Shown: positions 1 to 64,000 of the stretch, one piece after another
How the letters are laid out: each line of letters opens with the position of its first letter
Position numbering within the stretch: the stretch's first letter is position 1
Assembly: GCA_026709335.1 (NCBI GenBank)
Contig: JAPOTE010000069.1
Span: forward strand, 1-64,000
Length of the DNA stretch: 64,000 nucleotides
From: Bacteroidota bacterium
GTDB taxonomy: Bacteria; Bacteroidota; Rhodothermia; Rhodothermales; Bin80
Reading direction: 5' to 3'
Notes under the pieces: generated by a model
Told to the model about the DNA's origin: nothing
Databases searched by the model: none
Seen by the model: only the letters and a program-made list of their open reading frames with translations
Made by a program: the position numbers and the translations under genes

Positions 1-2
1 AG

Positions 3-170
3 CCCATGACCATCTTGCGCGATGCGACGACAGGCCGGATTCGGGGAATTCTCGATGGAGACCTAGACAAGTCGACTCTGGGCATGATCGCAATTAGCGA
101 CGAAAACACTCAGAATATTCAAGTCCTATTCAGCCGGGGGATTCCCAATTCTACGGATGTGAACCGGTGA
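3..170 (+). CDS. 3' end of an unidentified protein, truncated by the window edge
   Basis: An open frame enters from the left edge and ends at a TGA at 168-170, giving the last 55 residues of a protein. The tail reads PMTILRDATTGRIRGILDGD and ends in GIPNSTDVNR. I do not recognise the family. It has no membrane segment or catalytic motif that I can see. The gene runs towards the minus-strand ricT with a 179-bp gap. It is called coding because the frame is open from the edge and the next gene leaves room for a gene end here. Function is unknown. Confidence 0.45.
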   Translation, partial: PMTILRDATTGRIRGILDGDLDKSTLGMIAISDENTQNIQVLFSRGIPNSTDVNR

Positions 171-349
171 GAAAATCAAACAGAATAGGCTTGTCTGGCC
201 TACTCCGAACGCAACTCTTATGTTCAGATGCGCATTCTTCTGCCAGCCGTATTTTATCTGTGAGCTTGGGCTTTGTAAGTCATACAAGGTATTACTAGAA
301 TGCATGCCATGGCTTAAATCACACTGCGGTATCAGATGCAGTTGATTGT

Positions 350-1345
350 TTACCTTGCTTGTCTCTTTTTTGAGGTTGATTTTTTACCTCGACTCCGTAT
401 AGGTTTTTTCTTTGTGAACTTGACACTTTCGAGTTCAATATCTTCAATCAGGCCGTTATCCAATTTTACACGTACGGTTCGCGAGAATATGTTTGTCCCG
501 ATCACGTGACCATCCCCTTGATCTGTATCTATCTTTGTATTTTTTGAGGGAAAATCTTCAAGGATTTTCATGTATTGCTCAAGCTCGTAATTCAAACAAC
601 ACTTGAGCTGCCCACATCGCCCGGTTAATCGTTCGTTCGCAAGTGAGAAATCCATTTTTTTTGCAGCCGAAGCGGATACTGGAGGAATCTGGCGCATCCA
701 TGACGAACAGCAAAGCTCTCGTCCACACACACCAAGGCCACCAAGTCGAGCTGTCTCTTCTCGAGGAGTCAGGCGGAGAAATTCAACACGGGACTTAAAT
801 TGACGGCAAAGATCAGTAATAACCGGCCGTATCGAAACCTTATTCTTGCTCGTGTAAAAGAAGGACAGACGCTTACGGTCAAATTGCCATTCCGCATCGA
901 TTATTTTGATGGGAAGCTGGCGTCTTCGAATTGCATATTTTGCAGTACGAAGAGCCTCCTTTTCGGCCTTCTTATTTTTGTTATATATACTGCGATCGTT
1001 GGACGAAGCCAGACGGAGGACCTGACCATAATTCGGGTTCTGCCGTGCACGAATGTACACGAGCTCGCCGGTAAGTACAACCTGTCCATAATCAAGACCT
1101 CGTTGTGCAGAAACAATGATCTCATCTCCGGCATGAACGGGGATTTTTCGCTTGTTCTGGTACACTTTTCTACGACGTCCCCTGAACGCAACTTCGACCA
1201 AATCACAGTGATCTCGTCCCGCAACCTTTGAAGACTCGGGGAGCCAGTCGAAAATTTGTACAGACGGACAACTGTCATTACAACCGCCGTAACCTGTCAG
1301 CGAACTCCCGCTACAACCACAGGCACCATTTGCCCCACAAGCCAT
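350..1345 (-). CDS. ricT: PSP1-domain protein RicT (YaaT family)
   Basis: This 331-residue protein carries the PSP1 C-terminal signature. The cysteine-rich block GVCGRELCC lies at about residues 205-213, and TGRCGQLKCC at about 241-250. In Bacillus the homologue YaaT/RicT works with RicA and RicF in an Fe-S complex that stimulates RNase Y processing; that role is known for the family and is not shown here. The N-terminus is also cysteine rich (C3, C9, C11, C22, C26) and the C-terminus is a basic tail. The gene lies 80 bp downstream of holB on the same strand, the neighbourhood seen in many bacteria, so the two are probably co-transcribed. The ATG at 1343-1345 is the only sensible start. Confidence 0.88.
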   Translation of the reverse strand: MACGANGACGCSGSSLTGYGGCNDSCPSVQIFDWLPESSKVAGRDHCDLVEVAFRGRRRKVYQNKRKIPVHAGDEIIVSAQRGLDYGQVVLTGELVYIRARQNPNYGQVLRLASSNDRSIYNKNKKAEKEALRTAKYAIRRRQLPIKIIDAEWQFDRKRLSFFYTSKNKVSIRPVITDLCRQFKSRVEFLRLTPREETARLGGLGVCGRELCCSSWMRQIPPVSASAAKKMDFSLANERLTGRCGQLKCCLNYELEQYMKILEDFPSKNTKIDTDQGDGHVIGTNIFSRTVRVKLDNGLIEDIELESVKFTKKKPIRSRGKKSTSKKRQAR

Positions 1346-1425
1346 AATGAATTGGAGTTTTCACGAAAATGGTAAATATCGATACATTACGCTGTGAGGC
1401 CCATTACGTTCGATTCATGGGAGAG

Positions 1426-2580
1426 CTACATTGTGAGAGGGTTGAACAGCTTCCCATTATGAGGAGCTCGCATCGCCTGCCCCAAACGCGAAGACAAATT
1501 CACTAGTAATAGTGTTGTATGTACATTCGATTCCGTCAGAAGCAATGCCTCCTCGACGAGGCGGACCATTGCATCTAGGTCAGCATTTTGGAGGTTACGA
1601 TTGAATTTCATAATCTCCTCTTTCTGATCCTGATTTGTGATGAGAGCTTTTTCTCCCATAGCTCGATAAAGTGCCACGTCTCGGATCCAGTTCAAAAGGA
1701 GCCTAAGTAGGTTTCTGATTCCATCTCGGCTGGATTGGCTGATCTCTGCAATCAGATCCGTTTGCTGCACAAATTTTCTCATAAATGCGAAACGGAGAAA
1801 AGATAAAACTCGATCACGGTCATTGCGCAGGCTCTCATTTTGGGTTAACTCTAAAGCATGCAAATAAGAGCCCTGCGACATATTCCCTATGACATCTGCT
1901 AAATTCGCATCAACATTTTTACGCGCTTGTAAGGCGTTAGAGATTGTTTCGGGTGATAGAACCTCAAAGGACAAGTGCTGACAGCGAGACAAGATGGTTG
2001 GCAATAATTGATCTTTTCTCGATGTCGTCAGGATGAATATTGTATTAGGCCCAGGCTCTTCAAGAAGTTTCAGGAAAGCATTTGCCGCACGTTCACGCAT
2101 TGTATCGGCATCGGTGATGATGATAATACTGTAAGTGCCCATGGAAGGTCGTAGCATGACATGTTGACGAAGATGTAGGTTTATCCGGTCAATAGAGTAA
2201 AAGGCCTGCTTATATCTTTTTGTTGCACTTTTCGAGGCCCCCAAATTAGGGGCACGAAGAAAATCAATTGCTGCATAGGGATCTTCTGCAAGCAAGGCAA
2301 TACGTCGGGCTGCCTCTCCGGCCTTCGCGTCACTGGGCTCTGCCAGTAAAAACTGGATATCAGGATGCTCCACCTTAGATGATCTTTTACATGACTGACA
2401 TCTCTGTTCTGTGCTACAGCCTTCGCACTGCAATGCCTGAGCAAATGCAAGAGCAACTGCACGTTTTCCTGTTCCATCTAGACCATGAAACAGATACGCA
2501 TGAGATACGTGGCCTGAATCCACGGTACGCTGCAATAGGTTGATTACTTTTTTTTGCCCTATGATGTTATCCCAGTGCAT
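1426..2580 (-). CDS. holB: DNA polymerase III subunit delta' (clamp loader)
   Basis: A 384-residue AAA+ protein of the clamp loader that opens the beta sliding clamp. The P-loop GLDGTGKR lies at residues 33-40. It is followed by four zinc-ligand cysteines (C52, C55, C61, C64). Further on come FLKLLEEPGPNT and the sensor-1 region LTTSRKDQLLPTILSRCQ, which is typical of DnaX/HolB proteins. The C-terminal part is the helical collar domain. Length fits the family. It is the first gene of a minus-strand pair with ricT. Its ATG lies about 90 bp from the divergent tRNA gene. Confidence 0.92.
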   Translation of the reverse strand: MHWDNIIGQKKVINLLQRTVDSGHVSHAYLFHGLDGTGKRAVALAFAQALQCEGCSTEQRCQSCKRSSKVEHPDIQFLLAEPSDAKAGEAARRIALLAEDPYAAIDFLRAPNLGASKSATKRYKQAFYSIDRINLHLRQHVMLRPSMGTYSIIIITDADTMRERAANAFLKLLEEPGPNTIFILTTSRKDQLLPTILSRCQHLSFEVLSPETISNALQARKNVDANLADVIGNMSQGSYLHALELTQNESLRNDRDRVLSFLRFAFMRKFVQQTDLIAEISQSSRDGIRNLLRLLLNWIRDVALYRAMGEKALITNQDQKEEIMKFNRNLQNADLDAMVRLVEEALLLTESNVHTTLLLVNLSSRLGQAMRAPHNGKLFNPLTM

Positions 2581-2673
2581 GCGACTGTAATAAAGGATCT
2601 GTATCTAATCCTACCAATGCCCGAAAGGGTGGTTGCAACCCGCTTTGGATCATCTCCGTTCAAGAGTCAATAA

Positions 2674-2747
2674 GGCGTGGTAGCTCAGCCGGTTAGAGCG
2701 TGCGACTCATAATCGCAAGGTCGAGAGTTCGAGTCTCTCCCACGCCA
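2674..2747 (+). tRNA. tRNA-Met (CAT), elongator type
   Basis: The 74-nt cloverleaf has acceptor arms GGCGTGG/CCACGCC with discriminator A. The D-arm is GCTC..GAGC, the anticodon stem TGCGA/TCGCA carries loop CTCATAA, and the T-arm is GAGAG TTCGAGT CTCTC. The anticodon is CAT. The loop and the paired first base pair fit elongator tRNA-Met rather than the initiator. A lysidine-modified tRNA-Ile2 also reads as CAT and cannot be excluded by eye. CCA is not encoded: the discriminator is followed by CTG. Confidence 0.93.
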
Positions 2748-2839
2748 CTGAAGTCGTCTCAATCATAAGGCCTTGTCCAAGGCCGATCTCACTTTATGGA
2801 AGCCTCCATATCCCACAGAATTGATGATTAGAATCCATG

Positions 2840-3229
2840 CTATAATCGGTTTTGATCCAGAAGTTCTGTAATCACATCTTCATGGTCCAGCCGAACCAAA
2901 GCCAGAATGGCATGATGTGGGATGATAAGGAAATTCGTGCCCTTGTAGGTAAATTCAATAGCTTCCTTGCGCTGAAAAAATGCGATATCCCCGATATTTG
3001 CTTCCAGCGGAAGGTATGTTCCAATCGTTTTTGGTTCAGTCCAGGGTTCACTCGCAGAGTAATCCGGGTTGGGGATTAAATGGCCGGGACCAACCTGTTC
3101 TACACGCCCTGATCCGATTCGATCTCGCTCAGCAACAGAGGCGGGCAAAACCAGCCCGGATTCGGTCTGTTGCTCACCAGTATCAGGTTTGATCAGAACG
3201 CGGTCACCAACAATAATCAACTCTGCCAT
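2840..3229 (-). CDS. stand-alone GroES-like co-chaperonin family protein
   Basis: The 129-residue protein opens IIVGDRVLIKPDTGEQQTES, matching the first strands and mobile loop of Cpn10 (GroES). It ends with the Cpn10-like FTYKGTNFLIIPHHAILALV. It is longer than GroES (about 95 residues): an insert of roughly 20-30 residues (IPNPDYSASEPWTEPKTIGT) replaces the usual roof-loop region, and there is a C-terminal extension after the last strand. No groEL is adjacent, so it is probably a paralogue of the true groES, a type present in FCB genomes. Whether it caps GroEL is unknown. A MITE-like element lies in its upstream region. Confidence 0.75.
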   Translation of the reverse strand: MAELIIVGDRVLIKPDTGEQQTESGLVLPASVAERDRIGSGRVEQVGPGHLIPNPDYSASEPWTEPKTIGTYLPLEANIGDIAFFQRKEAIEFTYKGTNFLIIPHHAILALVRLDHEDVITELLDQNRL

Positions 3230-3243
3230 AATTCAGAAACATA

Positions 3244-3342
3244 GAGGTTCTTGCAAAACCTCTGTTTTCAGATAGAAAAGACTCCCTCAGGTGCTTTCAG
3301 AGCAACGTTTATGCTCAATTTCGGAGGTTTTGCAAGAGGTTC
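3244..3342. mobile_element. 99-bp MITE-like element with TIRs and 4-bp target duplication
   Basis: The left end reads GAGGTTCTTGCAAAACCTC. The right end, reverse-complemented, reads GAACCTCTTGCAAAACCTC, so 16 of 19 bases match. CATA flanks both sides (3240-3243 and 3343-3346), as expected for a 4-bp target-site duplication. The element has no coding capacity. It lies between the GroES-like gene start and the symporter stop codon. The left terminus is itself a short palindrome (GAGGTT..AACCTC), so a terminator-like hairpin is an alternative reading. TTGCAAAA-containing ends are common in IS5-type elements; the family assignment is inference. Confidence 0.55.
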
Positions 3343-3349
3343 CATAGAC

Positions 3350-5146
3350 TCAAGATAGTTCAGTACGTTTTTGATCAAACGTCCACCTCAGATACAAGGT
3401 CGAAGCAACAACCACAAGAAACATCAAGCCACTTGATAAGATATTCCCGAGAATCAAATATCCCACAGCAAACAGGCTGGTATATACAAGTAAAACCCCC
3501 GCTCCCCATTGACGTGCCATAGAAGCAATGGTCGCATCGGACTCAACTTCCGGATGGAGTGAGGCAATTGGTCGCCAGCCAGGGCCGGCAGGTCGAACAA
3601 GAGTAAAAAATTCTTCAAGAGTGGATTGACTGGTCGGTTTTGTCACAAATGTGGCCAACAGCCAGAGAATGGTGGTAACCGTCACGATCACGAACATGTT
3701 AGACGGAAACGGTTCCTGAATTCCAGGAACAGGAACCCCTAGCAATGTCAGGAAGACCAGAAGAATTGGAGCCAATGTAGCCACTAACTCGCTCCATGCA
3801 TTGATTCGCCACCAATACCATCTCAGAATCAAAACCGTTCCGAGTCCAGCTGACGCAGTGATAATCAGCGTCCATGCCTGACTAATAGATTCAAGTTGGG
3901 TGGCCAGAAGGATACTGAGTAACCCCACGATGAACGTGAGAATTCTGGAAATTAAAACGTAATGGCGTTCATCTCTGTCCGGTTTTACAAATCTGCGCCA
4001 GAAATCATTGACCAGATAAGAAACTCCCCAGTTTAATTGAGTGGAAATCGTACTCATGAATGCTGCCAGGAAGGCAGCGAAGACCATTCCGAGTACTCCA
4101 ACAGGTAGCACATCCCGCATGACCATGATGAATCCTTCACGAGATTGTTCAAGGTTGGGATACAGAATCAGTGAAGCCAGAGCAACAAGAATCCACGGCC
4201 ACGGGCGGATGCAGTAATGAGCAATCGTGAACAAAAGGGCAGAAAATGTTGCATCTCGCTCGCTGGCAGTCCCCATCATTCGCTGTGCACTATATCCACC
4301 ACCACCTGGTTCAGAGCCCGGATACCAGCTGCTCCACCATTGAATTCCAATGAATGCCACGAAAGCAGGAACAGATAATGCGAAGGCTGCTACCGCGCCA
4401 GATGCCTCTCCAATGGTTGGGAAGAATCGGAATGTTTCCGGTGGCAGTTGGGCTTTAAGGCCGGAAATTCCACCAATTTCAGGCATGCGAAGCACGAAAA
4501 TTGCCATAAGAACAGATCCAACCATGGCCAACGTAAATTGCATCACATCTGTTACAGCAACTCCCCATAATCCCGAGAGTAATGCAAAAATCGAGACCAG
4601 AATCACAAGCATGCTGACGATTACAAGAGATGCACTCATGGTGATGCCGCCAAAAGAAATGGACGATTTCCCGAAAATGGTGAGTTCAGGCCATAGTACA
4701 TGAATCGCAGTTTCCATCGCAAGAGAAACCCAGCCAATGATGATGATATTCAGTAATAGTCCAAAGTAAATTGCTTTGATTCCACGAAGCCACGCGGCAG
4801 CTTTTCCTGTATAACGAACTTCGACGAATTCAACATCTGTTTGAATTCCACATCGGCGCCACAGGCGGGCAAAAAAGAATACGGTCAACATCCCTCCAAA
4901 TGCAAAATTCCACCAAATCCAGTTACCGGCAATCCCGTCTTGAGCGACGAGTTCGGTGACCGCCATGGGCGTATCGGCTGCAAAGGTGGTTGCAACCATG
5001 CTGATGCCAGCCAGCCACCATGTCATCCGGCGTCCACTCAGAAAAAATTCAGAGGTGTTTAACCCGGCCCGTTTTGAGTAAAAAAGGGCAATCCCTACAA
5101 CAACTAGGAAGTAAACCGAAATGATAGCCCAATCAAGTAGTGTCAT
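3350..5146 (-). CDS. sodium:solute symporter family (SSS) transporter
   Basis: This 598-residue membrane protein has about 13 hydrophobic segments. The N-terminus (LLDWAIISVYFLVVVGIALF, then SEFFLSGRRMTWWLAGISM and VATTFAADTP) matches the sodium/solute symporter family (SGLT/PutP fold). The GRRMTWW-type loop after TM1 and the ATTFAADTP stretch on TM2 are family hallmarks and probably sodium-site elements. The substrate cannot be told from sequence. The gene stands alone. Its stop codon is 8 bp from the MITE-like element, and its start faces parC across a 310-bp divergent intergenic region. Confidence 0.85.
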   Translation of the reverse strand: MTLLDWAIISVYFLVVVGIALFYSKRAGLNTSEFFLSGRRMTWWLAGISMVATTFAADTPMAVTELVAQDGIAGNWIWWNFAFGGMLTVFFFARLWRRCGIQTDVEFVEVRYTGKAAAWLRGIKAIYFGLLLNIIIIGWVSLAMETAIHVLWPELTIFGKSSISFGGITMSASLVIVSMLVILVSIFALLSGLWGVAVTDVMQFTLAMVGSVLMAIFVLRMPEIGGISGLKAQLPPETFRFFPTIGEASGAVAAFALSVPAFVAFIGIQWWSSWYPGSEPGGGGYSAQRMMGTASERDATFSALLFTIAHYCIRPWPWILVALASLILYPNLEQSREGFIMVMRDVLPVGVLGMVFAAFLAAFMSTISTQLNWGVSYLVNDFWRRFVKPDRDERHYVLISRILTFIVGLLSILLATQLESISQAWTLIITASAGLGTVLILRWYWWRINAWSELVATLAPILLVFLTLLGVPVPGIQEPFPSNMFVIVTVTTILWLLATFVTKPTSQSTLEEFFTLVRPAGPGWRPIASLHPEVESDATIASMARQWGAGVLLVYTSLFAVGYLILGNILSSGLMFLVVVASTLYLRWTFDQKRTELS

Positions 5147-5456
5147 ATCTCTTAGTGGCTTTACAGTTAAAAGAATCCAATACTTTAGTCAAATATAATA
5201 TCACAGAGATGGATCATGGTTATCTTTGGAATTTTCGATCTTTGGAGTCTAACGGATATGATATGCAAGAATTCTCTTGCATGGAAAACCAGTTAAGGGA
5301 ATAGATTAAAGTATAGCGTCCCCTCAAGATATGAGTTTGGTAGAAATGATCCTGCATAGCCCCTATAGATCGTATTTTGTTAGAATCGTTGAAGGAGTGA
5401 AATAAATGATACGTTCAGTAGTATTTTATTTGGATCAATCAGAACTGCGTTGAGGA
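5147..5456. other. divergent intergenic region, symporter/parC
   Basis: These 310 bp separate the divergent symporter and topoisomerase operons and must hold both promoters. The region is AT-rich. I see no convincing ORF, riboswitch or strong hairpin. Several TA-rich hexamers are present, but no promoter stands out clearly enough to annotate. Confidence 0.5.
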
Positions 5457-7772
5457 ATGGACCATGTAGCATCGGCACCGCTCCATGAAATTACAAATAC
5501 TAGATATCTCAACTATGCTCTATCAGTCATTACCAGTAGAGCGTTACCAGATATTCGAGATGGATTGAAGCCAGTTCAGCGGCGGATTCTGTATGCCATG
5601 TTTACGAGTCTTCGTCTGTATCCTGATGCAAGGTACAGGAAGAGTGCAACGATCGTCGGAGATACAATGGGGAAGTATCATCCACACGGCGACAGTGCAA
5701 TCTATGATGCAATGGCACGAATGGCGCAGTCTTTTGCATTACGTGATCCACTGATCGATGGACATGGTAATTTTGGCTCTATTGACGGGGATCGTCCCGC
5801 AGCAATGCGATATACAGAAGCGAAGCTGCTTCCATTGGCAATGTCTCTCCTGGAAGAGCTCCGTCAAAATACGGTTCCATTCAGGCCCAACTTTGACGCC
5901 ACATTGTCTGAGCCGGTTGTTCTGCCTGCCCGGATTCCTAACCTGTTGGTCAATGGTGCCACGGGGATTGCAGTTGGAATGGCAACCAATATTCCACCCC
6001 ATAACCTTGGTGAGGTTGTAAGTGGTGCGATCTATATGGTAGAATCATTGTTGAGACGGTCAGATCATACTTGGCCAACCAATGCAATCAATCGCTTACT
6101 TGACCGTCATATCCAGGGGCCGGACTTTCCGACCGGTGGCAGAATGATGAACTCCAAAGAGGAATTGCATCAGATTTACAAGAAAGGGGAAGGAACCATC
6201 ATTCTTCGCGGGACTTATCAGATTGAACATAAATCAAAAGTGGTCATCACCTCAATTCCGTATGCAATCAACAAGAGCGATTTGATCGAAAAAATTGCAA
6301 CTCATATTGCTAATGGAAAAGTTCCGCAATTACTTGATATTCGGGATGAATCTACGGATGAAATTCGAATTGTATTGGATCTGAAACGTGGCGCGAATGT
6401 GGAAGCTGCCATGGGATATCTATTCAAGTATACGCCTCTGCAGTCGCGCTTCCACGTCAATCTGACCTGCCTTCTTCCCACGATGAATCCCCAGATCTGC
6501 GAGCCAAAGCGGATCAATTTACAGGAAGCTCTGGAGCATTTTCTACTCTTTCGACTCGAGGTTGTCACTCGCAGGCTGAGGTACGAGTTAGAGCGCCTGG
6601 AAGAACGCATTCATATTCTCGAAGGGTTTGAAATCGTTTTCGATGCGCTGGACGAAGCCATCAAGATTATCCGATCTTCAAGAAATAGGGCCGATGGAGC
6701 CCAGCGTCTACGACACCGATTTATGCTTTCCGAGATCCAAGCCAATGCCATTCTTGATACGAGGCTCTATAGGTTGTCTCAGATTGAAATTCAGGCGGTG
6801 CGAGATGAACTTGAAGCCAAGCAGATCCGAGCTCAGGAGATTCGAGAGCTACTCGCAGATGAAGTCGCGCGATGGAAATTGGTTCGGGGAGAATTAAAAG
6901 AAATCAAACAGCAGTTTGCCACTAATCGGCGTACCACTATAGCATTGGGAGATGAAGAAAACTATGAATATTCTGAAGAAGATTTTATCGTAGATGAGGA
7001 TTCGGCGGTGATTGTTACACGATCAGGTTGGATCAAGCGGCAACGTTCCTATACTGAAATTGGAACGATTCGCGTTCGAGATGGAGATGAAGTCGGATGG
7101 GCTTTGGGGGCGGGAACACGCTCCACCGTTATTCTACTGACGAATTTTGGACAGACTTACACGATAAGAGTCAATGATATTGTCAGTACAACGGGGCATG
7201 GAACCCCGTTACAGAAGCTGTTTGACTTTAGAGATAAGGAACGGATCATCGGAGCAATTCCCTGTGATTCAAGGGCAGTTGGCCCAGCAATTTCATCCCC
7301 GGAGGAAGATCCCCTGGGATATTTGGTTGCGGTCACAATTCGCGGCATGGTACTTCAACAGCCGTTGAAACAGTTTTCTGATGTATCCACGCGTAAAGGA
7401 AGATTGTTCATGCGACTAGGTAAAGATGATCAAGTCTTCGGTGCGTGGCCCGTTATGGGAGATGAATTTGCTTGCCTCGTATCTCAAAAAGGGTATGCAC
7501 TGATTTTTGCGACACAAGAAATTCCTGTTATTGGTGGACCGGGGAAAGGAGTAATCGGAATGCGTTTGGGAGTTGAGGATACTTTGATAGGAGCAACCGT
7601 CAGTGCAAATATGCGTGATGGAGTGATCGTTCAAACACCAAGAGGTCGACAAGAAATTATCCGCAGAACCAAGTATGAGCCGGCGCGCAGAGGAGGCAAA
7701 GGTAGAAAAGTCATCATGCGTGGAGATCTGACGCCAGTGGCTCTTGAACCGATTGAATTACAGTTGACATGA
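5457..7772 (+). CDS. parC: type IIA DNA topoisomerase subunit A (topoisomerase IV ParC type)
   Basis: The 771-residue A subunit breaks and rejoins DNA. The catalytic tyrosine is Y119 in [10 protein letters not shown]. The quinolone-determining region reads [14 protein letters not shown], with S80 and D84 at the usual resistance positions in wild-type-like form. The [12 protein letters not shown] motif is near the N-terminus. RYTEAKL and the short C-terminal beta-pinwheel favour ParC over GyrA. However, the [12 protein letters not shown] stretch is GyrA-like and RRGGKGRK near the C-terminus resembles a displaced GyrA box, so a gyrase role remains possible. The stop overlaps the start of the B subunit by ATGA, implying translational coupling. 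GAGG sits just upstream of the ATG. Confidence 0.82.
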
Positions 7773-9691
7773 GCTCATATACAGGATCAGATATCATTGT
7801 TCTGGAAGGTCTTGAGGCAGTGCGTAAACGCCCGGGGATGTACATTGGCGGGACAGGCAAGCCAGGCCTCCATCATCTCCTCTGGGAAATCGTTGACAAT
7901 GGAGTTGATGAAGCCGTGAACGGGTATGCAGATACGATTAAAGTGATACTTCACGAAGATAGAAAGAGTGTCACCGTTGAGGACAATGGGCGCGGGATTC
8001 CGGTTGACCCTCATCCACAGAAGAAAATCCCTGCATTGGAAGTTATTCTCACTACCTTGCATTCCGGGGGTAAATTTGAAGGAGATCAATATGTAACCTC
8101 AGGCGGATTACATGGGGTAGGGGCCTCTGTAGTAAATGCTCTATCTAAGGAGCTGATCGCCAGAGTCAAACGAGATGGGAACACCTACGAACAGAAGTTT
8201 AAGCGTGGTCGCACCGTGAGCAAGTTGGAAGACCTACAAAAAAGAACACGTCTTACAGGAACAAGTATCTATTTTGTCCCGGATCCAGAGATCTTTGATT
8301 CAACAAAATTTGATGCAAAGCGAATTCGAGATCAACTGGAAATAAAATCCTTTTTGAATCGGGGATTACGCATCATTTTCCATGACAAAGGGGGAGGCGA
8401 AGAGGTAGAGTTTGTGCATGAGGGCGGGATTGTTGAATATTTGGAGTATTTAATCAACAAAAATGAAATCTTGCCAGTCCACCCGGAGACGTTTTCGATT
8501 CTTCAGGATACATTAGAAAATTCCGTCCGCTTGGAGGTTGCGCTGCAGTGGACCGAATCAACACGGGAATCTGTGAAATCCTATGTTAACGGAATTCCTA
8601 CACAAGATGGAGGAACACACGAGCAGGGGTTCAGGGATGCGGTCAGAACGGCGGTTCGTGCCTGGATGGAAACACACAATGCGATTCCTCGCGGAGTTGA
8701 GGTGACTCCGGATGATATACGGGAGGGGTTATTTGGTGTCATCAACATGTTCATGACCAATCCGCAATTCCAGGGGCAGACGAAGGATAAGCTTAATAAC
8801 CCTTCTGCCCGATCTTTGGTCAACGGGGTGGTTCGAGTGGCGCTTGAACAGTTTCTAAACACTCATCCATCTGCAAGTGATGCGATTGGAGCCAGGGTCC
8901 TCCAGTCAGCACGCGCACGGCAAGCGAGCCGAGCCGCTGCAAAATCAGCCAGATCAAAGGCACGCCAGCGAAGACGTCTCACACTTCCCGGAAAGCTGGC
9001 CGACTGCTCTTCTATGGATCCTGTTGAAGGAGAGCTCTTCATCGTAGAGGGCGATTCTGCCGGTGGTTCAGCAAAACAGGGCCGAGATCGCAAAACACAG
9101 GCTGTACTTCCGTTACGTGGAAAAGTATTAAACGCAGAGCAGGCAACTGTCAGGAAGCTGCAGAACAACTCGGAGTTGTCCAATGTCGTTCAGGCGCTTG
9201 GATGTGGCATGGGAACCAGCCTTGAACCCGACAAACTACGCTACCATAAAGTGATTCTTCTCATGGATGCAGATTCGGATGGGCATCATATCGCAACATT
9301 GATGTTAACTTTTTTTTACCGATATATGCGTCCACTCATTGACCGAGGACACATTTATGTGGCAGAGCCTCCGCTATATAGGTTGGATGCAGGGAAGCAG
9401 ACATACTGGGCTCTGGATGAAGAAGAAAAAGCTCGAATCGAAAAACGTTTACAACAAAAAAACTCGCGGATTAAAATTGAAGTGCAACGATTTAAGGGGC
9501 TGGGGGAAATGATGCCTCAGACGCTCAAAGAAACAACTCTGGACCCCGCTCGTCGCCGAATTCTGAAGGTTACTATTCCCGAAAAAACCCGGGCAGAAAA
9601 CACCATCTCCGGATTGATGGGGCGAGATGCATCTGTGCGTTATCGTTTCATCATGGAGAACGCGCGAAATGTGGATGATCTGGATCTATAG
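7769..9691 (+). CDS. parE: type IIA DNA topoisomerase subunit B (topoisomerase IV ParE type)
   Basis: The 640-residue ATPase subunit partners the A subunit encoded just upstream. The GHKL fold shows [15 protein letters not shown], the Mg-binding asparagine near residue 44 in [19 protein letters not shown], and the lid motif [16 protein letters not shown]. The TOPRIM domain shows [18 protein letters not shown] and the metal aspartates [21 protein letters not shown] and the length favour ParE over GyrB, which usually has GVGVSVVNALS. The A-then-B order with ATGA overlap means both subunits come from one message. Its last 41 bp overlap the end of the convergent EamA gene. Confidence 0.85.
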
Positions 9692-10619
9692 TGGTTTTTT
9701 GTTGAGCAGTAAGAATACTTCCTGCTACGACCAAGATCATCCCGATCAGAGATAGGATATTCGGGTAGTCTCCAAAAAATACGATTCCCCAACTCACGGC
9801 AAAAAGGATTTGGATATAGCTCATTCCCATCGCTCGCGATGTATGTTCCTTATGTAGACTTCGGGTGAGAAAAATCTGCGCAATATGTGTAGAAATTCCG
9901 ACTCCGATCAGGAAGAGCCACTCAGTTGGCGTCGGTAGTACATGATGAACGATGACAAAGGGTACTGATGCAAATATGGATATGAATGAGAAGTAGAAGA
10001 TAATCACCAAAGCATGATCAGTCTCGCGAAGTTTGCGGACAGATACGAACGCAAGCGCAGCTAGGAGTGCACCCAAAAGCCCCACACCGACGGATAATAG
10101 ATCAAGTTGCTCTGCCTTAAATATGAATTCTGGTTGAATTACGCAGAGTACACCAATCATGCAAAGAATGAATCCTAAAATGATATACACAGACATGCGC
10201 TCCCGAAGAATAACCGTTGCAATGAGTGCGGCGAGGCAGGGAGATGTGTAAAACAGAATGGTTGCTTCCGCCAGAGATAGACTAATCAGGGTCCAGAAAA
10301 AACACATTAGAGCACCAAATCCCGTGACTCCTCGAAATATCAGAAGTTTTTTATTGACACCCCATAGAGGAACGTTAATTGCACGGATGCCCCAATAGGC
10401 AAGGATGCTTCCAACTACTGCCCTGACGATAAGAATCTGACCAGTCGGGATACTGGTAGATAGTACTTTTCCAAACAGAGACATTAGACTGAAAAAGAAT
10501 ACTGCCAGAATCATATAGACCAATCCAATGGGGATTAGCATGAAAGAGGAAGTATTTCTTGCAGGCAAAATCAAGTGCCGTCGTAGGATCTGAATATTAA
10601 CTGCGCGTAGATTGATCAT
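9651..10619 (-). CDS. EamA/DMT-family membrane transporter
   Basis: This 322-residue protein has about ten hydrophobic helices in two EamA-like halves (first half from MILAVFFFSLMSLFGK, second from LGALLAALAFVSVRKL), the plan of the drug/metabolite transporter superfamily. Substrate unknown. The start used here gives a basic 26-residue lead. The internal ATG at 10539-10541 would put the protein at 296 residues, nearer the family norm, and is a good alternative. The gene follows moxR on the same strand with a 77-bp gap, and its 3' end overlaps the convergent parE. Confidence 0.8.
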   Translation of the reverse strand: MINLRAVNIQILRRHLILPARNTSSFMLIPIGLVYMILAVFFFSLMSLFGKVLSTSIPTGQILIVRAVVGSILAYWGIRAINVPLWGVNKKLLIFRGVTGFGALMCFFWTLISLSLAEATILFYTSPCLAALIATVILRERMSVYIILGFILCMIGVLCVIQPEFIFKAEQLDLLSVGVGLLGALLAALAFVSVRKLRETDHALVIIFYFSFISIFASVPFVIVHHVLPTPTEWLFLIGVGISTHIAQIFLTRSLHKEHTSRAMGMSYIQILFAVSWGIVFFGDYPNILSLIGMILVVAGSILTAQQKTTIDPDHPHFARSP

Positions 10620-10696
10620 GCGCCATCACAAATAACGAGCTAGGGTGACGAATACGGATTGGAATATCACGCCAATACGAAAGGGACTGCGAGAGG

Positions 10697-11719
10697 TTAC
10701 GCAGTGACGGTATCAAGGATTCGTCTAATTAGATCCGTCACTGTAATGCCGTCCGCTTCCGCATTGAAGTTAGCAATGATACGGTGACGCAAAACCGCAG
10801 TAGCCAGTGCCTGGACATCGCTAATCAGAGGAGTAAATCTGCCATCTATGGCTGCCAGAGCTTTCGCTCCCAGAATCAAATATTGTGAAGCCCGTGGTCC
10901 TGCTCCATAAGCGATATATTCATTCACGAAGTCAGGTGTCCCTTCGCGGTGGGGGCGTGTATGGGCTGTCAGTCGAACCGCATATTCAATTACATTGTTT
11001 GCGACAGGAAGATGGCGTACCAGCGCTTGATAATTGAGTAATTCAGTTTGAGACATAGCCGCCTCCACTACAGCAGTCTGGCCGGCTGTAGTGGACCGAA
11101 CCACCTCGACCTCTTGGTCAAAAGAAGGATAATCCAACCATAGATTCAACATGAACCGGTCCAGCTGAGCTTCGGGAAGAGGGTAGGTTCCCTCTTGTTC
11201 AATGGGATTTTGGGTTGCCAGTACAAAGAATGGCTCTTCAAGTGCAAAGGTGTTTCCACTGGCAGTTACACGGTGTTCCTGCATGGCTTCGAGGAGTGCA
11301 GCCTGCGTTTTTGGTGGGGTTCGATTGATTTCGTCAGCAAGCACGATATTGGCAAAAATAGGACCTTTCACAAACCGAAAGGCGCGTCCGCCGGTTCGTT
11401 TATCCTCTTCAATAATTTCTGTGCCAGTGATGTCACCGGGCATCAGGTCGGGGGTGAATTGGATTCGTGTGAAATTCAGGTTTAGCGCATTTGCCAATGT
11501 GCGGATGAGGAGAGTTTTTGCGAGTCCAGGAACTCCAATCAGGAGGACGTGTCCTTGGGCTAACAGGCATACGAGGATGTTTCGAACGATGTCCTTCTGG
11601 CCGACAATAATTTTGGAAATTTCGTCCTCCAGACGTTTACATGCTGGAGGTAGTGATTCGGCTAGAGCCGGAGAGATAATGTCAGCAGGGGTCTGTTCGT
11701 TACCCATTACGTTTGGCAT
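10697..11719 (-). CDS. MoxR-family AAA+ ATPase
   Basis: This 340-residue AAA+ protein has Walker A GVPGLAKT at residues 62-69, Walker B IVLADEINR near 125-133, the arginine-finger region EAQLDRFMLNL, and the PPKTQAALLEAMQE segment typical of MoxR proteins. MoxR ATPases act as chaperones that mature partner proteins, often with von Willebrand factor A proteins. No such partner is adjacent here. Its start is 3 bp after the SurA-like gene stop, so it belongs to the foldase transcript, which suggests a link to envelope protein maturation (inference). ATG at residue 5 is an alternative start. Confidence 0.9.
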   Translation of the reverse strand: MPNVMGNEQTPADIISPALAESLPPACKRLEDEISKIIVGQKDIVRNILVCLLAQGHVLLIGVPGLAKTLLIRTLANALNLNFTRIQFTPDLMPGDITGTEIIEEDKRTGGRAFRFVKGPIFANIVLADEINRTPPKTQAALLEAMQEHRVTASGNTFALEEPFFVLATQNPIEQEGTYPLPEAQLDRFMLNLWLDYPSFDQEVEVVRSTTAGQTAVVEAAMSQTELLNYQALVRHLPVANNVIEYAVRLTAHTRPHREGTPDFVNEYIAYGAGPRASQYLILGAKALAAIDGRFTPLISDVQALATAVLRHRIIANFNAEADGITVTDLIRRILDTVTA

Positions 11720-11722
11720 CTG

Positions 11723-13090
11723 TCAGTTATTTGCTGTAATATCTCCCAGAAGAGCATGTATCCGGGAAGCTTTCCCACGAAACTCGATAAAGACTTCTTC
11801 CCTGAGCAGGTCCAGCCATCGGCGCATTTCTTCGGTACGCTTGTTCTCCAGTGCTAAGGTTTCAATGCGAGAGTAATCTGTTTCAATATTGATGCGGTGA
11901 GTCGGAACCTTTCGCTGGAGTAAGACCAGGTGCCAGGCCAGAGTTCCATCCAGTAGGGTAACCTCAGAGGGGTGGCTGATTTCTCCAACTTCAAGGGTAT
12001 CTGTCGTTGCTTTCCAGTCTGCTCCCAGAGCATCCACAAAGAGGTCTCGTTCCCCGCTATTTGGATCTACTATCCGTCCTCCGATTTCGGAAGATGCGTC
12101 CTCTTCCGAGTGGCGACTAGCCATGAGTTCAAAGGGAATATCATAGGTCAGGATTGAATCACGTATGATTTCAAGTTCCTTAATTGCATTTGATGGATCA
12201 GATCGTGATCGATCAATATTGATCAGAACATGACTGAAATCAACTACATCTCCTACCCGTTGATTTACTCGAAGGATGTGAAAACCAAAGGGGCTCTGAA
12301 ATGGCTGAGACAATTCGCCCGGGGTGATTCGAGCGGCGATTGCAGCAAACTCAGGCACCAAATCCCCCAGTTGCATACTTTCATATCTTCCCCCGTTCTG
12401 TGCAGATCCGGTATCTTCCGAGTAACGCCTCGCCATCTCTTCGAGGGTACTTCTCTCCGTAGTGATAGAGTCTCGGATTGCCGTAACAATTTCCAGTGCT
12501 TCCTCTCTGGCTTCGGGTAGAATTTCGGGGTATTTGACAATGTGCGAGACACGTACGATCGGGGGAAGTACGGGGAGGGAGTCAGTTGGAAATTGTGCGA
12601 ACCATTCTCTTATCTCAGTAGGTGTAACTTTGAGATTCCTTAGCTTCATGCTTCGAAACTGATCCGCAAGAAGCCGTCCTCGAATTTCATCACGCAAGTC
12701 GTCCCGAATCTGAACAATGCTCTGACCATAGATTTCCTCCAGCCTGCTTTCACTGCCCAATTGTTGGACCATAATCCCGATGCGTTGATCCAGAGATTGG
12801 TCAACCTGATCCTCGGTAATCACGATATTTGTATCACGACGTGCGTGTTCTGCAAGGACCTCTTGGTCAACGAGCTGTTGTAGAGTCTGGTACCAAAGCT
12901 CGTCACTGTATTGAATTTGCTGCTGTTGCGTGATATTGAGCAAAAGCCCATCGATCTCAGAGCGCAGGATTATTTTATTTTCTCCAACGATCGCAACAAT
13001 TTCGTCGACTACATTCTCCTGCGCCAGTACCAGAGAAGGGATGAACAACAATAGGGCAGAAAGCGGAAGAAGCCGGGGGTGATTGAACAT
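11723..13090 (-). CDS. surA: SurA-like periplasmic peptidyl-prolyl isomerase/chaperone
   Basis: The 455-residue protein begins with a signal peptide (LLPLSALLLFIPSLVLAQE, cleavage near residue 23). A SurA N-terminal chaperone domain follows, starting VVDEIVAIVGENKIILRSEI. Two parvulin/PpiC domains come next: RVSHIVKYPE to SPFGFHILRV at about 180-280, and VDFSHVLINIDR onward. The second is more divergent. SurA proteins assist outer-membrane protein folding in the periplasm. The gene is third of a run of three foldase genes on this strand and is followed 3 bp later by moxR. Confidence 0.87.
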   Translation of the reverse strand: MFNHPRLLPLSALLLFIPSLVLAQENVVDEIVAIVGENKIILRSEIDGLLLNITQQQQIQYSDELWYQTLQQLVDQEVLAEHARRDTNIVITEDQVDQSLDQRIGIMVQQLGSESRLEEIYGQSIVQIRDDLRDEIRGRLLADQFRSMKLRNLKVTPTEIREWFAQFPTDSLPVLPPIVRVSHIVKYPEILPEAREEALEIVTAIRDSITTERSTLEEMARRYSEDTGSAQNGGRYESMQLGDLVPEFAAIAARITPGELSQPFQSPFGFHILRVNQRVGDVVDFSHVLINIDRSRSDPSNAIKELEIIRDSILTYDIPFELMASRHSEEDASSEIGGRIVDPNSGERDLFVDALGADWKATTDTLEVGEISHPSEVTLLDGTLAWHLVLLQRKVPTHRINIETDYSRIETLALENKRTEEMRRWLDLLREEVFIEFRGKASRIHALLGDITANN

Positions 13091-13179
13091 TCAGGAAGAA
13101 CAATACAATTTGTACAGGGAATTCACAGGAACGAACGGGATTGGACAATTAGTGGCTGTCGCCGGGTTCTGGAAAGGAA

Positions 13180-14022
13180 TCACCTGATCTCAATCTCCTC
13201 ACGAAATTCGGCGTTCACGCGAAGAGACTGTACGCTTCGGGTATAATTCTGTTTCCTGAATCGAATGGAGAGTTGTTCCCTGATGAAGTCTTCAATCCAG
13301 GGTAATTCGGGGATTGAGTCTGGATGACTGCGGTCTACAACCTGTATGACGTGGTACAGGGAGTCTATCTGAACAAGTTGTGGGGGGCTGCCGGCTTGAG
13401 TATTTTTTAGAAGATCTGCAAGTTCAGGTTGATCCAAAAACAATCTATTTTCCTGAAAATAATTCTCCATCAGCATAAAGCGCTCGGTAGGCGAAGTGCT
13501 GAAACGTTCGATCAGAGTAGCAAAAACGGAGTCGGTGATCAAGTTCTGATTCATGAGTTCCATCACAGTTTCGACAGAATCTTTGACTGGACTACTCAGA
13601 TGACGAACGTAGACGAAGGGCTCAAAAAAGCGCAGATGCTCCTGGTTCTGTTCATAATATTTTGCGATGTCATTTGGCATTATTTCTTGGTCAGCCTGAC
13701 TATGGTACTCAGAAATGATTCCTTCAATGAGGACCGCACGCGCACTTTCTTCAAGGCGAAGTTTGATATCCTCGTTATCTGAAAGGTTACGGCGCAATGC
13801 TTCTTGGTAGAGAAGTTCAGTGTTAATCCATTGAGAAATAATTTGACTTCGTATCCTGACTGTATCAATGCCGATAGCCAGATCGGATAGGCTGGCTTCA
13901 ATATCTGAAGAAAGCAGATAGGAGTCTCCCACTCGTGCAACGAAATCGTCGGGGGACTCAAGTTGTCGGCAAGCGAAAATATTGATCAGCAGTAAAAAGA
14001 GAACTCCGACTCTGCTTGTCAT
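13180..14022 (-). CDS. predicted lipoprotein, SurA/PpiC-type foldase
   Basis: This 280-residue protein has a lipoprotein signal (FLLLINIFAC, lipid-attachable cysteine at residue 18). A SurA N-terminal-like helical region follows (FVARVGDSYLLSSDIEASLS), then a degenerate PpiC-like region (FVYVRHLSSPVKDSVETV to LVQIDSLYHVIQVVDR). The usual HIL and GGxLG parvulin motifs are weak, so it may act as a chaperone without isomerase activity. It lies between two clearer PpiC proteins, 2 bp downstream of the 663-residue one, so co-expression is very likely. Confidence 0.75.
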   Translation of the reverse strand: MTSRVGVLFLLLINIFACRQLESPDDFVARVGDSYLLSSDIEASLSDLAIGIDTVRIRSQIISQWINTELLYQEALRRNLSDNEDIKLRLEESARAVLIEGIISEYHSQADQEIMPNDIAKYYEQNQEHLRFFEPFVYVRHLSSPVKDSVETVMELMNQNLITDSVFATLIERFSTSPTERFMLMENYFQENRLFLDQPELADLLKNTQAGSPPQLVQIDSLYHVIQVVDRSHPDSIPELPWIEDFIREQLSIRFRKQNYTRSVQSLRVNAEFREEIEIR

Positions 14023-14024
14023 GG

Positions 14025-16016
14025 CTATTGGAATGCCATTTTGAGGCGATCAGGAAAAATTTTGACTTGATACTTGGAGCGTAGCCGTTGATGAAGTCTC
14101 TGTTCGAGAATTTCCTGAATTTCTGTGGAAATTTCTGTGATAGATTCTTCAAAGGTTTTTGATCTAGCGGGCTCAATTCCATCCATATATAGGATCAACC
14201 TTCGTACGCGGACAGATAGAACATCAGTGTACTGTCCGGGAGTAAGGCCAAGAGCCTGATCATAAACACTTCCGGTTGAATCGGCGACAAGCACGGTGTC
14301 GATTTGTAAACTCCAAATTGAATCTGCTTTGATTCTGGCTTCCAGGTCAGCCCAGGTTGTACCGATATCCAATAAATTTTTGGCTCTGGCCAGGAGCGAA
14401 TCTGACGTACCGGATAGTTCAATCAGACGATGTCTGTCTGGCCATTGATACCGTTCGATATTAGCTTCATAGTGCTTCGTCAGGTGCAGGGTATCCTTCG
14501 AGGATGCGTTCCAGACAGAATCTTCCATGATGGCGAAGAGGGCGAGTCCTTCCTGGAAGTCCTGCATAATTCGTTTGAATTCTTCGTCAGTGTGTTCAAG
14601 CTTAAAGGAATGGTAAAATAGAACCCGATCATCAAGAAATGCGTCAGCGTATACTAAAGCAGATTCCGTTGATGACAACTCGTCATTGACCGAACTCGCT
14701 TGGGTGGACGCAAAATTCGCGAACTGTTTGAGTGAGTAAACTGAATCCTGAAGCGAGATCAAAGGTGTCGCTGCCACCGAATCAATGGTGGCCAGTTGCT
14801 GGAGGTATGTCTGGATTGAATCAGGCTCAATACCTCCGATGAAACGAGTTAATAGAAGGGTATCAACGCTACTCGTATAGAGTTCACGCAATGATTTTGC
14901 AAGCGCGGTTTCTGCTGTTTTACTTCGTGGGAGCGCCTGAACCAATCGAGATAAGCCATCATATTCCTGATCCATAGTTCGCACAGGTAATATTTCATTC
15001 AATTGAATCAGATGTAGTCCATAGGGGGTCTCAACGACATCGGAGATTTCTCCGGGAGTCTCCAAAGTAAACAGGGAATCGTGAAAAGTCCGATCTATGT
15101 TGGGGGTACCAAATTCAATAGCTGCTTGTAATGATCCTCCATGGGGCGCACTCATTTGGTCATCCGAATGAGCCATTGCAACTTCCGCAAATGGTATTCC
15201 TTCATCAATCAGGGTTTTGAGGCTATCCATTCTGGCAAATCCGCGAGAGGAGTCAGCCGCTGTATTGCCAGAAAAACGAACCATGATATGTGAGGCGAGG
15301 TAATCTGGTTTTGCATCTTCACGGTCATAAACCTTCAGAATATGGTAACCAAAAGCGCTTCGGATAATATCTGATACCTCCCCGACGGGTGTGCTGTAAG
15401 CTGCAATCTCAAATGGTAGAATCATGTTGCCTCCGGTAAATCTTCCAAGATCTCCCCGATATCCCCGTGAAGATGTTGGGCTATTTGCCGATGGATCTTC
15501 AGAGTATCGGAAGGCAAGATCCGCAAAAGGAATTCCCATTGCCAGAGAATCTTGTAGGGCGGCAATCTTATTCCAGGCCCTCAGAGTGTCTGCCGGTGAA
15601 GGATTTTCCCGGGGCAGAAGTGCCATGATATGGCTTGCATGAATGAATTCCTTTCGTCGTTCGTACACATCTCTGATGAGAGGTTCCAAGACCTCATTGT
15701 CAATGAGATACGGTTTTGCAAAAGATGCACGATAGCCATTTATTTCAGAGATCAACTCTTCATCCTCGAAATAGCCTGCAGTTCTAGCTTCCTTGAGCTT
15801 TATGCGAAAGTTGATATATCGATTTAAGAAATCGGTGTATTCTGCCAGCGAGTCATTCTTGGCAGCTTCGGAACCGACGGTTTTAGCGTATTCGCGTTCA
15901 AATTCCTCCAAAGTGAAGGGGTGTCCGTCAATTTCTGCCAAAATCACATCCTGAGCGGATGCAGTAGAGATTGCAAGGGTTGCTGCAAGAAGCGCAATGC
16001 AGCGAAAAAAAATCAT
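14025..16016 (-). CDS. large periplasmic PpiC-type peptidyl-prolyl isomerase with two parvulin domains
   Basis: The 663-residue protein has a signal peptide (CIALLAATLAISTASAQ). It has a SurA-like N-terminal region with LAEIDGHPFTLEEFEREYAK. The first parvulin domain runs from FIHASHIMALLPREN to AFGYHILKVYDRED (about 125-235) and includes the GDLGRFTGG loop. The second runs from YLASHIMVRFSG to PYGLHLIQLNEI (about 240-345). The C-terminal 300 residues are helical, with another divergent PpiC-like stretch. It heads the run of foldase genes (PpiC2, lipoprotein, SurA, MoxR) and probably acts in outer-membrane protein assembly. Its promoter should lie in the 600-bp gap upstream. Confidence 0.83.
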   Translation of the reverse strand: MIFFRCIALLAATLAISTASAQDVILAEIDGHPFTLEEFEREYAKTVGSEAAKNDSLAEYTDFLNRYINFRIKLKEARTAGYFEDEELISEINGYRASFAKPYLIDNEVLEPLIRDVYERRKEFIHASHIMALLPRENPSPADTLRAWNKIAALQDSLAMGIPFADLAFRYSEDPSANSPTSSRGYRGDLGRFTGGNMILPFEIAAYSTPVGEVSDIIRSAFGYHILKVYDREDAKPDYLASHIMVRFSGNTAADSSRGFARMDSLKTLIDEGIPFAEVAMAHSDDQMSAPHGGSLQAAIEFGTPNIDRTFHDSLFTLETPGEISDVVETPYGLHLIQLNEILPVRTMDQEYDGLSRLVQALPRSKTAETALAKSLRELYTSSVDTLLLTRFIGGIEPDSIQTYLQQLATIDSVAATPLISLQDSVYSLKQFANFASTQASSVNDELSSTESALVYADAFLDDRVLFYHSFKLEHTDEEFKRIMQDFQEGLALFAIMEDSVWNASSKDTLHLTKHYEANIERYQWPDRHRLIELSGTSDSLLARAKNLLDIGTTWADLEARIKADSIWSLQIDTVLVADSTGSVYDQALGLTPGQYTDVLSVRVRRLILYMDGIEPARSKTFEESITEISTEIQEILEQRLHQRLRSKYQVKIFPDRLKMAFQ

Positions 16017-16617
16017 GGATCAGGTCAACTATTTAGAACAGCGCTGTTGCACCCGGTTCGGCATCAACTGTTCCAGGATTTATTTAAGTCAAGTACTTGA
16101 AATAGCCCCTAACTTCGACGATTGCCTTTGACGGTTACCTTTCGTACGGAGGTTCTCAATCGGAATTTCTAGAAAGACTATACACTATTAAAGATCTCTT
16201 TTTGGGGAGAAATAATGAAGATCAAGATCGAGTAAAAAGTTTGGATAGAAGGTTTCTCCTTCTTTGAACAACATTCGCTGGTACCGTATTGTCAGATCAA
16301 TTGCCTGATAGAGATAGGGTCCCATATCAGTGATCTTGGGCGAAAGAATCTATTTTGTCCAGTTGTTCCCACTAAATCAGTTTCATTCGTCAAATTAAGC
16401 TTTGCAGGGGGCTCGTATGAGGCGAGCAGAGCCTCGGAGCAGGTTCCGATCATTGGCAAGAATCCGCGCGATCAGAAAGTGGTATATCTTCGAAAATCGG
16501 TCAAAAATTCTCCCTTTTGGGGGGAACAAAAAAGGCCTTGAAGGATAGACGATATTGTCTTCTCTTGTCTCTTGATTTTTCGGGCTCGGGGGTTTTTGCA
16601 AGAGGCTCTCAATAGAT
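16017..16617. other. 600-bp intergenic region with an IS/MITE-like end abutting gltX
   Basis: This non-coding gap separates the divergent foldase operon and gltX. The right edge (about 16590-16608) carries GGTTTTTGCAAGAGGCTC, closely resembling the right terminus of the element at 3244-3342 (GAGGTTTTGCAAGAGGTTC). A possible, much poorer partner end (AAGCTTTGCAGGGGGCTCG) lies near 16398, which would define an element of about 210 bp. I see no clear target duplication. The rest holds no convincing gene. A short minus-strand open frame inside it has no recognisable features. Confidence 0.4.
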
Positions 16618-18096
16618 ATTAAAAAGATTTCAGTTCGAGTTAGATTTGCGCCAAGCCCCACAGGTTATCTGCATATTGGTGGCTTAAGAACGGCCCTCTA
16701 TTGCTATTTGTTTGCACGCAGTCAGGATGGAAGCCTCGTTCTTCGTATCGAAGACACAGATCGCACAAGGTTTGTTGAAGATGCTGAAGAAGATATTCTT
16801 CAGGCATTGCAGTGGTGCGGCCTAAAAGTAGATGAGGGGCTGGAGCATGGGGGAGACTATGCCCCTTATCGCCAGTCAGAACGCCAAACACTGTATGTCA
16901 AATATGCCCAATCACTGGTAGAATCAGGTCATGCATATTATGCATTTGATACTCCGGACGCAATTGCCGAGCTACGCAGAGATAATGAAGCATACGGGAT
17001 TGCTACGAGATATAAGATGGATAACAGCCTCACACAAGCGGCCGACATCGTCCGGCAGCGCTTGGCTTCCCAAGAAGCTCATGTCATACGATTGAGGATT
17101 CCCGAAAAGGAAACGATTCAATTCCATGACTTCATCAAGGGGACTGTGCAGGTTGAAACCGAAAGCATCGATGATCAGGTATTAATCAAATCAGATGGAA
17201 TGCCTACGTATCATCTGGCGAATGTGGTGGATGATCATCATATGGCTATTTCTCATGTAATCCGGGGAGATGAATGGATTCCCTCCACCCCTAAACATAT
17301 TCTCTTGTATCAGGCGCTTGGCTGGCAGCCGCCCCAAATGGCACATTTGCCATTGATTTTGAGTCCAACAGGAGGGAAGCTTTCTAAAAGAAGTGCCGAC
17401 CGCCAGGGGATTCCAATCAATCTACGAGATTATCGTGCGAGGGGGTATGAGCCGCAGGCAGTTGTGAATTTCCTTGCCTTTCTTGGATGGAATCCTGGCA
17501 CCGAGGAGGAAGTATTCACTCTGGAGGAATTGGAGCAGGAATTCAGCCTTGAACGCGTCGGCTCTGCACCGGCCAAATTTGATCTGGATAAGTTGCAATG
17601 GTTCAATGGACAGCATCTGCGGAGATTGGATACAGAATCACTTATCGCGCGCGTAAAACCGTTCCTTGAAGAAAAGTTGATTGAAGTCAAAGATGAGAAT
17701 TACTTAAGGGAAGTATGCCTTCTTGTTCAGGATCGATTGGAGTATGCGAGCGATGTAGTAACACGTTTCGGTTATTGCTTCTTAGATCCTGATTCATATG
17801 ATCCGAAAGGAATCAAAAAGCGATGGAAGCTTGATTCAGCAGACTTGGTAGAGGAGTATTCAAAGCAAATAGAATCGATGCAGTTTTTTAATGAAGCATC
17901 ACTTGAAGAAGAATTACGTAATATATCTGAAAATAGGGGTATAGGAGCAGGAAGAATTATTCATCCAGTGAGATTGGCAGTGAGTGGAACTATCGCGGGG
18001 CCTAGTCTTTTCAAATTACTTCAGATATTAGGACGAGAGACCTGTGTCCGCCGACTGCGCCGTGCAGCAAATATTTTAGGGTCACAAAATAAATGA
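16618..18096 (+). CDS. gltX: glutamyl-tRNA synthetase with no standard start codon
   Basis: Class I synthetase charging tRNA-Glu. SVRVRFAPSPTGYLHIGGLR carries the HIGH-type signature, GGKLSKRSADRQ is the KMSKS-type loop, and VLRIEDTDRTR is also present. AYYAFDT is the wording common in Bacteroidota-type GltX. Homology demands that the protein begin before the HIGH motif. Yet in this frame, between the upstream TGA at 16573-16575 and HIGH, there is no ATG, GTG or TTG. ATT at 16618 would give a 492-residue protein starting (M)KKISVRVRF and differs from ATG by one base. ATA at 16612 sits 6 nt from an AGAGG at 16601-16605 and is the alternative. The first TTG, at 16708, would delete the active site. 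Confidence 0.85.
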   Translation: MKKISVRVRFAPSPTGYLHIGGLRTALYCYLFARSQDGSLVLRIEDTDRTRFVEDAEEDILQALQWCGLKVDEGLEHGGDYAPYRQSERQTLYVKYAQSLVESGHAYYAFDTPDAIAELRRDNEAYGIATRYKMDNSLTQAADIVRQRLASQEAHVIRLRIPEKETIQFHDFIKGTVQVETESIDDQVLIKSDGMPTYHLANVVDDHHMAISHVIRGDEWIPSTPKHILLYQALGWQPPQMAHLPLILSPTGGKLSKRSADRQGIPINLRDYRARGYEPQAVVNFLAFLGWNPGTEEEVFTLEELEQEFSLERVGSAPAKFDLDKLQWFNGQHLRRLDTESLIARVKPFLEEKLIEVKDENYLREVCLLVQDRLEYASDVVTRFGYCFLDPDSYDPKGIKKRWKLDSADLVEEYSKQIESMQFFNEASLEEELRNISENRGIGAGRIIHPVRLAVSGTIAGPSLFKLLQILGRETCVRRLRRAANILGSQNK

Positions 18097-18485
18097 CCCT
18101 CATCGAGTACCCTGAACCTTATGCAGTAGTTTCTCTGTTGCCCACCAATGAAGTTCCGGGGTGGGCAAATTATGGAAGGTTTACTTCAATTACCCGAGCC
18201 CCCGATGAGCTTTCAGTGATCTGCCAGGAACGCTACATTCCCCCGGAACAGCCAGCTGAATCCGGATGGTATCTGATTGGTTGTCAGGGGCCGTTAAGTT
18301 TTTCCGCCGTGGGAATTCTTGCTAAAATTACTGCTGTGCTTGCAGATGCAGGAATCCCGATTCTTACTGTAGCGACCTACAATACAGATTACATCCTGAC
18401 GCGAAACCCGAACGTTGCCCGTGATACGCTCCAGAAGGCCGGTTATGAAGTAATTCGAGCAAGTGCTTCTGAGACCAACAACTGA
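18093..18485 (+). CDS. ACT-domain protein (CASTOR/ACT_7-like)
   Basis: The 130-residue protein has the pattern of small two-ACT-like proteins. The N-terminal half contains DELSVICQERYIPPEQPAES. The C-terminal half is GCQGPLSFSAVGILAKITAV followed by LADAGIPILTVATYNTDYIL. Relatives bind amino acids and include predicted amino-acid sensors. Ligand unknown. It overlaps the gltX stop by ATGA, so its translation is probably coupled to glutamyl-tRNA synthetase, which makes a role in sensing glutamate or a related amino acid plausible (inference). Its last 43 bp overlap the end of convergent glnS. Confidence 0.75.
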   Translation: MTLIEYPEPYAVVSLLPTNEVPGWANYGRFTSITRAPDELSVICQERYIPPEQPAESGWYLIGCQGPLSFSAVGILAKITAVLADAGIPILTVATYNTDYILTRNPNVARDTLQKAGYEVIRASASETNN

Positions 18486-20749
18486 ATCTGCTTTGGATTG
18501 GCATTGCCATGGACACGTCTCATGACCTGTCCGACAAAAAATCCGAGTAATCCAATCTTCCCGGCTGAATAGGCTTCTACACGATCTTTGTATTCATCCA
18601 GCACATCTGTAATAATCTCGTTGAGCGTATCCGGATCGTCTACAATTGAATCCTGAACACGAGCTAATAATCTTGCCGGGTGTTCCTTTGACTCAAACAT
18701 GAGTTTTAGCACCTCACGGATTTCATGTGTGCTACCGATTTCTTTATCGGCCAATTGGACCAATTCCGAGAATTCTTCAGGGCCAAAGGGTAAATCCGAG
18801 AGGCTGCGATTTTTCAGAGAAGGAAGTAAATGGTTTGCCATCCAGTTTCCAACAGATATTCTTGGTGCTGAAGCAGATGCGGCTCTGAAGAATGCAGATG
18901 CATCCGGAACCGAGTATATGGCTAAGCCAATCGCAGAATTCAATCCGCTCATGCGGAGCCACTGTTTTTCCTCTGGCGTCAACGGGCGCTGACCAGTTTT
19001 TATTCTACTCTTTTTCTGTTCATCCACTGGATGTTTTTTGCTAGTCTTTCTCGCAGTTTTAATGTTACCTTGCTTGGTGTTCTCTTTTGTCTCTTGCACA
19101 TAGGAGTCTCGAAGCGGCACTATGCAATTGAATACAGGAATGGATTGATTTATGGATTCGGGATCTCGCCAATAATAGCCAAGCCGTACGAACTGATATC
19201 GCTGCTCGGGTACATCATCGATAATACTTGGCTCAATCCTTGCATGCCTGTACTCAACCAATGAGGAAGGGTTGAGATTACTCCATAGATCTTCATTTAC
19301 AGAGGGTTGAGACAAGAGACGATCATATACTTTAACAACGGCGGGAAGCGAGCGTGATGCATCAACCCAATGGATCGTTCCTCGTGGTTTGAGTGTAGAG
19401 GATGTTTCAGCTCCGCTTCGTGTCCCATCAATCAGCTCACAGTGCACCCGAATCACATGGCCGTCTTCATCTTTCTCGATGTCTGTGCAACGGATAATAT
19501 ATGCATGACGAAGTCGGACCATTCCACCGAGAGTGAGTCTACGATATCCTTTCGGGGGCTCTTCAGAAAAGTCACTGTGCTCGATGAATATTTCTCGAGA
19601 AATGGGAAGATTACGAGTCCCTTCGCGCGGAATATCACGAGGCCAGTAGGAGGCAGAGATGTTCTCTTCATGATTTTCTGGCAAGTTCGTTAACGTTACA
19701 GGTAGCGGGTCTTGAACGCAATGAACGCGGGGTGCAAGATGATTCAAATCCTCCCTGATAAAGTGATCCAGCAGGGCCGGATCATGTGTACTGTCTACGC
19801 GAGTCGTTCCAACGGAATTACAAAATGCCCGGATTGCCGCAGGGCGCACCCCTCTTCGCCTGAGTCCAGCCAAGGTTGGCATGCGTGGATCACTCCATCC
19901 ATCCACCACATTTTCTTGAACAAGGCTTAGAAGTCTGCGCTTGGAAGTAACGTAATAATCCAAGTTAAGTCTGGCGAATTCATATTGTCTGGGTCGAGGG
20001 ATGATCTCAAGAGCATCCAAGTACCAGTCATAAAGGATTCGGTTGGTCGAAAACTCAAGTGTACAAATTGAATGGGTGACACCTTCAATTGCGTCGGATT
20101 GCCCATGTGCCCAATCATAAAACGGATAGATACACCATTCATCTCCTCTGCGGTAGTGCGTAGCATGGCGGATACGATACATGAGTGGATCACGCATCTT
20201 CATATTCGGGTGTTCCATATTGATCTTTGCGCGAAGCACCCGGGAGCCATCTTCAAACTCACCGGCACGCATCGCTTGAAAGAGGTTCAGATTTTCCTCA
20301 GGTGAGCGATCACGGTATTCACTGTGAATTCCCGGTGTGGTTACAGTCCCCCGCATCGCCCGAATGATGTTTTCCGGGGAGTCGTCCACATATGCCAGTC
20401 CCTTTTTGACTAGTTTGCATGCCCAATCAAACAAAATTTCGAAATAATCAGAGGCATAATATTCATGTTTGCCCCAATCAAAGCCCAGCCATTTCAAATC
20501 ACACTTGATGGCATCGACATATTTTTGATCTTCCGTTTGGGGGTTCGTATCATCAAAACGTAAGTGGCAACGTCCGCCATATTCAGAGGCGAGCCCAAAA
20601 TTGAGGGTGCTACTCTTTGCATGCCCTATATGTGGGAACCCATTGGGTTCCGGCGGAAATCGAACGATGATCTGTTGATGCGTACCTGCTGCAAGGTCTT
20701 TATTTATGATTGTTCGAATAAAATCATTTGACGTAGTTTCTGATGTCAT
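18443..20749 (-). CDS. glnS: glutaminyl-tRNA synthetase with C-terminal YqeY/GatB-like domain
   Basis: This 768-residue class I synthetase charges tRNA-Gln directly. The HIGH-type motif is PPEPNGFPHIGHAKS at residues 32-46. The KMSKS-type loop is VTSKRRLLSLV, followed by GWSDPRMPTLAGLRRRG. The anticodon-binding beta-barrels follow. E. coli GlnRS is about 554 residues; here another ~180 are added after a lysine-rich linker (about 570-595). The extra domain (AIGLAIYSVPDASAFFRAAS to GQVMRRVHGNANPKQIQLLV) matches the YqeY/GatB-tail fold that Deinococcus GlnRS also carries and that helps tRNA binding. Presence of glnS implies direct Gln-tRNA synthesis, although a GatCAB route could coexist elsewhere. 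Confidence 0.92.
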   Translation of the reverse strand: MTSETTSNDFIRTIINKDLAAGTHQQIIVRFPPEPNGFPHIGHAKSSTLNFGLASEYGGRCHLRFDDTNPQTEDQKYVDAIKCDLKWLGFDWGKHEYYASDYFEILFDWACKLVKKGLAYVDDSPENIIRAMRGTVTTPGIHSEYRDRSPEENLNLFQAMRAGEFEDGSRVLRAKINMEHPNMKMRDPLMYRIRHATHYRRGDEWCIYPFYDWAHGQSDAIEGVTHSICTLEFSTNRILYDWYLDALEIIPRPRQYEFARLNLDYYVTSKRRLLSLVQENVVDGWSDPRMPTLAGLRRRGVRPAAIRAFCNSVGTTRVDSTHDPALLDHFIREDLNHLAPRVHCVQDPLPVTLTNLPENHEENISASYWPRDIPREGTRNLPISREIFIEHSDFSEEPPKGYRRLTLGGMVRLRHAYIIRCTDIEKDEDGHVIRVHCELIDGTRSGAETSSTLKPRGTIHWVDASRSLPAVVKVYDRLLSQPSVNEDLWSNLNPSSLVEYRHARIEPSIIDDVPEQRYQFVRLGYYWRDPESINQSIPVFNCIVPLRDSYVQETKENTKQGNIKTARKTSKKHPVDEQKKSRIKTGQRPLTPEEKQWLRMSGLNSAIGLAIYSVPDASAFFRAASASAPRISVGNWMANHLLPSLKNRSLSDLPFGPEEFSELVQLADKEIGSTHEIREVLKLMFESKEHPARLLARVQDSIVDDPDTLNEIITDVLDEYKDRVEAYSAGKIGLLGFFVGQVMRRVHGNANPKQIQLLVSEALARITS

Positions 20750-21204
20750 CGGATCATTATGGCAGGATGTTACAATGAGTTGTACTTAAAGGGGTAAGCA
20801 AAAATAATTTCGGAGGTCCAGTACGGTAGCCTTTAGATCTACATTCTGTGGTCATTATGGAAAGAAATTCAGAATGAATGGATTCTCCGTACAGCCGAAA
20901 AGAGTTCAGTACTACGAAAATAAAAAAGAACGTTACCATTGCTGTCAGGTAAATTTATGAGTTTCTTTAAGATTTACAAGGCAGAATGTTTTACTTGGAT
21001 GTACCAGAAGTTGTCGCACACTTCAGCTGTATGGCTGTATGGTGGTAGCTCTGCGGTTAAGTTAAAGACTAAAACGATGATATCTTGGATAGTAGAAACA
21101 AACTTTGTTTGAACAAATAGGGAGATGAAGTAATATGTAAAGATTATGTGTAAAATATAATCATCAAAAAACCCATAAAGAAATCCGACTCACTGGATCT
21201 GTGA
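20750..21204. other. AT-rich intergenic region, no gene seen
   Basis: These 455 bp separate the glnS start and the DUF1016 pseudogene. The composition is AT-rich. Short internal repeats (GCTGTATG twice near 21030) and a small inverted repeat (AAACAAA/TTTGTTT near 21097-21111) are present. No ORF, RNA gene or terminator is convincing. Confidence 0.4.
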
Positions 21205-21600
21205 TATCAGTCAATTTTTAACGATTTATCTGGAATTGTCACCGCTGCCCGTGGACATGCCATTCGCTCAGTAAATTCAATCATGACTGCCGCCTATTGG
21301 CTGATTGGCCAACATATTGTTGAATTTGAGCAGAAAGGTAAAGAGCGTGCCGATTACGGTGATGAGATCATTAAACGCCTCTCAGTAGATCTCTCTAATC
21401 GTTTTGGCAGAGGGTTTTCGGTTACAAATCTTTGGCAAATGAGAGCATTTTTCCTTTACTGGCAAAAACGGCCTATAGTATCGACCGAATTCAAAGAACA
21501 GTTAAAAGTGCAGACACTGTCTGCAGAATCTGAAAGTGGATCAAAACTCCAGACATCGTCTGGAGTTTCTGGAGGTAATCAGAAAATTTCTAAAGTGTAG
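21205..21600 (+). pseudogene. DUF1016/YhcG-family N-terminal domain, truncated
   Basis: The open frame encodes FNDLSGIVTAARGHAIRSVN, then AAYWLIGQHIVEFEQKGKER, ADYGDEIIKRLSVDLSNRFG and RGFSVTNLWQMRAFFLYW. This is the conserved N-terminal domain of DUF1016 (YhcG) proteins, whose C-terminus is a PDDEXK-type nuclease. The reading frame starts after a TGA at 21202-21204 without an initiating ATG before the domain (first ATG 21283). It stops at 21600, just before the expected FPLPWS-type middle segment. No nuclease domain follows in any frame. It is therefore a remnant of a horizontally mobile nuclease-family gene. Confidence 0.75.
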
Positions 21601-21809
21601 TATGGTAATTACATCCATGAGTAACAAGCTCACGAATTCATTTGACGGGTTCATGGAGTGCCTAATGGCAACGCTCCTCGCCGTCCATTCACACACCGGA
21701 TATGTGGTGCACAGGCATCGCCAATCCCGGACGTAACACCACCGAGATACAACATTTTTCTGACTTATCAAAATTGTTACTCATCGATATAATGCCCTTT
21801 CCAATCAGT

Positions 21810-22790
21810 TTATGATTCTCTGAATACATCAAGAAGTTGATTAGCGGCATGATCGATTGTACATTCGCCATTCATGACCTGCATCTGAATTTTCTCGACT
21901 GCATCTTGGACGGATACGGATTGACCGAAATGAGTCAACAGGAGAATTTTTGCAGTTTCAAGCACCGCAGACTTTATCTGCTCCTGGCGCTGTCGCTCAA
22001 AGTGGCCATTACTGCGAGCTACGCCCTCAAGCTCCCTGATGGCTTCCCAGGTTTCGGCAATTCCTTTGTTGCTGTGTGCGCTACTGATAAGCACTTTCGC
22101 AATACCAAGTCGATTGGAGTATAGCGACAGTGCCTGCCGGTATACCTTGGCAGATGCGAAAGCCTTCTCCTTAAATTCTCCGTCTGCCTTTGTGACTGCA
22201 ATCAAATCTGCTGTTTCAAGAATTCCTCGTTTGATTCCCTGTAATTCATCGCCGGCATGTGCCAGGACCAGAAGGAGAACGAGGTCAGTAATCTCGCGAA
22301 CCGCGTAATCTCCTTGACCAGCACCAACCGTTTCAATCAGAATAGGGTTATACCCTGCAGCTTCACACAATTGCATGACAGAACGAGTAGTATGGGTAAC
22401 CCCGCCTGCATTGGCTCCTGACGGGGACGGCCGAATAAATGCGTTGGGATGTTTTGCTAGCCTTTGCATGCGAGTTTTATCTCCTAGAATACTTCCCCCA
22501 GTTTGGGGACTGGAAGGATCAATGGGCAGAACAGCAACTCGATTTCCCGAGTCTACCAAATGCGTTCCCAGTACTTCAATGAACGTGCTTTTTCCCACAC
22601 CCGGGGCACCCGTGACTGCAACTCGTAAAGCATTGCCAGTATTGGGTAGAAGAGCCTTAAGCAACTGTTCAGAAGCCTCAAGGTGAGATTCCAAAGTACT
22701 CTCTATGAGCGTAATCCCTTGACTGAGGCTGGTACGATCCCCTAGGAGAATTCCATTCACTAACGAATCAATATCAGGAATTCGGGGCAT
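21810..22790 (-). CDS. meaB: methylmalonyl-CoA mutase-associated GTPase MeaB (ArgK family)
   Basis: This 326-residue G3E GTPase protects and reloads cobalamin-dependent methylmalonyl-CoA mutase. The P-loop GAPGVGKST is at residues 61-69. It also has [20 protein letters not shown], the base-recognition motif VTKAD, and [16 protein letters not shown]. The start was set at the ATG at 22788-22790 ([10 protein letters not shown]), where family similarity begins. Longer in-frame starts only add residues antisense-free but unlike the family. This start overlaps the mutB stop by 17 bp, so it is translated from the trmH-mutA-mutB-meaB transcript. Its function fits that context exactly. Confidence 0.92.
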
Positions 22791-24891
22791 GGTGATCCAG
22801 TAGTCGACGTAGAATCGTAATGGCTGCTTCTGCAATAACAGTACCTGGTCCAAAAATTGCGTGAACACCAGATTCATGTAACAATGGGTAATCCTCATCC
22901 GGAATAATTCCTCCGACTACCACTTCAATATCTGTTTGATGATCTTGATTGAAAATGTTCATGAGCTCAGGAACAAGAGTCCGATGTGCCCCTGCAAGAC
23001 TGGAAATTCCTACAAGATGGACGTCATTTTCAATTGCTTGGCAAGCCACTTCATCGGGAGATTGAAATAGCGGGCCGATGTCGACGTCAAAGCCTAGGTC
23101 AGCAAATGCAGTTGCAATGACACGTGCCCCGCGGTCATGTCCATCGAGGCCTAGCTTTGCAACCAGTATCCGGGGGCGACGCCCCACGTGGAATGCAAAT
23201 TGATCAGAAAGTGAACGAGCCTCGGTAATGGATTCGTCAGTTTTCATTACAGTGGAATAGATCCCCGTGGTGGGTTCATTTTGCATAGTATGGCGGCCAA
23301 AGACGGTTTCCAGAGCACTGGAAATTTCTCCCAAGGTGGCTCTAGCACGGGCAGCTTCAATAGCAGCATCCAGCAAATTTAAGTTTTTTTGAGATGCAGC
23401 GGTTTTCAGGTGGGACAGGGATTCATGCACCTTATTTGGATTCCTGGAACTCTTTAATTCACCCAAGCGCTGAAGCTGATTGGCGAGCACTTCGGCATTG
23501 TCAACTCGGAGGAGAGGGATTCCATCGGTAGCTTTTGAGTGGAAGGCATTCAGGCCAACAATAATTTCTTTTCCTTGATCAATATGAGCCTGTTTGACAG
23601 TTGCTGCCTCTTCAATTCTCATCTTTGGAATTCCGGATGCAATGGCTTTGGTCATGCCTCCCATAGATTCAATTTCCTGAATATGATCCCATGCTTGGTG
23701 AGTTAGTGTATGGGTAAGATGTTCAATGAGATATGAGCCCCCCCAAGGGTCAATCGTGTGAGTCAGAGCTGATTCCTCTCGCAGGATTAACTGGGTGTTA
23801 CGGGCAATTCTGGCAGCATGTGTTGAGGGGAGTGCAAGAGCTTCATCAAGCGCGTTAGTATGCAGTGATTGCGTTTGTCCACACACGGCGGAGAGTGCTT
23901 CAAGAGTCGTTCGAGGGATGTTGTTGTAGGGAGCCTGTGCAGTGAGGCTGTATCCGGATGTTTGACAATGCATACGCAAGGCCATTGATTTGGGGTTTTT
24001 GGGGTCAAACGGACGGATGAGTCGAGCCCAGAGTAATCTTGCGGCCCGGAGCTTTGCAATTTCGGTGAAGTAATCCATTCCAATCCCGAAGAAAAAAGAA
24101 AATCTTGGTGCAAAGGTGTCAATTTTCAGTCCGCGTTCAAGCCCGGCTCGAATGTATTCCAACCCATTGGCAAGAGTATATGCAAGTTCCAGTCCTGCGG
24201 GTGCCCCTGCTTCATGCATGTGGTATCCGCTTACGGACACAGGATTAAATCGGGGCATCTTATTGGCGCACCACTCAATAATATCTCCGGTAATGCGCAT
24301 GGAAGGTAACGGAGGATAAATGTAGGTATTACGCACCATAAACTCTTTCAGAATGTCATTTTGAATCGTTCCACTAAGTTGTTCAGGGGGGACGCCGGAT
24401 TCTTCAGCAACGACAATAAAAAATGCCAGTATCGGTAGAACGGCGCCATTCATGGTCATCGAAACACTCATCTTCGAAAGAGGGATGTTTCTGAACAGGA
24501 TCCGCATATCCTCTACGCTATCAATTGCAACGCCCGCTTGCCCAACATCTCCGCGGACCAATGAGTGATCAGAATCATAGCCTCGATGTGTCGGAAGATC
24601 AAATGCGACGGAAAGTCCACGCTGTCCCGCAGCTAAGGCATTTTTGTAGAAGGTATTTGATTCTTCCGCAGTGGAAAACCCCGCATACTGCCGAATTGTC
24701 CATGGTCTGGAAGTATACATGGATGCATACGGACCGCGCAGAAAAGGAGGAATTCCTGCGGCATAATCAAGATGTTCACATGCTTCAAGATCCAAGGCGT
24801 CACAGGTGCGACGGCTATTAAGAGTTTCACGATCTATCTTGGGAGAGAGGCTAAATCTCCTGAAGGGTATGGATGTAAAATCAGGTCGCAT
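22774..24891 (-). CDS. mutB: methylmalonyl-CoA mutase, large (catalytic) subunit
   Basis: This 705-residue cobalamin-dependent enzyme interconverts succinyl-CoA and methylmalonyl-CoA (propionate metabolism). The TIM-barrel catalytic half shows [33 protein letters not shown], and [11 protein letters not shown] near the barrel end. The C-terminal B12 domain has the DxHxxG signature at D583-H585-G588, with H585 as the lower cobalt ligand, followed by GISSLAGAH and [11 protein letters not shown]. The ATG at 24889-24891 was preferred over a longer lead because it falls one base after the mutA stop and gives the family length. Confidence 0.95.
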
Positions 24892-24892
24892 T

Positions 24893-26314
24893 TTACTCCA
24901 GCAAAAGCAATAGCTGATCTGCAGCATCGGGCAGTGGGTCACCAGGCTTCACCAATGCCTGCCCGCATTGCTGATTCTGTATCTGGAATCCCTTGTCGGT
25001 TTCAGTGATTGTGAGGTCGATGGAGTCAGATCCATTTCCTTCGATCGAGCAATTACATAAATTCAATAGACGGTCAAGCCATGGATTGTATGATCCATGG
25101 ATCCGGACGCGGGCAGGTGTTCCAAGATGCTTCGTGCGGATTCGAATAGTTTCAAGCGAAGCGACAAGGCTTTTTTTCTGTGGAGCTGTTTCTTTAATCT
25201 GTTCAGAGAGAAAGGCGTTGGCGCCGACTATAATGTCTTTTCCGGAAGAGACATCTGTTCTACGCCGGGTATCTACCCGCTGGATTTCCTTTTCGATCCA
25301 GGATTGTGATTTCCGCAGTCCTCCCTTGGACTCAATCGTTTGGAACAATTTCCACGAAGCAAGCCCCAGAGCTTCGGTCAGATGCTCTATCATCCATGAT
25401 CCTGCGGCAGGGTCTGCAACGCTACCGAGTTTTCCCTCGTGTCTCAGGATATGCAGGATTCTAAGGCTGTGCCCAATGCCGGGCGAGACAATTACATCAC
25501 AGCCGCCGGTAATCGCTGCAGCATACTGAAGAGTTTGACGAATTAAGTGCGTATCGGAATCCAGAACAGATTCATAACGATGACTTGGAACCCCAACAAT
25601 GTGAATGTTGTGAGTGTGTGCATTGTATGCGCGGAGCACTTCGGAAGCCCCAAGTCGTAATGCCCGCAGTCGGGCAAGATCTAGTAGGTAGCGCTCGCCT
25701 ACAGGGACTTGAAAATACAAATGCTTTGCTGTGCAATTTGGTGCAAGCTCAGCCATCAGATCTGATAGCTGAGCCAATCCGAAGGCCAGTTCCTGAACAT
25801 GTGTTGCGCCATAGTCATGCCACTTTTCAAGATTGATTACCTGTGTCCAGAGTCCGGTGGCTTCAGCTATCTCCATTGCGGAAATAGCTGAATACTGTTC
25901 CGGGAGAGTGATAGCGCCGCGAAGACTACATGAATCTAGCGCCTTGTTAACCGTCTGAGATTGGAGAATTTTAATGAGTTCAGGGGAAATTTTTGCTCCA
26001 CTGAAAAAAAGAGGGAGTTCTACAGCAGGCAATTGTTCTGGAGATACAACTGGTTCGTCTAACAAAACCCAAAGGGCTTCTGCGCCAGCGTCTTGGGCGG
26101 CTGTGGAATCAGGTAGATTTACGTTTGCACAAATCAGCCATTGACGACGATCAAATGTATGTCCAGGATTGGATGCATTATGGCGGTAATATGGCTGAAT
26201 TTCAATCCCTTCAATTGGTCTCCAGTTGAAATCTTCGGGGAGCAGGTTTTTCCATTCATTGTCTTGAACTGGAGGAAAATAATTTAGCAAGTTCAGCGAT
26301 TCTCGCATCCTCAT
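24893..26314 (-). CDS. mutA: methylmalonyl-CoA mutase, small subunit without B12 domain
   Basis: The 473-residue protein is homologous to the mutase barrel: [39 protein letters not shown] and [18 protein letters not shown] are family hallmarks. It forms the non-catalytic partner of MutB. It stops after a ~70-residue stub and has no cobalamin-binding domain, whereas many MutA proteins of about 620 residues keep a degenerate one. The ATG overlaps the trmH stop by ATGA, and its stop lies one base from mutB. A second ATG two codons in is possible. Confidence 0.9.
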
Positions 26315-26850
26315 ACCTCTGGATGTCCACGTAGAATTTTGATGAGATCAAAAATAGCAATGCCGTAGGCGACGGCCACATTCAATGAGTGCTTGGCGCC
26401 ATATTGGGGGATCTCCAATGCGCAATCTGCCTGATCAATCAGGTGCTCATCAACACCTGAGAGCTCATTACCTACGAGTAGGCAGAGCGGGAACTGCTCC
26501 CTGGTTAAGGCAGAAATGACCATAGGTGAGTCGGTAAGCTCTAGGGCGGCAATCATGTAACCTAGTTTACGCAGGTTCCCGATCGCAACCGTTGCTTTCG
26601 GTTCGTAGTTCCATGGAACTGTATCTTGGGCACCGAGTGCTGCCTTATGCACTTGGGGATGCTCAGGAGTTGCTGTAATTCCTGTAAGAATTATACGTTC
26701 AATGAGAGCACCGTCTGAAGTCCGAAAAATTGAGCCTACATTGTGCACCGAACGCACATTATCCAGTATAACTGTGATCGGATGACGTGGAATCAATCGG
26801 ACAGTTTCCAAGGACGGTCGGTCAATTTCTTCATGACGAAGTTTTCGCAT
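26311..26850 (-). CDS. SpoU/TrmH-family RNA 2'-O-methyltransferase
   Basis: The 179-residue SPOUT methyltransferase shows motif 1 LDNVRSVHNVGSIFRTSD, motif 2 LLVGNELSGV and motif 3 IPQYGAKHSLNVAVAYGIA. The trefoil-knot residues that bind S-adenosylmethionine are intact. There is no N-terminal substrate-binding extension, so it is a minimal SpoU protein. The target could be a tRNA or rRNA ribose and is not determined. It heads the mutA-mutB-meaB transcript (ATGA overlap with mutA). Its start lies only 11 bp from the divergent cmk start. Confidence 0.88.
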   Translation of the reverse strand: MRKLRHEEIDRPSLETVRLIPRHPITVILDNVRSVHNVGSIFRTSDGALIERIILTGITATPEHPQVHKAALGAQDTVPWNYEPKATVAIGNLRKLGYMIAALELTDSPMVISALTREQFPLCLLVGNELSGVDEHLIDQADCALEIPQYGAKHSLNVAVAYGIAIFDLIKILRGHPEV

Positions 26851-26861
26851 CTTAAGTTGGA

Positions 26862-27527
26862 GTGATTATAGCTATTGACGGTCATGCTGCGTCAGGTAAG
26901 AGTACCGTGGCGCGTCAGCTTGCAGAAGTATCGGGATTCGTGTTCATGGATTCCGGTTTGATGTATCGAGCAGTTGCCTTAGGGTTTCTCAAGCATAAGA
27001 TAGAATGTACGGAAGATGGTGCAAAAGTCTATCTCCCCGAAATGCAACTGGATGTAGACTGCGTTCGATCCAGAATGAAGGTATACATCGATGAAACAGA
27101 TGTCACTGCAAAGCTTCATACATCACAGGTTACGGAAGTTTCCAGTCTGATTGCAAAGCTTCAAATCGTTCGAGATGTACTACTTGGAGTACAGCGCGGA
27201 TTTGGTGAGCGATTTGGTCACACCCCGGGCATTCTGGCAGTTGGTCGGGATATGGGAACGGTCGTTTTTCCCGAAGCACGCATGAAATTCTTTGTCACGG
27301 CATCGCTTGAAGTACGAGCCCGTCGTCGCTACAATGAACTGATCCAGGCAGGGAATGATGTAACATTCAGGGAAATTTATGATGCCATCGCGCGGCGGGA
27401 TTATCAAGATTCGAACAGGAAGATTGCTCCACTCAAAAAGGCACCGGATGCGATAGTAGTGAATACAGATCATCTGACCTGTGATAGCCAGCTGCAGCTT
27501 CTGCTTGAATACATTAAGGAACGTTAA
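26862..27527 (+). CDS. cmk: cytidylate kinase
   Basis: This 221-residue kinase converts CMP/dCMP to CDP/dCDP. The P-loop DGHAASGKSTVARQLA starts at residue 6. FMDSGLMYRAVALGFL is the nucleotide-binding motif of Cmk, and AVGRDMGTVVFPEA plus the lid arginines in RRDYQDSNRKIAPLKKA are present. The GTG at 26862 is required because the P-loop follows immediately. The next gene is rpsA, repeating the cmk-rpsA order seen in many bacteria. Confidence 0.93.
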   Translation: MIIAIDGHAASGKSTVARQLAEVSGFVFMDSGLMYRAVALGFLKHKIECTEDGAKVYLPEMQLDVDCVRSRMKVYIDETDVTAKLHTSQVTEVSSLIAKLQIVRDVLLGVQRGFGERFGHTPGILAVGRDMGTVVFPEARMKFFVTASLEVRARRRYNELIQAGNDVTFREIYDAIARRDYQDSNRKIAPLKKAPDAIVVNTDHLTCDSQLQLLLEYIKER

Positions 27528-27679
27528 ACTTTCACAAAGAGTTAAAGTAGGTTCGCATGGCGTAGATGTGGTGACTTTTCCGTTACTTCTTCCAGCATGA
27601 TACGCCCATTTATAATTAAACAATCCTTGGTGTTGATGCAATTGGAAGTGCATTAGATCGTACATCAGGTCAAATCTCT

Positions 27680-30676
27680 ATGTCAGAAGAAAACCAATCA
27701 AACGTGAATGCCTCCAAGAAGGAGGCAATGGATGAGTCAAAAACTGAAAATCATGCAGAAGTAAATGGAGCCCCGAGTGATGTTGATCATTCAGCAACTC
27801 CAGAACCTCAGAATTCTACTGATTCAGTAGATATTAATTCAGAAGACGCTAACTCAGAGGCCGCCTCCGAGTCGTCTATAGTATCATCCGAAGCTGATGC
27901 TGAATCGATTAACGAGGCTTCAACGGCGCCGGAATCTCCTGAGGCGGAATTATCTGAAACGCACTCCGAGCCGATTGAGCCAAGTGAGGCAGCCGTGGAA
28001 GTATCGGTAGAACCACCAGAGAAAATCAGTGAGGTAGCTGATGCGCCTGAAGTGGACGCTGAAATATCCGAGCAAGTTTCTCAATCAGTTTCTCCTGCCG
28101 AAACAGCTGTGGATTCATCCGAGACAGAAAATAATCTCGTTACCGAGACAGCTTCAGAGTCACCTGAAACAGAAAGTGAACTCAGTGAAGATGAAGTATC
28201 ATCCGTGTCGGAAGAATCCAGAGAGGAGCAGCCCAGGATAGGGTATACAGGAGAAATTATCGGAGAAGTGGTAAGCCTGTCTAGCCTGGAGGCTGAGCAA
28301 GATCCCTTGGAAGAGCAGCAGGCCGGAGCAGATGAATTGATCAAATTGATTGATGGCTCGCTCAGCAAGGTCTCGCAAGACGAAATCGTGTCAGGACGGA
28401 TCATATCCGTAGGCGAAAAAGATGTTGTGATTGATATCGGCTTCAAAAGTGACGGAGTGATCTCCAAGAGCGAGTTTTCCGGTGAAGTTGAGCCCGGAGA
28501 TGAGGTGGAGGTATATCTTGAGCGACTGGAAAACTATCATGGACAGCTTGTCCTCAGTAAAGGACGAGCAGAACAGATTCGTCGTTGGGAGCAGGTGGAA
28601 GAGGCTTTCCGTAATGGAACGGTATTGGAAGGGACGATTGTTCGTCGGATCAAAGGGGGCATGATTGTTGACCTCATTGACGGACTGGAAGCATTTTTGC
28701 CAGGGTCACAGATTGATATGCGGCCTGTTCGAGATTTTGATTCATACCTTGATCGCAAGATGGAATTCAAGATCGTTAAAGTCAATGCCGAAAATGAAAA
28801 CGTAGTCGTTTCTCATAAAGCATTGATTGAGCGTGAGTTAGCTTCTCAGCGTGAGAGTATTCTTTCCACCATGGAGACGGGGCAAGTTCTGGAGGGAGTT
28901 GCCAAAAATATCACCGATTTTGGCGTTTTTGTCGATTTAGGTGGAGTTGACGGGTTACTCCATATCACGGATCTCACTTGGGGGCGCATCTCGCACCCAA
29001 CCGAAGTTGTTTCACTGGATGAAGAACTGAAGGTTGTTGTATTAGAGTATGATCGAGAGCGGCAGCGTATTTCATTGGGATTGAGGCAATTGCAACCTCA
29101 TCCTTGGGAAAATATCGAGGAACGCTACAAGCCCGGGGACATTGTAGAAGGAAAAGTAGTCTCCATCACTGATTATGGTGCATTTCTTGAACTGGAACAG
29201 GGTATTGAGGGGCTTGTGCACGTCTCCGAAATGAGCTGGACAGGGCATATTCGCCATCCATCGCAACGTGTATCACTGGGCCAGGTAGTCAAGGTCTCCG
29301 TTCTCAGTATCGATCATGATACCCAAAAGATCTCGCTTGGAATGAAACAGTTCGAGGTCAACCCATGGGAGGGGATTGCAATGCGCTATCCCCCTGGAAC
29401 CGTACTCCGCGGAAGCGTACGCAATATCACACATTTTGGAGCGTTCGTCGAAATTGAGCCAGGGATTGACGGCTTGGTTCATGTGTCTGATTTATCCTGG
29501 ACGAAAACGATTCGCCACCCAAGTGAGCTGATCAAGAAGAGGCAGGAATTATCCGTTGTAGTCCTTGATGTAGATGAAAAGCGGCAACGAATTGCGCTTG
29601 GGCACAAGCAAATTGAAACAAATCCGTGGACAAACCTTGCGACAGTTTACGAGGTTGGAACGGATCACAAGGCCAAGGTGATTCGAATTGATCGTAGAGG
29701 ACTAACAGTTGAGCTTCCTCTTGAAGTGGAAGCTCTCGTACCCAGAAGCGAGCTTAAGAAGAAGAATGATGGCGGATTTCCACCTTATCAGGAGGGCGAT
29801 GAGCTAGATCTTCGAGTTATCCGGCTGGATCCGAATCAGAAGGAAATTGTGATGAGCGAAACTGCCAAGAAAAGGCAGGAGGAAGCCAAGGCTCGTGAGA
29901 AAGAGAATAAAGCCAAGCGTGCAGAGCGTCGTGAAGAAGAAAAAGCTGTTCGTCGTCATGCCGAACGAGAAAAAATCACTAGTGGACCGACGACCATTGG
30001 GGAGATGAGCGGGCTGGAATCCCTTAAGGAAAAAATGGAGGTGAGCCAAGAAATTGCTTCTGAGGCGAAAACTAAGATCAAAACGGGTACGTCAGCCGCG
30101 GAGGTTGCCGAAGAGACGACGGCGGTAGACAGTAAAGAAGATGTTCCTGATGATGCAACTGAGGTCGAATCGGATCCATCAGTCATCGACGAGGCCACGG
30201 AACAGGAGACTGTGGCTGAAATCTCAGAGGTGGACGATAAAGAAGAAGTTCCTGAGGAAGATGCTCCTGATAATGCAACTGAGGTCGAATCGGATCCATC
30301 AGTCATCGACGAGGCCACGGAACAGGAGACTGTAGCTGAAACCTCAGAGGCGGACGATAAAGAAGAAGTTCCTGAGGAAGATGTTCCTGATGATGCAACT
30401 GAGTCCGAATCAAATCTATCAGTCATTGACGAGGCCACGGAACAGGAGTCTGTAGCTGAAACCTCAGAGGCGGACAATAAAGAAGAAGCTCCTGTGGAAG
30501 ACGCTTCTGATGATACAAGTCCGCCCGATACGGACGCAGAGAATGTAGAGCCAGATTCTGAAGAATCCGTGCCAGAAGAGGCAATCGAGGACAAGGCAAC
30601 AAAAAAGGTAGCGGATCTATCTCAAGAAGAGGCATCTGAGCCTGAAACAGAAGATGGCGCAGATAAACAGGATTAA
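27680..30676 (+). CDS. rpsA: 30S ribosomal protein S1 with long acidic N- and C-terminal extensions
   Basis: The 998-residue S1 holds six S1 (OB-fold) domains, at about residues 235-305, 313-382, 400-468, 485-554, 572-640 and 659-730. Domains 3-5 are the most canonical (NITDFGVFVDLGGVDGLLHI and SITDYGAFLELEQGIEGLVH). S1 recruits mRNA to the 30S subunit. E. coli S1 is 557 residues. Here about 200 Glu/Ser-rich residues precede the first domain. A lysine/arginine-rich stretch (about 740-790) is followed by about 200 acidic residues ending in GADKQD, containing three 40-residue repeats. The extensions look disordered. The start has no Shine-Dalgarno. Confidence 0.93.
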   Translation: MSEENQSNVNASKKEAMDESKTENHAEVNGAPSDVDHSATPEPQNSTDSVDINSEDANSEAASESSIVSSEADAESINEASTAPESPEAELSETHSEPIEPSEAAVEVSVEPPEKISEVADAPEVDAEISEQVSQSVSPAETAVDSSETENNLVTETASESPETESELSEDEVSSVSEESREEQPRIGYTGEIIGEVVSLSSLEAEQDPLEEQQAGADELIKLIDGSLSKVSQDEIVSGRIISVGEKDVVIDIGFKSDGVISKSEFSGEVEPGDEVEVYLERLENYHGQLVLSKGRAEQIRRWEQVEEAFRNGTVLEGTIVRRIKGGMIVDLIDGLEAFLPGSQIDMRPVRDFDSYLDRKMEFKIVKVNAENENVVVSHKALIERELASQRESILSTMETGQVLEGVAKNITDFGVFVDLGGVDGLLHITDLTWGRISHPTEVVSLDEELKVVVLEYDRERQRISLGLRQLQPHPWENIEERYKPGDIVEGKVVSITDYGAFLELEQGIEGLVHVSEMSWTGHIRHPSQRVSLGQVVKVSVLSIDHDTQKISLGMKQFEVNPWEGIAMRYPPGTVLRGSVRNITHFGAFVEIEPGIDGLVHVSDLSWTKTIRHPSELIKKRQELSVVVLDVDEKRQRIALGHKQIETNPWTNLATVYEVGTDHKAKVIRIDRRGLTVELPLEVEALVPRSELKKKNDGGFPPYQEGDELDLRVIRLDPNQKEIVMSETAKKRQEEAKAREKENKAKRAERREEEKAVRRHAEREKITSGPTTIGEMSGLESLKEKMEVSQEIASEAKTKIKTGTSAAEVAEETTAVDSKEDVPDDATEVESDPSVIDEATEQETVAEISEVDDKEEVPEEDAPDNATEVESDPSVIDEATEQETVAETSEADDKEEVPEEDVPDDATESESNLSVIDEATEQESVAETSEADNKEEAPVEDASDDTSPPDTDAENVEPDSEESVPEEAIEDKATKKVADLSQEEASEPETEDGADKQD
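30140..30499 (+). repeat. three tandem 120-bp repeats inside rpsA
   Basis: Units at 30140-30259, 30260-30379 and 30380-30499 encode 40-residue blocks built on DVPDDATEVESDPSVIDEAT followed by EQETVAETSEADDKEEVPEE. Units 1 and 2 are nearly identical at DNA level; unit 3 has diverged (SESNLSVIDE, EAPVE). A partial fourth unit starts with DASDDTS at 30500. The repeats lie in frame in the acidic S1 tail, so copy number can change without a frameshift. Confidence 0.95.
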
Positions 30677-30735
30677 GTCGCAGACAGAAGTCATCTTTCT
30701 CATTCAGGTAGAGTATACCCTCATTTCAATGCCTT

Positions 30736-30755
30736 GATTCGGTGAATCGTTTTTG
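30736..30755 (+). terminator. weak possible terminator after rpsA
   Basis: The short hairpin GATTC-GGT-GAATC is followed by GTTTTTG. The stem is only 5 bp, so it is weak as a rho-independent terminator, but it lies in the 147-bp gap between rpsA and the next gene. Confidence 0.3.
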
Positions 30756-30823
30756 ATAGATTACTTCTGATCTTGTTGTTCGTATAGTATCCCTGTCATT
30801 CTTTCAATCATTCAGCCAGTTAG

Positions 30824-32353
30824 ATGAATAGTTCATCCATTCTCAATTCGTTGGGAATTTCTGATCCGGGGCCCGGGTTGTTGATCGGTTCTTCAGAGAA
30901 TATTGGGGAAGGACCTCGTCTGGAAATCCATTCTCCGATTGATGGCAGTTTGCTTCGGTCCGTAGGATCGTCATCTCCGGCGGATGTTGCTCGTGGCTGT
31001 GAGGCGGCCCATGATGCGTTTCTGTCGTGGCGGATGATTCCCGCTCCCCATAGAGGAGAGCTAGTCCGCCAATTCGGCCAGGTCTTGCGAGAGCATAAGG
31101 AGCAATTGGGGGCTCTGGTTACGTTGGAGGCAGGAAAAATTCGATCAGAGGCCGAAGGCGAAGTGCAGGAGATGATTGATGTATGTGATTTTGCAACGGG
31201 GCTGAGCAGGCAACTCTATGGTCTTACCATTCAAAGCGAACGCCCGGAGCATCGGCTCATGGAGCAGTGGCATCCATTGGGGCCAGTCGGTATAATTTCG
31301 GCATTTAATTTTCCGGTGGCCGTATGGTCCTGGAATACTGCTTTGGCACTGGTTTGCGGAGATCCTGTTGTTTGGAAGCCCTCCGAAAAAACTCCCCTCA
31401 CTGCGTTGGCATGTCATCATCTGCTCATGAGGGTTATTCGTGATTTTGACGATGCGCCGGATGCACTGAGCGTAATTGTCAATGGTGATTCTGAGGCCGG
31501 GAAGGCATTGGTTGACTCCCCACATCTGCCCCTGATTTCAGCAACGGGATCCATTGCAATGGGCCGGGCGGTGGGGCAGCGTGTCGCTGCAAGGCTTGGT
31601 CGCTCACTTTTGGAACTGGGAGGCAATAATGCTTTGATTGTTACTCCAAGTGCAAACCTCGATCTGGCAGTGAAAGCTATTACCTTTGCTGCCGTTGGAA
31701 CAGCGGGGCAGCGATGTACTACTCTTCGAAGGCTGATTGTGCACCGAAGTGTCAAGAAAGAACTGGTGTCGAGACTCCTGAGTGCGTGGGCATCCATACG
31801 TATCGGAGATCCACGCGAGGATGATGTATTGATTGGACCACTTATTGATCAGGCAGCTTCCGAAGCCATGGAGCATGCCCTGTCTTTGGCGGTAAAGCAG
31901 GGAGGAAAGATTCACGGAGGGGGGCGAGTTACGTCCAATGTGCCTGCTGGCGGCTTTTATGTGAATCCGGCTATGGTAGAAATTTCCGCCGATGCGTCGG
32001 TTGTACAGACAGAAACGTTTGCACCGATCTGTTATGTACACGAATACGATCAACTTGAAGAGGCGATCAAGATCCAGAATGAAGTGCCCCAGGGACTTTC
32101 CAGTGCCATCTTCACAGACAATGTTCAGGAAGCTGAGATATTTTGTAGCCCCGCCGGTAGTGATTGCGGGATTGCAAATGTAAATATTGGCACAAGTGGG
32201 GCTGAAATTGGTGGCGCGTTCGGAGGAGAAAAGGAAACCGGCGGAGGTCGCGAAAGCGGATCTGATTCATGGAAAAACTATATGCGCAGAGCGACCAATA
32301 CAGTCAATTACGGAACAGATATCCCCCTTGCTCAGGGAGTCGAATTTATATAA
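30824..32353 (+). CDS. aldehyde dehydrogenase, ALDH7 (aminoadipate-semialdehyde dehydrogenase) type
   Basis: This 509-residue NAD(P)-dependent dehydrogenase has catalytic glutamate and cysteine motifs LLELGGNNALIV and AAVGTAGQRCTT, and the cofactor stretch IISAFNFPVAVWSWN. LGPVGIISAFNFP and NNALIV are the wording of the ALDH7/antiquitin group (AmaB, Pcd), whose known substrate is alpha-aminoadipate semialdehyde/piperideine-6-carboxylate in lysine breakdown. The adjacent aminotransferase, whose ATG is 1 bp after this stop, supports an amino-acid degradation role, but the substrate is inference. Confidence 0.85.
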   Translation: MNSSSILNSLGISDPGPGLLIGSSENIGEGPRLEIHSPIDGSLLRSVGSSSPADVARGCEAAHDAFLSWRMIPAPHRGELVRQFGQVLREHKEQLGALVTLEAGKIRSEAEGEVQEMIDVCDFATGLSRQLYGLTIQSERPEHRLMEQWHPLGPVGIISAFNFPVAVWSWNTALALVCGDPVVWKPSEKTPLTALACHHLLMRVIRDFDDAPDALSVIVNGDSEAGKALVDSPHLPLISATGSIAMGRAVGQRVAARLGRSLLELGGNNALIVTPSANLDLAVKAITFAAVGTAGQRCTTLRRLIVHRSVKKELVSRLLSAWASIRIGDPREDDVLIGPLIDQAASEAMEHALSLAVKQGGKIHGGGRVTSNVPAGGFYVNPAMVEISADASVVQTETFAPICYVHEYDQLEEAIKIQNEVPQGLSSAIFTDNVQEAEIFCSPAGSDCGIANVNIGTSGAEIGGAFGGEKETGGGRESGSDSWKNYMRRATNTVNYGTDIPLAQGVEFI

Positions 32354-32354
32354 G

Positions 32355-33527
32355 ATGTTGCATCCAGCTCAGCATATCCAGTCCATTCCCCAGAGTGGAA
32401 TTCGGCGCTTCTTCGATCTTGCAGCTTCCATGGAGAGCGTCATCTCACTAGGGATTGGTGAACCTGACTTTGTAACCCCTCGTGCGATCATTGATGCTGC
32501 TGTCGCTTCGCTGGCGGCGGGGAAGACAGGCTATACATCTAATACAGGATTGCTAGAGCTTCGCGAGGCTATTTCAGCACATCTCCATCGTCTGTATGGA
32601 TATCAGGTAGATCCAGATCAGATATTAATCACAATAGGTGCCAGTGAAGCAATGCAATTAGCAATGCTATCACTTTTGTCTCCGGGAGATGAAGTTCTGA
32701 TTCCGGAGCCCTGTTTTGTGTCTTATGGACCAGTCGTGCAGTTTGCTCATGGAAAGGTTGTCTATGTTCCTACCTGTGCAGAAAATAACTTTGAGGTAAC
32801 CCCGGAGGACATTTCCAGCAGGATCACTCCTCGAACACGGATGATATATATAGGCTATCCGAACAATCCCACCGGAGCTGTCCTGAGGCGAGAGACACTC
32901 CAGGAGATAGCTGCCATAGCGGAAGCACACGATCTTGTTCTGGTTTCAGATGAGATTTATGATCAACTCATTTATGGAAACGCCAGATTGAAAGGGCATA
33001 CGAGTGTATGGTCAATTGATATGCTTCGTGAACGTAGCATCATTCTGGGAGGCTTTTCAAAAGCCTATGCCATGACAGGATGGAGGCTTGGTTATGCGAT
33101 TGCGCCCCCGTCACTCTATGACGGCCTCTACAAAGTTCATCAATATATGATCATGAGTGCCCCAACCATCGCACAGTATGGTGCCATAGCCGCGATGGAA
33201 TCCTGTTCGCCAGATGTGGAACGTATGCGTCAGGCATACGATAGACGCAGAAGGATTCTTGTTGATGAATTGCGGGCCGCAGGACTTCCAACATTTGAGC
33301 CGGAGGGGGCTTTTTATTGCTTCCCTGATATTCGAAGTACAGGCCTGAGCTCGGAGGAGTTCGCAGAAAAGCTGATTCATGAAGAATCCGTGGCCGTTGT
33401 ACCAGGAGATGCATTTGGTCCCAGTGGTGCAGGGTTTGTGCGATGCTCCTATGCCACAGCGGACGAGAAGGTTTTAGAAGCAAGTCGGAGGATTCACAGC
33501 TTTGTAAAGAGGCAAAAGGGAGATTAA
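32355..33527 (+). CDS. class I/II (AspC/PatA-like) pyridoxal-phosphate aminotransferase
   Basis: The 390-residue fold-type I aminotransferase has the PLP lysine in GGFSKAYAMTGWRLGY, LVSDEIYDQLIYG, YIGYPNNPTGAVL, and the C-terminal carboxylate arginine in GFVRCSYA. The wording is of the aromatic/aspartate PatA branch (Bacillus PatA transaminates acetyl-diaminopimelate or similar). The amino-acid substrate is not determined. The ATG at 32355 lies directly after the ALDH stop; upstream sequence in this frame is antisense to nothing and overlaps ALDH, so it is not used. The pair may act together in lysine or related amino-acid metabolism. Confidence 0.87.
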   Translation: MLHPAQHIQSIPQSGIRRFFDLAASMESVISLGIGEPDFVTPRAIIDAAVASLAAGKTGYTSNTGLLELREAISAHLHRLYGYQVDPDQILITIGASEAMQLAMLSLLSPGDEVLIPEPCFVSYGPVVQFAHGKVVYVPTCAENNFEVTPEDISSRITPRTRMIYIGYPNNPTGAVLRRETLQEIAAIAEAHDLVLVSDEIYDQLIYGNARLKGHTSVWSIDMLRERSIILGGFSKAYAMTGWRLGYAIAPPSLYDGLYKVHQYMIMSAPTIAQYGAIAAMESCSPDVERMRQAYDRRRRILVDELRAAGLPTFEPEGAFYCFPDIRSTGLSSEEFAEKLIHEESVAVVPGDAFGPSGAGFVRCSYATADEKVLEASRRIHSFVKRQKGD

Positions 33528-33877
33528 TGATTAGAGGATTGATTGGTGTTGGTGTTGCAGTGGGGCTCCATCTAGTCTTGGGGTGGGCTTGGACCATAGG
33601 TGGTGGAATAGCTGTAGGTTTGTATCACACCAAACGTGCCTGGCTAGCAGGAGGAATCTGTGTAGGAGTGAGCTGGGGTGTATTTGTGGCACATGCATTT
33701 ATTGTGGCTCCTGAGCCAACCATGCGATTGATGGAGGTGATGGGGGGAATATTTGGCGATCTTCCAAGTTCACTCATACCGGTATTAACGGTTTTCGTGG
33801 GTATGCTGCTCGGGGTAGCGGGAGGTGCAGTAGGAGCATCTCTGAAATCCATTTTGACACCTTTTCTACTCAAATAA
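33527..33877 (+). CDS. small glycine-rich membrane protein, function unknown
   Basis: This 116-residue protein has about three to four hydrophobic segments: LIGVGVAVGLHLVLGWAWTI, AWLAGGICVGVSWGVFVAHA, and LIPVLTVFVGMLLGVAGGAV. The ATG at 33527-33529 shares its first base with the aminotransferase stop (TAATG), so it is likely translated by coupling. I do not recognise the family. Position between the aminotransferase and prfB suggests only co-transcription. Confidence 0.7.
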   Translation: MIRGLIGVGVAVGLHLVLGWAWTIGGGIAVGLYHTKRAWLAGGICVGVSWGVFVAHAFIVAPEPTMRLMEVMGGIFGDLPSSLIPVLTVFVGMLLGVAGGAVGASLKSILTPFLLK

Positions 33878-33922
33878 ATACTTGAGGTATTCACAGATTT
33901 CTCCATATAACTGGATTATACG

Positions 33923-35024
33923 ATGATATCTGGATCCGAGATTGAAAGCTTAATGGAGCGCGCCCAAGCGCTCGGAGGCTATCTTTGACGTTGACAAACG
34001 GTCGGAGCGGCTTCAGGTCCTGAATGAAAAACGGCTTGCCCCAAATTACTGGGAGAATGCAGAAGCAGCTCAGGAAAATGAGCGTGCCATTGCGTCTGAG
34101 AATGAATGGCTTAATGCATACAAAGTTGTATGCGAGCAAGCGGAGGATATTTCTGTTCTGATAGAACTTTCCGAGGAAGAATCGGAAAATCTCGATGATG
34201 AGATTGAGGCAGGCTGCAAAGCGCTACAGACATCCATTGAATCTATGGAATTGCGCAGTATGCTCTCTGGGGGGGATGATCATCGGAATGCAATTCTTAC
34301 AATCAATCCGGGTGCTGGTGGAACAGAGAGTCAGGATTGGGCCGAGATGCTTTTGCGGATGTATACCCGTTATGCGGAGAGGCACGGATACAAGGTCACT
34401 CTACTCGGCCATCAGCCGGGGGAAGTTGCAGGGATCAAGAGTGCCTCGCTCGGTATTCAGGGAGAATTTGCCTACGGATACCTCAAGGCGGAATCTGGTG
34501 TACATCGGCTCGTACGTATTTCTCCATTTGACTCCAATTCACGTCGGCATACCTCCTTTGCAAGTGTTTTCGTTTATCCTGAAATAGATGACACAATCGA
34601 AATTGATTTACGATCGGCCGATATTGAGTTACAGACATTCCGATCGGGTGGTAAGGGGGGACAGAATGTAAACAAGCTTGATACTGGAGTACGTTTGATC
34701 TGGACAGGCGCACTTTCCAATGGAGAGCAAGTTCGCGTAGCTGCAGAATGTACAGAAGAGCGTAGCCAACTCCAGAATAGAGAGCGGGCGATGACAATGC
34801 TCAAGAGCCGCGTCTATCGCTTGGAGCAAGCAATTCAGGAGGAGGAGAAAAATAAACGGGAGTCCCAAAAAAAGAGAATAGATTTTGGGAGCCAGATCCG
34901 TTCCTATGTATTTCAGCCCTATACGATGGTCAATGACCACCGTACGGAACTCAAGATTACCGATGTACAGTCCGTGATGGATGGTGACCTGCACGGCTTT
35001 GTCAAGGCATACCTGCTACAGTAA
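33923..35024 (+). CDS. prfB: peptide chain release factor 2, expressed by programmed +1 frameshift
   Basis: RF2 reads UGA and UAA stops. The zero frame starts at ATG 33923 and meets an in-frame TGA at 33986-33988 after 21 sense codons. Shifting +1 at CTT gives GAC and continues to the stop at 35024. The product is about 366 residues. The GGQ peptidyl-hydrolysis motif is in RSGGKGGQNVNKL, and the codon-recognition tripeptide SPF is in VHRLVRISPFDSNSRRHTSF. The intact domain 1 (ERLQVLNEKRLAPNYWENAE) exists only in the shifted frame. The nadB ATG follows 3 bp downstream. Confidence 0.95.
33974..33989 (+). promoter_or_regulatory. RF2 programmed +1 frameshift site
   Basis: The site comprises a Shine-Dalgarno-like GGAGG at 33974-33978, a 4-nt spacer, the slippery CTT at 33983-33985 and the stop TGA followed by C. 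It matches the classical RF2 autoregulatory signal (CTT TGA C with an upstream SD). When RF2 is scarce, slow UGA decoding allows the shift. Confidence 0.95.
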
Positions 35025-35027
35025 TTC

Positions 35028-36629
35028 ATGTCGGATCAATATCGGGTAGATTATCTTGTTTTGGGAAGTGGGATCGCTGGACTCTGGTTTGCGCTTGGCG
35101 TTGCAGATTATGGCCAGGTAGCTATTATTACGAAAAAAGAGACTGCCGAATCAAATACCAATTATGCTCAAGGTGGCATTGCGGGTGTCTGGGACAAGAA
35201 TGATTCCATTGAAAGTCATGTGCATGACACCCTTGTAGCAGGAGCGGGCCTTTGTGACGAAGATGTAGTTAGGGAAGTTGTTTCCGAGGGCCCCCGCGAA
35301 ATTCAAGCCTTGATGGATCTCGGTGCCTCATTTACCAAATCAGAGGGGAAGTTGCACCTAGGGCGTGAAGCGGGGCATGCACATGCCAGAATTCTTCATG
35401 CTAGTGATACGACTGGTCGGGAGGTGGAACGAGTTCTGATGGAAAAAATCCTGGCTCACCCTAATATTACAGTCTTTGATTTTCACTACGCAGTAGATCT
35501 GATTACAGAGCATCATTTGGGGCAACATGTGACCCGATTGCGACCAGATATCAGTTGCTACGGCGCCTATGTTCTGGATGAAAAGAACGAGACTGTCTAT
35601 ACATTTCTGGCACGTGTGACACTATTGGCCACAGGTGGATCATGCGCTGTTTACCGGCACACGACGAATCCGTCCATCGCAACGGGAGACGGAGTTGCCA
35701 TGGCATATCGTGCAAAAGCCCGCATCGCTAATATGGAGTTTGTGCAGTTTCATCCGACTGCACTTTATCAGGGTAAAGTATATGAGGGGCGTGAGTTCCT
35801 CGTTTCTGAAGCAGTGAGAGGACACGGCGGCATTTTGTTGAACCGCAGTGGTGAAGCATTCATGAAGCAGTACGATTCACGAGCGGAGCTGGCTCCACGT
35901 GATATAGTAGCTCGAGCAATTGATGACCAGCTGAAGCACCGGGGAGAAGATCATGTTTTTCTGGATGTTTCACATCTTGATGCTGCTGAAACCGAGCAGG
36001 CCTTCCCGTATATCGTAAGGACGTGTCGTGAGGTTGGAATCGATCCAACTGCCGAACCAATCCCCGTGGTTCCGGCTGCGCATTATCAGTGTGGTGGTGT
36101 ACAAACCGACTCAATGGCGAGAACCAGTATTACGGGACTTTTAGCTGCAGGCGAGGTCGCCTATACGGGATTGCATGGTGCGAATAGACTTGCAAGCAAC
36201 TCTCTATTGGAAGCGTTAGTATTCAGTCGGAAAGCAATTAATAGTGCCCCGAAAATTGCCGCTGAGCGAAGCTTTAATGAAGCTGTTCCAGATTGGGATT
36301 CCTCCGGCACCGCACAGCAACGGGAATGGGTCCTCATCTCCCACAATCGGAAAGAGCTGCAGCGGACGATGTGGAGTTACGTGGGAATTGTTCGATCTGA
36401 TCTCAGACTTTCTCGGGCACTTCGTCGGACTAAGCTACTTTATGAAGAGGTAGAAGAGTTTTATGGTCGTACTCGCATTTCCAGCCGGCTGTGCGAGCTC
36501 AGAAATCTGATTGCCGTTGCATATCTGGTCATTCGCAGTGCACAGATGCGCAGGGAGAGCCGAGGTTTACACTACACATTGGACTACCCGGAGCAAGTAG
36601 CTGTGGAACGACGGCCAAGTCTGGTTTAA
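35028..36629 (+). CDS. nadB: L-aspartate oxidase
   Basis: This 533-residue FAD-dependent enzyme oxidises aspartate to iminoaspartate in NAD synthesis. The FAD motif [16 protein letters not shown] is near the N-terminus, followed by [15 protein letters not shown], the succinate-dehydrogenase-family [11 protein letters not shown], the covalent-binding-region-like [13 protein letters not shown], and [20 protein letters not shown]. The capping domain and C-terminal helical bundle are present. The partner nadA is not in the window. The start is 3 bp after the prfB stop, so they share a transcript. A probable terminator follows. Confidence 0.93.
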
Positions 36630-36779
36630 GACGGAACAAGTGTATTTGATAGTGGTTTGCTAGTCTGTGTGGCATTTTTGTTACGATGGGAGTAGATGTC
36701 CAGTCGTTTCTGTGCCGCTCGACGGCAGATGAGGAGCTCAATTACGAGCCCCTTTTTTTGTTTGATTTAATTTGAACTG

Positions 36780-36812
36780 CGCCCGTCACGCAAGTCGAGA
36801 CTGGGCGTTTTT
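36780..36812 (+). terminator. rho-independent terminator between nadB and rimP
   Basis: The stem CGCCCGTC / GAC-T-GGGCG (one bulged T) spans 36780-36807 and is followed by TTTTT. It ends 14 bp before the rimP ATG, so it could also act as an attenuator in the leader of the rimP-nusA-infB operon, whose product NusA affects such hairpins (inference). Confidence 0.6.
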
Positions 36813-36826
36813 GACATACAGTAGTC

Positions 36827-37288
36827 ATGGACTCAGTTGGACTTGAAGAGCGTGTACGCCCGCTGATAGAAGAAATATTGGACACGGGGCCGATATTTCT
36901 GGTTGACTTTTCGGTACGCGGCAGCCGCGGCTCTCATGCTGTTGACATCTTTATTGAAAGTGACCATGCATTGGGGGTGAATCAACTCGCTGAATTAAGT
37001 AGGGAGATAGGATTTCTCCTTGATACGGGCGATATCATGCCTGGACCCTATACCTTAAACGTATCCACACCTGGCGCAGATCGCCCATTGCGCCTTCCAA
37101 GGCAGTATAGAAAACATCTTGGACGTACCCTTCGTGTTCATTATCGTAAGAATGAGGATGCATGTACGGAGATCTGTGGAGAACTTATCGTTGCTGAGGA
37201 CTCTTCTATTCAGATTCAGAATGGGAAAAGAGCCATAGAAATACTTCATGATGATATCCAGTGGGCCAAAGTACAGTTGCCCTGGTAA
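36827..37288 (+). CDS. rimP: ribosome maturation factor RimP
   Basis: The 153-residue protein needed for 30S assembly matches RimP throughout. The N-terminal half has VDFSVRGSRGSHAVDIFIES, and LNVSTPGADRPLRLPRQYRK is the family signature. A C-terminal SH3-like half ends DDIQWAKVQLPW. It is the first gene of the rimP-nusA-infB-rbfA-truB-ribF cluster, 17 bp before nusA. Confidence 0.92.
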   Translation: MDSVGLEERVRPLIEEILDTGPIFLVDFSVRGSRGSHAVDIFIESDHALGVNQLAELSREIGFLLDTGDIMPGPYTLNVSTPGADRPLRLPRQYRKHLGRTLRVHYRKNEDACTEICGELIVAEDSSIQIQNGKRAIEILHDDIQWAKVQLPW

Positions 37289-37305
37289 AACTAAAATTAA
37301 TCGTG

Positions 37306-38586
37306 ATGCACAGTAGAAACCTTGTTTCGTCATTTGCCGAAATTGCCCGGGAAAAGGATATAGATCGGGACACACTTCAGTTGATCGTGGAGGATGTAAT
37401 GCGTGCGATGATCCGAACGCGATTCGGATCGGATGAAGCGTTTGAGATCATTTTTAATCCGGATCATGGAGATCTACAGATTCTACATATCCGGGAAGTG
37501 GTCGAGAATTATGATTTATCCGATCCCGTGACCCAGATTGAGCTTCGGGATGCACTCAAGATAGAAGATGATTTTGAGGTGGAAGATGACGTTGCGGAAG
37601 AGGTTCAAGTTTCCGAGTTTGGACGTCGCGCGGTACAAACCGTCCGCTATACGTTTCGGAATCGTATTCGAGACATTGAAAAAGAAAATGTTTATGCAGA
37701 ATACATGGATCTTGTTGGTGAACTGGTGGTCGGCGAAATCTATCAGATTCGGAGGCGAGAACTCCTGATTATGCACAATCGGGTTGAGTTGATCATGCCA
37801 CGGGAAGAACAGATTCCACGAGATCGATATCGGAAAGGGGATATGCTGCGCGCAGTAGTGAAGGAAGTCCGCCGTGATGCGGGCGGAAATCCACAGGTAA
37901 TTGTCAGTCGTGCGGCTCCCCAACTCATGGAGCGTCTTTTTGAGCTGGAGGTACCCGAAATTGATGAAGGGATTGTAGAGATCAAAGCCGTTGAACGTGA
38001 GCCGGGAGATCGGGCCAAAGTAGCAGTCATCAGCCATGATGAGCGCATTGATCCTGTTGGAGCATGTGTGGGGCTGAAGGGAAACAGAATCCATGCAGTT
38101 GTACGTGAGCTCAGCAACGAAAACATTGATGTCATGGAATGGACGGATGATTTATTTTTGTTGATAAAGCGCGCTCTTTCCCCCTCCAATCCCATTTCAG
38201 TGAATATCAACGATACGCTGGCTACCCCTAAAGCCAAGGTAGTGGTTAAAGTGGATGAAGTAAGTCAGGCTATTGGGAAGGGGGGGATTAATATACGTCT
38301 TGCATCACGGATGACCGGGGTGGAGTTGGATATCTTCCGGGAAATTCCAGCGGACGAAGAGGATGTAGAAATTGGTGAATTTGCAGATGAATTCAGTCAA
38401 GAGATCATTGACAAGCTTCGCGAGATTGGATGTGACTCAGCGAAGGCAGTTTTGCAGCTGTCAGTTGATGAACTAGTTCGTAGAAGTGGGATGGAGCTTG
38501 AAATGGCCACTCGTATTATGGAGTCCATCAAGGCGGAATTTGAGGATGAGGAAGAGCAGGAACTGGAGGAAGAATTTGAATTTTAG
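37306..38586 (+). CDS. nusA: transcription termination/antitermination factor NusA
   Basis: This 426-residue RNA-polymerase-binding factor has the N-terminal domain SSFAEIAREKDIDRDTLQLI, then S1 (LVGELVVGEIYQIRRRELLI), KH1 with DERIDPVGACVGLKGNRIHAVV, and KH2 with VSQAIGKGGINIRLASRMTG. A short Glu-rich helix-hairpin-helix-like tail ends EEEQELEEEFEF. The ATG at 37306 was chosen because upstream residues do not resemble NusA. No second NusA_AR2 domain is present, as is usual outside Proteobacteria. Confidence 0.94.
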   Translation: MHSRNLVSSFAEIAREKDIDRDTLQLIVEDVMRAMIRTRFGSDEAFEIIFNPDHGDLQILHIREVVENYDLSDPVTQIELRDALKIEDDFEVEDDVAEEVQVSEFGRRAVQTVRYTFRNRIRDIEKENVYAEYMDLVGELVVGEIYQIRRRELLIMHNRVELIMPREEQIPRDRYRKGDMLRAVVKEVRRDAGGNPQVIVSRAAPQLMERLFELEVPEIDEGIVEIKAVEREPGDRAKVAVISHDERIDPVGACVGLKGNRIHAVVRELSNENIDVMEWTDDLFLLIKRALSPSNPISVNINDTLATPKAKVVVKVDEVSQAIGKGGINIRLASRMTGVELDIFREIPADEEDVEIGEFADEFSQEIIDKLREIGCDSAKAVLQLSVDELVRRSGMELEMATRIMESIKAEFEDEEEQELEEEFEF

Positions 38587-38623
38587 GAACCTCGCTTACC
38601 ATTGTGAACTAGGAAAAAGGTAG

Positions 38624-41536
38624 ATGGCGCCGATCGCTGCTGGAAAAAAATTCAAAAAAGTTCGGCTGCATAAAGCAGCCAAAGAACTGAACTTGGCTAC
38701 GGATACCATCGTCAGCCACCTTATGGAGCGCGGATTCTCGGATGCCTTACGAGGCGATGGATTCAATGCTGCAATTACAGATGAAGAGGCCTATCTTGAT
38801 CTACTCGATCATTTTGCGGAAGATCGTGAAGTCCGCTCGCGTGTACAGGAACTTCGTGCAGTACGCGAGGCTGCGTTCATTGGCCAACAGGAAGAGCCGG
38901 ATTCCGTAGATGTCCCAGAAGAGGATTCCCCAACTGTAACGGATGCTGTAACTGATGAGGCTGTCATTCAGAGCCCTGAGCCAACCCTCGATTCAGAGGC
39001 CAGTGAAGAGTCTGTGCCCCTCGCCAAAGAGGAACCGATTACGGATCCTATTCAACCTGGATTACTTGAAGTAATTGCAGAAGAGGAACCTGATCTACAG
39101 GAAAGTGAGGATACGGAGTCTGGTGCACCTACTGAACCTGCACAGCAGGTCCAAACTGAAGATGTGCCCGCAATTCCGGAGGTCACTGACAGTCCAGATG
39201 TCGAACCTGTTCCCCAAGAAAAACTTCCGAGTACAGAAGAGTCTTCCACAGAAATTGTAGTCGACTCGCAAAAAGAGGAGAATATTGAGGATCAGGATGA
39301 TTCTGAGGTGATAGCCACGGATGAAGAAGTCGAAACATCTGAGTTTGATCCAGATCAATCGACCGAAGAGGTTACGCTATCAGAGGAGCAAGTGGAGGGA
39401 GAAGATGTTATTTCGGCGGGCCGGTATCAACTGCAGGGGACAAAGATAATTGGCAAGATTGACCTCACCACGGTTGAGGGAGGTGCTGTTCCAGGCACCA
39501 AACGCAAACGCAAAAAACGTAAACGCAAAAAAGTTGCTACACCTGCATCCAAGCCTGCTACAAAGGCGGAAGAAAAACCAGCTAAAGATGCGGGGACATC
39601 TAAGCGCAAGCGTAAGCGCAAAGCCAAAGTAGCTGAGGAGGAAGTTGGGCAATCCGTTCAGGAGACGTTGCGTTCACTGGACCAGGCTACAGTTCGGGTT
39701 CGTCAGCGTCGTCGAAGAGCTCGTCGACAGCAACGAGCAGAGGAGAGGCTGCACAGTCAGATTGAGCAGGAAGAAAAGGAACGCATGATTCGCGTCACCG
39801 AGTTTGTTTCCACAGGTGAACTCGCCGATTTAATGGGAATTCCGGTGACCGATATCATCAGCACGCTTTTGAGTTCGGGCATGATGGTTTCGATCAATCA
39901 GAGACTGGATGCAGATACGATTGCTTATGTGGCAGACGAGTTTGACTTCACAGTGGAATTCATTACTGAATTTGGATCTGAAGATATTGAAGTAATAGAA
40001 GATGATCCCGAAGACTTGATTCCAAGGGCACCAGTCGTAACCGTGATGGGGCATGTCGATCACGGAAAAACTTCCCTTCTGGACTATGTTCGGAATGCAA
40101 GTGTGGCTGTCGGAGAATCCGGGGGAATTACGCAGCATATCGGTGCATACAAGGTGACACTTGAAGACAATCGGGTTGTCACATTTCTTGACACACCGGG
40201 TCACGAAGCATTTACGGCAATGCGTGCCCGGGGCGCCAAAGTCACCGATGTCGTGATCCTTGTTGTTGCAGCGAATGATTCGGTTATGCCGCAAACTATT
40301 GAGGCGATCAATCATTCCAAGGCAGCAGGCGTGGCCCTGATTATTGCAGTCAATAAGATTGATCTGGAGCAGGCAGATACCCAGCGGGTGATGAAAGAAC
40401 TCTCCGATCATGGAGTACTGGTTGAACAGTATGGAGGCAAAGTTCAATGTGCATTTGTGTCTGCGAAGACGGGAGAGGGCGTTGATGATCTATTGGAAAA
40501 GGTATTGCTCGAAGCAGATCTTATGGAACTGAAAGGGAACCCCCAGCGACATGCGCAAGGTATCGTGATTGAGAGCAGATTGGATCGTGGACGTGGGAAT
40601 GTTGCTACCGTTTTGGTGCAAAACGGCACTCTTAAAGTGGGGGATCCATTTGTCGCAGGAATCTATGGAGGACGAGTTCGTGCGATGTTTGATGAGCGAG
40701 ATCAACAGATTAAATCGGTTGGCCCCAGTGAACCAGCGTTGGTTCTTGGACTACCAGGACAGCCTACGGTGGGAGATCAGTTGGCGGGGATGGAGGATGA
40801 ATCGGAAGCACGTGAGATATCACAGCGTCGGCAGCAGATCTGGCGGGAGCAGAAGATGCGTCAGTACAAACATGTTCGACTGGAAGATATTGGTCGCCGA
40901 ATGGCACTGGGAGATTTCAATGAATTGAATCTCATTATCAAAGCGGATGTAGGCGGGTCAGTTGAGGCAATCAGTGACTCATTACATAAAATTTCAACGG
41001 ATGAGGTTGCGGTCAACATTATTCATTCGGGTGTCGGAGCGATTACAGAGAGCGATGTGATGTTGGCGTCAGCGTCTGATGCAGTAATTATTGGCTTTCA
41101 GGTTCGGCCGACTGCTGGTGCACGTGCAGCCTCTGAGCGTGAAGAGATTGACATCCGCACCTATTCAATCATTTACGACGCGATTGAGGATATTCGGGAT
41201 GCGCTTGAGGGGCTGTTAAGTCCCGAAGAGACAGAGAAAATCACAGGTGTTGCGGAGGTTCGAGAAGTCTTCAAAGTTCCGAAAATTGGGGCAGTTGGAG
41301 GTTGCTATATTTCTGAGGGCCGAATTCGGCGGAGCGATACGGTTCATGTACTGCGAGAGGGTATTGTAATTTATAACGGGCGCCTGGCTTCCCTTCGTCG
41401 ATTTAAGGATGATGTGCGTGAGGTTCTCACCGGTTATGAGTGTGGAATTGGTGTTGAGAATTACAATGATATTAAGGTCGGCGATCAGATTGAAGCTTTT
41501 GAGATGGTTCAAACAAAGCGCACCCTGGAGGTATAA
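38624..41536 (+). CDS. infB: translation initiation factor IF-2
   Basis: The 970-residue GTPase delivers initiator tRNA. The G-domain starts at about residue 470: G1 GHVDHGKT at 476-483, G3 DTPGHEAF, G4 NKID. Domains II-IV follow, ending [17 protein letters not shown]. The first ~60 residues ([18 protein letters not shown]) are the IF2 N-terminal helical domain. Between them lies a long linker: an acidic Glu-rich stretch (about 85-270), then basic clusters [11 protein letters not shown] and KRKRKRK, then an arginine-rich coiled region. It is preceded by an AGG-rich leader and followed 8 bp later by rbfA. Confidence 0.95.
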
Positions 41537-41544
41537 AGACTACG

Positions 41545-41904
41545 ATGAGTGTGCGAACGCAGCGCGTTGCGAAGTTGATGCACCGCGAGATTGCGGATAT
41601 CCTCGCGCGCGAGTTTCCGGACAAGTCCGTGGTAACTGTGACCGACGTCCGTGTGACCAGAGATCTTTCAATCGTTTACGTAGATCTGAGTATTCTGCTT
41701 GATTCGAAGAAGGAACGACAGGAAGTTTTTAATGCTTTGGTCAGTCAGACGTCTCTTGTAAGAAAAATTCTCGCACAGAGAATTCGTCATCAGATGCGTG
41801 CGATTCCTGATATCAGATTTTTTCTGGACAATTCGCAGGAACATGTTCGTAGAATTGACGCATTGTTTCATCAGATTAAACAACAAGATCATCACGATCA
41901 CTAG
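41545..41904 (+). CDS. rbfA: ribosome-binding factor A
   Basis: This 119-residue KH-fold 30S maturation factor has RTQRVAKLMHREIADILARE, VTVTDVRVTRDLSIVYVDLS, and the closing RHQMRAIPDIRFFLDNSQEH. It sits 8 bp after infB in the conserved cluster and overlaps nothing. The histidine/aspartate-rich tail (QQDHHDH) is ordinary variation. Confidence 0.92.
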   Translation: MSVRTQRVAKLMHREIADILAREFPDKSVVTVTDVRVTRDLSIVYVDLSILLDSKKERQEVFNALVSQTSLVRKILAQRIRHQMRAIPDIRFFLDNSQEHVRRIDALFHQIKQQDHHDH

Positions 41905-41995
41905 CAAGTGGGAAACGAGTTATTCGATGAGGTATATTTCTGTCCGTACTTCCAGCTCCTTTATTGAATGACTGCAATTGAGGCTCATTGAGAAC

Positions 41996-42724
41996 ATGGA
42001 TAAAGGAGCCCATGTCCCCGTGCTGGATAAATCCATATGTGCTCATGCAAAGGCTGCTGAAGAATTCCTTGATTCGGCACTCTTGGTGGACAAACCCGGT
42101 GGTTGGACATCCTATGATATTATTAGGAGGCTCAAGAGCTACTTTCCAAGGTCAACTAAAATTGGACATGCAGGCACCCTCGATCCACTGGCAACGGGAT
42201 TATTGATCCTATTATTTGGCAAGGCGACAAAGTCTCAGGTGAAATTTCTTGGCCTGTCCAAAACATACTCTGGCATCATACGTCTTGGAGAAGTAACGGC
42301 ATCAATGGATTCGGAAACAGAAATACTAGAACGAAAAAGCATTGATGGGATTACCTCTGAACAAGTTGAATCCGCTTGTAAAGCTCATACAGGTGTTATT
42401 CAACAGATTCCACCGATGTATTCAGCAGTAAAGGTGGGTGGGGAGCGGCTGTACAAAAAGGCAAGACGGGGAGAATCTGTTCAACGAAAGCCCAACACGG
42501 TTACCGTTTATGATTTTGAAATTATCACTATAGACCAAGCGGATGTTCACTTTCGAGTGCGATGCAGTAAGGGAACCTACATCAGGAGGTTAGCACACGA
42601 TATAGGGCAGCATCTAGAAGTGGGGGGACATCTGATAAAATTGAGGCGTACAGCCATTGGAAATTATCACGTTAATAAGGCATGCACTATAGAAAAGTTG
42701 ATTAATGCTATGGAATTCCATTGA
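41996..42724 (+). CDS. truB: tRNA pseudouridine-55 synthase, short form
   Basis: The 242-residue enzyme makes pseudouridine 55 of tRNA. The catalytic aspartate lies in KIGHAGTLDPLATGLLILLF. VDKPGGWTSYDIIRRL precedes it, and PPMYSAVKVGGERLYKKARR and SKGTYIRRLAHDIGQ follow. The C-terminal PUA-like part of longer TruB proteins (about 300 residues) is missing, which is normal for Bacteroidota-type TruB. The ATG at 41996 was preferred to an upstream TTG at 41978. Confidence 0.9.
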   Translation: MDKGAHVPVLDKSICAHAKAAEEFLDSALLVDKPGGWTSYDIIRRLKSYFPRSTKIGHAGTLDPLATGLLILLFGKATKSQVKFLGLSKTYSGIIRLGEVTASMDSETEILERKSIDGITSEQVESACKAHTGVIQQIPPMYSAVKVGGERLYKKARRGESVQRKPNTVTVYDFEIITIDQADVHFRVRCSKGTYIRRLAHDIGQHLEVGGHLIKLRRTAIGNYHVNKACTIEKLINAMEFH

Positions 42725-42955
42725 TGGAGCATTTTGATGAAAGAGAGCATCCAAATTCCCCTGTTTGAAGTACAATATCTTGAATTCACCGGTCCAACCA
42801 TGAGACATCTCACTGTCATATCGGAGCAATTCCATAGACCTCACAAAGTGTATAGTGCCCCATTACTTGGCGGTTGTTTGGAGTTAGTCGAATAACAAGC
42901 GATGGTATGCATGATGGCATGGAGATAAAGAATTTTGATTCCTTGCAGCCAAGAT

Positions 42956-43936
42956 ATGTCCGAGAAACTGAAGAGAAAAAATTCTAGCTTTTCCTCGATC
43001 ATTGAAAGGGGGTTGGATGCTGTAGTCAGGCAGACAAACAGCATCTTGACCGTAGGTACTTTCGATGGAGTACATCTTGGACATCGAAAGATTATCGAAG
43101 ATCTGGTACAGCGTTCCAAAGATGTGAGCGGAGTCACTATTCTGGTTACGTTCGATCCGCACCCTCGCGAAATACTATTACAGCAATCTCTGCCTAGGCT
43201 GACTACGATAGAGGAACGGGCTGCGATTTTATCTTCTCTTGGATTAGATCGAATGGTTGTATTACCATTTACAGAGCAATTCTCCAAACTAAGTGCAAAA
43301 AGCTTTGTAACTGAGCTGCTTGTTGGATCCATCGGGTTTCGGACTATTGTTGTTGGACATGATCACCGGTTCGGCAAGAACCGTACAGGTAATGTTGATT
43401 TACTTATTGCTTTGGGGAAGCAGTACAATTTTGACGTTGGAGTCATTAGTCCTCATATTGTGGGAGGCTCTGCCGTTTCTTCCCGGAGAGTGCGTTCTCT
43501 TCTGCAGGAAAAAGGAGATGTAGCGCTTGCAGCACAACTGCTCGGGCGATCATATTCTCTCACAGGCAGAGTAATTCGTGGAGCTTCCCGTGGCAAGAAG
43601 TTGGGCTATCCAACAGCAAACCTGCGCCTGCTCGACCCCAGCAAAGTGATTCCTTCCTATGGGGTTTATGCGGTGAATGTTCAGCTACAGGGCATACTCA
43701 AAGGAGGGATGATGAACATTGGTGTGCGTCCAGCCATCAAGGACAGCGAAGGAGTACATCTGGAGGTGCACCTGTTTGATTTTGACAAAACCATATATGG
43801 GCAAGAGCTAACCGTGTATTTTCTTGAGCGCATCCGGGGTGAGCGAGATTTTGATTCAATGGAAAAACTGAGTGATGCGATGCGAAAAGACGAAATTGAC
43901 TGCAGGCAGATCTTGAGAGCAAGTTCATTGAAATAA
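42956..43936 (+). CDS. ribF: bifunctional riboflavin kinase/FAD synthetase
   Basis: The 326-residue enzyme makes FMN and FAD from riboflavin. The N-terminal adenylyltransferase half shows TVGTFDGVHLGHRKII and VVGHDHRFGKNRTGNVDLL, with VSSRRVRSLLQEKGDV. The kinase half shows GRVIRGASRGKKLGYPTANL and NIGVRPAI. The ATG at 42956 gives a start near the expected domain edge; an upstream TTG adds residues unlike the family. A 231-bp gap separates it from truB; I see no gene in that gap. Confidence 0.93.
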   Translation: MSEKLKRKNSSFSSIIERGLDAVVRQTNSILTVGTFDGVHLGHRKIIEDLVQRSKDVSGVTILVTFDPHPREILLQQSLPRLTTIEERAAILSSLGLDRMVVLPFTEQFSKLSAKSFVTELLVGSIGFRTIVVGHDHRFGKNRTGNVDLLIALGKQYNFDVGVISPHIVGGSAVSSRRVRSLLQEKGDVALAAQLLGRSYSLTGRVIRGASRGKKLGYPTANLRLLDPSKVIPSYGVYAVNVQLQGILKGGMMNIGVRPAIKDSEGVHLEVHLFDFDKTIYGQELTVYFLERIRGERDFDSMEKLSDAMRKDEIDCRQILRASSLK

Positions 43937-44188
43937 TCCAGAGTTGGTTAGAGATGATTCAAGACTTAAATTTCTACATTGGATGTGAATTATTCTCTGG
44001 ATTACCTATGTTGTACTGCAAATCCCGAGAATAATGAAACAGAGGTAATGAAACAGACACAATAGCCTTGCGTATCAATGTGCTGATTCATTTCGGTCAG
44101 CCAAAACATCAATCTATACCGTGTTGGGCCTTGTACGGTGGCACTGTGACGGGAATGTAATCTTAGTTAGGCCAACAATTTCAATCAA

Positions 44189-44455
44189 ATGATAACAAAG
44201 GAACGAACACAATATTTTGCTGAGAAGTATGGCAGTGGTCCCTCGGATACCGGCAGGGCAGAAGTGCAGATAGCAATTTTTTCTGAACGAATTCGTCATC
44301 TGACGCAACACTTAAAGAACAACAGCAAAGATCACGCAACGCGGCGCGGATTGCTAAAACTAGTCGGAAAGCGTCGTAGGATGCTCAACTATCTGATTAA
44401 CAAGGATATTGAGCGTTATCGGAATATCACCAAAGCGTTAGGCTTGCGCAAGTAG
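44189..44455 (+). CDS. rpsO: 30S ribosomal protein S15
   Basis: This 88-residue protein is full length for S15. [57 protein letters not shown] and a C-terminal helix ending ITKALGLRK are diagnostic. It binds the 16S central domain. It lies before pnp as in many bacteria. The 252-bp upstream gap could hold an autoregulatory leader, but I see no pseudoknot clear enough to name. Confidence 0.97.
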
Positions 44456-44465
44456 GCGCGGGTAC

Positions 44466-44505
44466 CTCTGAACCAAACTCAATCGTTCAGAGACGCTTTT
44501 TATTA
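44466..44505 (+). terminator. hairpin/terminator between rpsO and pnp
   Basis: The perfect 8-bp stem CTCTGAAC (44466-44473) / GTTCAGAG (44485-44492) has an 11-nt loop and is followed by ACGC then TTTTTATTATT. It ends about 10 bp before the pnp ATG. An rpsO-pnp intercistronic hairpin of this kind is known elsewhere as a partial terminator and RNase processing site. Confidence 0.75.
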
Positions 44506-44515
44506 TTGAGGTTAG

Positions 44516-46741
44516 ATGACACCCAAAGCTATAACGGTGCAAGTAGAATATGCGCCAGGAAGAATAATATCAATGGAAACCGGTCGCTTGGCTAAACAGG
44601 CCGGCGGCTCAATTGTGGTACGCACGGGAGATACAATGGTGATGGCAACGGCCGTCGCATCAAGTTCAGCTCGCCCGGGGCAGAACTTTTTCCCACTTAC
44701 CGTGGACTATCGGGAAAAATTTGCTTCCGGGGGCAAAATTCCAGGTGGATTTATTAAACGTGAAGGACGCCTGAACGATAAAGAGATTCTTACATCTCGT
44801 CTGGTTGACCGCGCAATTCGTCCACTTTTTCCTGAAGGGTACAGAAATGAAGTTCAATTAATCGGTTCAGTCATCTCTGCGGATGGAGAGAATGATGGAG
44901 ATATGCTTTTCGGAATTGGAGCTTCGGCGGCACTTATGCTGTCGGGAGCACCTTTTGATGGGCCAATTGCAGAAGTTCGAATTGGAAAGATTGACGGCAA
45001 TTTTGTTGTGAATCCAACCAAAGATGAACAGAGGGCAAGCGACTTGAACTTGGTCGTAGCAGGCAAGATGGATGCGATCATGATGGTCGAAGGTGAAATG
45101 GAAGAATGCTCGGAAGAGAATGTGGTGGAGGCTCTGACAGTTGCACATGAGGTCATTCAGAAGCTCTGTCAAATCCAACTGGATTTACGGAGCGAGTTTG
45201 AATCTGCTCATGCGCCGATTGAACCACAGGAATATGAAGTGGATTTACCGGCTTCTGAGCTTGTGGAGCGTGTACGGAAAGTTCTTCAGGGGAAACTGGA
45301 AGCACATATTCGAGCTCCTTATGATAAAAAGAAATTCTATGGAGGGCTTGCAGATCTCGTAGATGAGGCTGTTGAGGTGATCTTGGAAGATTTTCCGGAG
45401 TCAGAAGATTCAATTGCCGATCAGGTTCGGTCGGCTGCAGGAATCGTTTCACGAGATGTTATGCGAGAAATGGTCTTGGCAGATCACAGACGAATTGATG
45501 GACGTGACCCTGAATCTGTACGACCAATCTGGTGTGAAGCAGGATATCTGCCACGAGTACATGGATCCTCCATCTTTACGAGAGGTGAAACCCAGGTGAT
45601 GGCCTCCGTAACTCTTGGTACGACACGGGATCAGCAGGCGGTTGATCAAGTGTTTGATCAAGAAGACAAACACTTTTTCCTCCATTATGAATTTCCCCCA
45701 TTCTCAACCGGAGAGGTCAAGTTCTTGCGCGGTGCAAGTAGACGGGAAATTGGACATGGCTATCTTGCCGAACGTGCACTTCAAGGGATGATCCCCGATC
45801 AAGAAGAATTCCCTTATACGATTCGAGTGAATGCGGATGTTCTGGAATCCAATGGGTCCTCTTCCATGGCGAGTGTATGTTCTGGAAGCCTTGCACTCAT
45901 GGATGCAGGTGTTCCAATTCGCAAGGCGGTGGCAGGGGTTGCTATGGGTATGATTGCCGATGAAACTCGACATGTTGTTCTTACCGATATTCTTGGTACG
46001 GAAGATCATCTCGGAGACATGGATTTCAAGGTGACCGGAACTCGTGACGGAATTACAGCCTGCCAAATGGACATCAAGATCAGTGGACTCTCGCAAGATC
46101 TGATGTTACAGGCGTTAAAACAAGCGCGTGAGGCCAGATTACATATTCTGGACGTGATGGATCAAACGCTTGACGTACCGCGCGAAAGAATGTCACAATA
46201 TGCCCCCAGACTTACCCAAATCACAATTGATAGTGAATTGATTGGAGCGATCATTGGCCCAGGCGGCAAAGTCATTCGTGGTATCCAGACAGATACCGGG
46301 GTTGCAATTGAAGTTGAAGAGAAAGACAACTTGGGATATGTAACGATCGCCGGCTCGGATGAAGATTCAGTAGACAAGGCGATTGAAATTATTCGCGGTC
46401 TGGTTGCGACACCAGAAGTAGGGGAAGAATATGAAGGAACCGTTCGCAGCATCCTTGATGTTGGGGCAATCGTAGAAATACTTCCGGGCAAAGAAGGACT
46501 GGTACATAAGAGTGAGTTGTCTTGGGATTGGATTGATCATCCAGGTGATGCTGTACAGGTTGGAGACAAACTCACGGTAAGGCTCATGGAAATCCGAGAT
46601 CGTGGACGACTTCGTCTCAGCCATAAAGTGACCGTTCCTCGCCCTGCGCATGTTAAGCGAGGTGATCGCTCTTTCCGTGGAGGGAAGCAAGGTGGCAGAT
46701 CTCATCATGGTGGTCGTTCCCGAGGGCCGAGGCGTTCATAG
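44516..46741 (+). CDS. pnp: polyribonucleotide nucleotidyltransferase (PNPase)
   Basis: The 741-residue phosphorolytic 3'-5' exonuclease has two RNase PH domains (first from GSIVVRTGDTMVMATAVASS, second from LPRVHGSSIFTRGETQVMAS with the catalytic GTEDHLGDMDFKVTG). These are followed by KH (IDSELIGAIIGPGGKVIRGI) and S1 (GTVRSILDVGAIVEILPGKE) domains. The C-terminus is glycine/arginine-rich. The ATG has GAGG upstream at the proper distance. Its 5' leader holds the hairpin listed above. Confidence 0.96.
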   Translation: MTPKAITVQVEYAPGRIISMETGRLAKQAGGSIVVRTGDTMVMATAVASSSARPGQNFFPLTVDYREKFASGGKIPGGFIKREGRLNDKEILTSRLVDRAIRPLFPEGYRNEVQLIGSVISADGENDGDMLFGIGASAALMLSGAPFDGPIAEVRIGKIDGNFVVNPTKDEQRASDLNLVVAGKMDAIMMVEGEMEECSEENVVEALTVAHEVIQKLCQIQLDLRSEFESAHAPIEPQEYEVDLPASELVERVRKVLQGKLEAHIRAPYDKKKFYGGLADLVDEAVEVILEDFPESEDSIADQVRSAAGIVSRDVMREMVLADHRRIDGRDPESVRPIWCEAGYLPRVHGSSIFTRGETQVMASVTLGTTRDQQAVDQVFDQEDKHFFLHYEFPPFSTGEVKFLRGASRREIGHGYLAERALQGMIPDQEEFPYTIRVNADVLESNGSSSMASVCSGSLALMDAGVPIRKAVAGVAMGMIADETRHVVLTDILGTEDHLGDMDFKVTGTRDGITACQMDIKISGLSQDLMLQALKQAREARLHILDVMDQTLDVPRERMSQYAPRLTQITIDSELIGAIIGPGGKVIRGIQTDTGVAIEVEEKDNLGYVTIAGSDEDSVDKAIEIIRGLVATPEVGEEYEGTVRSILDVGAIVEILPGKEGLVHKSELSWDWIDHPGDAVQVGDKLTVRLMEIRDRGRLRLSHKVTVPRPAHVKRGDRSFRGGKQGGRSHHGGRSRGPRRS

Positions 46742-46756
46742 TCAAGGCGAAGAGTT

Positions 46757-47986
46757 GTGGTTATCAAAACGACGCTCCCTAGCGGTGTCCGAGTTCTCAG
46801 TGAAGCCGTTCCTACTGTCAGATCCATTGCAGTAGGAGTATGGATCAACTCTGGAAGTCGCAATGATCCAGATGACATGGCTGGGATCAGTCATTTTGTT
46901 GAGCATGCGGTTTTCAAGGGTACGGCGAAACGCAGGATGCATCAAATTGCCAGCCGTATGGAGTCGGTTGGAGGCTATCTGAATGCTTTTACATCCAAAG
47001 AACATACCTGTTATTTGACACGAGCATTAGATTCGTATCTCCATCGAGGAGTTGATTCAATATGCGATCTGGTTGCCTCTCCCATTTTTCCGGAGCGTGA
47101 GATTGAGAAAGAGAAGAGTGTGGTACTTGAAGAGATGAAAATGTATGACGATGCTCCGGAAGAGTACATTGCAGATCGCTTTGAATCCATGATCTACCCA
47201 TCTCAAGCTATTGGGCGACCGATTATCGGTTATCCCGAAACCGTTTCGGGGATCAGGCGTGAAGATCTTTTTGAATATGTTTCCACGCAATATACACCAG
47301 ATCAAATCGTGGTGTCCGCTTCAGGAAATCTTCGTCATAAGACGTTGGTCAAGAGTGTTGAAAAAGCTTTCAGCGATCTCAGAGCAGTCACAACAAACAC
47401 GAGGGAAGAAATCAAACCTCCACAGCATGAGGCAACAGAAATATTTCTGACTCGACCAATACAGCAGGGGCATCTCATATTGGGGCGCTCTGCTGTATCA
47501 ATACACTCGAAGCACAGAGCAGTCCTGGAATTATTGAATATAATCTTGGGAGGAGGCAGTTCAAGTCGACTCAATCAAAGAATCCGAGAACGTTATGGGT
47601 TCTGCTATAATATTTATTCATTTCTGAACATGTATTCCGATTGTGGAGATTTCGGAATTTATTTGGGCTTGGATCCATCAAAAAGTGATCAGGCGCTTCG
47701 GCTGATCTTTCGTGAGTTTGATCGCCTGGCTCAAGTACCAGTGAGCAATCAAGTGCTCGCTCGTGCAAAAGGTCAGGCCCGTGGTGCAATTGCACTTGGT
47801 TTGGAGAGTATGTCTAACCGAATGATTCGTTTGGGGAAGCAGGAATTGTATTTTGGAAGGGTGATTTCCATAGATGAGACAATTTCAGAATTGAATGCTG
47901 TCACGGCCGATGAAATCCAAACATTTGCAGCAGAATTTTTGACACCGGAGGCATTTTCCAGAATATCACTACTCCCTGCTTCATAA
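46757..47986 (+). CDS. M16-family zinc peptidase (processing-peptidase-like)
   Basis: The 409-residue protein has the inverted zinc motif HFVEH at residues 46-50 within DDMAGISHFVEHAVFKGTAK, and the downstream glutamate region EKSVVLEEMKMYDD. PDQIVVSASGNL and GGGSSSRLNQRIRERYGFCY are M16 hallmarks. It is a single-repeat type, expected to dimerise. Homologues next to pnp (for example Bacillus YmxG/MlpA) are common. The start is a GTG at 46757, 15 bp after pnp. Substrates unknown; location cytoplasmic, as no signal peptide is seen. Confidence 0.9.
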   Translation: MVIKTTLPSGVRVLSEAVPTVRSIAVGVWINSGSRNDPDDMAGISHFVEHAVFKGTAKRRMHQIASRMESVGGYLNAFTSKEHTCYLTRALDSYLHRGVDSICDLVASPIFPEREIEKEKSVVLEEMKMYDDAPEEYIADRFESMIYPSQAIGRPIIGYPETVSGIRREDLFEYVSTQYTPDQIVVSASGNLRHKTLVKSVEKAFSDLRAVTTNTREEIKPPQHEATEIFLTRPIQQGHLILGRSAVSIHSKHRAVLELLNIILGGGSSSRLNQRIRERYGFCYNIYSFLNMYSDCGDFGIYLGLDPSKSDQALRLIFREFDRLAQVPVSNQVLARAKGQARGAIALGLESMSNRMIRLGKQELYFGRVISIDETISELNAVTADEIQTFAAEFLTPEAFSRISLLPAS

Positions 47987-48016
47987 GGGAAATAATCTGT
48001 ATTCACTCTCCGTGCT

Positions 48017-48070
48017 ACGAGCATGTGGTTTGGGTTTGAGTGCAAGCGTTCCTGTCGGCTCGTGTTTTTA
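48017..48070 (+). terminator. possible terminator after the M16 peptidase
   Basis: The inverted repeat ACGAGC (48017-48022) / GCTCGT (48058-48063) is followed by GTTTTTATTTT. The 35-nt loop makes it a weak candidate. The wider 257-bp gap between the peptidase and galE-like gene otherwise holds nothing I recognise. Confidence 0.3.
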
Positions 48071-48243
48071 TTTTGAGAAGTTCAACTTGGATTTAACCTC
48101 CGTGACTTCTGAAATATCCTTGAGTATAAAACACCAGTCGTTGCTCCGGATCGGTATAGCTTGTTTCCCCGATTAAGCATTAAGGGCTTATGTGCGTATA
48201 CTGATCCTCTGAACTCAAACATAGGATTCCAGCTCGTTCAAGT

Positions 48244-49176
48244 ATGAAAATTCTCGTTACAGGTGGTGCAGGCTTCATTGGCTCACATGTCACAGATCTT
48301 CTGACCAATCAAGGTTATTCTGTTGAAGTCTTGGATGATCTCTCCAGTGGTTTACGGGAAAATGTGCCGCAGTCGGTAAAACTTCATGTGACCGATATTC
48401 AGTCACCGGTCGCAGCTTCACTGATGAAGAAAAACAGATATCAGGTTCTGGTTCATCATGCTGCGCAAATGGATGTGCGTCGGAGTGTAGAGGATCCGGC
48501 CTTTGATGTTCGCGTCAATATTCTGGGATTGATTAATCTTATGGAGGCAGGAAGGGAGAATGGGCTACGTAAAGTGATATTTGCTTCGACGGGTGGTGCA
48601 ATTTATGGGGAGCCGGAGGCTGGACCACAGCCAGAGTCACATATACAACAACCAGTCTCTCCCTATGGAATCAGTAAGCTGACCTGCGAGAAATTATTAC
48701 ATTTCTACTCTCATGAATATGGAATTCCATACGTTGCCCTAAGATATGGGAACGTATACGGTCCCCGTCAGAATTCACACGGAGAGGCAGGAGTCATTGC
48801 AATTTTTACAGAGAGACTTTTATCCGGGCAGCCAACCACGATCCATGGTGATGGGCGCCAGACCCGAGATTATGTTTTTGTTGATGATGTGGCTCGTGCA
48901 AACTTTGCTGCACTTAATTTTCATCAAGAATCAACAGCATTCAATATTGGGACTGGCATTGAAACAGATGTTGTTACGCTTCATCATAGGCTTCAGCAGG
49001 CGACGGGGGTCAAAAAGAGTGCAGCACATGGCCCACAGAAGTCTGGCGAGCAGCGGCGTAGCGTACTTGATTGTACGAAAGCAGCTGAATATTTGGCCTG
49101 GAAGCCGAAAGTCAGCCTTGATGAGGGGCTAAGGTGGACAGCGGAATGGTTTATTGCTCGCAAGAATTCCAGCTAA
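48244..49176 (+). CDS. NAD-dependent sugar-nucleotide epimerase (GalE-like extended SDR)
   Basis: The 310-residue extended SDR has the Rossmann motif TGGAGFIGSHVTDLL at the N-terminus, the catalytic YxxxK in VSPYGISKLTCEKLL, VHHAAQMDVRRSVEDP, and the substrate-loop region GDGRQTRDYVFVDDVARANF. This is UDP-glucose 4-epimerase-like; exact sugar unknown. The stop is directly followed by the scpA ATG with no gap, so it leads an epimerase-scpA-scpB transcript, although the functions are unrelated. Confidence 0.87.
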   Translation: MKILVTGGAGFIGSHVTDLLTNQGYSVEVLDDLSSGLRENVPQSVKLHVTDIQSPVAASLMKKNRYQVLVHHAAQMDVRRSVEDPAFDVRVNILGLINLMEAGRENGLRKVIFASTGGAIYGEPEAGPQPESHIQQPVSPYGISKLTCEKLLHFYSHEYGIPYVALRYGNVYGPRQNSHGEAGVIAIFTERLLSGQPTTIHGDGRQTRDYVFVDDVARANFAALNFHQESTAFNIGTGIETDVVTLHHRLQQATGVKKSAAHGPQKSGEQRRSVLDCTKAAEYLAWKPKVSLDEGLRWTAEWFIARKNSS

Positions 49177-49902
49177 ATGTATAGAGTCGAACTTGAGGAT
49201 TTTGAGGGGCCACTTGATCTTCTGCTACTTCTCATTAACAGGCGAGAGATAGACATTTTTGACATACCGATTGCCCAGATCACCAGCGAATATCTGTCTT
49301 ATGTAGAGCTTATGGAGTCCATCAACTTGGATGGAGTAGCAGACTATATTTATTTTGCCGCCTTGTTAATCAGCATTAAAGCCCGAATGCTTCTTCCTAA
49401 GCCAAAAATAGATGCCGAGGAGGAAGATCTCGATCCAAGACAGCAACTCGTAGATCAACTACTTGAATATATCCGCTATAAAGATGTGGCGGAGGCGTTG
49501 AATATACAACTGGAAGAACGTTCACAACTCTTTACACGGGGACAAGCCTCCAGGCCCCCTGAAGCAGATACGCCAGAACAGGAGATTTTGGTAAAAACAA
49601 CCATATTTGACCTCATCAATGCACTCCGATTTGTTTTGGAAGGAGTTCCGGATGAGGAAACATATGCAATTTCACGCCAAGAGCACTCCGTAGAGGGGCA
49701 ATCCGAGTTTTTGCGTAGAGTTTTATTCACTGAAAAACGGGTAAATTTCAGCAATTTGGTAAGAGGTCAAACCAGAGCCTTCATCGTGGCCACTTTTCTG
49801 GCTGTATTAGAGATGGTTTATGCTCAGGAAATTCTTGTTTCCAACATTTATGATGACAATACTTTCGTGATTGAGCGAGAGCTAAGCGGCAATGAGTACT
49901 GA
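49177..49902 (+). CDS. scpA: segregation and condensation protein A
   Basis: The 241-residue kleisin of the SMC-ScpAB condensin begins VELEDFEGPLDLLLLLINRR and EIDIFDIPIAQITSEYL, the ScpA signature. The N-terminal helical domain binds the SMC neck. The central linker carries Glu-rich segments, and the winged-helix C-terminus is near VRGQTRAFIVATFLAVLEMV. The stop overlaps scpB by 11 bp. Confidence 0.93.
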   Translation: MYRVELEDFEGPLDLLLLLINRREIDIFDIPIAQITSEYLSYVELMESINLDGVADYIYFAALLISIKARMLLPKPKIDAEEEDLDPRQQLVDQLLEYIRYKDVAEALNIQLEERSQLFTRGQASRPPEADTPEQEILVKTTIFDLINALRFVLEGVPDEETYAISRQEHSVEGQSEFLRRVLFTEKRVNFSNLVRGQTRAFIVATFLAVLEMVYAQEILVSNIYDDNTFVIERELSGNEY

Positions 49903-50611
49903 GAAAAAAATAGGTTTCGACAATAGAGTTTCACTAGCGATGGTTCTTGAGGCTTTGGCCTTTGCCTCGGAAACTCCCGTAAGTGTTGACCAGGTCTGTA
50001 ATATATATGCCGAATTGAGTGGAGATGATGCAATCCCAAATGAGAAAGCAGTCGAGGATGCCCTGGAAACGCTGAACGCTTCCTTTGAGAAAGAGGGCCA
50101 TGCATTACGAATCCATACCTGGGCTGGTGGTCTTCGAATGGCAACCACCTCGGCGGTTGCTCCATTTCTTGAAGCCTTTTTTCGACGTGAACGAGCACGG
50201 CGTTTAACCCGTCCACTGATGGAAACCCTTGCAATCATTGCTTATAAACAACCATCAACCAGAGCAGAAATTGATGCGATTCGGGGTGTAGATTCAGGGT
50301 ATTCGATTCGAAAATTACTCTCACTGAATCTTGTTGCAATTACTGGAAGGGCAGAAGTTGCCGGCCGTCCAATGTTGTATGCTACCACCAACCGATTTCT
50401 CGAGGAATTTGGAATAAAAGATTTGAATGGGTTACCAACTTTGCGCGAGGCGGAAGAACTACTAGGAGACACAAATTTTGATCAAGAGCGCCTGCGTCTC
50501 CTGGTCGCAGATGGAGCGAGCAGTATTGATCAGAAAGTTGCCGATAATTCTCTTGATGATACAAAAATTTCTTCGCAACAGGAATTGTTATTAGAATCGA
50601 AAGATCAATGA
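49892..50611 (+). CDS. scpB: segregation and condensation protein B
   Basis: The 239-residue ScpB has two winged-helix domains: the first with NEKAVEDALETLNASFEKEG, the second with RPLMETLAIIAYKQPSTRAE, IDAIRGVDSGYSIRKLLSLN and GRPMLYATTNRFLEEFGI. It binds ScpA in the condensin complex. The last ~45 residues (FDQERLRLLVADGAS onward) form a variable tail that is repeated as a remnant at 54120-54302. The TGA overlaps an ATG of a dead rluB start (ATGA at 50608-50611). Confidence 0.93.
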   Translation: MSTEKKIGFDNRVSLAMVLEALAFASETPVSVDQVCNIYAELSGDDAIPNEKAVEDALETLNASFEKEGHALRIHTWAGGLRMATTSAVAPFLEAFFRRERARRLTRPLMETLAIIAYKQPSTRAEIDAIRGVDSGYSIRKLLSLNLVAITGRAEVAGRPMLYATTNRFLEEFGIKDLNGLPTLREAEELLGDTNFDQERLRLLVADGASSIDQKVADNSLDDTKISSQQELLLESKDQ

Positions 50612-50665
50612 CAAGCTCCGGTTCAAGTAGAGAAAAGTCAGGTATCTGAAGCGAAGTGACTCAAT
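50474..50665 (+). repeat. left copy of the duplicated scpB/rluB junction
   Basis: The last ~135 bp of scpB plus ~55 bp beyond align with 54147-54339. The first 130 nt give about 91 matches (70%) by hand count with no gaps. The homology runs through AAAAG-TCAGGT and CTCAAT after the gene end. The copies flank the inserted propeller/thioredoxin cluster. Confidence 0.8.
50608..50649 (+). pseudogene. dead 5' fragment of rluB
   Basis: An ATG overlapping the scpB stop (ATGA) opens a 13-codon frame, MTSSGSSREKSGI, then a TGA. It aligns with the start of the working rluB ([13 protein letters not shown] at 54280). It is read as the truncated beginning of the ancestral rluB left behind by the insertion. 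Confidence 0.55.
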
Positions 50666-50720
50666 AAACAATGAGGATGAAGAAATTCAAAGTTCATGTT
50701 AACCAAGTTTGTGATTTCAC

Positions 50721-51785
50721 TTACTTTTTAATATTCCATACAACCACTGTTGTGTCTTTCAACTGATAGATCTTTCCACTCTGATAAGTAGTCACGAAAG
50801 GGCCATCTTCTGGGATAGGCATTGAGTACTGGTAATCTCCGGTGGCGATGTCATATACATCGATTGCTCCGTATTTAGATGTATCCGGTGCACCTCGCGG
50901 CCGCCTTGAGAATATAAATAATTTATCATCTTCCACTATCAGACGGTCAGCATGAAAATATCGACCGACCTGACGTTTTGCTGGCATTCCTCCAAGTATG
51001 CGCTCCTCTATTTCAGGTTCTTCAAAATCATCGTTATACTCTATGGTTGTTCGGGCATATACTAATGAGCCACTTGGGTCGTACTGGAACAGTAATGGGT
51101 ATCGGGATAGCACATAGATTAGGTTCTCGCCGTATGTGTTTAGATTACCGCTTGTTCCCAAACCGTCCATGGTTCCAGCATCCACTAGGCTGGAAAAAGG
51201 AATCATTTCGTGGGCTGTGCCTTCGAAGCGAGATTCTAGTAACGAAGATTGGTTCGTGGTCGCATACAGGATATACTCCCGTCCTGTAGTAGTTCGTGTA
51301 TATCTAAAAGGCTGTGAATTAATCCGAACATCTTTTAGAAAAATTCCATCTATTCCAAAAATAGAAATCTTGAAACCATAGGTGTCCAATATATAAATCA
51401 TGGAGTCACCCGCTACGAAAAAATCCACAACCCCTTGTAGTTCACCGGGTCCCTCTCCACCACCTTCTTCTCCGTAGGTAACCAGATATTCTCCCGAAGG
51501 AGAAAATCTCAGAATCTTTTGAATACCAGAATCCAGTATATATATATAACCTTGATCGTCTACAACTACCTCTTGCGGATTATGCAGAAACAGGTCATTG
51601 GTGATTGGTATTGAGAATGATTTCTCGTAGGAAATCTCGAGAAAATTTCTTTCCGATACCCTCTGTTCTACCAGTTTATCAAGATAGAAGCGACCAAAAC
51701 GAATAGGGGTATTGTCCTTTGACTGACAAGAAGTCAGAAATAATGCACTCAAGATTACCCAAGTAAGGGCAGAAATCCAGCGCAT
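50721..51785 (-). CDS. 6-bladed beta-propeller lipoprotein (paralogue 1)
   Basis: The 354-residue protein has a lipoprotein signal (SALFLTSC, cysteine at 20). It is followed by NHL/6-bladed-propeller repeats, each with a GYIYILDSGIQKILRFSPSG-type blade: PQEVVVDDQGYIYILDSG, DSMIYILDTYGFKISIFG, ENLIYVLSRYPLLFQYDPSG, KLFIFSRR and YGAIDVYDIATGDYQYSMPI. Proteins of this sort are outer-membrane or periplasmic and common in Bacteroidota; ligand unknown. It is the last gene of a minus-strand cluster and is similar over its whole length to the 353-residue gene at 52395-53456. Confidence 0.8.
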   Translation of the reverse strand: MRWISALTWVILSALFLTSCQSKDNTPIRFGRFYLDKLVEQRVSERNFLEISYEKSFSIPITNDLFLHNPQEVVVDDQGYIYILDSGIQKILRFSPSGEYLVTYGEEGGGEGPGELQGVVDFFVAGDSMIYILDTYGFKISIFGIDGIFLKDVRINSQPFRYTRTTTGREYILYATTNQSSLLESRFEGTAHEMIPFSSLVDAGTMDGLGTSGNLNTYGENLIYVLSRYPLLFQYDPSGSLVYARTTIEYNDDFEEPEIEERILGGMPAKRQVGRYFHADRLIVEDDKLFIFSRRPRGAPDTSKYGAIDVYDIATGDYQYSMPIPEDGPFVTTYQSGKIYQLKDTTVVVWNIKK

Positions 51786-51818
51786 GAATCTATCGGTACA
51801 GGTTTAGTATCACTTTGC

Positions 51819-52413
51819 TCAAGGAACCGGTTCTATTCGAGTGGCTTGGTCTTTTTTGCTTGAGAATAAAACCTGTAAGACCTCCTTTTCAATCTCTTCC
51901 GGAAGTTGTCCCTCCCAAATGTGTTGTACTATCGCCTGATGATTCATCAACATGATTGTGGGTACATAATAGGTTTTAATCTCCTGAAAAGATAGTGCTG
52001 TGACTGTATCCACATATATCCCCGCATTTTCAAGTAAATCTTTTTGTAACCGTATTGAACTACTCGTATCTACGGCAACAATCCACGGGGAGTGTATATC
52101 GATCCTGATCTCGTAGTTCAACCAAGTTCTTGTAAAACGGGTGACTTAGTTTGCAGTAAGGGCAACCTGGAGATAATGCAAACAAAAGCAAACCATCTTT
52201 ATGGTCGCCTGCAAATGCTTCCAAGTGTAGCAAAGTATCTCCAACACCCAAAGTACCGGACATTTGTTCAGGAGTGAGTTGAAGCGATATAAAAGTATAG
52301 ATTGCAAAACCAAGAACAACGATAAATAGTAGGGCGTGAATGCCTTTTTCTGCAAATGCGCTTTTGATGTTGCAGGAATTTTTCCCATTCAGGCTTACCA
52401 CTTCATCTCCCAT
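51819..52413 (-). pseudogene. membrane-anchored thioredoxin-fold protein, split by a one-base frameshift
   Basis: Two overlapping frames encode the two halves of one protein. The N-terminal part has a membrane helix (HALLFIVVLGFAIYTFISLQ) and a redox motif FALSPGCPYCKLSHPFYKNL (CPYC). The C-terminal part continues WIVAVDTSSSIRLQKDLLEN and ends with a cis-proline segment, TYYVPTIMLM, as in TlpA/thioredoxin folds. Removing one G from the G4 run at 52087-52090 restores a continuous ~197-residue protein through YTLPWIVAVD. It could be a true pseudogene or a sequencing/assembly error. The N-terminal part overlaps the propeller gene at 52395 by 19 bp, so it is co-transcribed between the two propellers. 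Confidence 0.75.
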
Positions 52414-53456
52414 ACGACTACTGTTGAATCTTGTGTCTGATAGACCTTGCCATTATGGACAGTGGTATAGTACCGTCCTTTTTCAGGTAGGGACAGGGAG
52501 TATTGATAATCCCCATTTCGTGCATCATATACATCAAAAGCTCCGAATGCTGATGTATCAGGAGCCCCTGCCGGATTGACTGCAAGTACAAAAAGTTCGT
52601 TATTTTCTATTGAAAGAGGAATGGAATACAAGGATCGACCAACTACTCGTTGGACTTGCATTTCTCCCAAAATAGTTTCTTCTATCTCGGGTTTTCGGAA
52701 ATTATCATTATAATCCACTGTTGCCCGGGCATATACAAGTGATCCATCTGGTTCATATTGCAACAATAATGGATAACGGTGCAAGACATATAATAGATTT
52801 TCGCCATATGCCTTAATATCACCACTTGTTAGCATATCAGTTTCGTTGCCCACAAGGTCAGGAAAAGAAATCACTTTGGTAGAACGATTTCCAAATCGAG
52901 TTTCTAATAAGGGCAACCTGGGATCACTGTAAGAGAACAGGACATACTCTCGTCCTGTGGCAGTTTGTTCATACCGCCATGGTTGCGCTCTTTCAGGTTT
53001 TTCTTTTTGAAACACGCCATCTATTGAAAAATAAGCAACCTTGTAATCATAAGCGTCCATGACATACACCATGGAATCCCCCATTACACCGAAAGCACCT
53101 ATGTGAACAATTTCACCGGGTCCTTGTCCACGACCATCCTCTCCATACGAGGTGAGGTATTCGCCGGTAGGAGAAAATCTTAAGACCTTACGGGCTCCGT
53201 GGTCCATCACGTGTATATATCCATGATCGTCTATAATCGTAACGGTCGGGTCGTAAAGAAAAACATCGTTTGTGGCTGGAATTGTGAACAGCTTCTCATA
53301 GGAAACTTCCGAAAATTGTCTTTCCGAAACAACCTGTTCTACTAATCCATCAAGATAGAAAGGGCCATAGGGAGTGCGGATATCTTCTTTTGTGCGACAA
53401 GAGGTCAGAAGTAGTGCCATGAAGCTTATCTGAGTAAGAAAGAAAGTCCTGTACAT
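52395..53456 (-). CDS. 6-bladed beta-propeller lipoprotein (paralogue 2)
   Basis: The 353-residue lipoprotein (FMALLLTSC, cysteine at 20) has the same repeat plan as the other propeller in the cluster: TVTIIDDHGYIHVMDHGARK, VLRFSPTGEYLTSYGEDGRG, DSMVYVMDAYDYKVAYFS, ENLLYVLHRYPLLLQYEPDG and FDVYDARNGDYQYSLSLPEK. The pair clearly arose by duplication. It is the first gene of the cluster; its promoter should lie in the 660-bp gap upstream, which holds a 22-bp palindrome. Confidence 0.8.
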   Translation of the reverse strand: MYRTFFLTQISFMALLLTSCRTKEDIRTPYGPFYLDGLVEQVVSERQFSEVSYEKLFTIPATNDVFLYDPTVTIIDDHGYIHVMDHGARKVLRFSPTGEYLTSYGEDGRGQGPGEIVHIGAFGVMGDSMVYVMDAYDYKVAYFSIDGVFQKEKPERAQPWRYEQTATGREYVLFSYSDPRLPLLETRFGNRSTKVISFPDLVGNETDMLTSGDIKAYGENLLYVLHRYPLLLQYEPDGSLVYARATVDYNDNFRKPEIEETILGEMQVQRVVGRSLYSIPLSIENNELFVLAVNPAGAPDTSAFGAFDVYDARNGDYQYSLSLPEKGRYYTTVHNGKVYQTQDSTVVVWEMKW

Positions 53457-53566
53457 CAGCTACGGAACGGCCTGTAATATATCTGTGCAATTGTTCGATT
53501 GAAACTAGTTGCTTCACAGATACCCACCACGGTCAATCACACTTTTGCATTTCATTTTAGCAGATA

Positions 53567-53588
53567 GATTGCTATGGCCATAGCAATC
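53567..53588. promoter_or_regulatory. 22-bp perfect palindrome, possible operator
   Basis: GATTGCTATGG is followed at once by its exact reverse complement. It lies 111 bp upstream of the propeller paralogue 2 start, and the GTGCAATT-TTCGA repeats flank it. A dimeric repressor or activator site is the simplest reading; a fold-back transcript end is also possible, since no T-run follows on either strand. Confidence 0.5.
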
Positions 53589-53876
53589 AGCTTGTGCACA
53601 ATAAAGGTGCAATTATTCGAGCCAAGCGGGTATTTTTAGAAAGCAATGCTCTCTCATATAAGAAGCGTCTGGGTTCATATTCTTCATGTATTGCATATTC
53701 TCTTCGAATGGGATTGATTGTAGTTACTTGATTCTAGTAGCAATATCCGTGCCAAAATTTTATTCGTGCAAAAAATCTATCTACAAGAGATATATCTGAG
53801 GGACTATCAGGATACAAATTTATTGCGCGGGAATATATGCCATGACTGTTGACAATTTTGTCGTCAGCCTACGGCA

Positions 53877-53899
53877 GGGGAAACTCTTTTCGTTTCCCC
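53877..53899. terminator. perfect 8-bp hairpin in the gap
   Basis: GGGGAAAC / GTTTCCCC with a 7-nt loop. A T-rich loop (TCTTTTC) but no downstream T-run on either strand. It may be a terminator remnant or a structured RNA stem; function unknown. Confidence 0.35.
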
Positions 53900-54119
53900 C
53901 TATAGTTTGTCAAATCGACGTGTAAGCTGAGTGCAGACTGGCTGGCCTCAATTCTATGAGTGAACTTAAAGATCCACATATCAATTAAACAAAGTCAGAA
54001 AAGTTCAAATGTTCGTGGCAATAGTAATAAGGGGCACTAATGGCATTGTGATTAACTCCAAACAATTACATTCATCGATCCATCTCCAACCTCCTCTCCC
54101 ATTGTTGAAGCCGTGATCT

Positions 54120-54302
54120 ATGCGCATTTTGTTACAGAAATTCCGAAATTTTGATCAAGAACGTTTACGCCTCATGATGACAGGTAGGTTGGGTAGCAGT
54201 GATCAGAAGGCTATCGATCATTCTCTGGATGACGCAGAAATTTCTTCATGGCTGGAATCATTATCAAATTCAGAAGGATATGACGCATCCAGAGCTAAGT
54301 AA
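54120..54302 (+). pseudogene. remnant of scpB C-terminus
   Basis: The 60-residue open frame contains NFDQERLRLMMTGRLGSSDQ and KAIDHSLDDAEISS, matching the scpB tail NFDQERLRLLVADGASSIDQ. The rest of scpB is absent. It ends inside the start of rluB, reproducing the overlap expected for the ancestral scpB-rluB junction. It is not a functional gene by itself. Confidence 0.75.
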
Positions 54303-54339
54303 ACAAAAAGATCAGGTGCTTGAGACGGGGCGGCTCAAT
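54147..54339 (+). repeat. right copy of the duplicated scpB/rluB junction
   Basis: This is the partner of 50474-50665 with about 70% identity. This copy keeps the working rluB start, and its scpB portion is the decayed part. Confidence 0.8.
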
Positions 54340-55068
54340 CGTTACGTTGCGCGTGCAGGGGTTTGTTCTCGCAGGAATGCAGACGGACTTATCGAAAGCG
54401 GTCAGGTTCGGGTAAATGGAAAGGTAGTCCATGAATACTGGTACAACGTCAAGAAGGGAGATCAAGTAACCGTGAAAGGAAAGGAAATTTCACCTCGACA
54501 GTTTTTGTATATACTGCTGAACAAGCCCATGAATACGATTACTACGGTTAAAGATCAAAGGGGGCGTAAGACGGTTCTTGATTTGATTGAAATAGATGGA
54601 GGAACCAGCGGATTGTTTCCTGTAGGGAGACTTGATCGTAATACTACAGGTGCGCTGATTCTAACCTCGGATGGCTCCTTGGGGCACCGATTAATGCATC
54701 CGAGTTTTCAAGTTCCTAAACAATATCGGGTATGTACAAAAGCTCCGGTCCGGAAGAATCATCTTGATCAACTTCAGCGTGGTATCATTTTGGAGGATGG
54801 TCCTGCAGTATGTGATCGTGCCGTATATGTACAGTCGGAGAATCTATACGAAATTGGAATTGAGTTGCATGAGGGACGAAATCGTCAGATTCGACGGATG
54901 TTAGCCGCACTGGATCACGAGGTTGTTGCTTTGGAGCGAGTGTCGTATGCCGGATTGACGACACGAAGTTTGCGACGTGGAAAATGGCGTGAACTCACAG
55001 AAAAAGAAATACGTAAACTATATCGTATGGTAGGACAATTTAACCAACCACCAAACAACCTCAAATGA
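54280..55068 (+). CDS. rluB: pseudouridine synthase, RluB/RsuA family
   Basis: The 262-residue rRNA pseudouridine synthase has an S4 domain at the N-terminus ([33 protein letters not shown]). The catalytic aspartate lies in [39 protein letters not shown] is the RluB/RsuA signature. The ATG at 54280 was chosen because family similarity starts just after it; an upstream start at 54199 lies in the scpB remnant. The stop overlaps guaB by ATGA. Confidence 0.9.
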
Positions 55069-56564
55069 AAAATCAGTCAGGACATAAGCAGTGGTATGCT
55101 AAAAAAGTAAAACGCGAGGGATTGACGTACGATGACGTACTCCTCGTCCCGGGAAAATCAAGTGTAATGCCTCGGGATGTTCAGATTCATACTTGGGTGA
55201 CCCGCAAAATAAAACTTAATATTCCATTGTTGTCAGCAGCAATGGATACGGTCACGGAAGCAGGATTGGCAATCGCAATGGCAAGGGAAGGGGGAATTGG
55301 GGTTCTGCATAAGAATATGTCTGTTGAAGATCAGGCTGCTCAGGTGCGGAGAGTCAAGCGATCCGAAAGTGGAATGATTCTAGATCCAATCACGCTCGAG
55401 ATTGAGAGTACGGTGGGGGACGCGCGTGCACTAATGTCCAGATATTCAATCGGGGGAATTCCCGTGGTAGATAAGGCGCAACATCTGGCAGGAATCATCA
55501 CGAATCGAGATTTAAGGTTTCAGGAAGATAATATGCAACCGGTCCAAAGTGTCATGACCCCATCACCGCTTCGTACCGCGCCTGTTGGAACGACACTTGA
55601 GCAAGCTGAGGCAATTCTTCAGCAGTATAAAATCGAAAAACTCCCCGTTGTTGATTCTGAGGGTCATCTGAAGGGGTTAATCACTTTCAAGGATATTGAA
55701 AAGAAGCGAAGACATCCTTTTGCATGTAAAGACAGCCATGGTCGTCTGCGTGTTGGGGCGGCAGTAGGAGTATTTGGGGATATGTTTGAGCGTGTAGCTG
55801 CACTCATTGCCGAAGAAGTTGATTTTGTTGTGATTGATACAGCGCATGGGCATTCGGACGGAGTTCTGAAGGCTGTGGAAAAATTAAAGGGGAAGTATGA
55901 GGGTATCCAGGTTCTCGCTGGAAATGTGGCTACCGGGAAAGGGACTGAAGATCTGATTGCCGCAGGTGCAGATGGAATCAAGGTGGGAATTGGTCCAGGG
56001 TCAATCTGTACGACGAGAGTTGTTGCTGGGGTGGGAGTTCCACAGTTTACGGCAGTACTTGAATGTGCTGCAGCAGCAAAGCCTCATGGAGTTCCAATTG
56101 TTGCCGATGGAGGAATTAAGCAGACTGGCGATATTCCCAAAGCATTGGCAGCGGGTGCCTTCAGTATTATGGTTGGGAGTTTATTCGCTGCGGTTGAGGA
56201 AAGTCCAGGAGAAACTGTCATCTTTGAAGGAAGAAAGTTCAAGTCCTATCGAGGAATGGGATCTTTGGGAGCGATGAAAAAGGGGAGTAAGGATCGATAT
56301 TTTCAAGATGCAGAAGATGATATCAAGAAACTGGTTCCCGAGGGGATAGAAGGGAGAGTTCCCTACAGTGGCCATCTTCATGAGGTCATCTATCAAATGG
56401 TCGGCGGACTCAGGGCCGCGATGGGGTATTGCGGTTGTGAAGATTTGGAAGCATTTCGTAACAAATCTGAATTCGTGCGGATTACTGCAAGTGGGCTCAG
56501 GGAAAGCCATCCTCACAGCGTTCATATCACGAAGGAAGCACCCAACTACAGCTACCGCCGATAG
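55065..56564 (+). CDS. guaB: inosine-5'-monophosphate dehydrogenase
   Basis: The 499-residue enzyme makes XMP from IMP, the committed step of GMP synthesis. The catalytic cysteine is in [18 protein letters not shown], the N-terminal phosphate/flap elements are [14 protein letters not shown], and the [19 protein letters not shown] flap is present. The CBS pair inserted in the barrel (about 100-220) is intact. The start overlaps the rluB stop (ATGA). The stop codon lies inside a hairpin stem. Confidence 0.96.
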
Positions 56565-56575
56565 TTTATCGGTGG
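56555..56575. terminator. hairpin at the guaB 3' end
   Basis: CCGCCGATA / TATCGGTGG with a 3-nt loop forms a 9-bp stem (one G-U) that contains the guaB stop codon. No T-run follows. It lies just before the convergent oxidoreductase end, so it may help end transcription from either side. Confidence 0.4.
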
Positions 56576-56600
56576 GGGCATCACTCAAAGTCAGGAGTTC

Positions 56601-57674
56601 TCAGATCCCAAGAGTAATTGTTCGTCGTTCACGTGCTGCTTGATCTGCAGCTAATACGATCTTGAGACTGCTGACGGCGTCCTGCATGTGGTCGGTTAAG
56701 TCAAGATCTTCCTGAATTGCACGCAACAAAAACTGCTGTTCCAGCGCACAAAGTTCATCATGTGATGGCTCGTCGGACGTATCAATTAACTCATCAGCAC
56801 GGTCAAATCGACCATTTTGATCGCGACTGCTATGATGAACTTTGAGGCCTCCGGTTTGCGTATGTCCTTCAATATCATCTGTTTGCTCTTTCACTTCATC
56901 TACGATGCTAACAGATCCATGAGGGCCGATCACATCTTTGACAAATGAAGCAGTTTCACTCATCATAGGGCCCCAACCGGCTTCATACCAGCCAACAGAT
57001 CCATCATCAAATGACACCTGAAGCTGTCCATAGTTGTACATGTCTGGAGCGATTTCATTGGAAAGCCGTGCTCCGATTGCACTAACAGTTACCGGACGGG
57101 CTCGTGTCATCTGACACATTACATCTACATAATGAACTCCGCAATCCACGATAGGAGACATTGAATTCATTAAATTTCTATGAGTCTCCCATTGATCTCC
57201 GCTACTTTGCTGATTTAAGTTCATACGCATTACCAAAGGTTTTCCGAGTTGCTGAGCCAATTCGATAAATTTTTTCCAAGCCGGATGAACGCGGAGAATA
57301 TATCCTATGATGATTTTCCGGTCTAGCTTATGTGCGAGATCAACAAGCATCTGTGCTTCTTCAGCCGTTTCAGCAAGAGGTTTTTCTACGAATACATGGC
57401 AATTAGCCTTAAGAGCCATGCGGACATAATCGGCGTGGGTATCAGGATAGGTATTGATCGAGACGACATCAGGAGTAGTTGCAGATAATGCATGTTCATA
57501 GGATTCAAAGGTCGGCAGTCCGCCTAATTCTTCGCTGACTTGGTTACGGGATGCAGGGGTACGGCTCACAAGTCCCACGATTTCAAAGGCATCCATAGAA
57601 TGATAGGCGCGGGCGTGAGATTTGCCCATATGGCCGCATCCAGCTACGAGCACTTTATATTTTTTCGTTGACAC
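56601..57674 (-). CDS. Gfo/Idh/MocA-family NAD(P) oxidoreductase
   Basis: The 357-residue two-domain protein has the N-terminal Rossmann motif VLVAGCGHMGKSHARAYHSM, the family motif HVFVEKPLAETAEEAQMLVD (EKP), and the catalytic-region DCGVHYVDVMCQMTRARPVT. Substrate, probably a sugar or inositol derivative, is unknown. It stands alone, convergent to guaB and divergent from secD across a 372-bp gap. Confidence 0.85.
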   Translation of the reverse strand: MSTKKYKVLVAGCGHMGKSHARAYHSMDAFEIVGLVSRTPASRNQVSEELGGLPTFESYEHALSATTPDVVSINTYPDTHADYVRMALKANCHVFVEKPLAETAEEAQMLVDLAHKLDRKIIIGYILRVHPAWKKFIELAQQLGKPLVMRMNLNQQSSGDQWETHRNLMNSMSPIVDCGVHYVDVMCQMTRARPVTVSAIGARLSNEIAPDMYNYGQLQVSFDDGSVGWYEAGWGPMMSETASFVKDVIGPHGSVSIVDEVKEQTDDIEGHTQTGGLKVHHSSRDQNGRFDRADELIDTSDEPSHDELCALEQQFLLRAIQEDLDLTDHMQDAVSSLKIVLAADQAARERRTITLGI

Positions 57675-58046
57675 TTTAGATCTCGGTTAATTCAAAAAGA
57701 TGTTACTGTCAGGTACGCTAAGGGTTCTGTGAGCTCAGTGATTAAATTTTGGGTAAATCCTTCAAATGAAGCGTTAAAATCTTGGATCAACTTTGTTCAA
57801 TTTTTACTCCAAAGCTCACCCTGATTTCCTTTTGAAAAAACGAAGAGATTCAGTACCTTATTACAATAGAGTGCTCAGATGGGAGAAAATGAATCTCCCC
57901 ATGAGAGAATACTGTTAAAAATCTCCAGAAAACTCCGATAGAATTGGCACCTTTTCCCATCGGTTAGCGTTCCATGAGGCTGTGAAATAAACATTGCCAA
58001 TATATTAGATTTTAGGCAGTGCATTTAATCTATCGACAAAGCATAC
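57675..58046. other. divergent intergenic region, oxidoreductase/secD
   Basis: The 372 bp should carry promoters for both genes. A hairpin GGGAGA-(7)-TCTCCC lies at 57881-57899. No ORF or RNA gene is convincing. No T-run follows the hairpin. Confidence 0.4.
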
Positions 58047-59939
58047 ATGCAAGGTAACGGATTTAAGGTTGGTGCGGTCGTTTTCTTTCTGGCACTTTCT
58101 GCGTGGTATTTGTTCCCATCGCTGCAGGGCCTGTCCCTGTATGACCGACTGGAGGACATGGAACCAGAGGAGAGAGTTGACTACGAACGCGAGAATTACG
58201 CCAGAATTGAGACAATCAAGGAACGATCGCTCAATCTGGGGCTGGATCTTCAGGGTGGGATGCATACGACTATGGAGGTGGGACTTCGAGAACTTCTTTT
58301 TCAGTTGGCGGGAGACCGAAGAGACGACCTATTTGACCAGGTTCTTGCGGCCGCAAATATGCGTAGCCAGGAAGAGGGAATCTCTCTCATTGATGCGTTT
58401 GTTGAGGAATTCGAAAGTAGAGATCCGGAAGCTAGTTTATCGCGCTATTTTCGTAGTGAAGAGATCACGCGCCGGTCCAGCAATACTGAAGTCACCGATT
58501 ATTTGCGCGCACAAGTCACGGATGCCATTGGACGCGCAATGCAGGTGATTCGTAATCGTGTTGATCGATATGGGGTGACTGAACCCTCGATTCAGACGCA
58601 AGGCAATCGAAGAATCGTGGTTGAATTACCGGGAGTTGATGATCCTGAACGCGTGCGTCGCCTCCTCAAGGGTACCGCGAGGCTAGAGTTTCGGCTGATG
58701 GCGGACCCGGGTGAACTGAATTCATCCTTACAAAGGATTATCAACTATTACGAGGTAGATATCGCAGCACCTGCCGATACAATGACAGAAGCAAGTGAAG
58801 AAGAGGATGATGATGTAACCGAGGAAGCGGATACATCCTTTGACGTTAGTGAATTGCTTGCTGACACACAAGATCTGGAAGACGTCAGCAATTCCTTACT
58901 GGATGTTCTGATTCCGGCAGGACAGGGGTCTGTTGTATTTGGTGAGGTATCCGTGCAGGATACAGCCAGTTTCAATGCACTAATGGCTGATCCAGAGGTC
59001 CAGGCCATGCTTCCAAGAGACATAGAACTGCTTTATGATGCGAACCCCAGTACCACAGTAGGAGCCGAATATTATCCAGTTCTTGCTGTGAACGTAAATT
59101 CAGAATTGACTGGTGATGTAATTACGGACGCAAGGTCGGATTTTGATCAGACAACCAATCAACCCCTTGTTGATATGGAAATGAATTCGGAAGGGGCACG
59201 CATATGGTCTCGGTTGACTGGCGCCAATGTCGGGAAAAATATTGCGATTGTGTTAGATAATGTCGTTTATTCGTATCCAACGGTCATCGGCCAGATCAGT
59301 GGTGGACGCTCACAGATAACAGGTCTGGAGTCCCAAGAGGAATCTGATGATATTGTAACCGTTCTGAAGAGTGGAGCATTACCTGCACCCGTGGAGATTG
59401 TTGAAGAACGAACCGTCGGGCCAAGCCTAGGTGTAGTTGCTCGACAATCAGGTCTCACCTCACTTCTCGTTGGATTAACCATTGTGGCTCTTTTTATGAT
59501 ATTTTATTATCGGGCAGCAGGAATGGTTGCTGATCTTGCGTTGATCATCAATATCATATTTATTTTGGGTATCCTTGCTGGATTTAATGCAACATTGACG
59601 TTGCCCGGTATTGCAGGAATTGTTCTGACGATCGGTATGGCAGTTGATGCGAATGTTCTGATTTTCGAACGTGTACGAGAAGAACAAGCCACAGGAAAAA
59701 CACTGAAAGCCTCTGTCGATGGAGGATATGGTAAAGCGCTCAGCGCGATTGTGGATGCCAACATTACCACCTTTTTTGTTGGGATCATCCTTTATTCATT
59801 CGGGATCGGCCCAATACAAGGATTTGCTGTCACCTTAATGGCCGGTATTCTCGCCTCACTCTTTAGTGCTATTGTATTTACCCGGATCATTTTTGATTAT
59901 GTAGTGATTGGCCGCCGTGGGTCAGTCAGCTTTGGTTGA
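58047..59939 (+). CDS. secD: protein translocase subunit SecD
   Basis: The 630-residue membrane protein uses the proton gradient to help Sec secretion. One N-terminal helix is followed by NLGLDLQGGMHTTMEVGL (SecD motif D1-like), and the first periplasmic domain includes VIRNRVDRYGVTEPSIQTQG and RRIVVELPGVDDPERVRRLL. A Glu/Asp-rich insert (EASEEEDDDVTEEADTS, about residues 247-265) interrupts it. Five C-terminal helices contain GIAGIVLTIGMAVDANVLIF and ERVREEQATGK. secF follows 32 bp after the stop. Confidence 0.95.
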   Translation: MQGNGFKVGAVVFFLALSAWYLFPSLQGLSLYDRLEDMEPEERVDYERENYARIETIKERSLNLGLDLQGGMHTTMEVGLRELLFQLAGDRRDDLFDQVLAAANMRSQEEGISLIDAFVEEFESRDPEASLSRYFRSEEITRRSSNTEVTDYLRAQVTDAIGRAMQVIRNRVDRYGVTEPSIQTQGNRRIVVELPGVDDPERVRRLLKGTARLEFRLMADPGELNSSLQRIINYYEVDIAAPADTMTEASEEEDDDVTEEADTSFDVSELLADTQDLEDVSNSLLDVLIPAGQGSVVFGEVSVQDTASFNALMADPEVQAMLPRDIELLYDANPSTTVGAEYYPVLAVNVNSELTGDVITDARSDFDQTTNQPLVDMEMNSEGARIWSRLTGANVGKNIAIVLDNVVYSYPTVIGQISGGRSQITGLESQEESDDIVTVLKSGALPAPVEIVEERTVGPSLGVVARQSGLTSLLVGLTIVALFMIFYYRAAGMVADLALIINIIFILGILAGFNATLTLPGIAGIVLTIGMAVDANVLIFERVREEQATGKTLKASVDGGYGKALSAIVDANITTFFVGIILYSFGIGPIQGFAVTLMAGILASLFSAIVFTRIIFDYVVIGRRGSVSFG

Positions 59940-59971
59940 TCGAGTGCTGCCTAATTGAACAAATATTTGTT

Positions 59972-60913
59972 ATGAGAATTTTTGAGAATGCTGATTTTAA
60001 TTTAGTCGAAGGGAGGAGAAGAGCCTACATTCTCAGTGGGGTACTTCTCATCCTTAGTGTTGGTGCAATTGTTACACGTGGATTGGAGCTAGGAATAGAC
60101 TTCAGGGGAGGAATGGAGTTTGTCGTAGAAAGCAATCAGTTTCTGGAGCCAACCGAGATACGAACTATCCTCACGTCCACATTTGAGACTGCACCGGAAG
60201 TCAAAACCTATAGTGATGTAGGTGCGGGTGGACAAAATGCATTGCTGATTCGGACTGTTTCCGAAGGTGAAACGACCGAAATCCAACTGTCTATCGTTCA
60301 AGCAATCGTCGATGCATTTCCTGAGAGCAATCCACGAGTCATCAAGACAGATGTTGTCGGACCACGATTTGCGGAAGACCTAAAGCGTGGATCCCTTTAC
60401 GCTGTTCTTGGCTCACTTCTGGTGATTTTCCTTTATGTGATGCTTCGATTTGAATGGAGATTCGGTCTTGGTGCAGTCGCAGCTCTCTTCCATGACGTTT
60501 TAATTACATTGGGTATATTTTCATTGCTACAGGGGATTTTGCCGTTTTCATTGCAGATAGATCAGGCCATTATTGCGGCATTTCTGACAATTGTGGGTTA
60601 TTCTTTGAATGATACAGTGGTTATCTTTGATCGTATTCGCGAGTATACAAACCTGTTCAAGACGGAACCTTACAAGATTGTAGTCAATCGCTCGGTGAAT
60701 ACGACATTGAGTCGTACCTTCGTTACTTCGGGAACCACGTTGCTAGTTGTTGCTACATTGTTTACTTTTGGGGGAGAAGTCCTTCGAGGTTTTTCTTTTG
60801 CATTGATAATTGGTATTATTATTGGAACTTATTCGTCCATTTTCGTAGCCACTCCGGTAGTGGTTGAGTTGCATAATCGATCCGGTTCGGTCAATAAAGC
60901 CGCCCGGCGCTAA
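59972..60913 (+). CDS. secF: protein translocase subunit SecF
   Basis: The 313-residue partner of SecD. The N-terminus runs FNLVEGRRRAYILSGVLLIL, the periplasmic motif GLELGIDFRGGMEFVVES is followed by VVGPRFAEDLKRGSLYAVLG, and the C-terminal core has IVGYSLNDTVVIFDRIREYT and NTTLSRTFVTSGTTLLVVAT. ATG at 59972 was preferred to an upstream TTG overlapping secD because it gives the normal SecF beginning. Confidence 0.95.
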   Translation: MRIFENADFNLVEGRRRAYILSGVLLILSVGAIVTRGLELGIDFRGGMEFVVESNQFLEPTEIRTILTSTFETAPEVKTYSDVGAGGQNALLIRTVSEGETTEIQLSIVQAIVDAFPESNPRVIKTDVVGPRFAEDLKRGSLYAVLGSLLVIFLYVMLRFEWRFGLGAVAALFHDVLITLGIFSLLQGILPFSLQIDQAIIAAFLTIVGYSLNDTVVIFDRIREYTNLFKTEPYKIVVNRSVNTTLSRTFVTSGTTLLVVATLFTFGGEVLRGFSFALIIGIIIGTYSSIFVATPVVVELHNRSGSVNKAARR

Positions 60914-60924
60914 TCAAGAAAAGC

Positions 60925-61269
60925 ATGAATTTTTCGGTTGATGAAAGGTATAACGCAGTCGTAATCACCCTCAAGGGGAACATTATGGGGGGGCCAGCAG
61001 GAGCTAAACTCCATGACACACTCAGTAACTTGAAAGAGAAGGGAAAACTGAACGTGGTTATAGATTTGGCAAGGGTCAAATTCATGAATTCCAGCGGTCT
61101 TGGCATGTTGATCAGCGCCATGACGACTATGCGAAATGCTGGCGGTGATGTACGACTTGCAAATCCAGCCTCGAAAATCAGATCTCTTCTTGTGGTAACC
61201 AAACTGGTTACAGTGTTCGAGCATTTTGATTCCGTTGAGGAGGCAACCGAGAGCTTTAAAGCCTCCTAA
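60925..61269 (+). CDS. STAS-domain anti-sigma factor antagonist
   Basis: The 114-residue STAS protein resembles SpoIIAA/RsbV. The phosphorylation site is in VKFMNSSGLGMLISAMTTMR, and VVIDLARVKFMNSSG is the family signature. Partners would be a serine kinase/anti-sigma factor and sigma factor, neither of which is in the window. It starts 11 bp after secF, suggesting co-transcription. Confidence 0.87.
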   Translation: MNFSVDERYNAVVITLKGNIMGGPAGAKLHDTLSNLKEKGKLNVVIDLARVKFMNSSGLGMLISAMTTMRNAGGDVRLANPASKIRSLLVVTKLVTVFEHFDSVEEATESFKAS

Positions 61270-61350
61270 ATTGGTATTGATTGCATAGCTGCTGAGCTAT
61301 TGTAATCGTGAACCGCTCTATGCGGAGACCTATTCTGTAATGATACCTTC

Positions 61351-62616
61351 ATGGCGGTAACCGTAGTGGTAGGGAGTCAGTGGGGTGACGAGGGAAAAGG
61401 GAAAATTGTAGACCTGCTGGCAACTCAATTCAATGTCGTCGCGCGCTATCAGGGCGGGGCCAATGCAGGGCATACTATCAAATGGGGAGACAAGACCCAA
61501 GTTCTTCACCTGCTACCGAGTGGTGTTTTTTCTCCCGGAGTCGATTGTGTTATTGGTAATGGTGTTGTAATTGACCCCCGAGCATTAGTTTCTGAAATCC
61601 GGGAAGTTCAGAGTCTGGGATACGAATTGGCGGGTCGGCTATGGGTTTCAGGTAATGCACATTGCATTTTACCGTATCACAAGGCTCTGGAGGAAATTCA
61701 TTCTTCCGAGAAAATTGGAACAACAAAGCGGGGCATTGGTCCGGCATATACAGATAAAGTCGCACGTTCAGGAATTCGGATTATGGAACTGGTAAGCCCG
61801 GATTTGTTTTCCAAACGCATCAAGGAAGAACTGGAGCGGGCAAATGCAATTCTCAGAGCCTACCACAGGCAAACTCTGAACCCTGAGGATATTATCTCTG
61901 AATACTCCGATTATGGACGCGTACTTACAAAGTATGTAGCAGATACTGCTGACTTTCTGCATGACGCAATTGATTCTGGAAAACAAATTCTTGCAGAAGG
62001 TGCACAGGGGTGCCTTCTAGATATTGACTTTGGAACCTATCCCTATGTAACTTCCAGTTCTCCAACTGCCGGGGGCGCCTGTACAGGACTCGGTGTTCCC
62101 CCAACCTCAATCAATCGAGTGATTGGTATCACCAAAGCATATTGTACTCGTGTGGGACATGGTCCATTTCCCACAGAGCTCAATGATGGAACCGGTGCGC
62201 ATCTTCGCAAGATAGGCGGAGAATTTGGCGCGACAACCGGCAGGCCACGCAGGTGTGGGTGGTTGGATTTGATGGCACTCCGTTACAGCTGCAGACTGAA
62301 TGGGTTTACAGAGTTGACTGTGACTAAGCTAGATGTTTTGTCTGGATTGGATACGATTAAAGTGTGTACGCAATATGAACATAACGGAGAGACGGTGCCT
62401 CGATTCATCAATGATGCACTGAGCTTATCCAAGGTCATTCCCCGGTATGAGGTATTGCAGGGATGGAAAGAGAATATTCTTGGATGTACAGATGTCAATG
62501 AGTTACCCAGTGCAGCCAAGAACTTAATTGATCACATTCAGGTCCATACGGGCGTACCAGTCAAGATTATTTCCACGGGGCCAAAGCGTTCGCAGACCAT
62601 TCAGTTGGGCTCCTGA
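61351..62616 (+). CDS. purA: adenylosuccinate synthetase
   Basis: This 421-residue GTP-dependent enzyme joins IMP and aspartate in AMP synthesis. The N-terminal GSQWGDEGKGKIVDLLA is the P-loop/catalytic Asp region, QGGANAGHTIKWGDK carries the catalytic histidine, GTTKRGIGPAYTDKVARSGI binds IMP, and GATTGRPRRCGWLDLMALRY is diagnostic. Length is normal. It is followed 29 bp later by the histidine kinase. Confidence 0.96.
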   Translation: MAVTVVVGSQWGDEGKGKIVDLLATQFNVVARYQGGANAGHTIKWGDKTQVLHLLPSGVFSPGVDCVIGNGVVIDPRALVSEIREVQSLGYELAGRLWVSGNAHCILPYHKALEEIHSSEKIGTTKRGIGPAYTDKVARSGIRIMELVSPDLFSKRIKEELERANAILRAYHRQTLNPEDIISEYSDYGRVLTKYVADTADFLHDAIDSGKQILAEGAQGCLLDIDFGTYPYVTSSSPTAGGACTGLGVPPTSINRVIGITKAYCTRVGHGPFPTELNDGTGAHLRKIGGEFGATTGRPRRCGWLDLMALRYSCRLNGFTELTVTKLDVLSGLDTIKVCTQYEHNGETVPRFINDALSLSKVIPRYEVLQGWKENILGCTDVNELPSAAKNLIDHIQVHTGVPVKIISTGPKRSQTIQLGS

Positions 62617-62645
62617 ATTCCTTCCACTTATTGACCCTTAGTTCC

Positions 62646-63944
62646 ATGCGAACTTTCATAGCGAAGCTGAAGCTCAAGTTGTTGCTTAGCGTATTTGCAA
62701 TGTGCATTGCATTGGCATCACTGTTGTATACCAGCAATCTTGTACGACACTTACAGGAGCGGGAAAGAACGAGTGTAACCATATGGGCCGCCGCAATTGA
62801 ACAGGTTGCGCTCGCAGCTGAACAAAACCCGTATGAAGCGGATTTTCGTGAGATGGCAGAAGAACTTTCGCCAACGGATCCAATGACTCCTAGACGTCGT
62901 GCGGCCTTGGCTTGGGCGGGCAGGTTACCGATAGGAGATCACATTGATTTTATTTTTGATATCATTTCGAAGTATCCCCCGGATGTCCCTGCAGTGATTG
63001 TTGATGATGCTGGGAATCCAATCAGATGGCAGCATCTCGGCGTGCCAGAAGGAGGAGAATTAACCCTTGAAGACTCGCTCAAAATTGCGGAACGTATTGC
63101 CTGGATGGACAGGAATTTTGCTTCAATTGCAATTGAAGTTCAGGAAGATTCTTTGACATCCGGCCTGATTCAGAAGGTACATTACGGAGAGAGTTTAGTG
63201 ATTCGGGATTTGCGTATTTATCCCTACTTACAACTTGCATTTGTAGCAATGTTTATAGGATTTGGCTACCTTGGCTTTTCCTATGCACGCAGAAGTGAGC
63301 AAAGTAATCTCTGGGTCGGAATGGCACGTGAAGCTGCACATCAGTTAGGAACTCCAATTTCAAGTTTAATGGGTTGGACGGAAGTAATGCGCACCAGTCC
63401 CAGTGTAGATCATGACACCTTGAACGAGATGGATGCGGATATTCAGCGTTTAGGTCTTGTTGCAAATCGGTTCAATGATATTGGATCGAGTCCTAAACTC
63501 GAAACGCAGGCATTGGCGCCGGTTGCAGATGCAATCTCGGATTATATTCGCAGACGCTTCCCACGTCGTGGAATGACGCTTACCGTCAATGTTCCGCCAG
63601 ATTTGGAAGCTCCGATCAACGCGGATTTGTTTGCATGGGTAATTGAAAATCTGCTGAAGAACGCAATGGATTCCATTGAAAACGAGCAAGGACAAATTCA
63701 AATCATTGCAGGGACCGAGCGAAATCGGATCTATGTTGATGTGATTGATAATGGCAAGGGAATTGACCGCCGCGATTGGTCAAGTATTTTCAAGCCTGGA
63801 TTCAGTACAAAAACTCGAGGATGGGGTTTGGGACTCAGTCTGGCTAAGCGTATCGTAGCAGATTATCACGGAGGGCAGTTGATTCTGGTAAACTCTGTGA
63901 TTGATCAAGGATCTAGGTTCAGAATTTTGCTTCCAGATTCCTAG
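62646..63944 (+). CDS. membrane sensor histidine kinase
   Basis: The 432-residue kinase has two membrane helices (about 11-30 and 192-213) bounding a ~160-residue periplasmic sensor. HisKA phospho-acceptor H232 is in AREAAHQLGTPISSLMGWTE. The ATPase has the N box in VIENLLKNAMDSIENEQG, G1 DNGKGIDRRDW, and F/G2 KPGFSTKTRGWGLGLSLAKR. No HAMP domain is obvious. No response regulator lies in the window; one may follow beyond 64000. ATG at 62646 was chosen over an upstream TTG. Confidence 0.92.
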   Translation: MRTFIAKLKLKLLLSVFAMCIALASLLYTSNLVRHLQERERTSVTIWAAAIEQVALAAEQNPYEADFREMAEELSPTDPMTPRRRAALAWAGRLPIGDHIDFIFDIISKYPPDVPAVIVDDAGNPIRWQHLGVPEGGELTLEDSLKIAERIAWMDRNFASIAIEVQEDSLTSGLIQKVHYGESLVIRDLRIYPYLQLAFVAMFIGFGYLGFSYARRSEQSNLWVGMAREAAHQLGTPISSLMGWTEVMRTSPSVDHDTLNEMDADIQRLGLVANRFNDIGSSPKLETQALAPVADAISDYIRRRFPRRGMTLTVNVPPDLEAPINADLFAWVIENLLKNAMDSIENEQGQIQIIAGTERNRIYVDVIDNGKGIDRRDWSSIFKPGFSTKTRGWGLGLSLAKRIVADYHGGQLILVNSVIDQGSRFRILLPDS

Positions 63945-64000
63945 GCTGTAACCACAGATAGATGAATTTTCACGAGAGTTGAGTAGACTTAATCCTCGGG

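Follow-up and report, generated by a model that had tools for sequence, protein, structure and literature searches.

The window, by which we mean the whole 64-kb stretch of DNA that was analyzed, carries a complete scpB gene (49892..50611, + strand; Pfam SMC_ScpB, E = 1.5e-45) and an intact rluB gene (54280..55068, + strand; Pfam S4 and PseudoU_synth_2), whose alignment with its congeners starts at the first residue. The two genes are separated by DNA that is bounded on both sides by a copy of the same piece of about 200 bp, which consists of the 3′ end of scpB and the 5′ end of rluB. In the left copy (A; 50473..50672, + strand, with the edge near 50672 being approximate; delimited by repeat search, BLAST, and alignment), the functional 3′ end of scpB is followed by a dead rluB start of 13 codons (50608-50649) with a 2-nt deletion. 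In the right copy (A′; 54146..54345, + strand; evident from repeat search, BLAST, and tree), the functional rluB start is accompanied by a decaying remnant of the scpB tail (54147..54302, + strand). In each copy, one half is intact and the other half is decaying, as a preliminary description of this DNA had proposed. That description had also assigned an ATGA-style stop/start overlap to the right copy, and here it was mistaken: the overlap is located in the left copy (at 50608), whereas the scpB frame of the right copy passes through the rluB ATG at 54280 and stops at 54300-54302.

The homology of the copies, claimed earlier from a hand count of 91 identities in the first 130 positions, is borne out by all searches. 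The hand count is exact (91/130, ungapped, over the beginning of the intervals 50474-50665 and 54147-54339, which are 192 and 193 bp long), and a global alignment of the same intervals, the comparison that the description had called for, gives 135 identities over 188 aligned positions. A direct-repeat search of the window recovers 50473-50603 and 54146-54276 (70% identity, ungapped), and BLAST within the window recovers 50473-50612 and 54146-54284 (71% identity, E = 1.7e-10). When the 2.81-Mb genome is searched for its own copies, the partner copy is the sole second match (E = 7.7e-11), and there is no third copy. The similarity is also highly significant in comparison to randomized sequences, with a local score of 78 for the copies versus a maximum of 35 among 2000 dinucleotide shuffles. 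Within the 64 kb, the scpB/rluB duplication is the only long direct repeat that flanks non-paralogous genes.

Genes of the inserted DNA

The inserted DNA (X; 50673..54145, about 3.5 kb, with edges set by the limits of the repeats) has no counterpart between scpB and rluB in relatives, and its GC content is slightly lower than that of the flanks. It encodes, on the - strand, two lipoproteins with a 6-bladed beta-propeller of the DUF5128 family and, between them, a thioredoxin-like protein. Propeller lipoprotein A (50721..51785) has the lipobox LTSC, and propeller lipoprotein B (52395..53456) shares about 53% amino acid identity with A. Both match Pfam PF17170 above the gathering score (E = 4.1e-7 and 1.5e-5; 29.9 and 24.8 bits, where the cut-off is 22.9). 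The thioredoxin-like gene (51819..52413), which has a CPYC motif, is frameshifted, with its open reading frames 52060-52413 and 51819-52121 lying in different frames. Its homologue in genome G010 is encoded in a single frame and matches Thioredoxin_2 below the gathering score (E = 4.5e-4). A paralogous propeller-thioredoxin-propeller cluster is found on another contig (C32) of the same genome, and there the thioredoxin gene likewise changes frame, at a different place. A scan of genome contigs with propeller A as the query returned one match only, weak and distant. The remaining 689 bp, from the start of propeller B to the right copy (53457..54145), have no convincing gene by open reading frame analysis, and this stretch must hold whatever now promotes rluB. 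The TTTG/TAnnTTTG-type promoter pattern of Bacteroidota has no match in the window.

Neither the open reading frames of the insert nor the repeat search revealed a transposase, an integrase or other site-specific recombinase, or terminal inverted repeats within 50673-54145, in agreement with the preliminary description. Hence X does not look like a transposon or insertion sequence, which would have a transposase, terminal inverted repeats, and a target duplication of a few base pairs instead of about 200 bp.

Ancestral site and relationship of the two copies

The scpB and rluB genes are adjacent, uninterrupted, and single copy in 9/9 congeners. Loci from 29 relatives were examined; in 25 of them the genes are neighbors, and in the other four there was no rluB match in the short stretch searched. 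Among the genomes compared, which are draft genomes representing one per species (with congeners being about 65-70% identical in ScpB), the pair is interrupted only in the window genome. The earlier proposal that opposite-strand cargo split a conserved gene pair while leaving both genes usable is therefore well founded, as the uninterrupted pair that it told the reader to look for exists in relatives. Given this adjacency, the event inserted about 3.5 kb and duplicated about 200 bp of the target.

To which lineage the two copies belong can be read from their sequences. The two scpB tails have in common a motif, SS.DQK..D.SLDD..ISS, which is absent in congeners, and in a phylogenetic tree A and A′ group together to the exclusion of sequences from congeners G002, G004, and G006. 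Fragment and intact copy are likewise sisters at comparable loci in other genomes, namely the exchanger genes of G006 and of G004/G002, the gamma-glutamyltransferase (GGT) gene of G006, and the TRAP DctQM genes of G009; the exchanger duplication of G004/G002 is a separate event in that lineage. Changes polarized with outgroups are distributed differently over codon positions 1/2/3 in fragments (15/13/11) and intact copies (4/3/18) (Fisher's test, P = 0.0008; sites are pooled over loci, without DctQ, whose two copies are both complete). The scpB gene taken by itself gives 6/4/3 in the fragment versus 2/3/7 in the intact copy, which is not significant (P = 0.11). Because the copies are sisters relative to congeners, the duplication took place within the lineage, and the copies do not represent two donor alleles. 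The redundant copy has been decaying ever since. We note that an unpolarized version of the codon-position test first suggested that the exchanger and GGT copies had diverged while still functional, which favored a xenologous origin, and that this result was reversed by the trees and the outgroup polarization.

Gene-end duplications elsewhere in the genus

Similar duplications recur across the genus. A screen of about 75 propeller-bearing stretches for flanking duplications yielded, as strict cases in addition to the window, the 3′ end of an exchanger gene (L064; 399 bp, 93% identity), the 3′ end of a GGT gene (L138; 314 bp, 90%; a further, older fragment is also present), the 5′ end of a glycosyltransferase gene (L078; 369 bp, 82%), a duplication inside an RND gene (L103; 98 bp, 87%), a duplication near accC (L113; 120 bp, 73%), and the TRAP DctQM genes (L124/L183; 1284 bp, 96%). 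Flank repeats at L083, L097, and L111 were discarded as repeats internal to the cargo or between propeller paralogues. The preliminary description had proposed a search for the cluster elsewhere with other flanking duplications, and propeller inserts flanked in this way do occur in the genus; for the window, no source of X next to different flanking DNA was found.

The duplications are not restricted to propeller genes. Tiling of four long contigs of G006, picked for length and totaling 870 kb, revealed seven duplications of gene ends (73-399 bp) that flank accessory DNA, of which five were new (the two on contig C11 were known beforehand) and three carry propellers. On contig C18, one duplication encloses DUF1501 and PSD1/PSCyt genes (8654/13729), another, of the accC 3′ end, encloses an Ada-type methyltransferase, a PLP decarboxylase, a group II intron fragment, and a transposase fragment (23966/30248), and a third encloses a large DUF6807/DUF7133 protein (174057/179486). 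Oxidoreductase-like genes are enclosed on contig C11 (104745/110516), and on contig C8 a convergent junction is duplicated (96686/104078; 340 bp, 95% identity), with a large serine recombinase (102689-104041) beside the right repeat. Additional cases are present in other congeners; at the exchanger 3′ end of G004, for example, the cargo is a different one, a SocA/Panacea antitoxin-like gene. A propeller-specific mobile cassette was considered and rejected: L078 and L113 do share a TlpA-propeller cassette (92% identity, different loci), but the edges of the cassette differ from those of the repeats, and other inserts have no propeller.

Cargo-free tandem duplications of gene ends are nearly absent in the same 870 kb, with essentially one case versus seven with cargo. 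In G006, the end of the GGT gene is triplicated together with a small convergent open reading frame, and cargo is present at only one of the two junctions, an arrangement that also fits a tandem duplication that came first.

As a control, the same scan was applied to one region of one species, Escherichia coli K-12 3.00-3.45 Mb (450 kb), where it found three repeat pairs and no gene-end duplication around cargo. One pair is a short intergenic repeat, and the other two are inside neighboring, probably paralogous genes (yhaH/yhaI and degQ/degS). Since the probability of finding zero cases in this region under equal rates is 0.054, the enrichment over E. coli is suggestive but not proven.

Origin and significance of the interrupted junction

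We propose that X entered the scpB-rluB junction and that the piece of about 200 bp was duplicated in the same event, giving the arrangement A-X-A′, and we assign to this reading a probability of roughly 0.7. While the homology of the copies, the empty site, their sister relationship, and the recurrence are all shown by the data, we infer that duplication and insertion were one event; the rarity of cargo-free gene-end tandem duplications makes the two look coupled. In such an event, in the lineage of the window genome, the junction would have received the accessory propeller-thioredoxin-propeller DNA of about 3.5 kb, and the stretch of about 200 bp that reaches from the scpB 3′ end into the rluB 5′ end would have been copied. 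With the left copy finishing scpB and the right copy starting rluB, neither gene would have been lost, and the redundant halves would have been left to decay.

To the preliminary description, which called the mechanism unclear, the locus resembled the outcome of a tandem duplication followed by integration through homologous or illegitimate recombination. A duplication did occur and, according to the tree, is of within-lineage origin, but the rarity of cargo-free tandems in G006 makes one coupled event likelier than that order of steps. The alternative to be weighed most seriously, although we regard it as unlikely, is nevertheless that the junction was first duplicated in tandem in the ordinary way and that cargo landed later between the copies, at a place that had become harmless. 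Bacterial cultures commonly contain tandem duplications (PMC3784515), and in the GGT triplication of G006, units 2 and 3 stand in tandem without cargo; against this, the 870 kb of G006 hold seven duplications with cargo and almost none without, and short tandem duplications are unstable, so that a wait for a second event is improbable. Additive import from a related species, with one junction copy being the donor's and the other the recipient's and the two having diverged before arrival, could account for the raw fragment-versus-intact counts, which are rich in third-position differences (6/4/18 for the exchanger and 1/2/11 for GGT at codon positions 1/2/3). With outgroups included, however, the fragments are sisters to the intact copy of their own lineage, and it is chiefly the fragment branch that bears the changes at positions 1 and 2. 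Some room for import is left by third-position sites whose changes could not be polarized, but the genus also has no ComEC, and we consider this origin improbable.

Prophage e14, at icd, carries a gene end that restores its target gene. X could by analogy be the relic of an integrase-borne island that brought its own gene end and has since lost the integrase; the 3′ ends of genes are frequent targets of such elements, and the serine recombinase on contig C8 of G006 lies directly beside the right repeat there. Yet no recombinase is encoded in the insert of the window or in most of the other inserts read, a gene start (L078) was also a target, as were an operon junction (the window) and convergent junctions, the duplications measure 73 to 1284 bp and were not seen to share an end sequence, and the phylogeny derives the fragment from the host's own lineage. 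This history appears even less probable than import. Chance similarity or an assembly error has a negligible probability: the assembly is a draft of 125 contigs, but the shuffled sequences came nowhere near the score of the copies, a divergence of 30% between the copies is incompatible with misassembly, and similar cases occur in other assemblies.

Returning to a single coupled event, the arrangement A-X-A′ would require that the two ends of the insert were attached on opposite sides of a short target stretch, one at its far side and one at its near side. This could be achieved by a single crossover of circularized DNA bearing X together with a short homologous piece of the junction, or by a replication template switch that left A, copied X, and returned upstream of A. 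The crossover route has a direct precedent, as in E. coli conjugation a recircularized fragment entering by a single crossover produced target duplications of 109-950 bp (PMC3240628). We tentatively favor a crossover of a circle or an equivalent template switch as the most likely step, at slightly less than even odds within the one-event explanation. Joining in the reverse sense would delete the target stretch and break a gene, and for this reason selection would retain the events of the duplication type. Microhomology cannot be read at the junctions of the window because the copies, only 70% identical, are too old. As to the machinery, none of the 13 genomes sampled from the family has ComEC, which is present in 8/8 genomes sampled from other families of the order, and DprA is absent from the window genome, which makes natural transformation a poor candidate. 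Ku is absent from all family genomes sampled, which argues against end-joining; MutS is present. Whether the family has a dedicated and as yet undescribed route of gene gain, in which cassettes are placed at gene ends with 70-1300 bp of target copied, without transposase, integrase, competence, or Ku, and with propeller-peptide-thioredoxin cassettes as favored cargo, is a speculation to which we give only a small chance.

The locus resembles "insertion with long target duplication," a term from a two-genome comparison of Helicobacter pylori (Nobusato et al. 2000 Gene 259:99, as cited in PMC1643837). Long, variable target duplications on the order of 100 bp are reported around restriction-modification genes (as summarized in PMC1643837 and PMC3874152). 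In both situations, accessory genes lie between long, variable direct repeats of the target, a transposase is not needed, and the target genes stay usable; the window has repeats of about 200 bp and a single-copy empty site in 9/9 congeners. In contrast to the H. pylori cases, whose cargo is mainly restriction-modification genes, the cargo in the window consists of DUF5128 propellers and a thioredoxin-like gene, and across the genus of propeller lipoproteins, thioredoxins, small peptides, PSD1/DUF1501 genes, and an antitoxin-like gene. The repeats of the genus also span 73 to 1284 bp, in a clade without ComEC. Other systems are similar in part. The recircularized fragments of E. coli likewise left foreign DNA flanked by target duplications (109-950 bp), but this was a laboratory experiment that used a plasmid donor and selection, while the circles considered here are hypothetical. 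Homology-facilitated illegitimate recombination (PMC3240628) also involves foreign DNA that enters at one place with a short homologous stretch, but its usual product is an insertion with a target deletion, the opposite of the pattern in the window. Transposed genes of Arabidopsis with genic flanking direct repeats (PMC2869330) have repeats that are copies of the target-site gene, and a circle-insertion model was proposed for them; they differ in being from a plant, in usually having shorter repeats, and in belonging to tandem-array gene families. The window is therefore an example of the described pattern of insertion with long target duplication, with another kind of cargo and in another clade. 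The new part would be the recurrence throughout one genus that lacks ComEC and Ku, together with the wide range of cargo and repeat lengths.

It is an old question, mostly without an answer, how new genes can get into dense operons and not disrupt them. The description of long target duplications in 2000 left their mechanism open, and a genus that is affected repeatedly is a natural system for working it out: it offers young and old examples and several types of cargo in a background with no ComEC or Ku. The flanking repeats provide a simple signature by which other acquired clusters may be recognized and, through recombination between the repeats, a means for their clean loss.

Duplicated gene ends around propeller cargo in relatives

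Target duplications enclosing genes for beta-propeller proteins (propeller genes) are also found in draft genomes of relatives. In relative G006, the convergent junction between a transporter gene and a topoisomerase subunit gene is duplicated at 95% identity (contig C8, 96686-104417; fetched stretches L209 and L210). Between the repeats lie 7 kb that include a propeller gene, IS genes and a gene for a large serine recombinase, the last adjoining the right repeat. The same genome carries three copies of a gamma-glutamyltransferase 3′ end with a small convergent membrane ORF (L138:1424-4802), and a propeller gene lies only between copies 1 and 2. In relative G009, a TRAP transporter dctQ and truncated dctM are duplicated at 96% identity (L183:4752-6034 and 8014-9294) around a propeller gene.

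A Na/Ca exchanger 3′ end is likewise duplicated in G006 (L064:3955-4352 and 7409-7807), enclosing a propeller gene and a peptide ORF. Because G004 and G002 carry their own exchanger fragments with cargo differing from that of G006, we conclude that the exchanger site was hit more than once.

Competence genes

ComEC (PF03772) is absent from all 13 sampled genomes of the window genome's family and present in all 8 sampled genomes from the order's other families. DprA is likewise absent from the window genome.

Peptide and thioredoxin genes of the clusters

Small cysteine-rich, apparently secreted peptide ORFs adjoin propeller and thioredoxin genes at L063:7631-7918 (− strand), L113:8973-9302 (+ strand) and L111:15882-16202 (− strand); none of the three peptides has an NCBIfam match. 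In G008, a class II ribonucleotide reductase locus, with accC upstream, has an apparently mosaic, broken structure around a TlpA-peptide-propeller cassette (L113:7447-13279); over the corresponding region, G003 and the window genome are colinear.

Elsewhere in the window, a gene resembling that of ribosomal protein S1 (27680-30676) contains a tandem repeat of ~120-bp units (30137-30518) within its acidic C-terminal region.

Both propeller-thioredoxin-propeller clusters of the window genome contain a frame-changing thioredoxin gene (window positions 51819-52413; L063:5989-6527 in the paralogous cluster), and the frame changes at different positions in the two genes.
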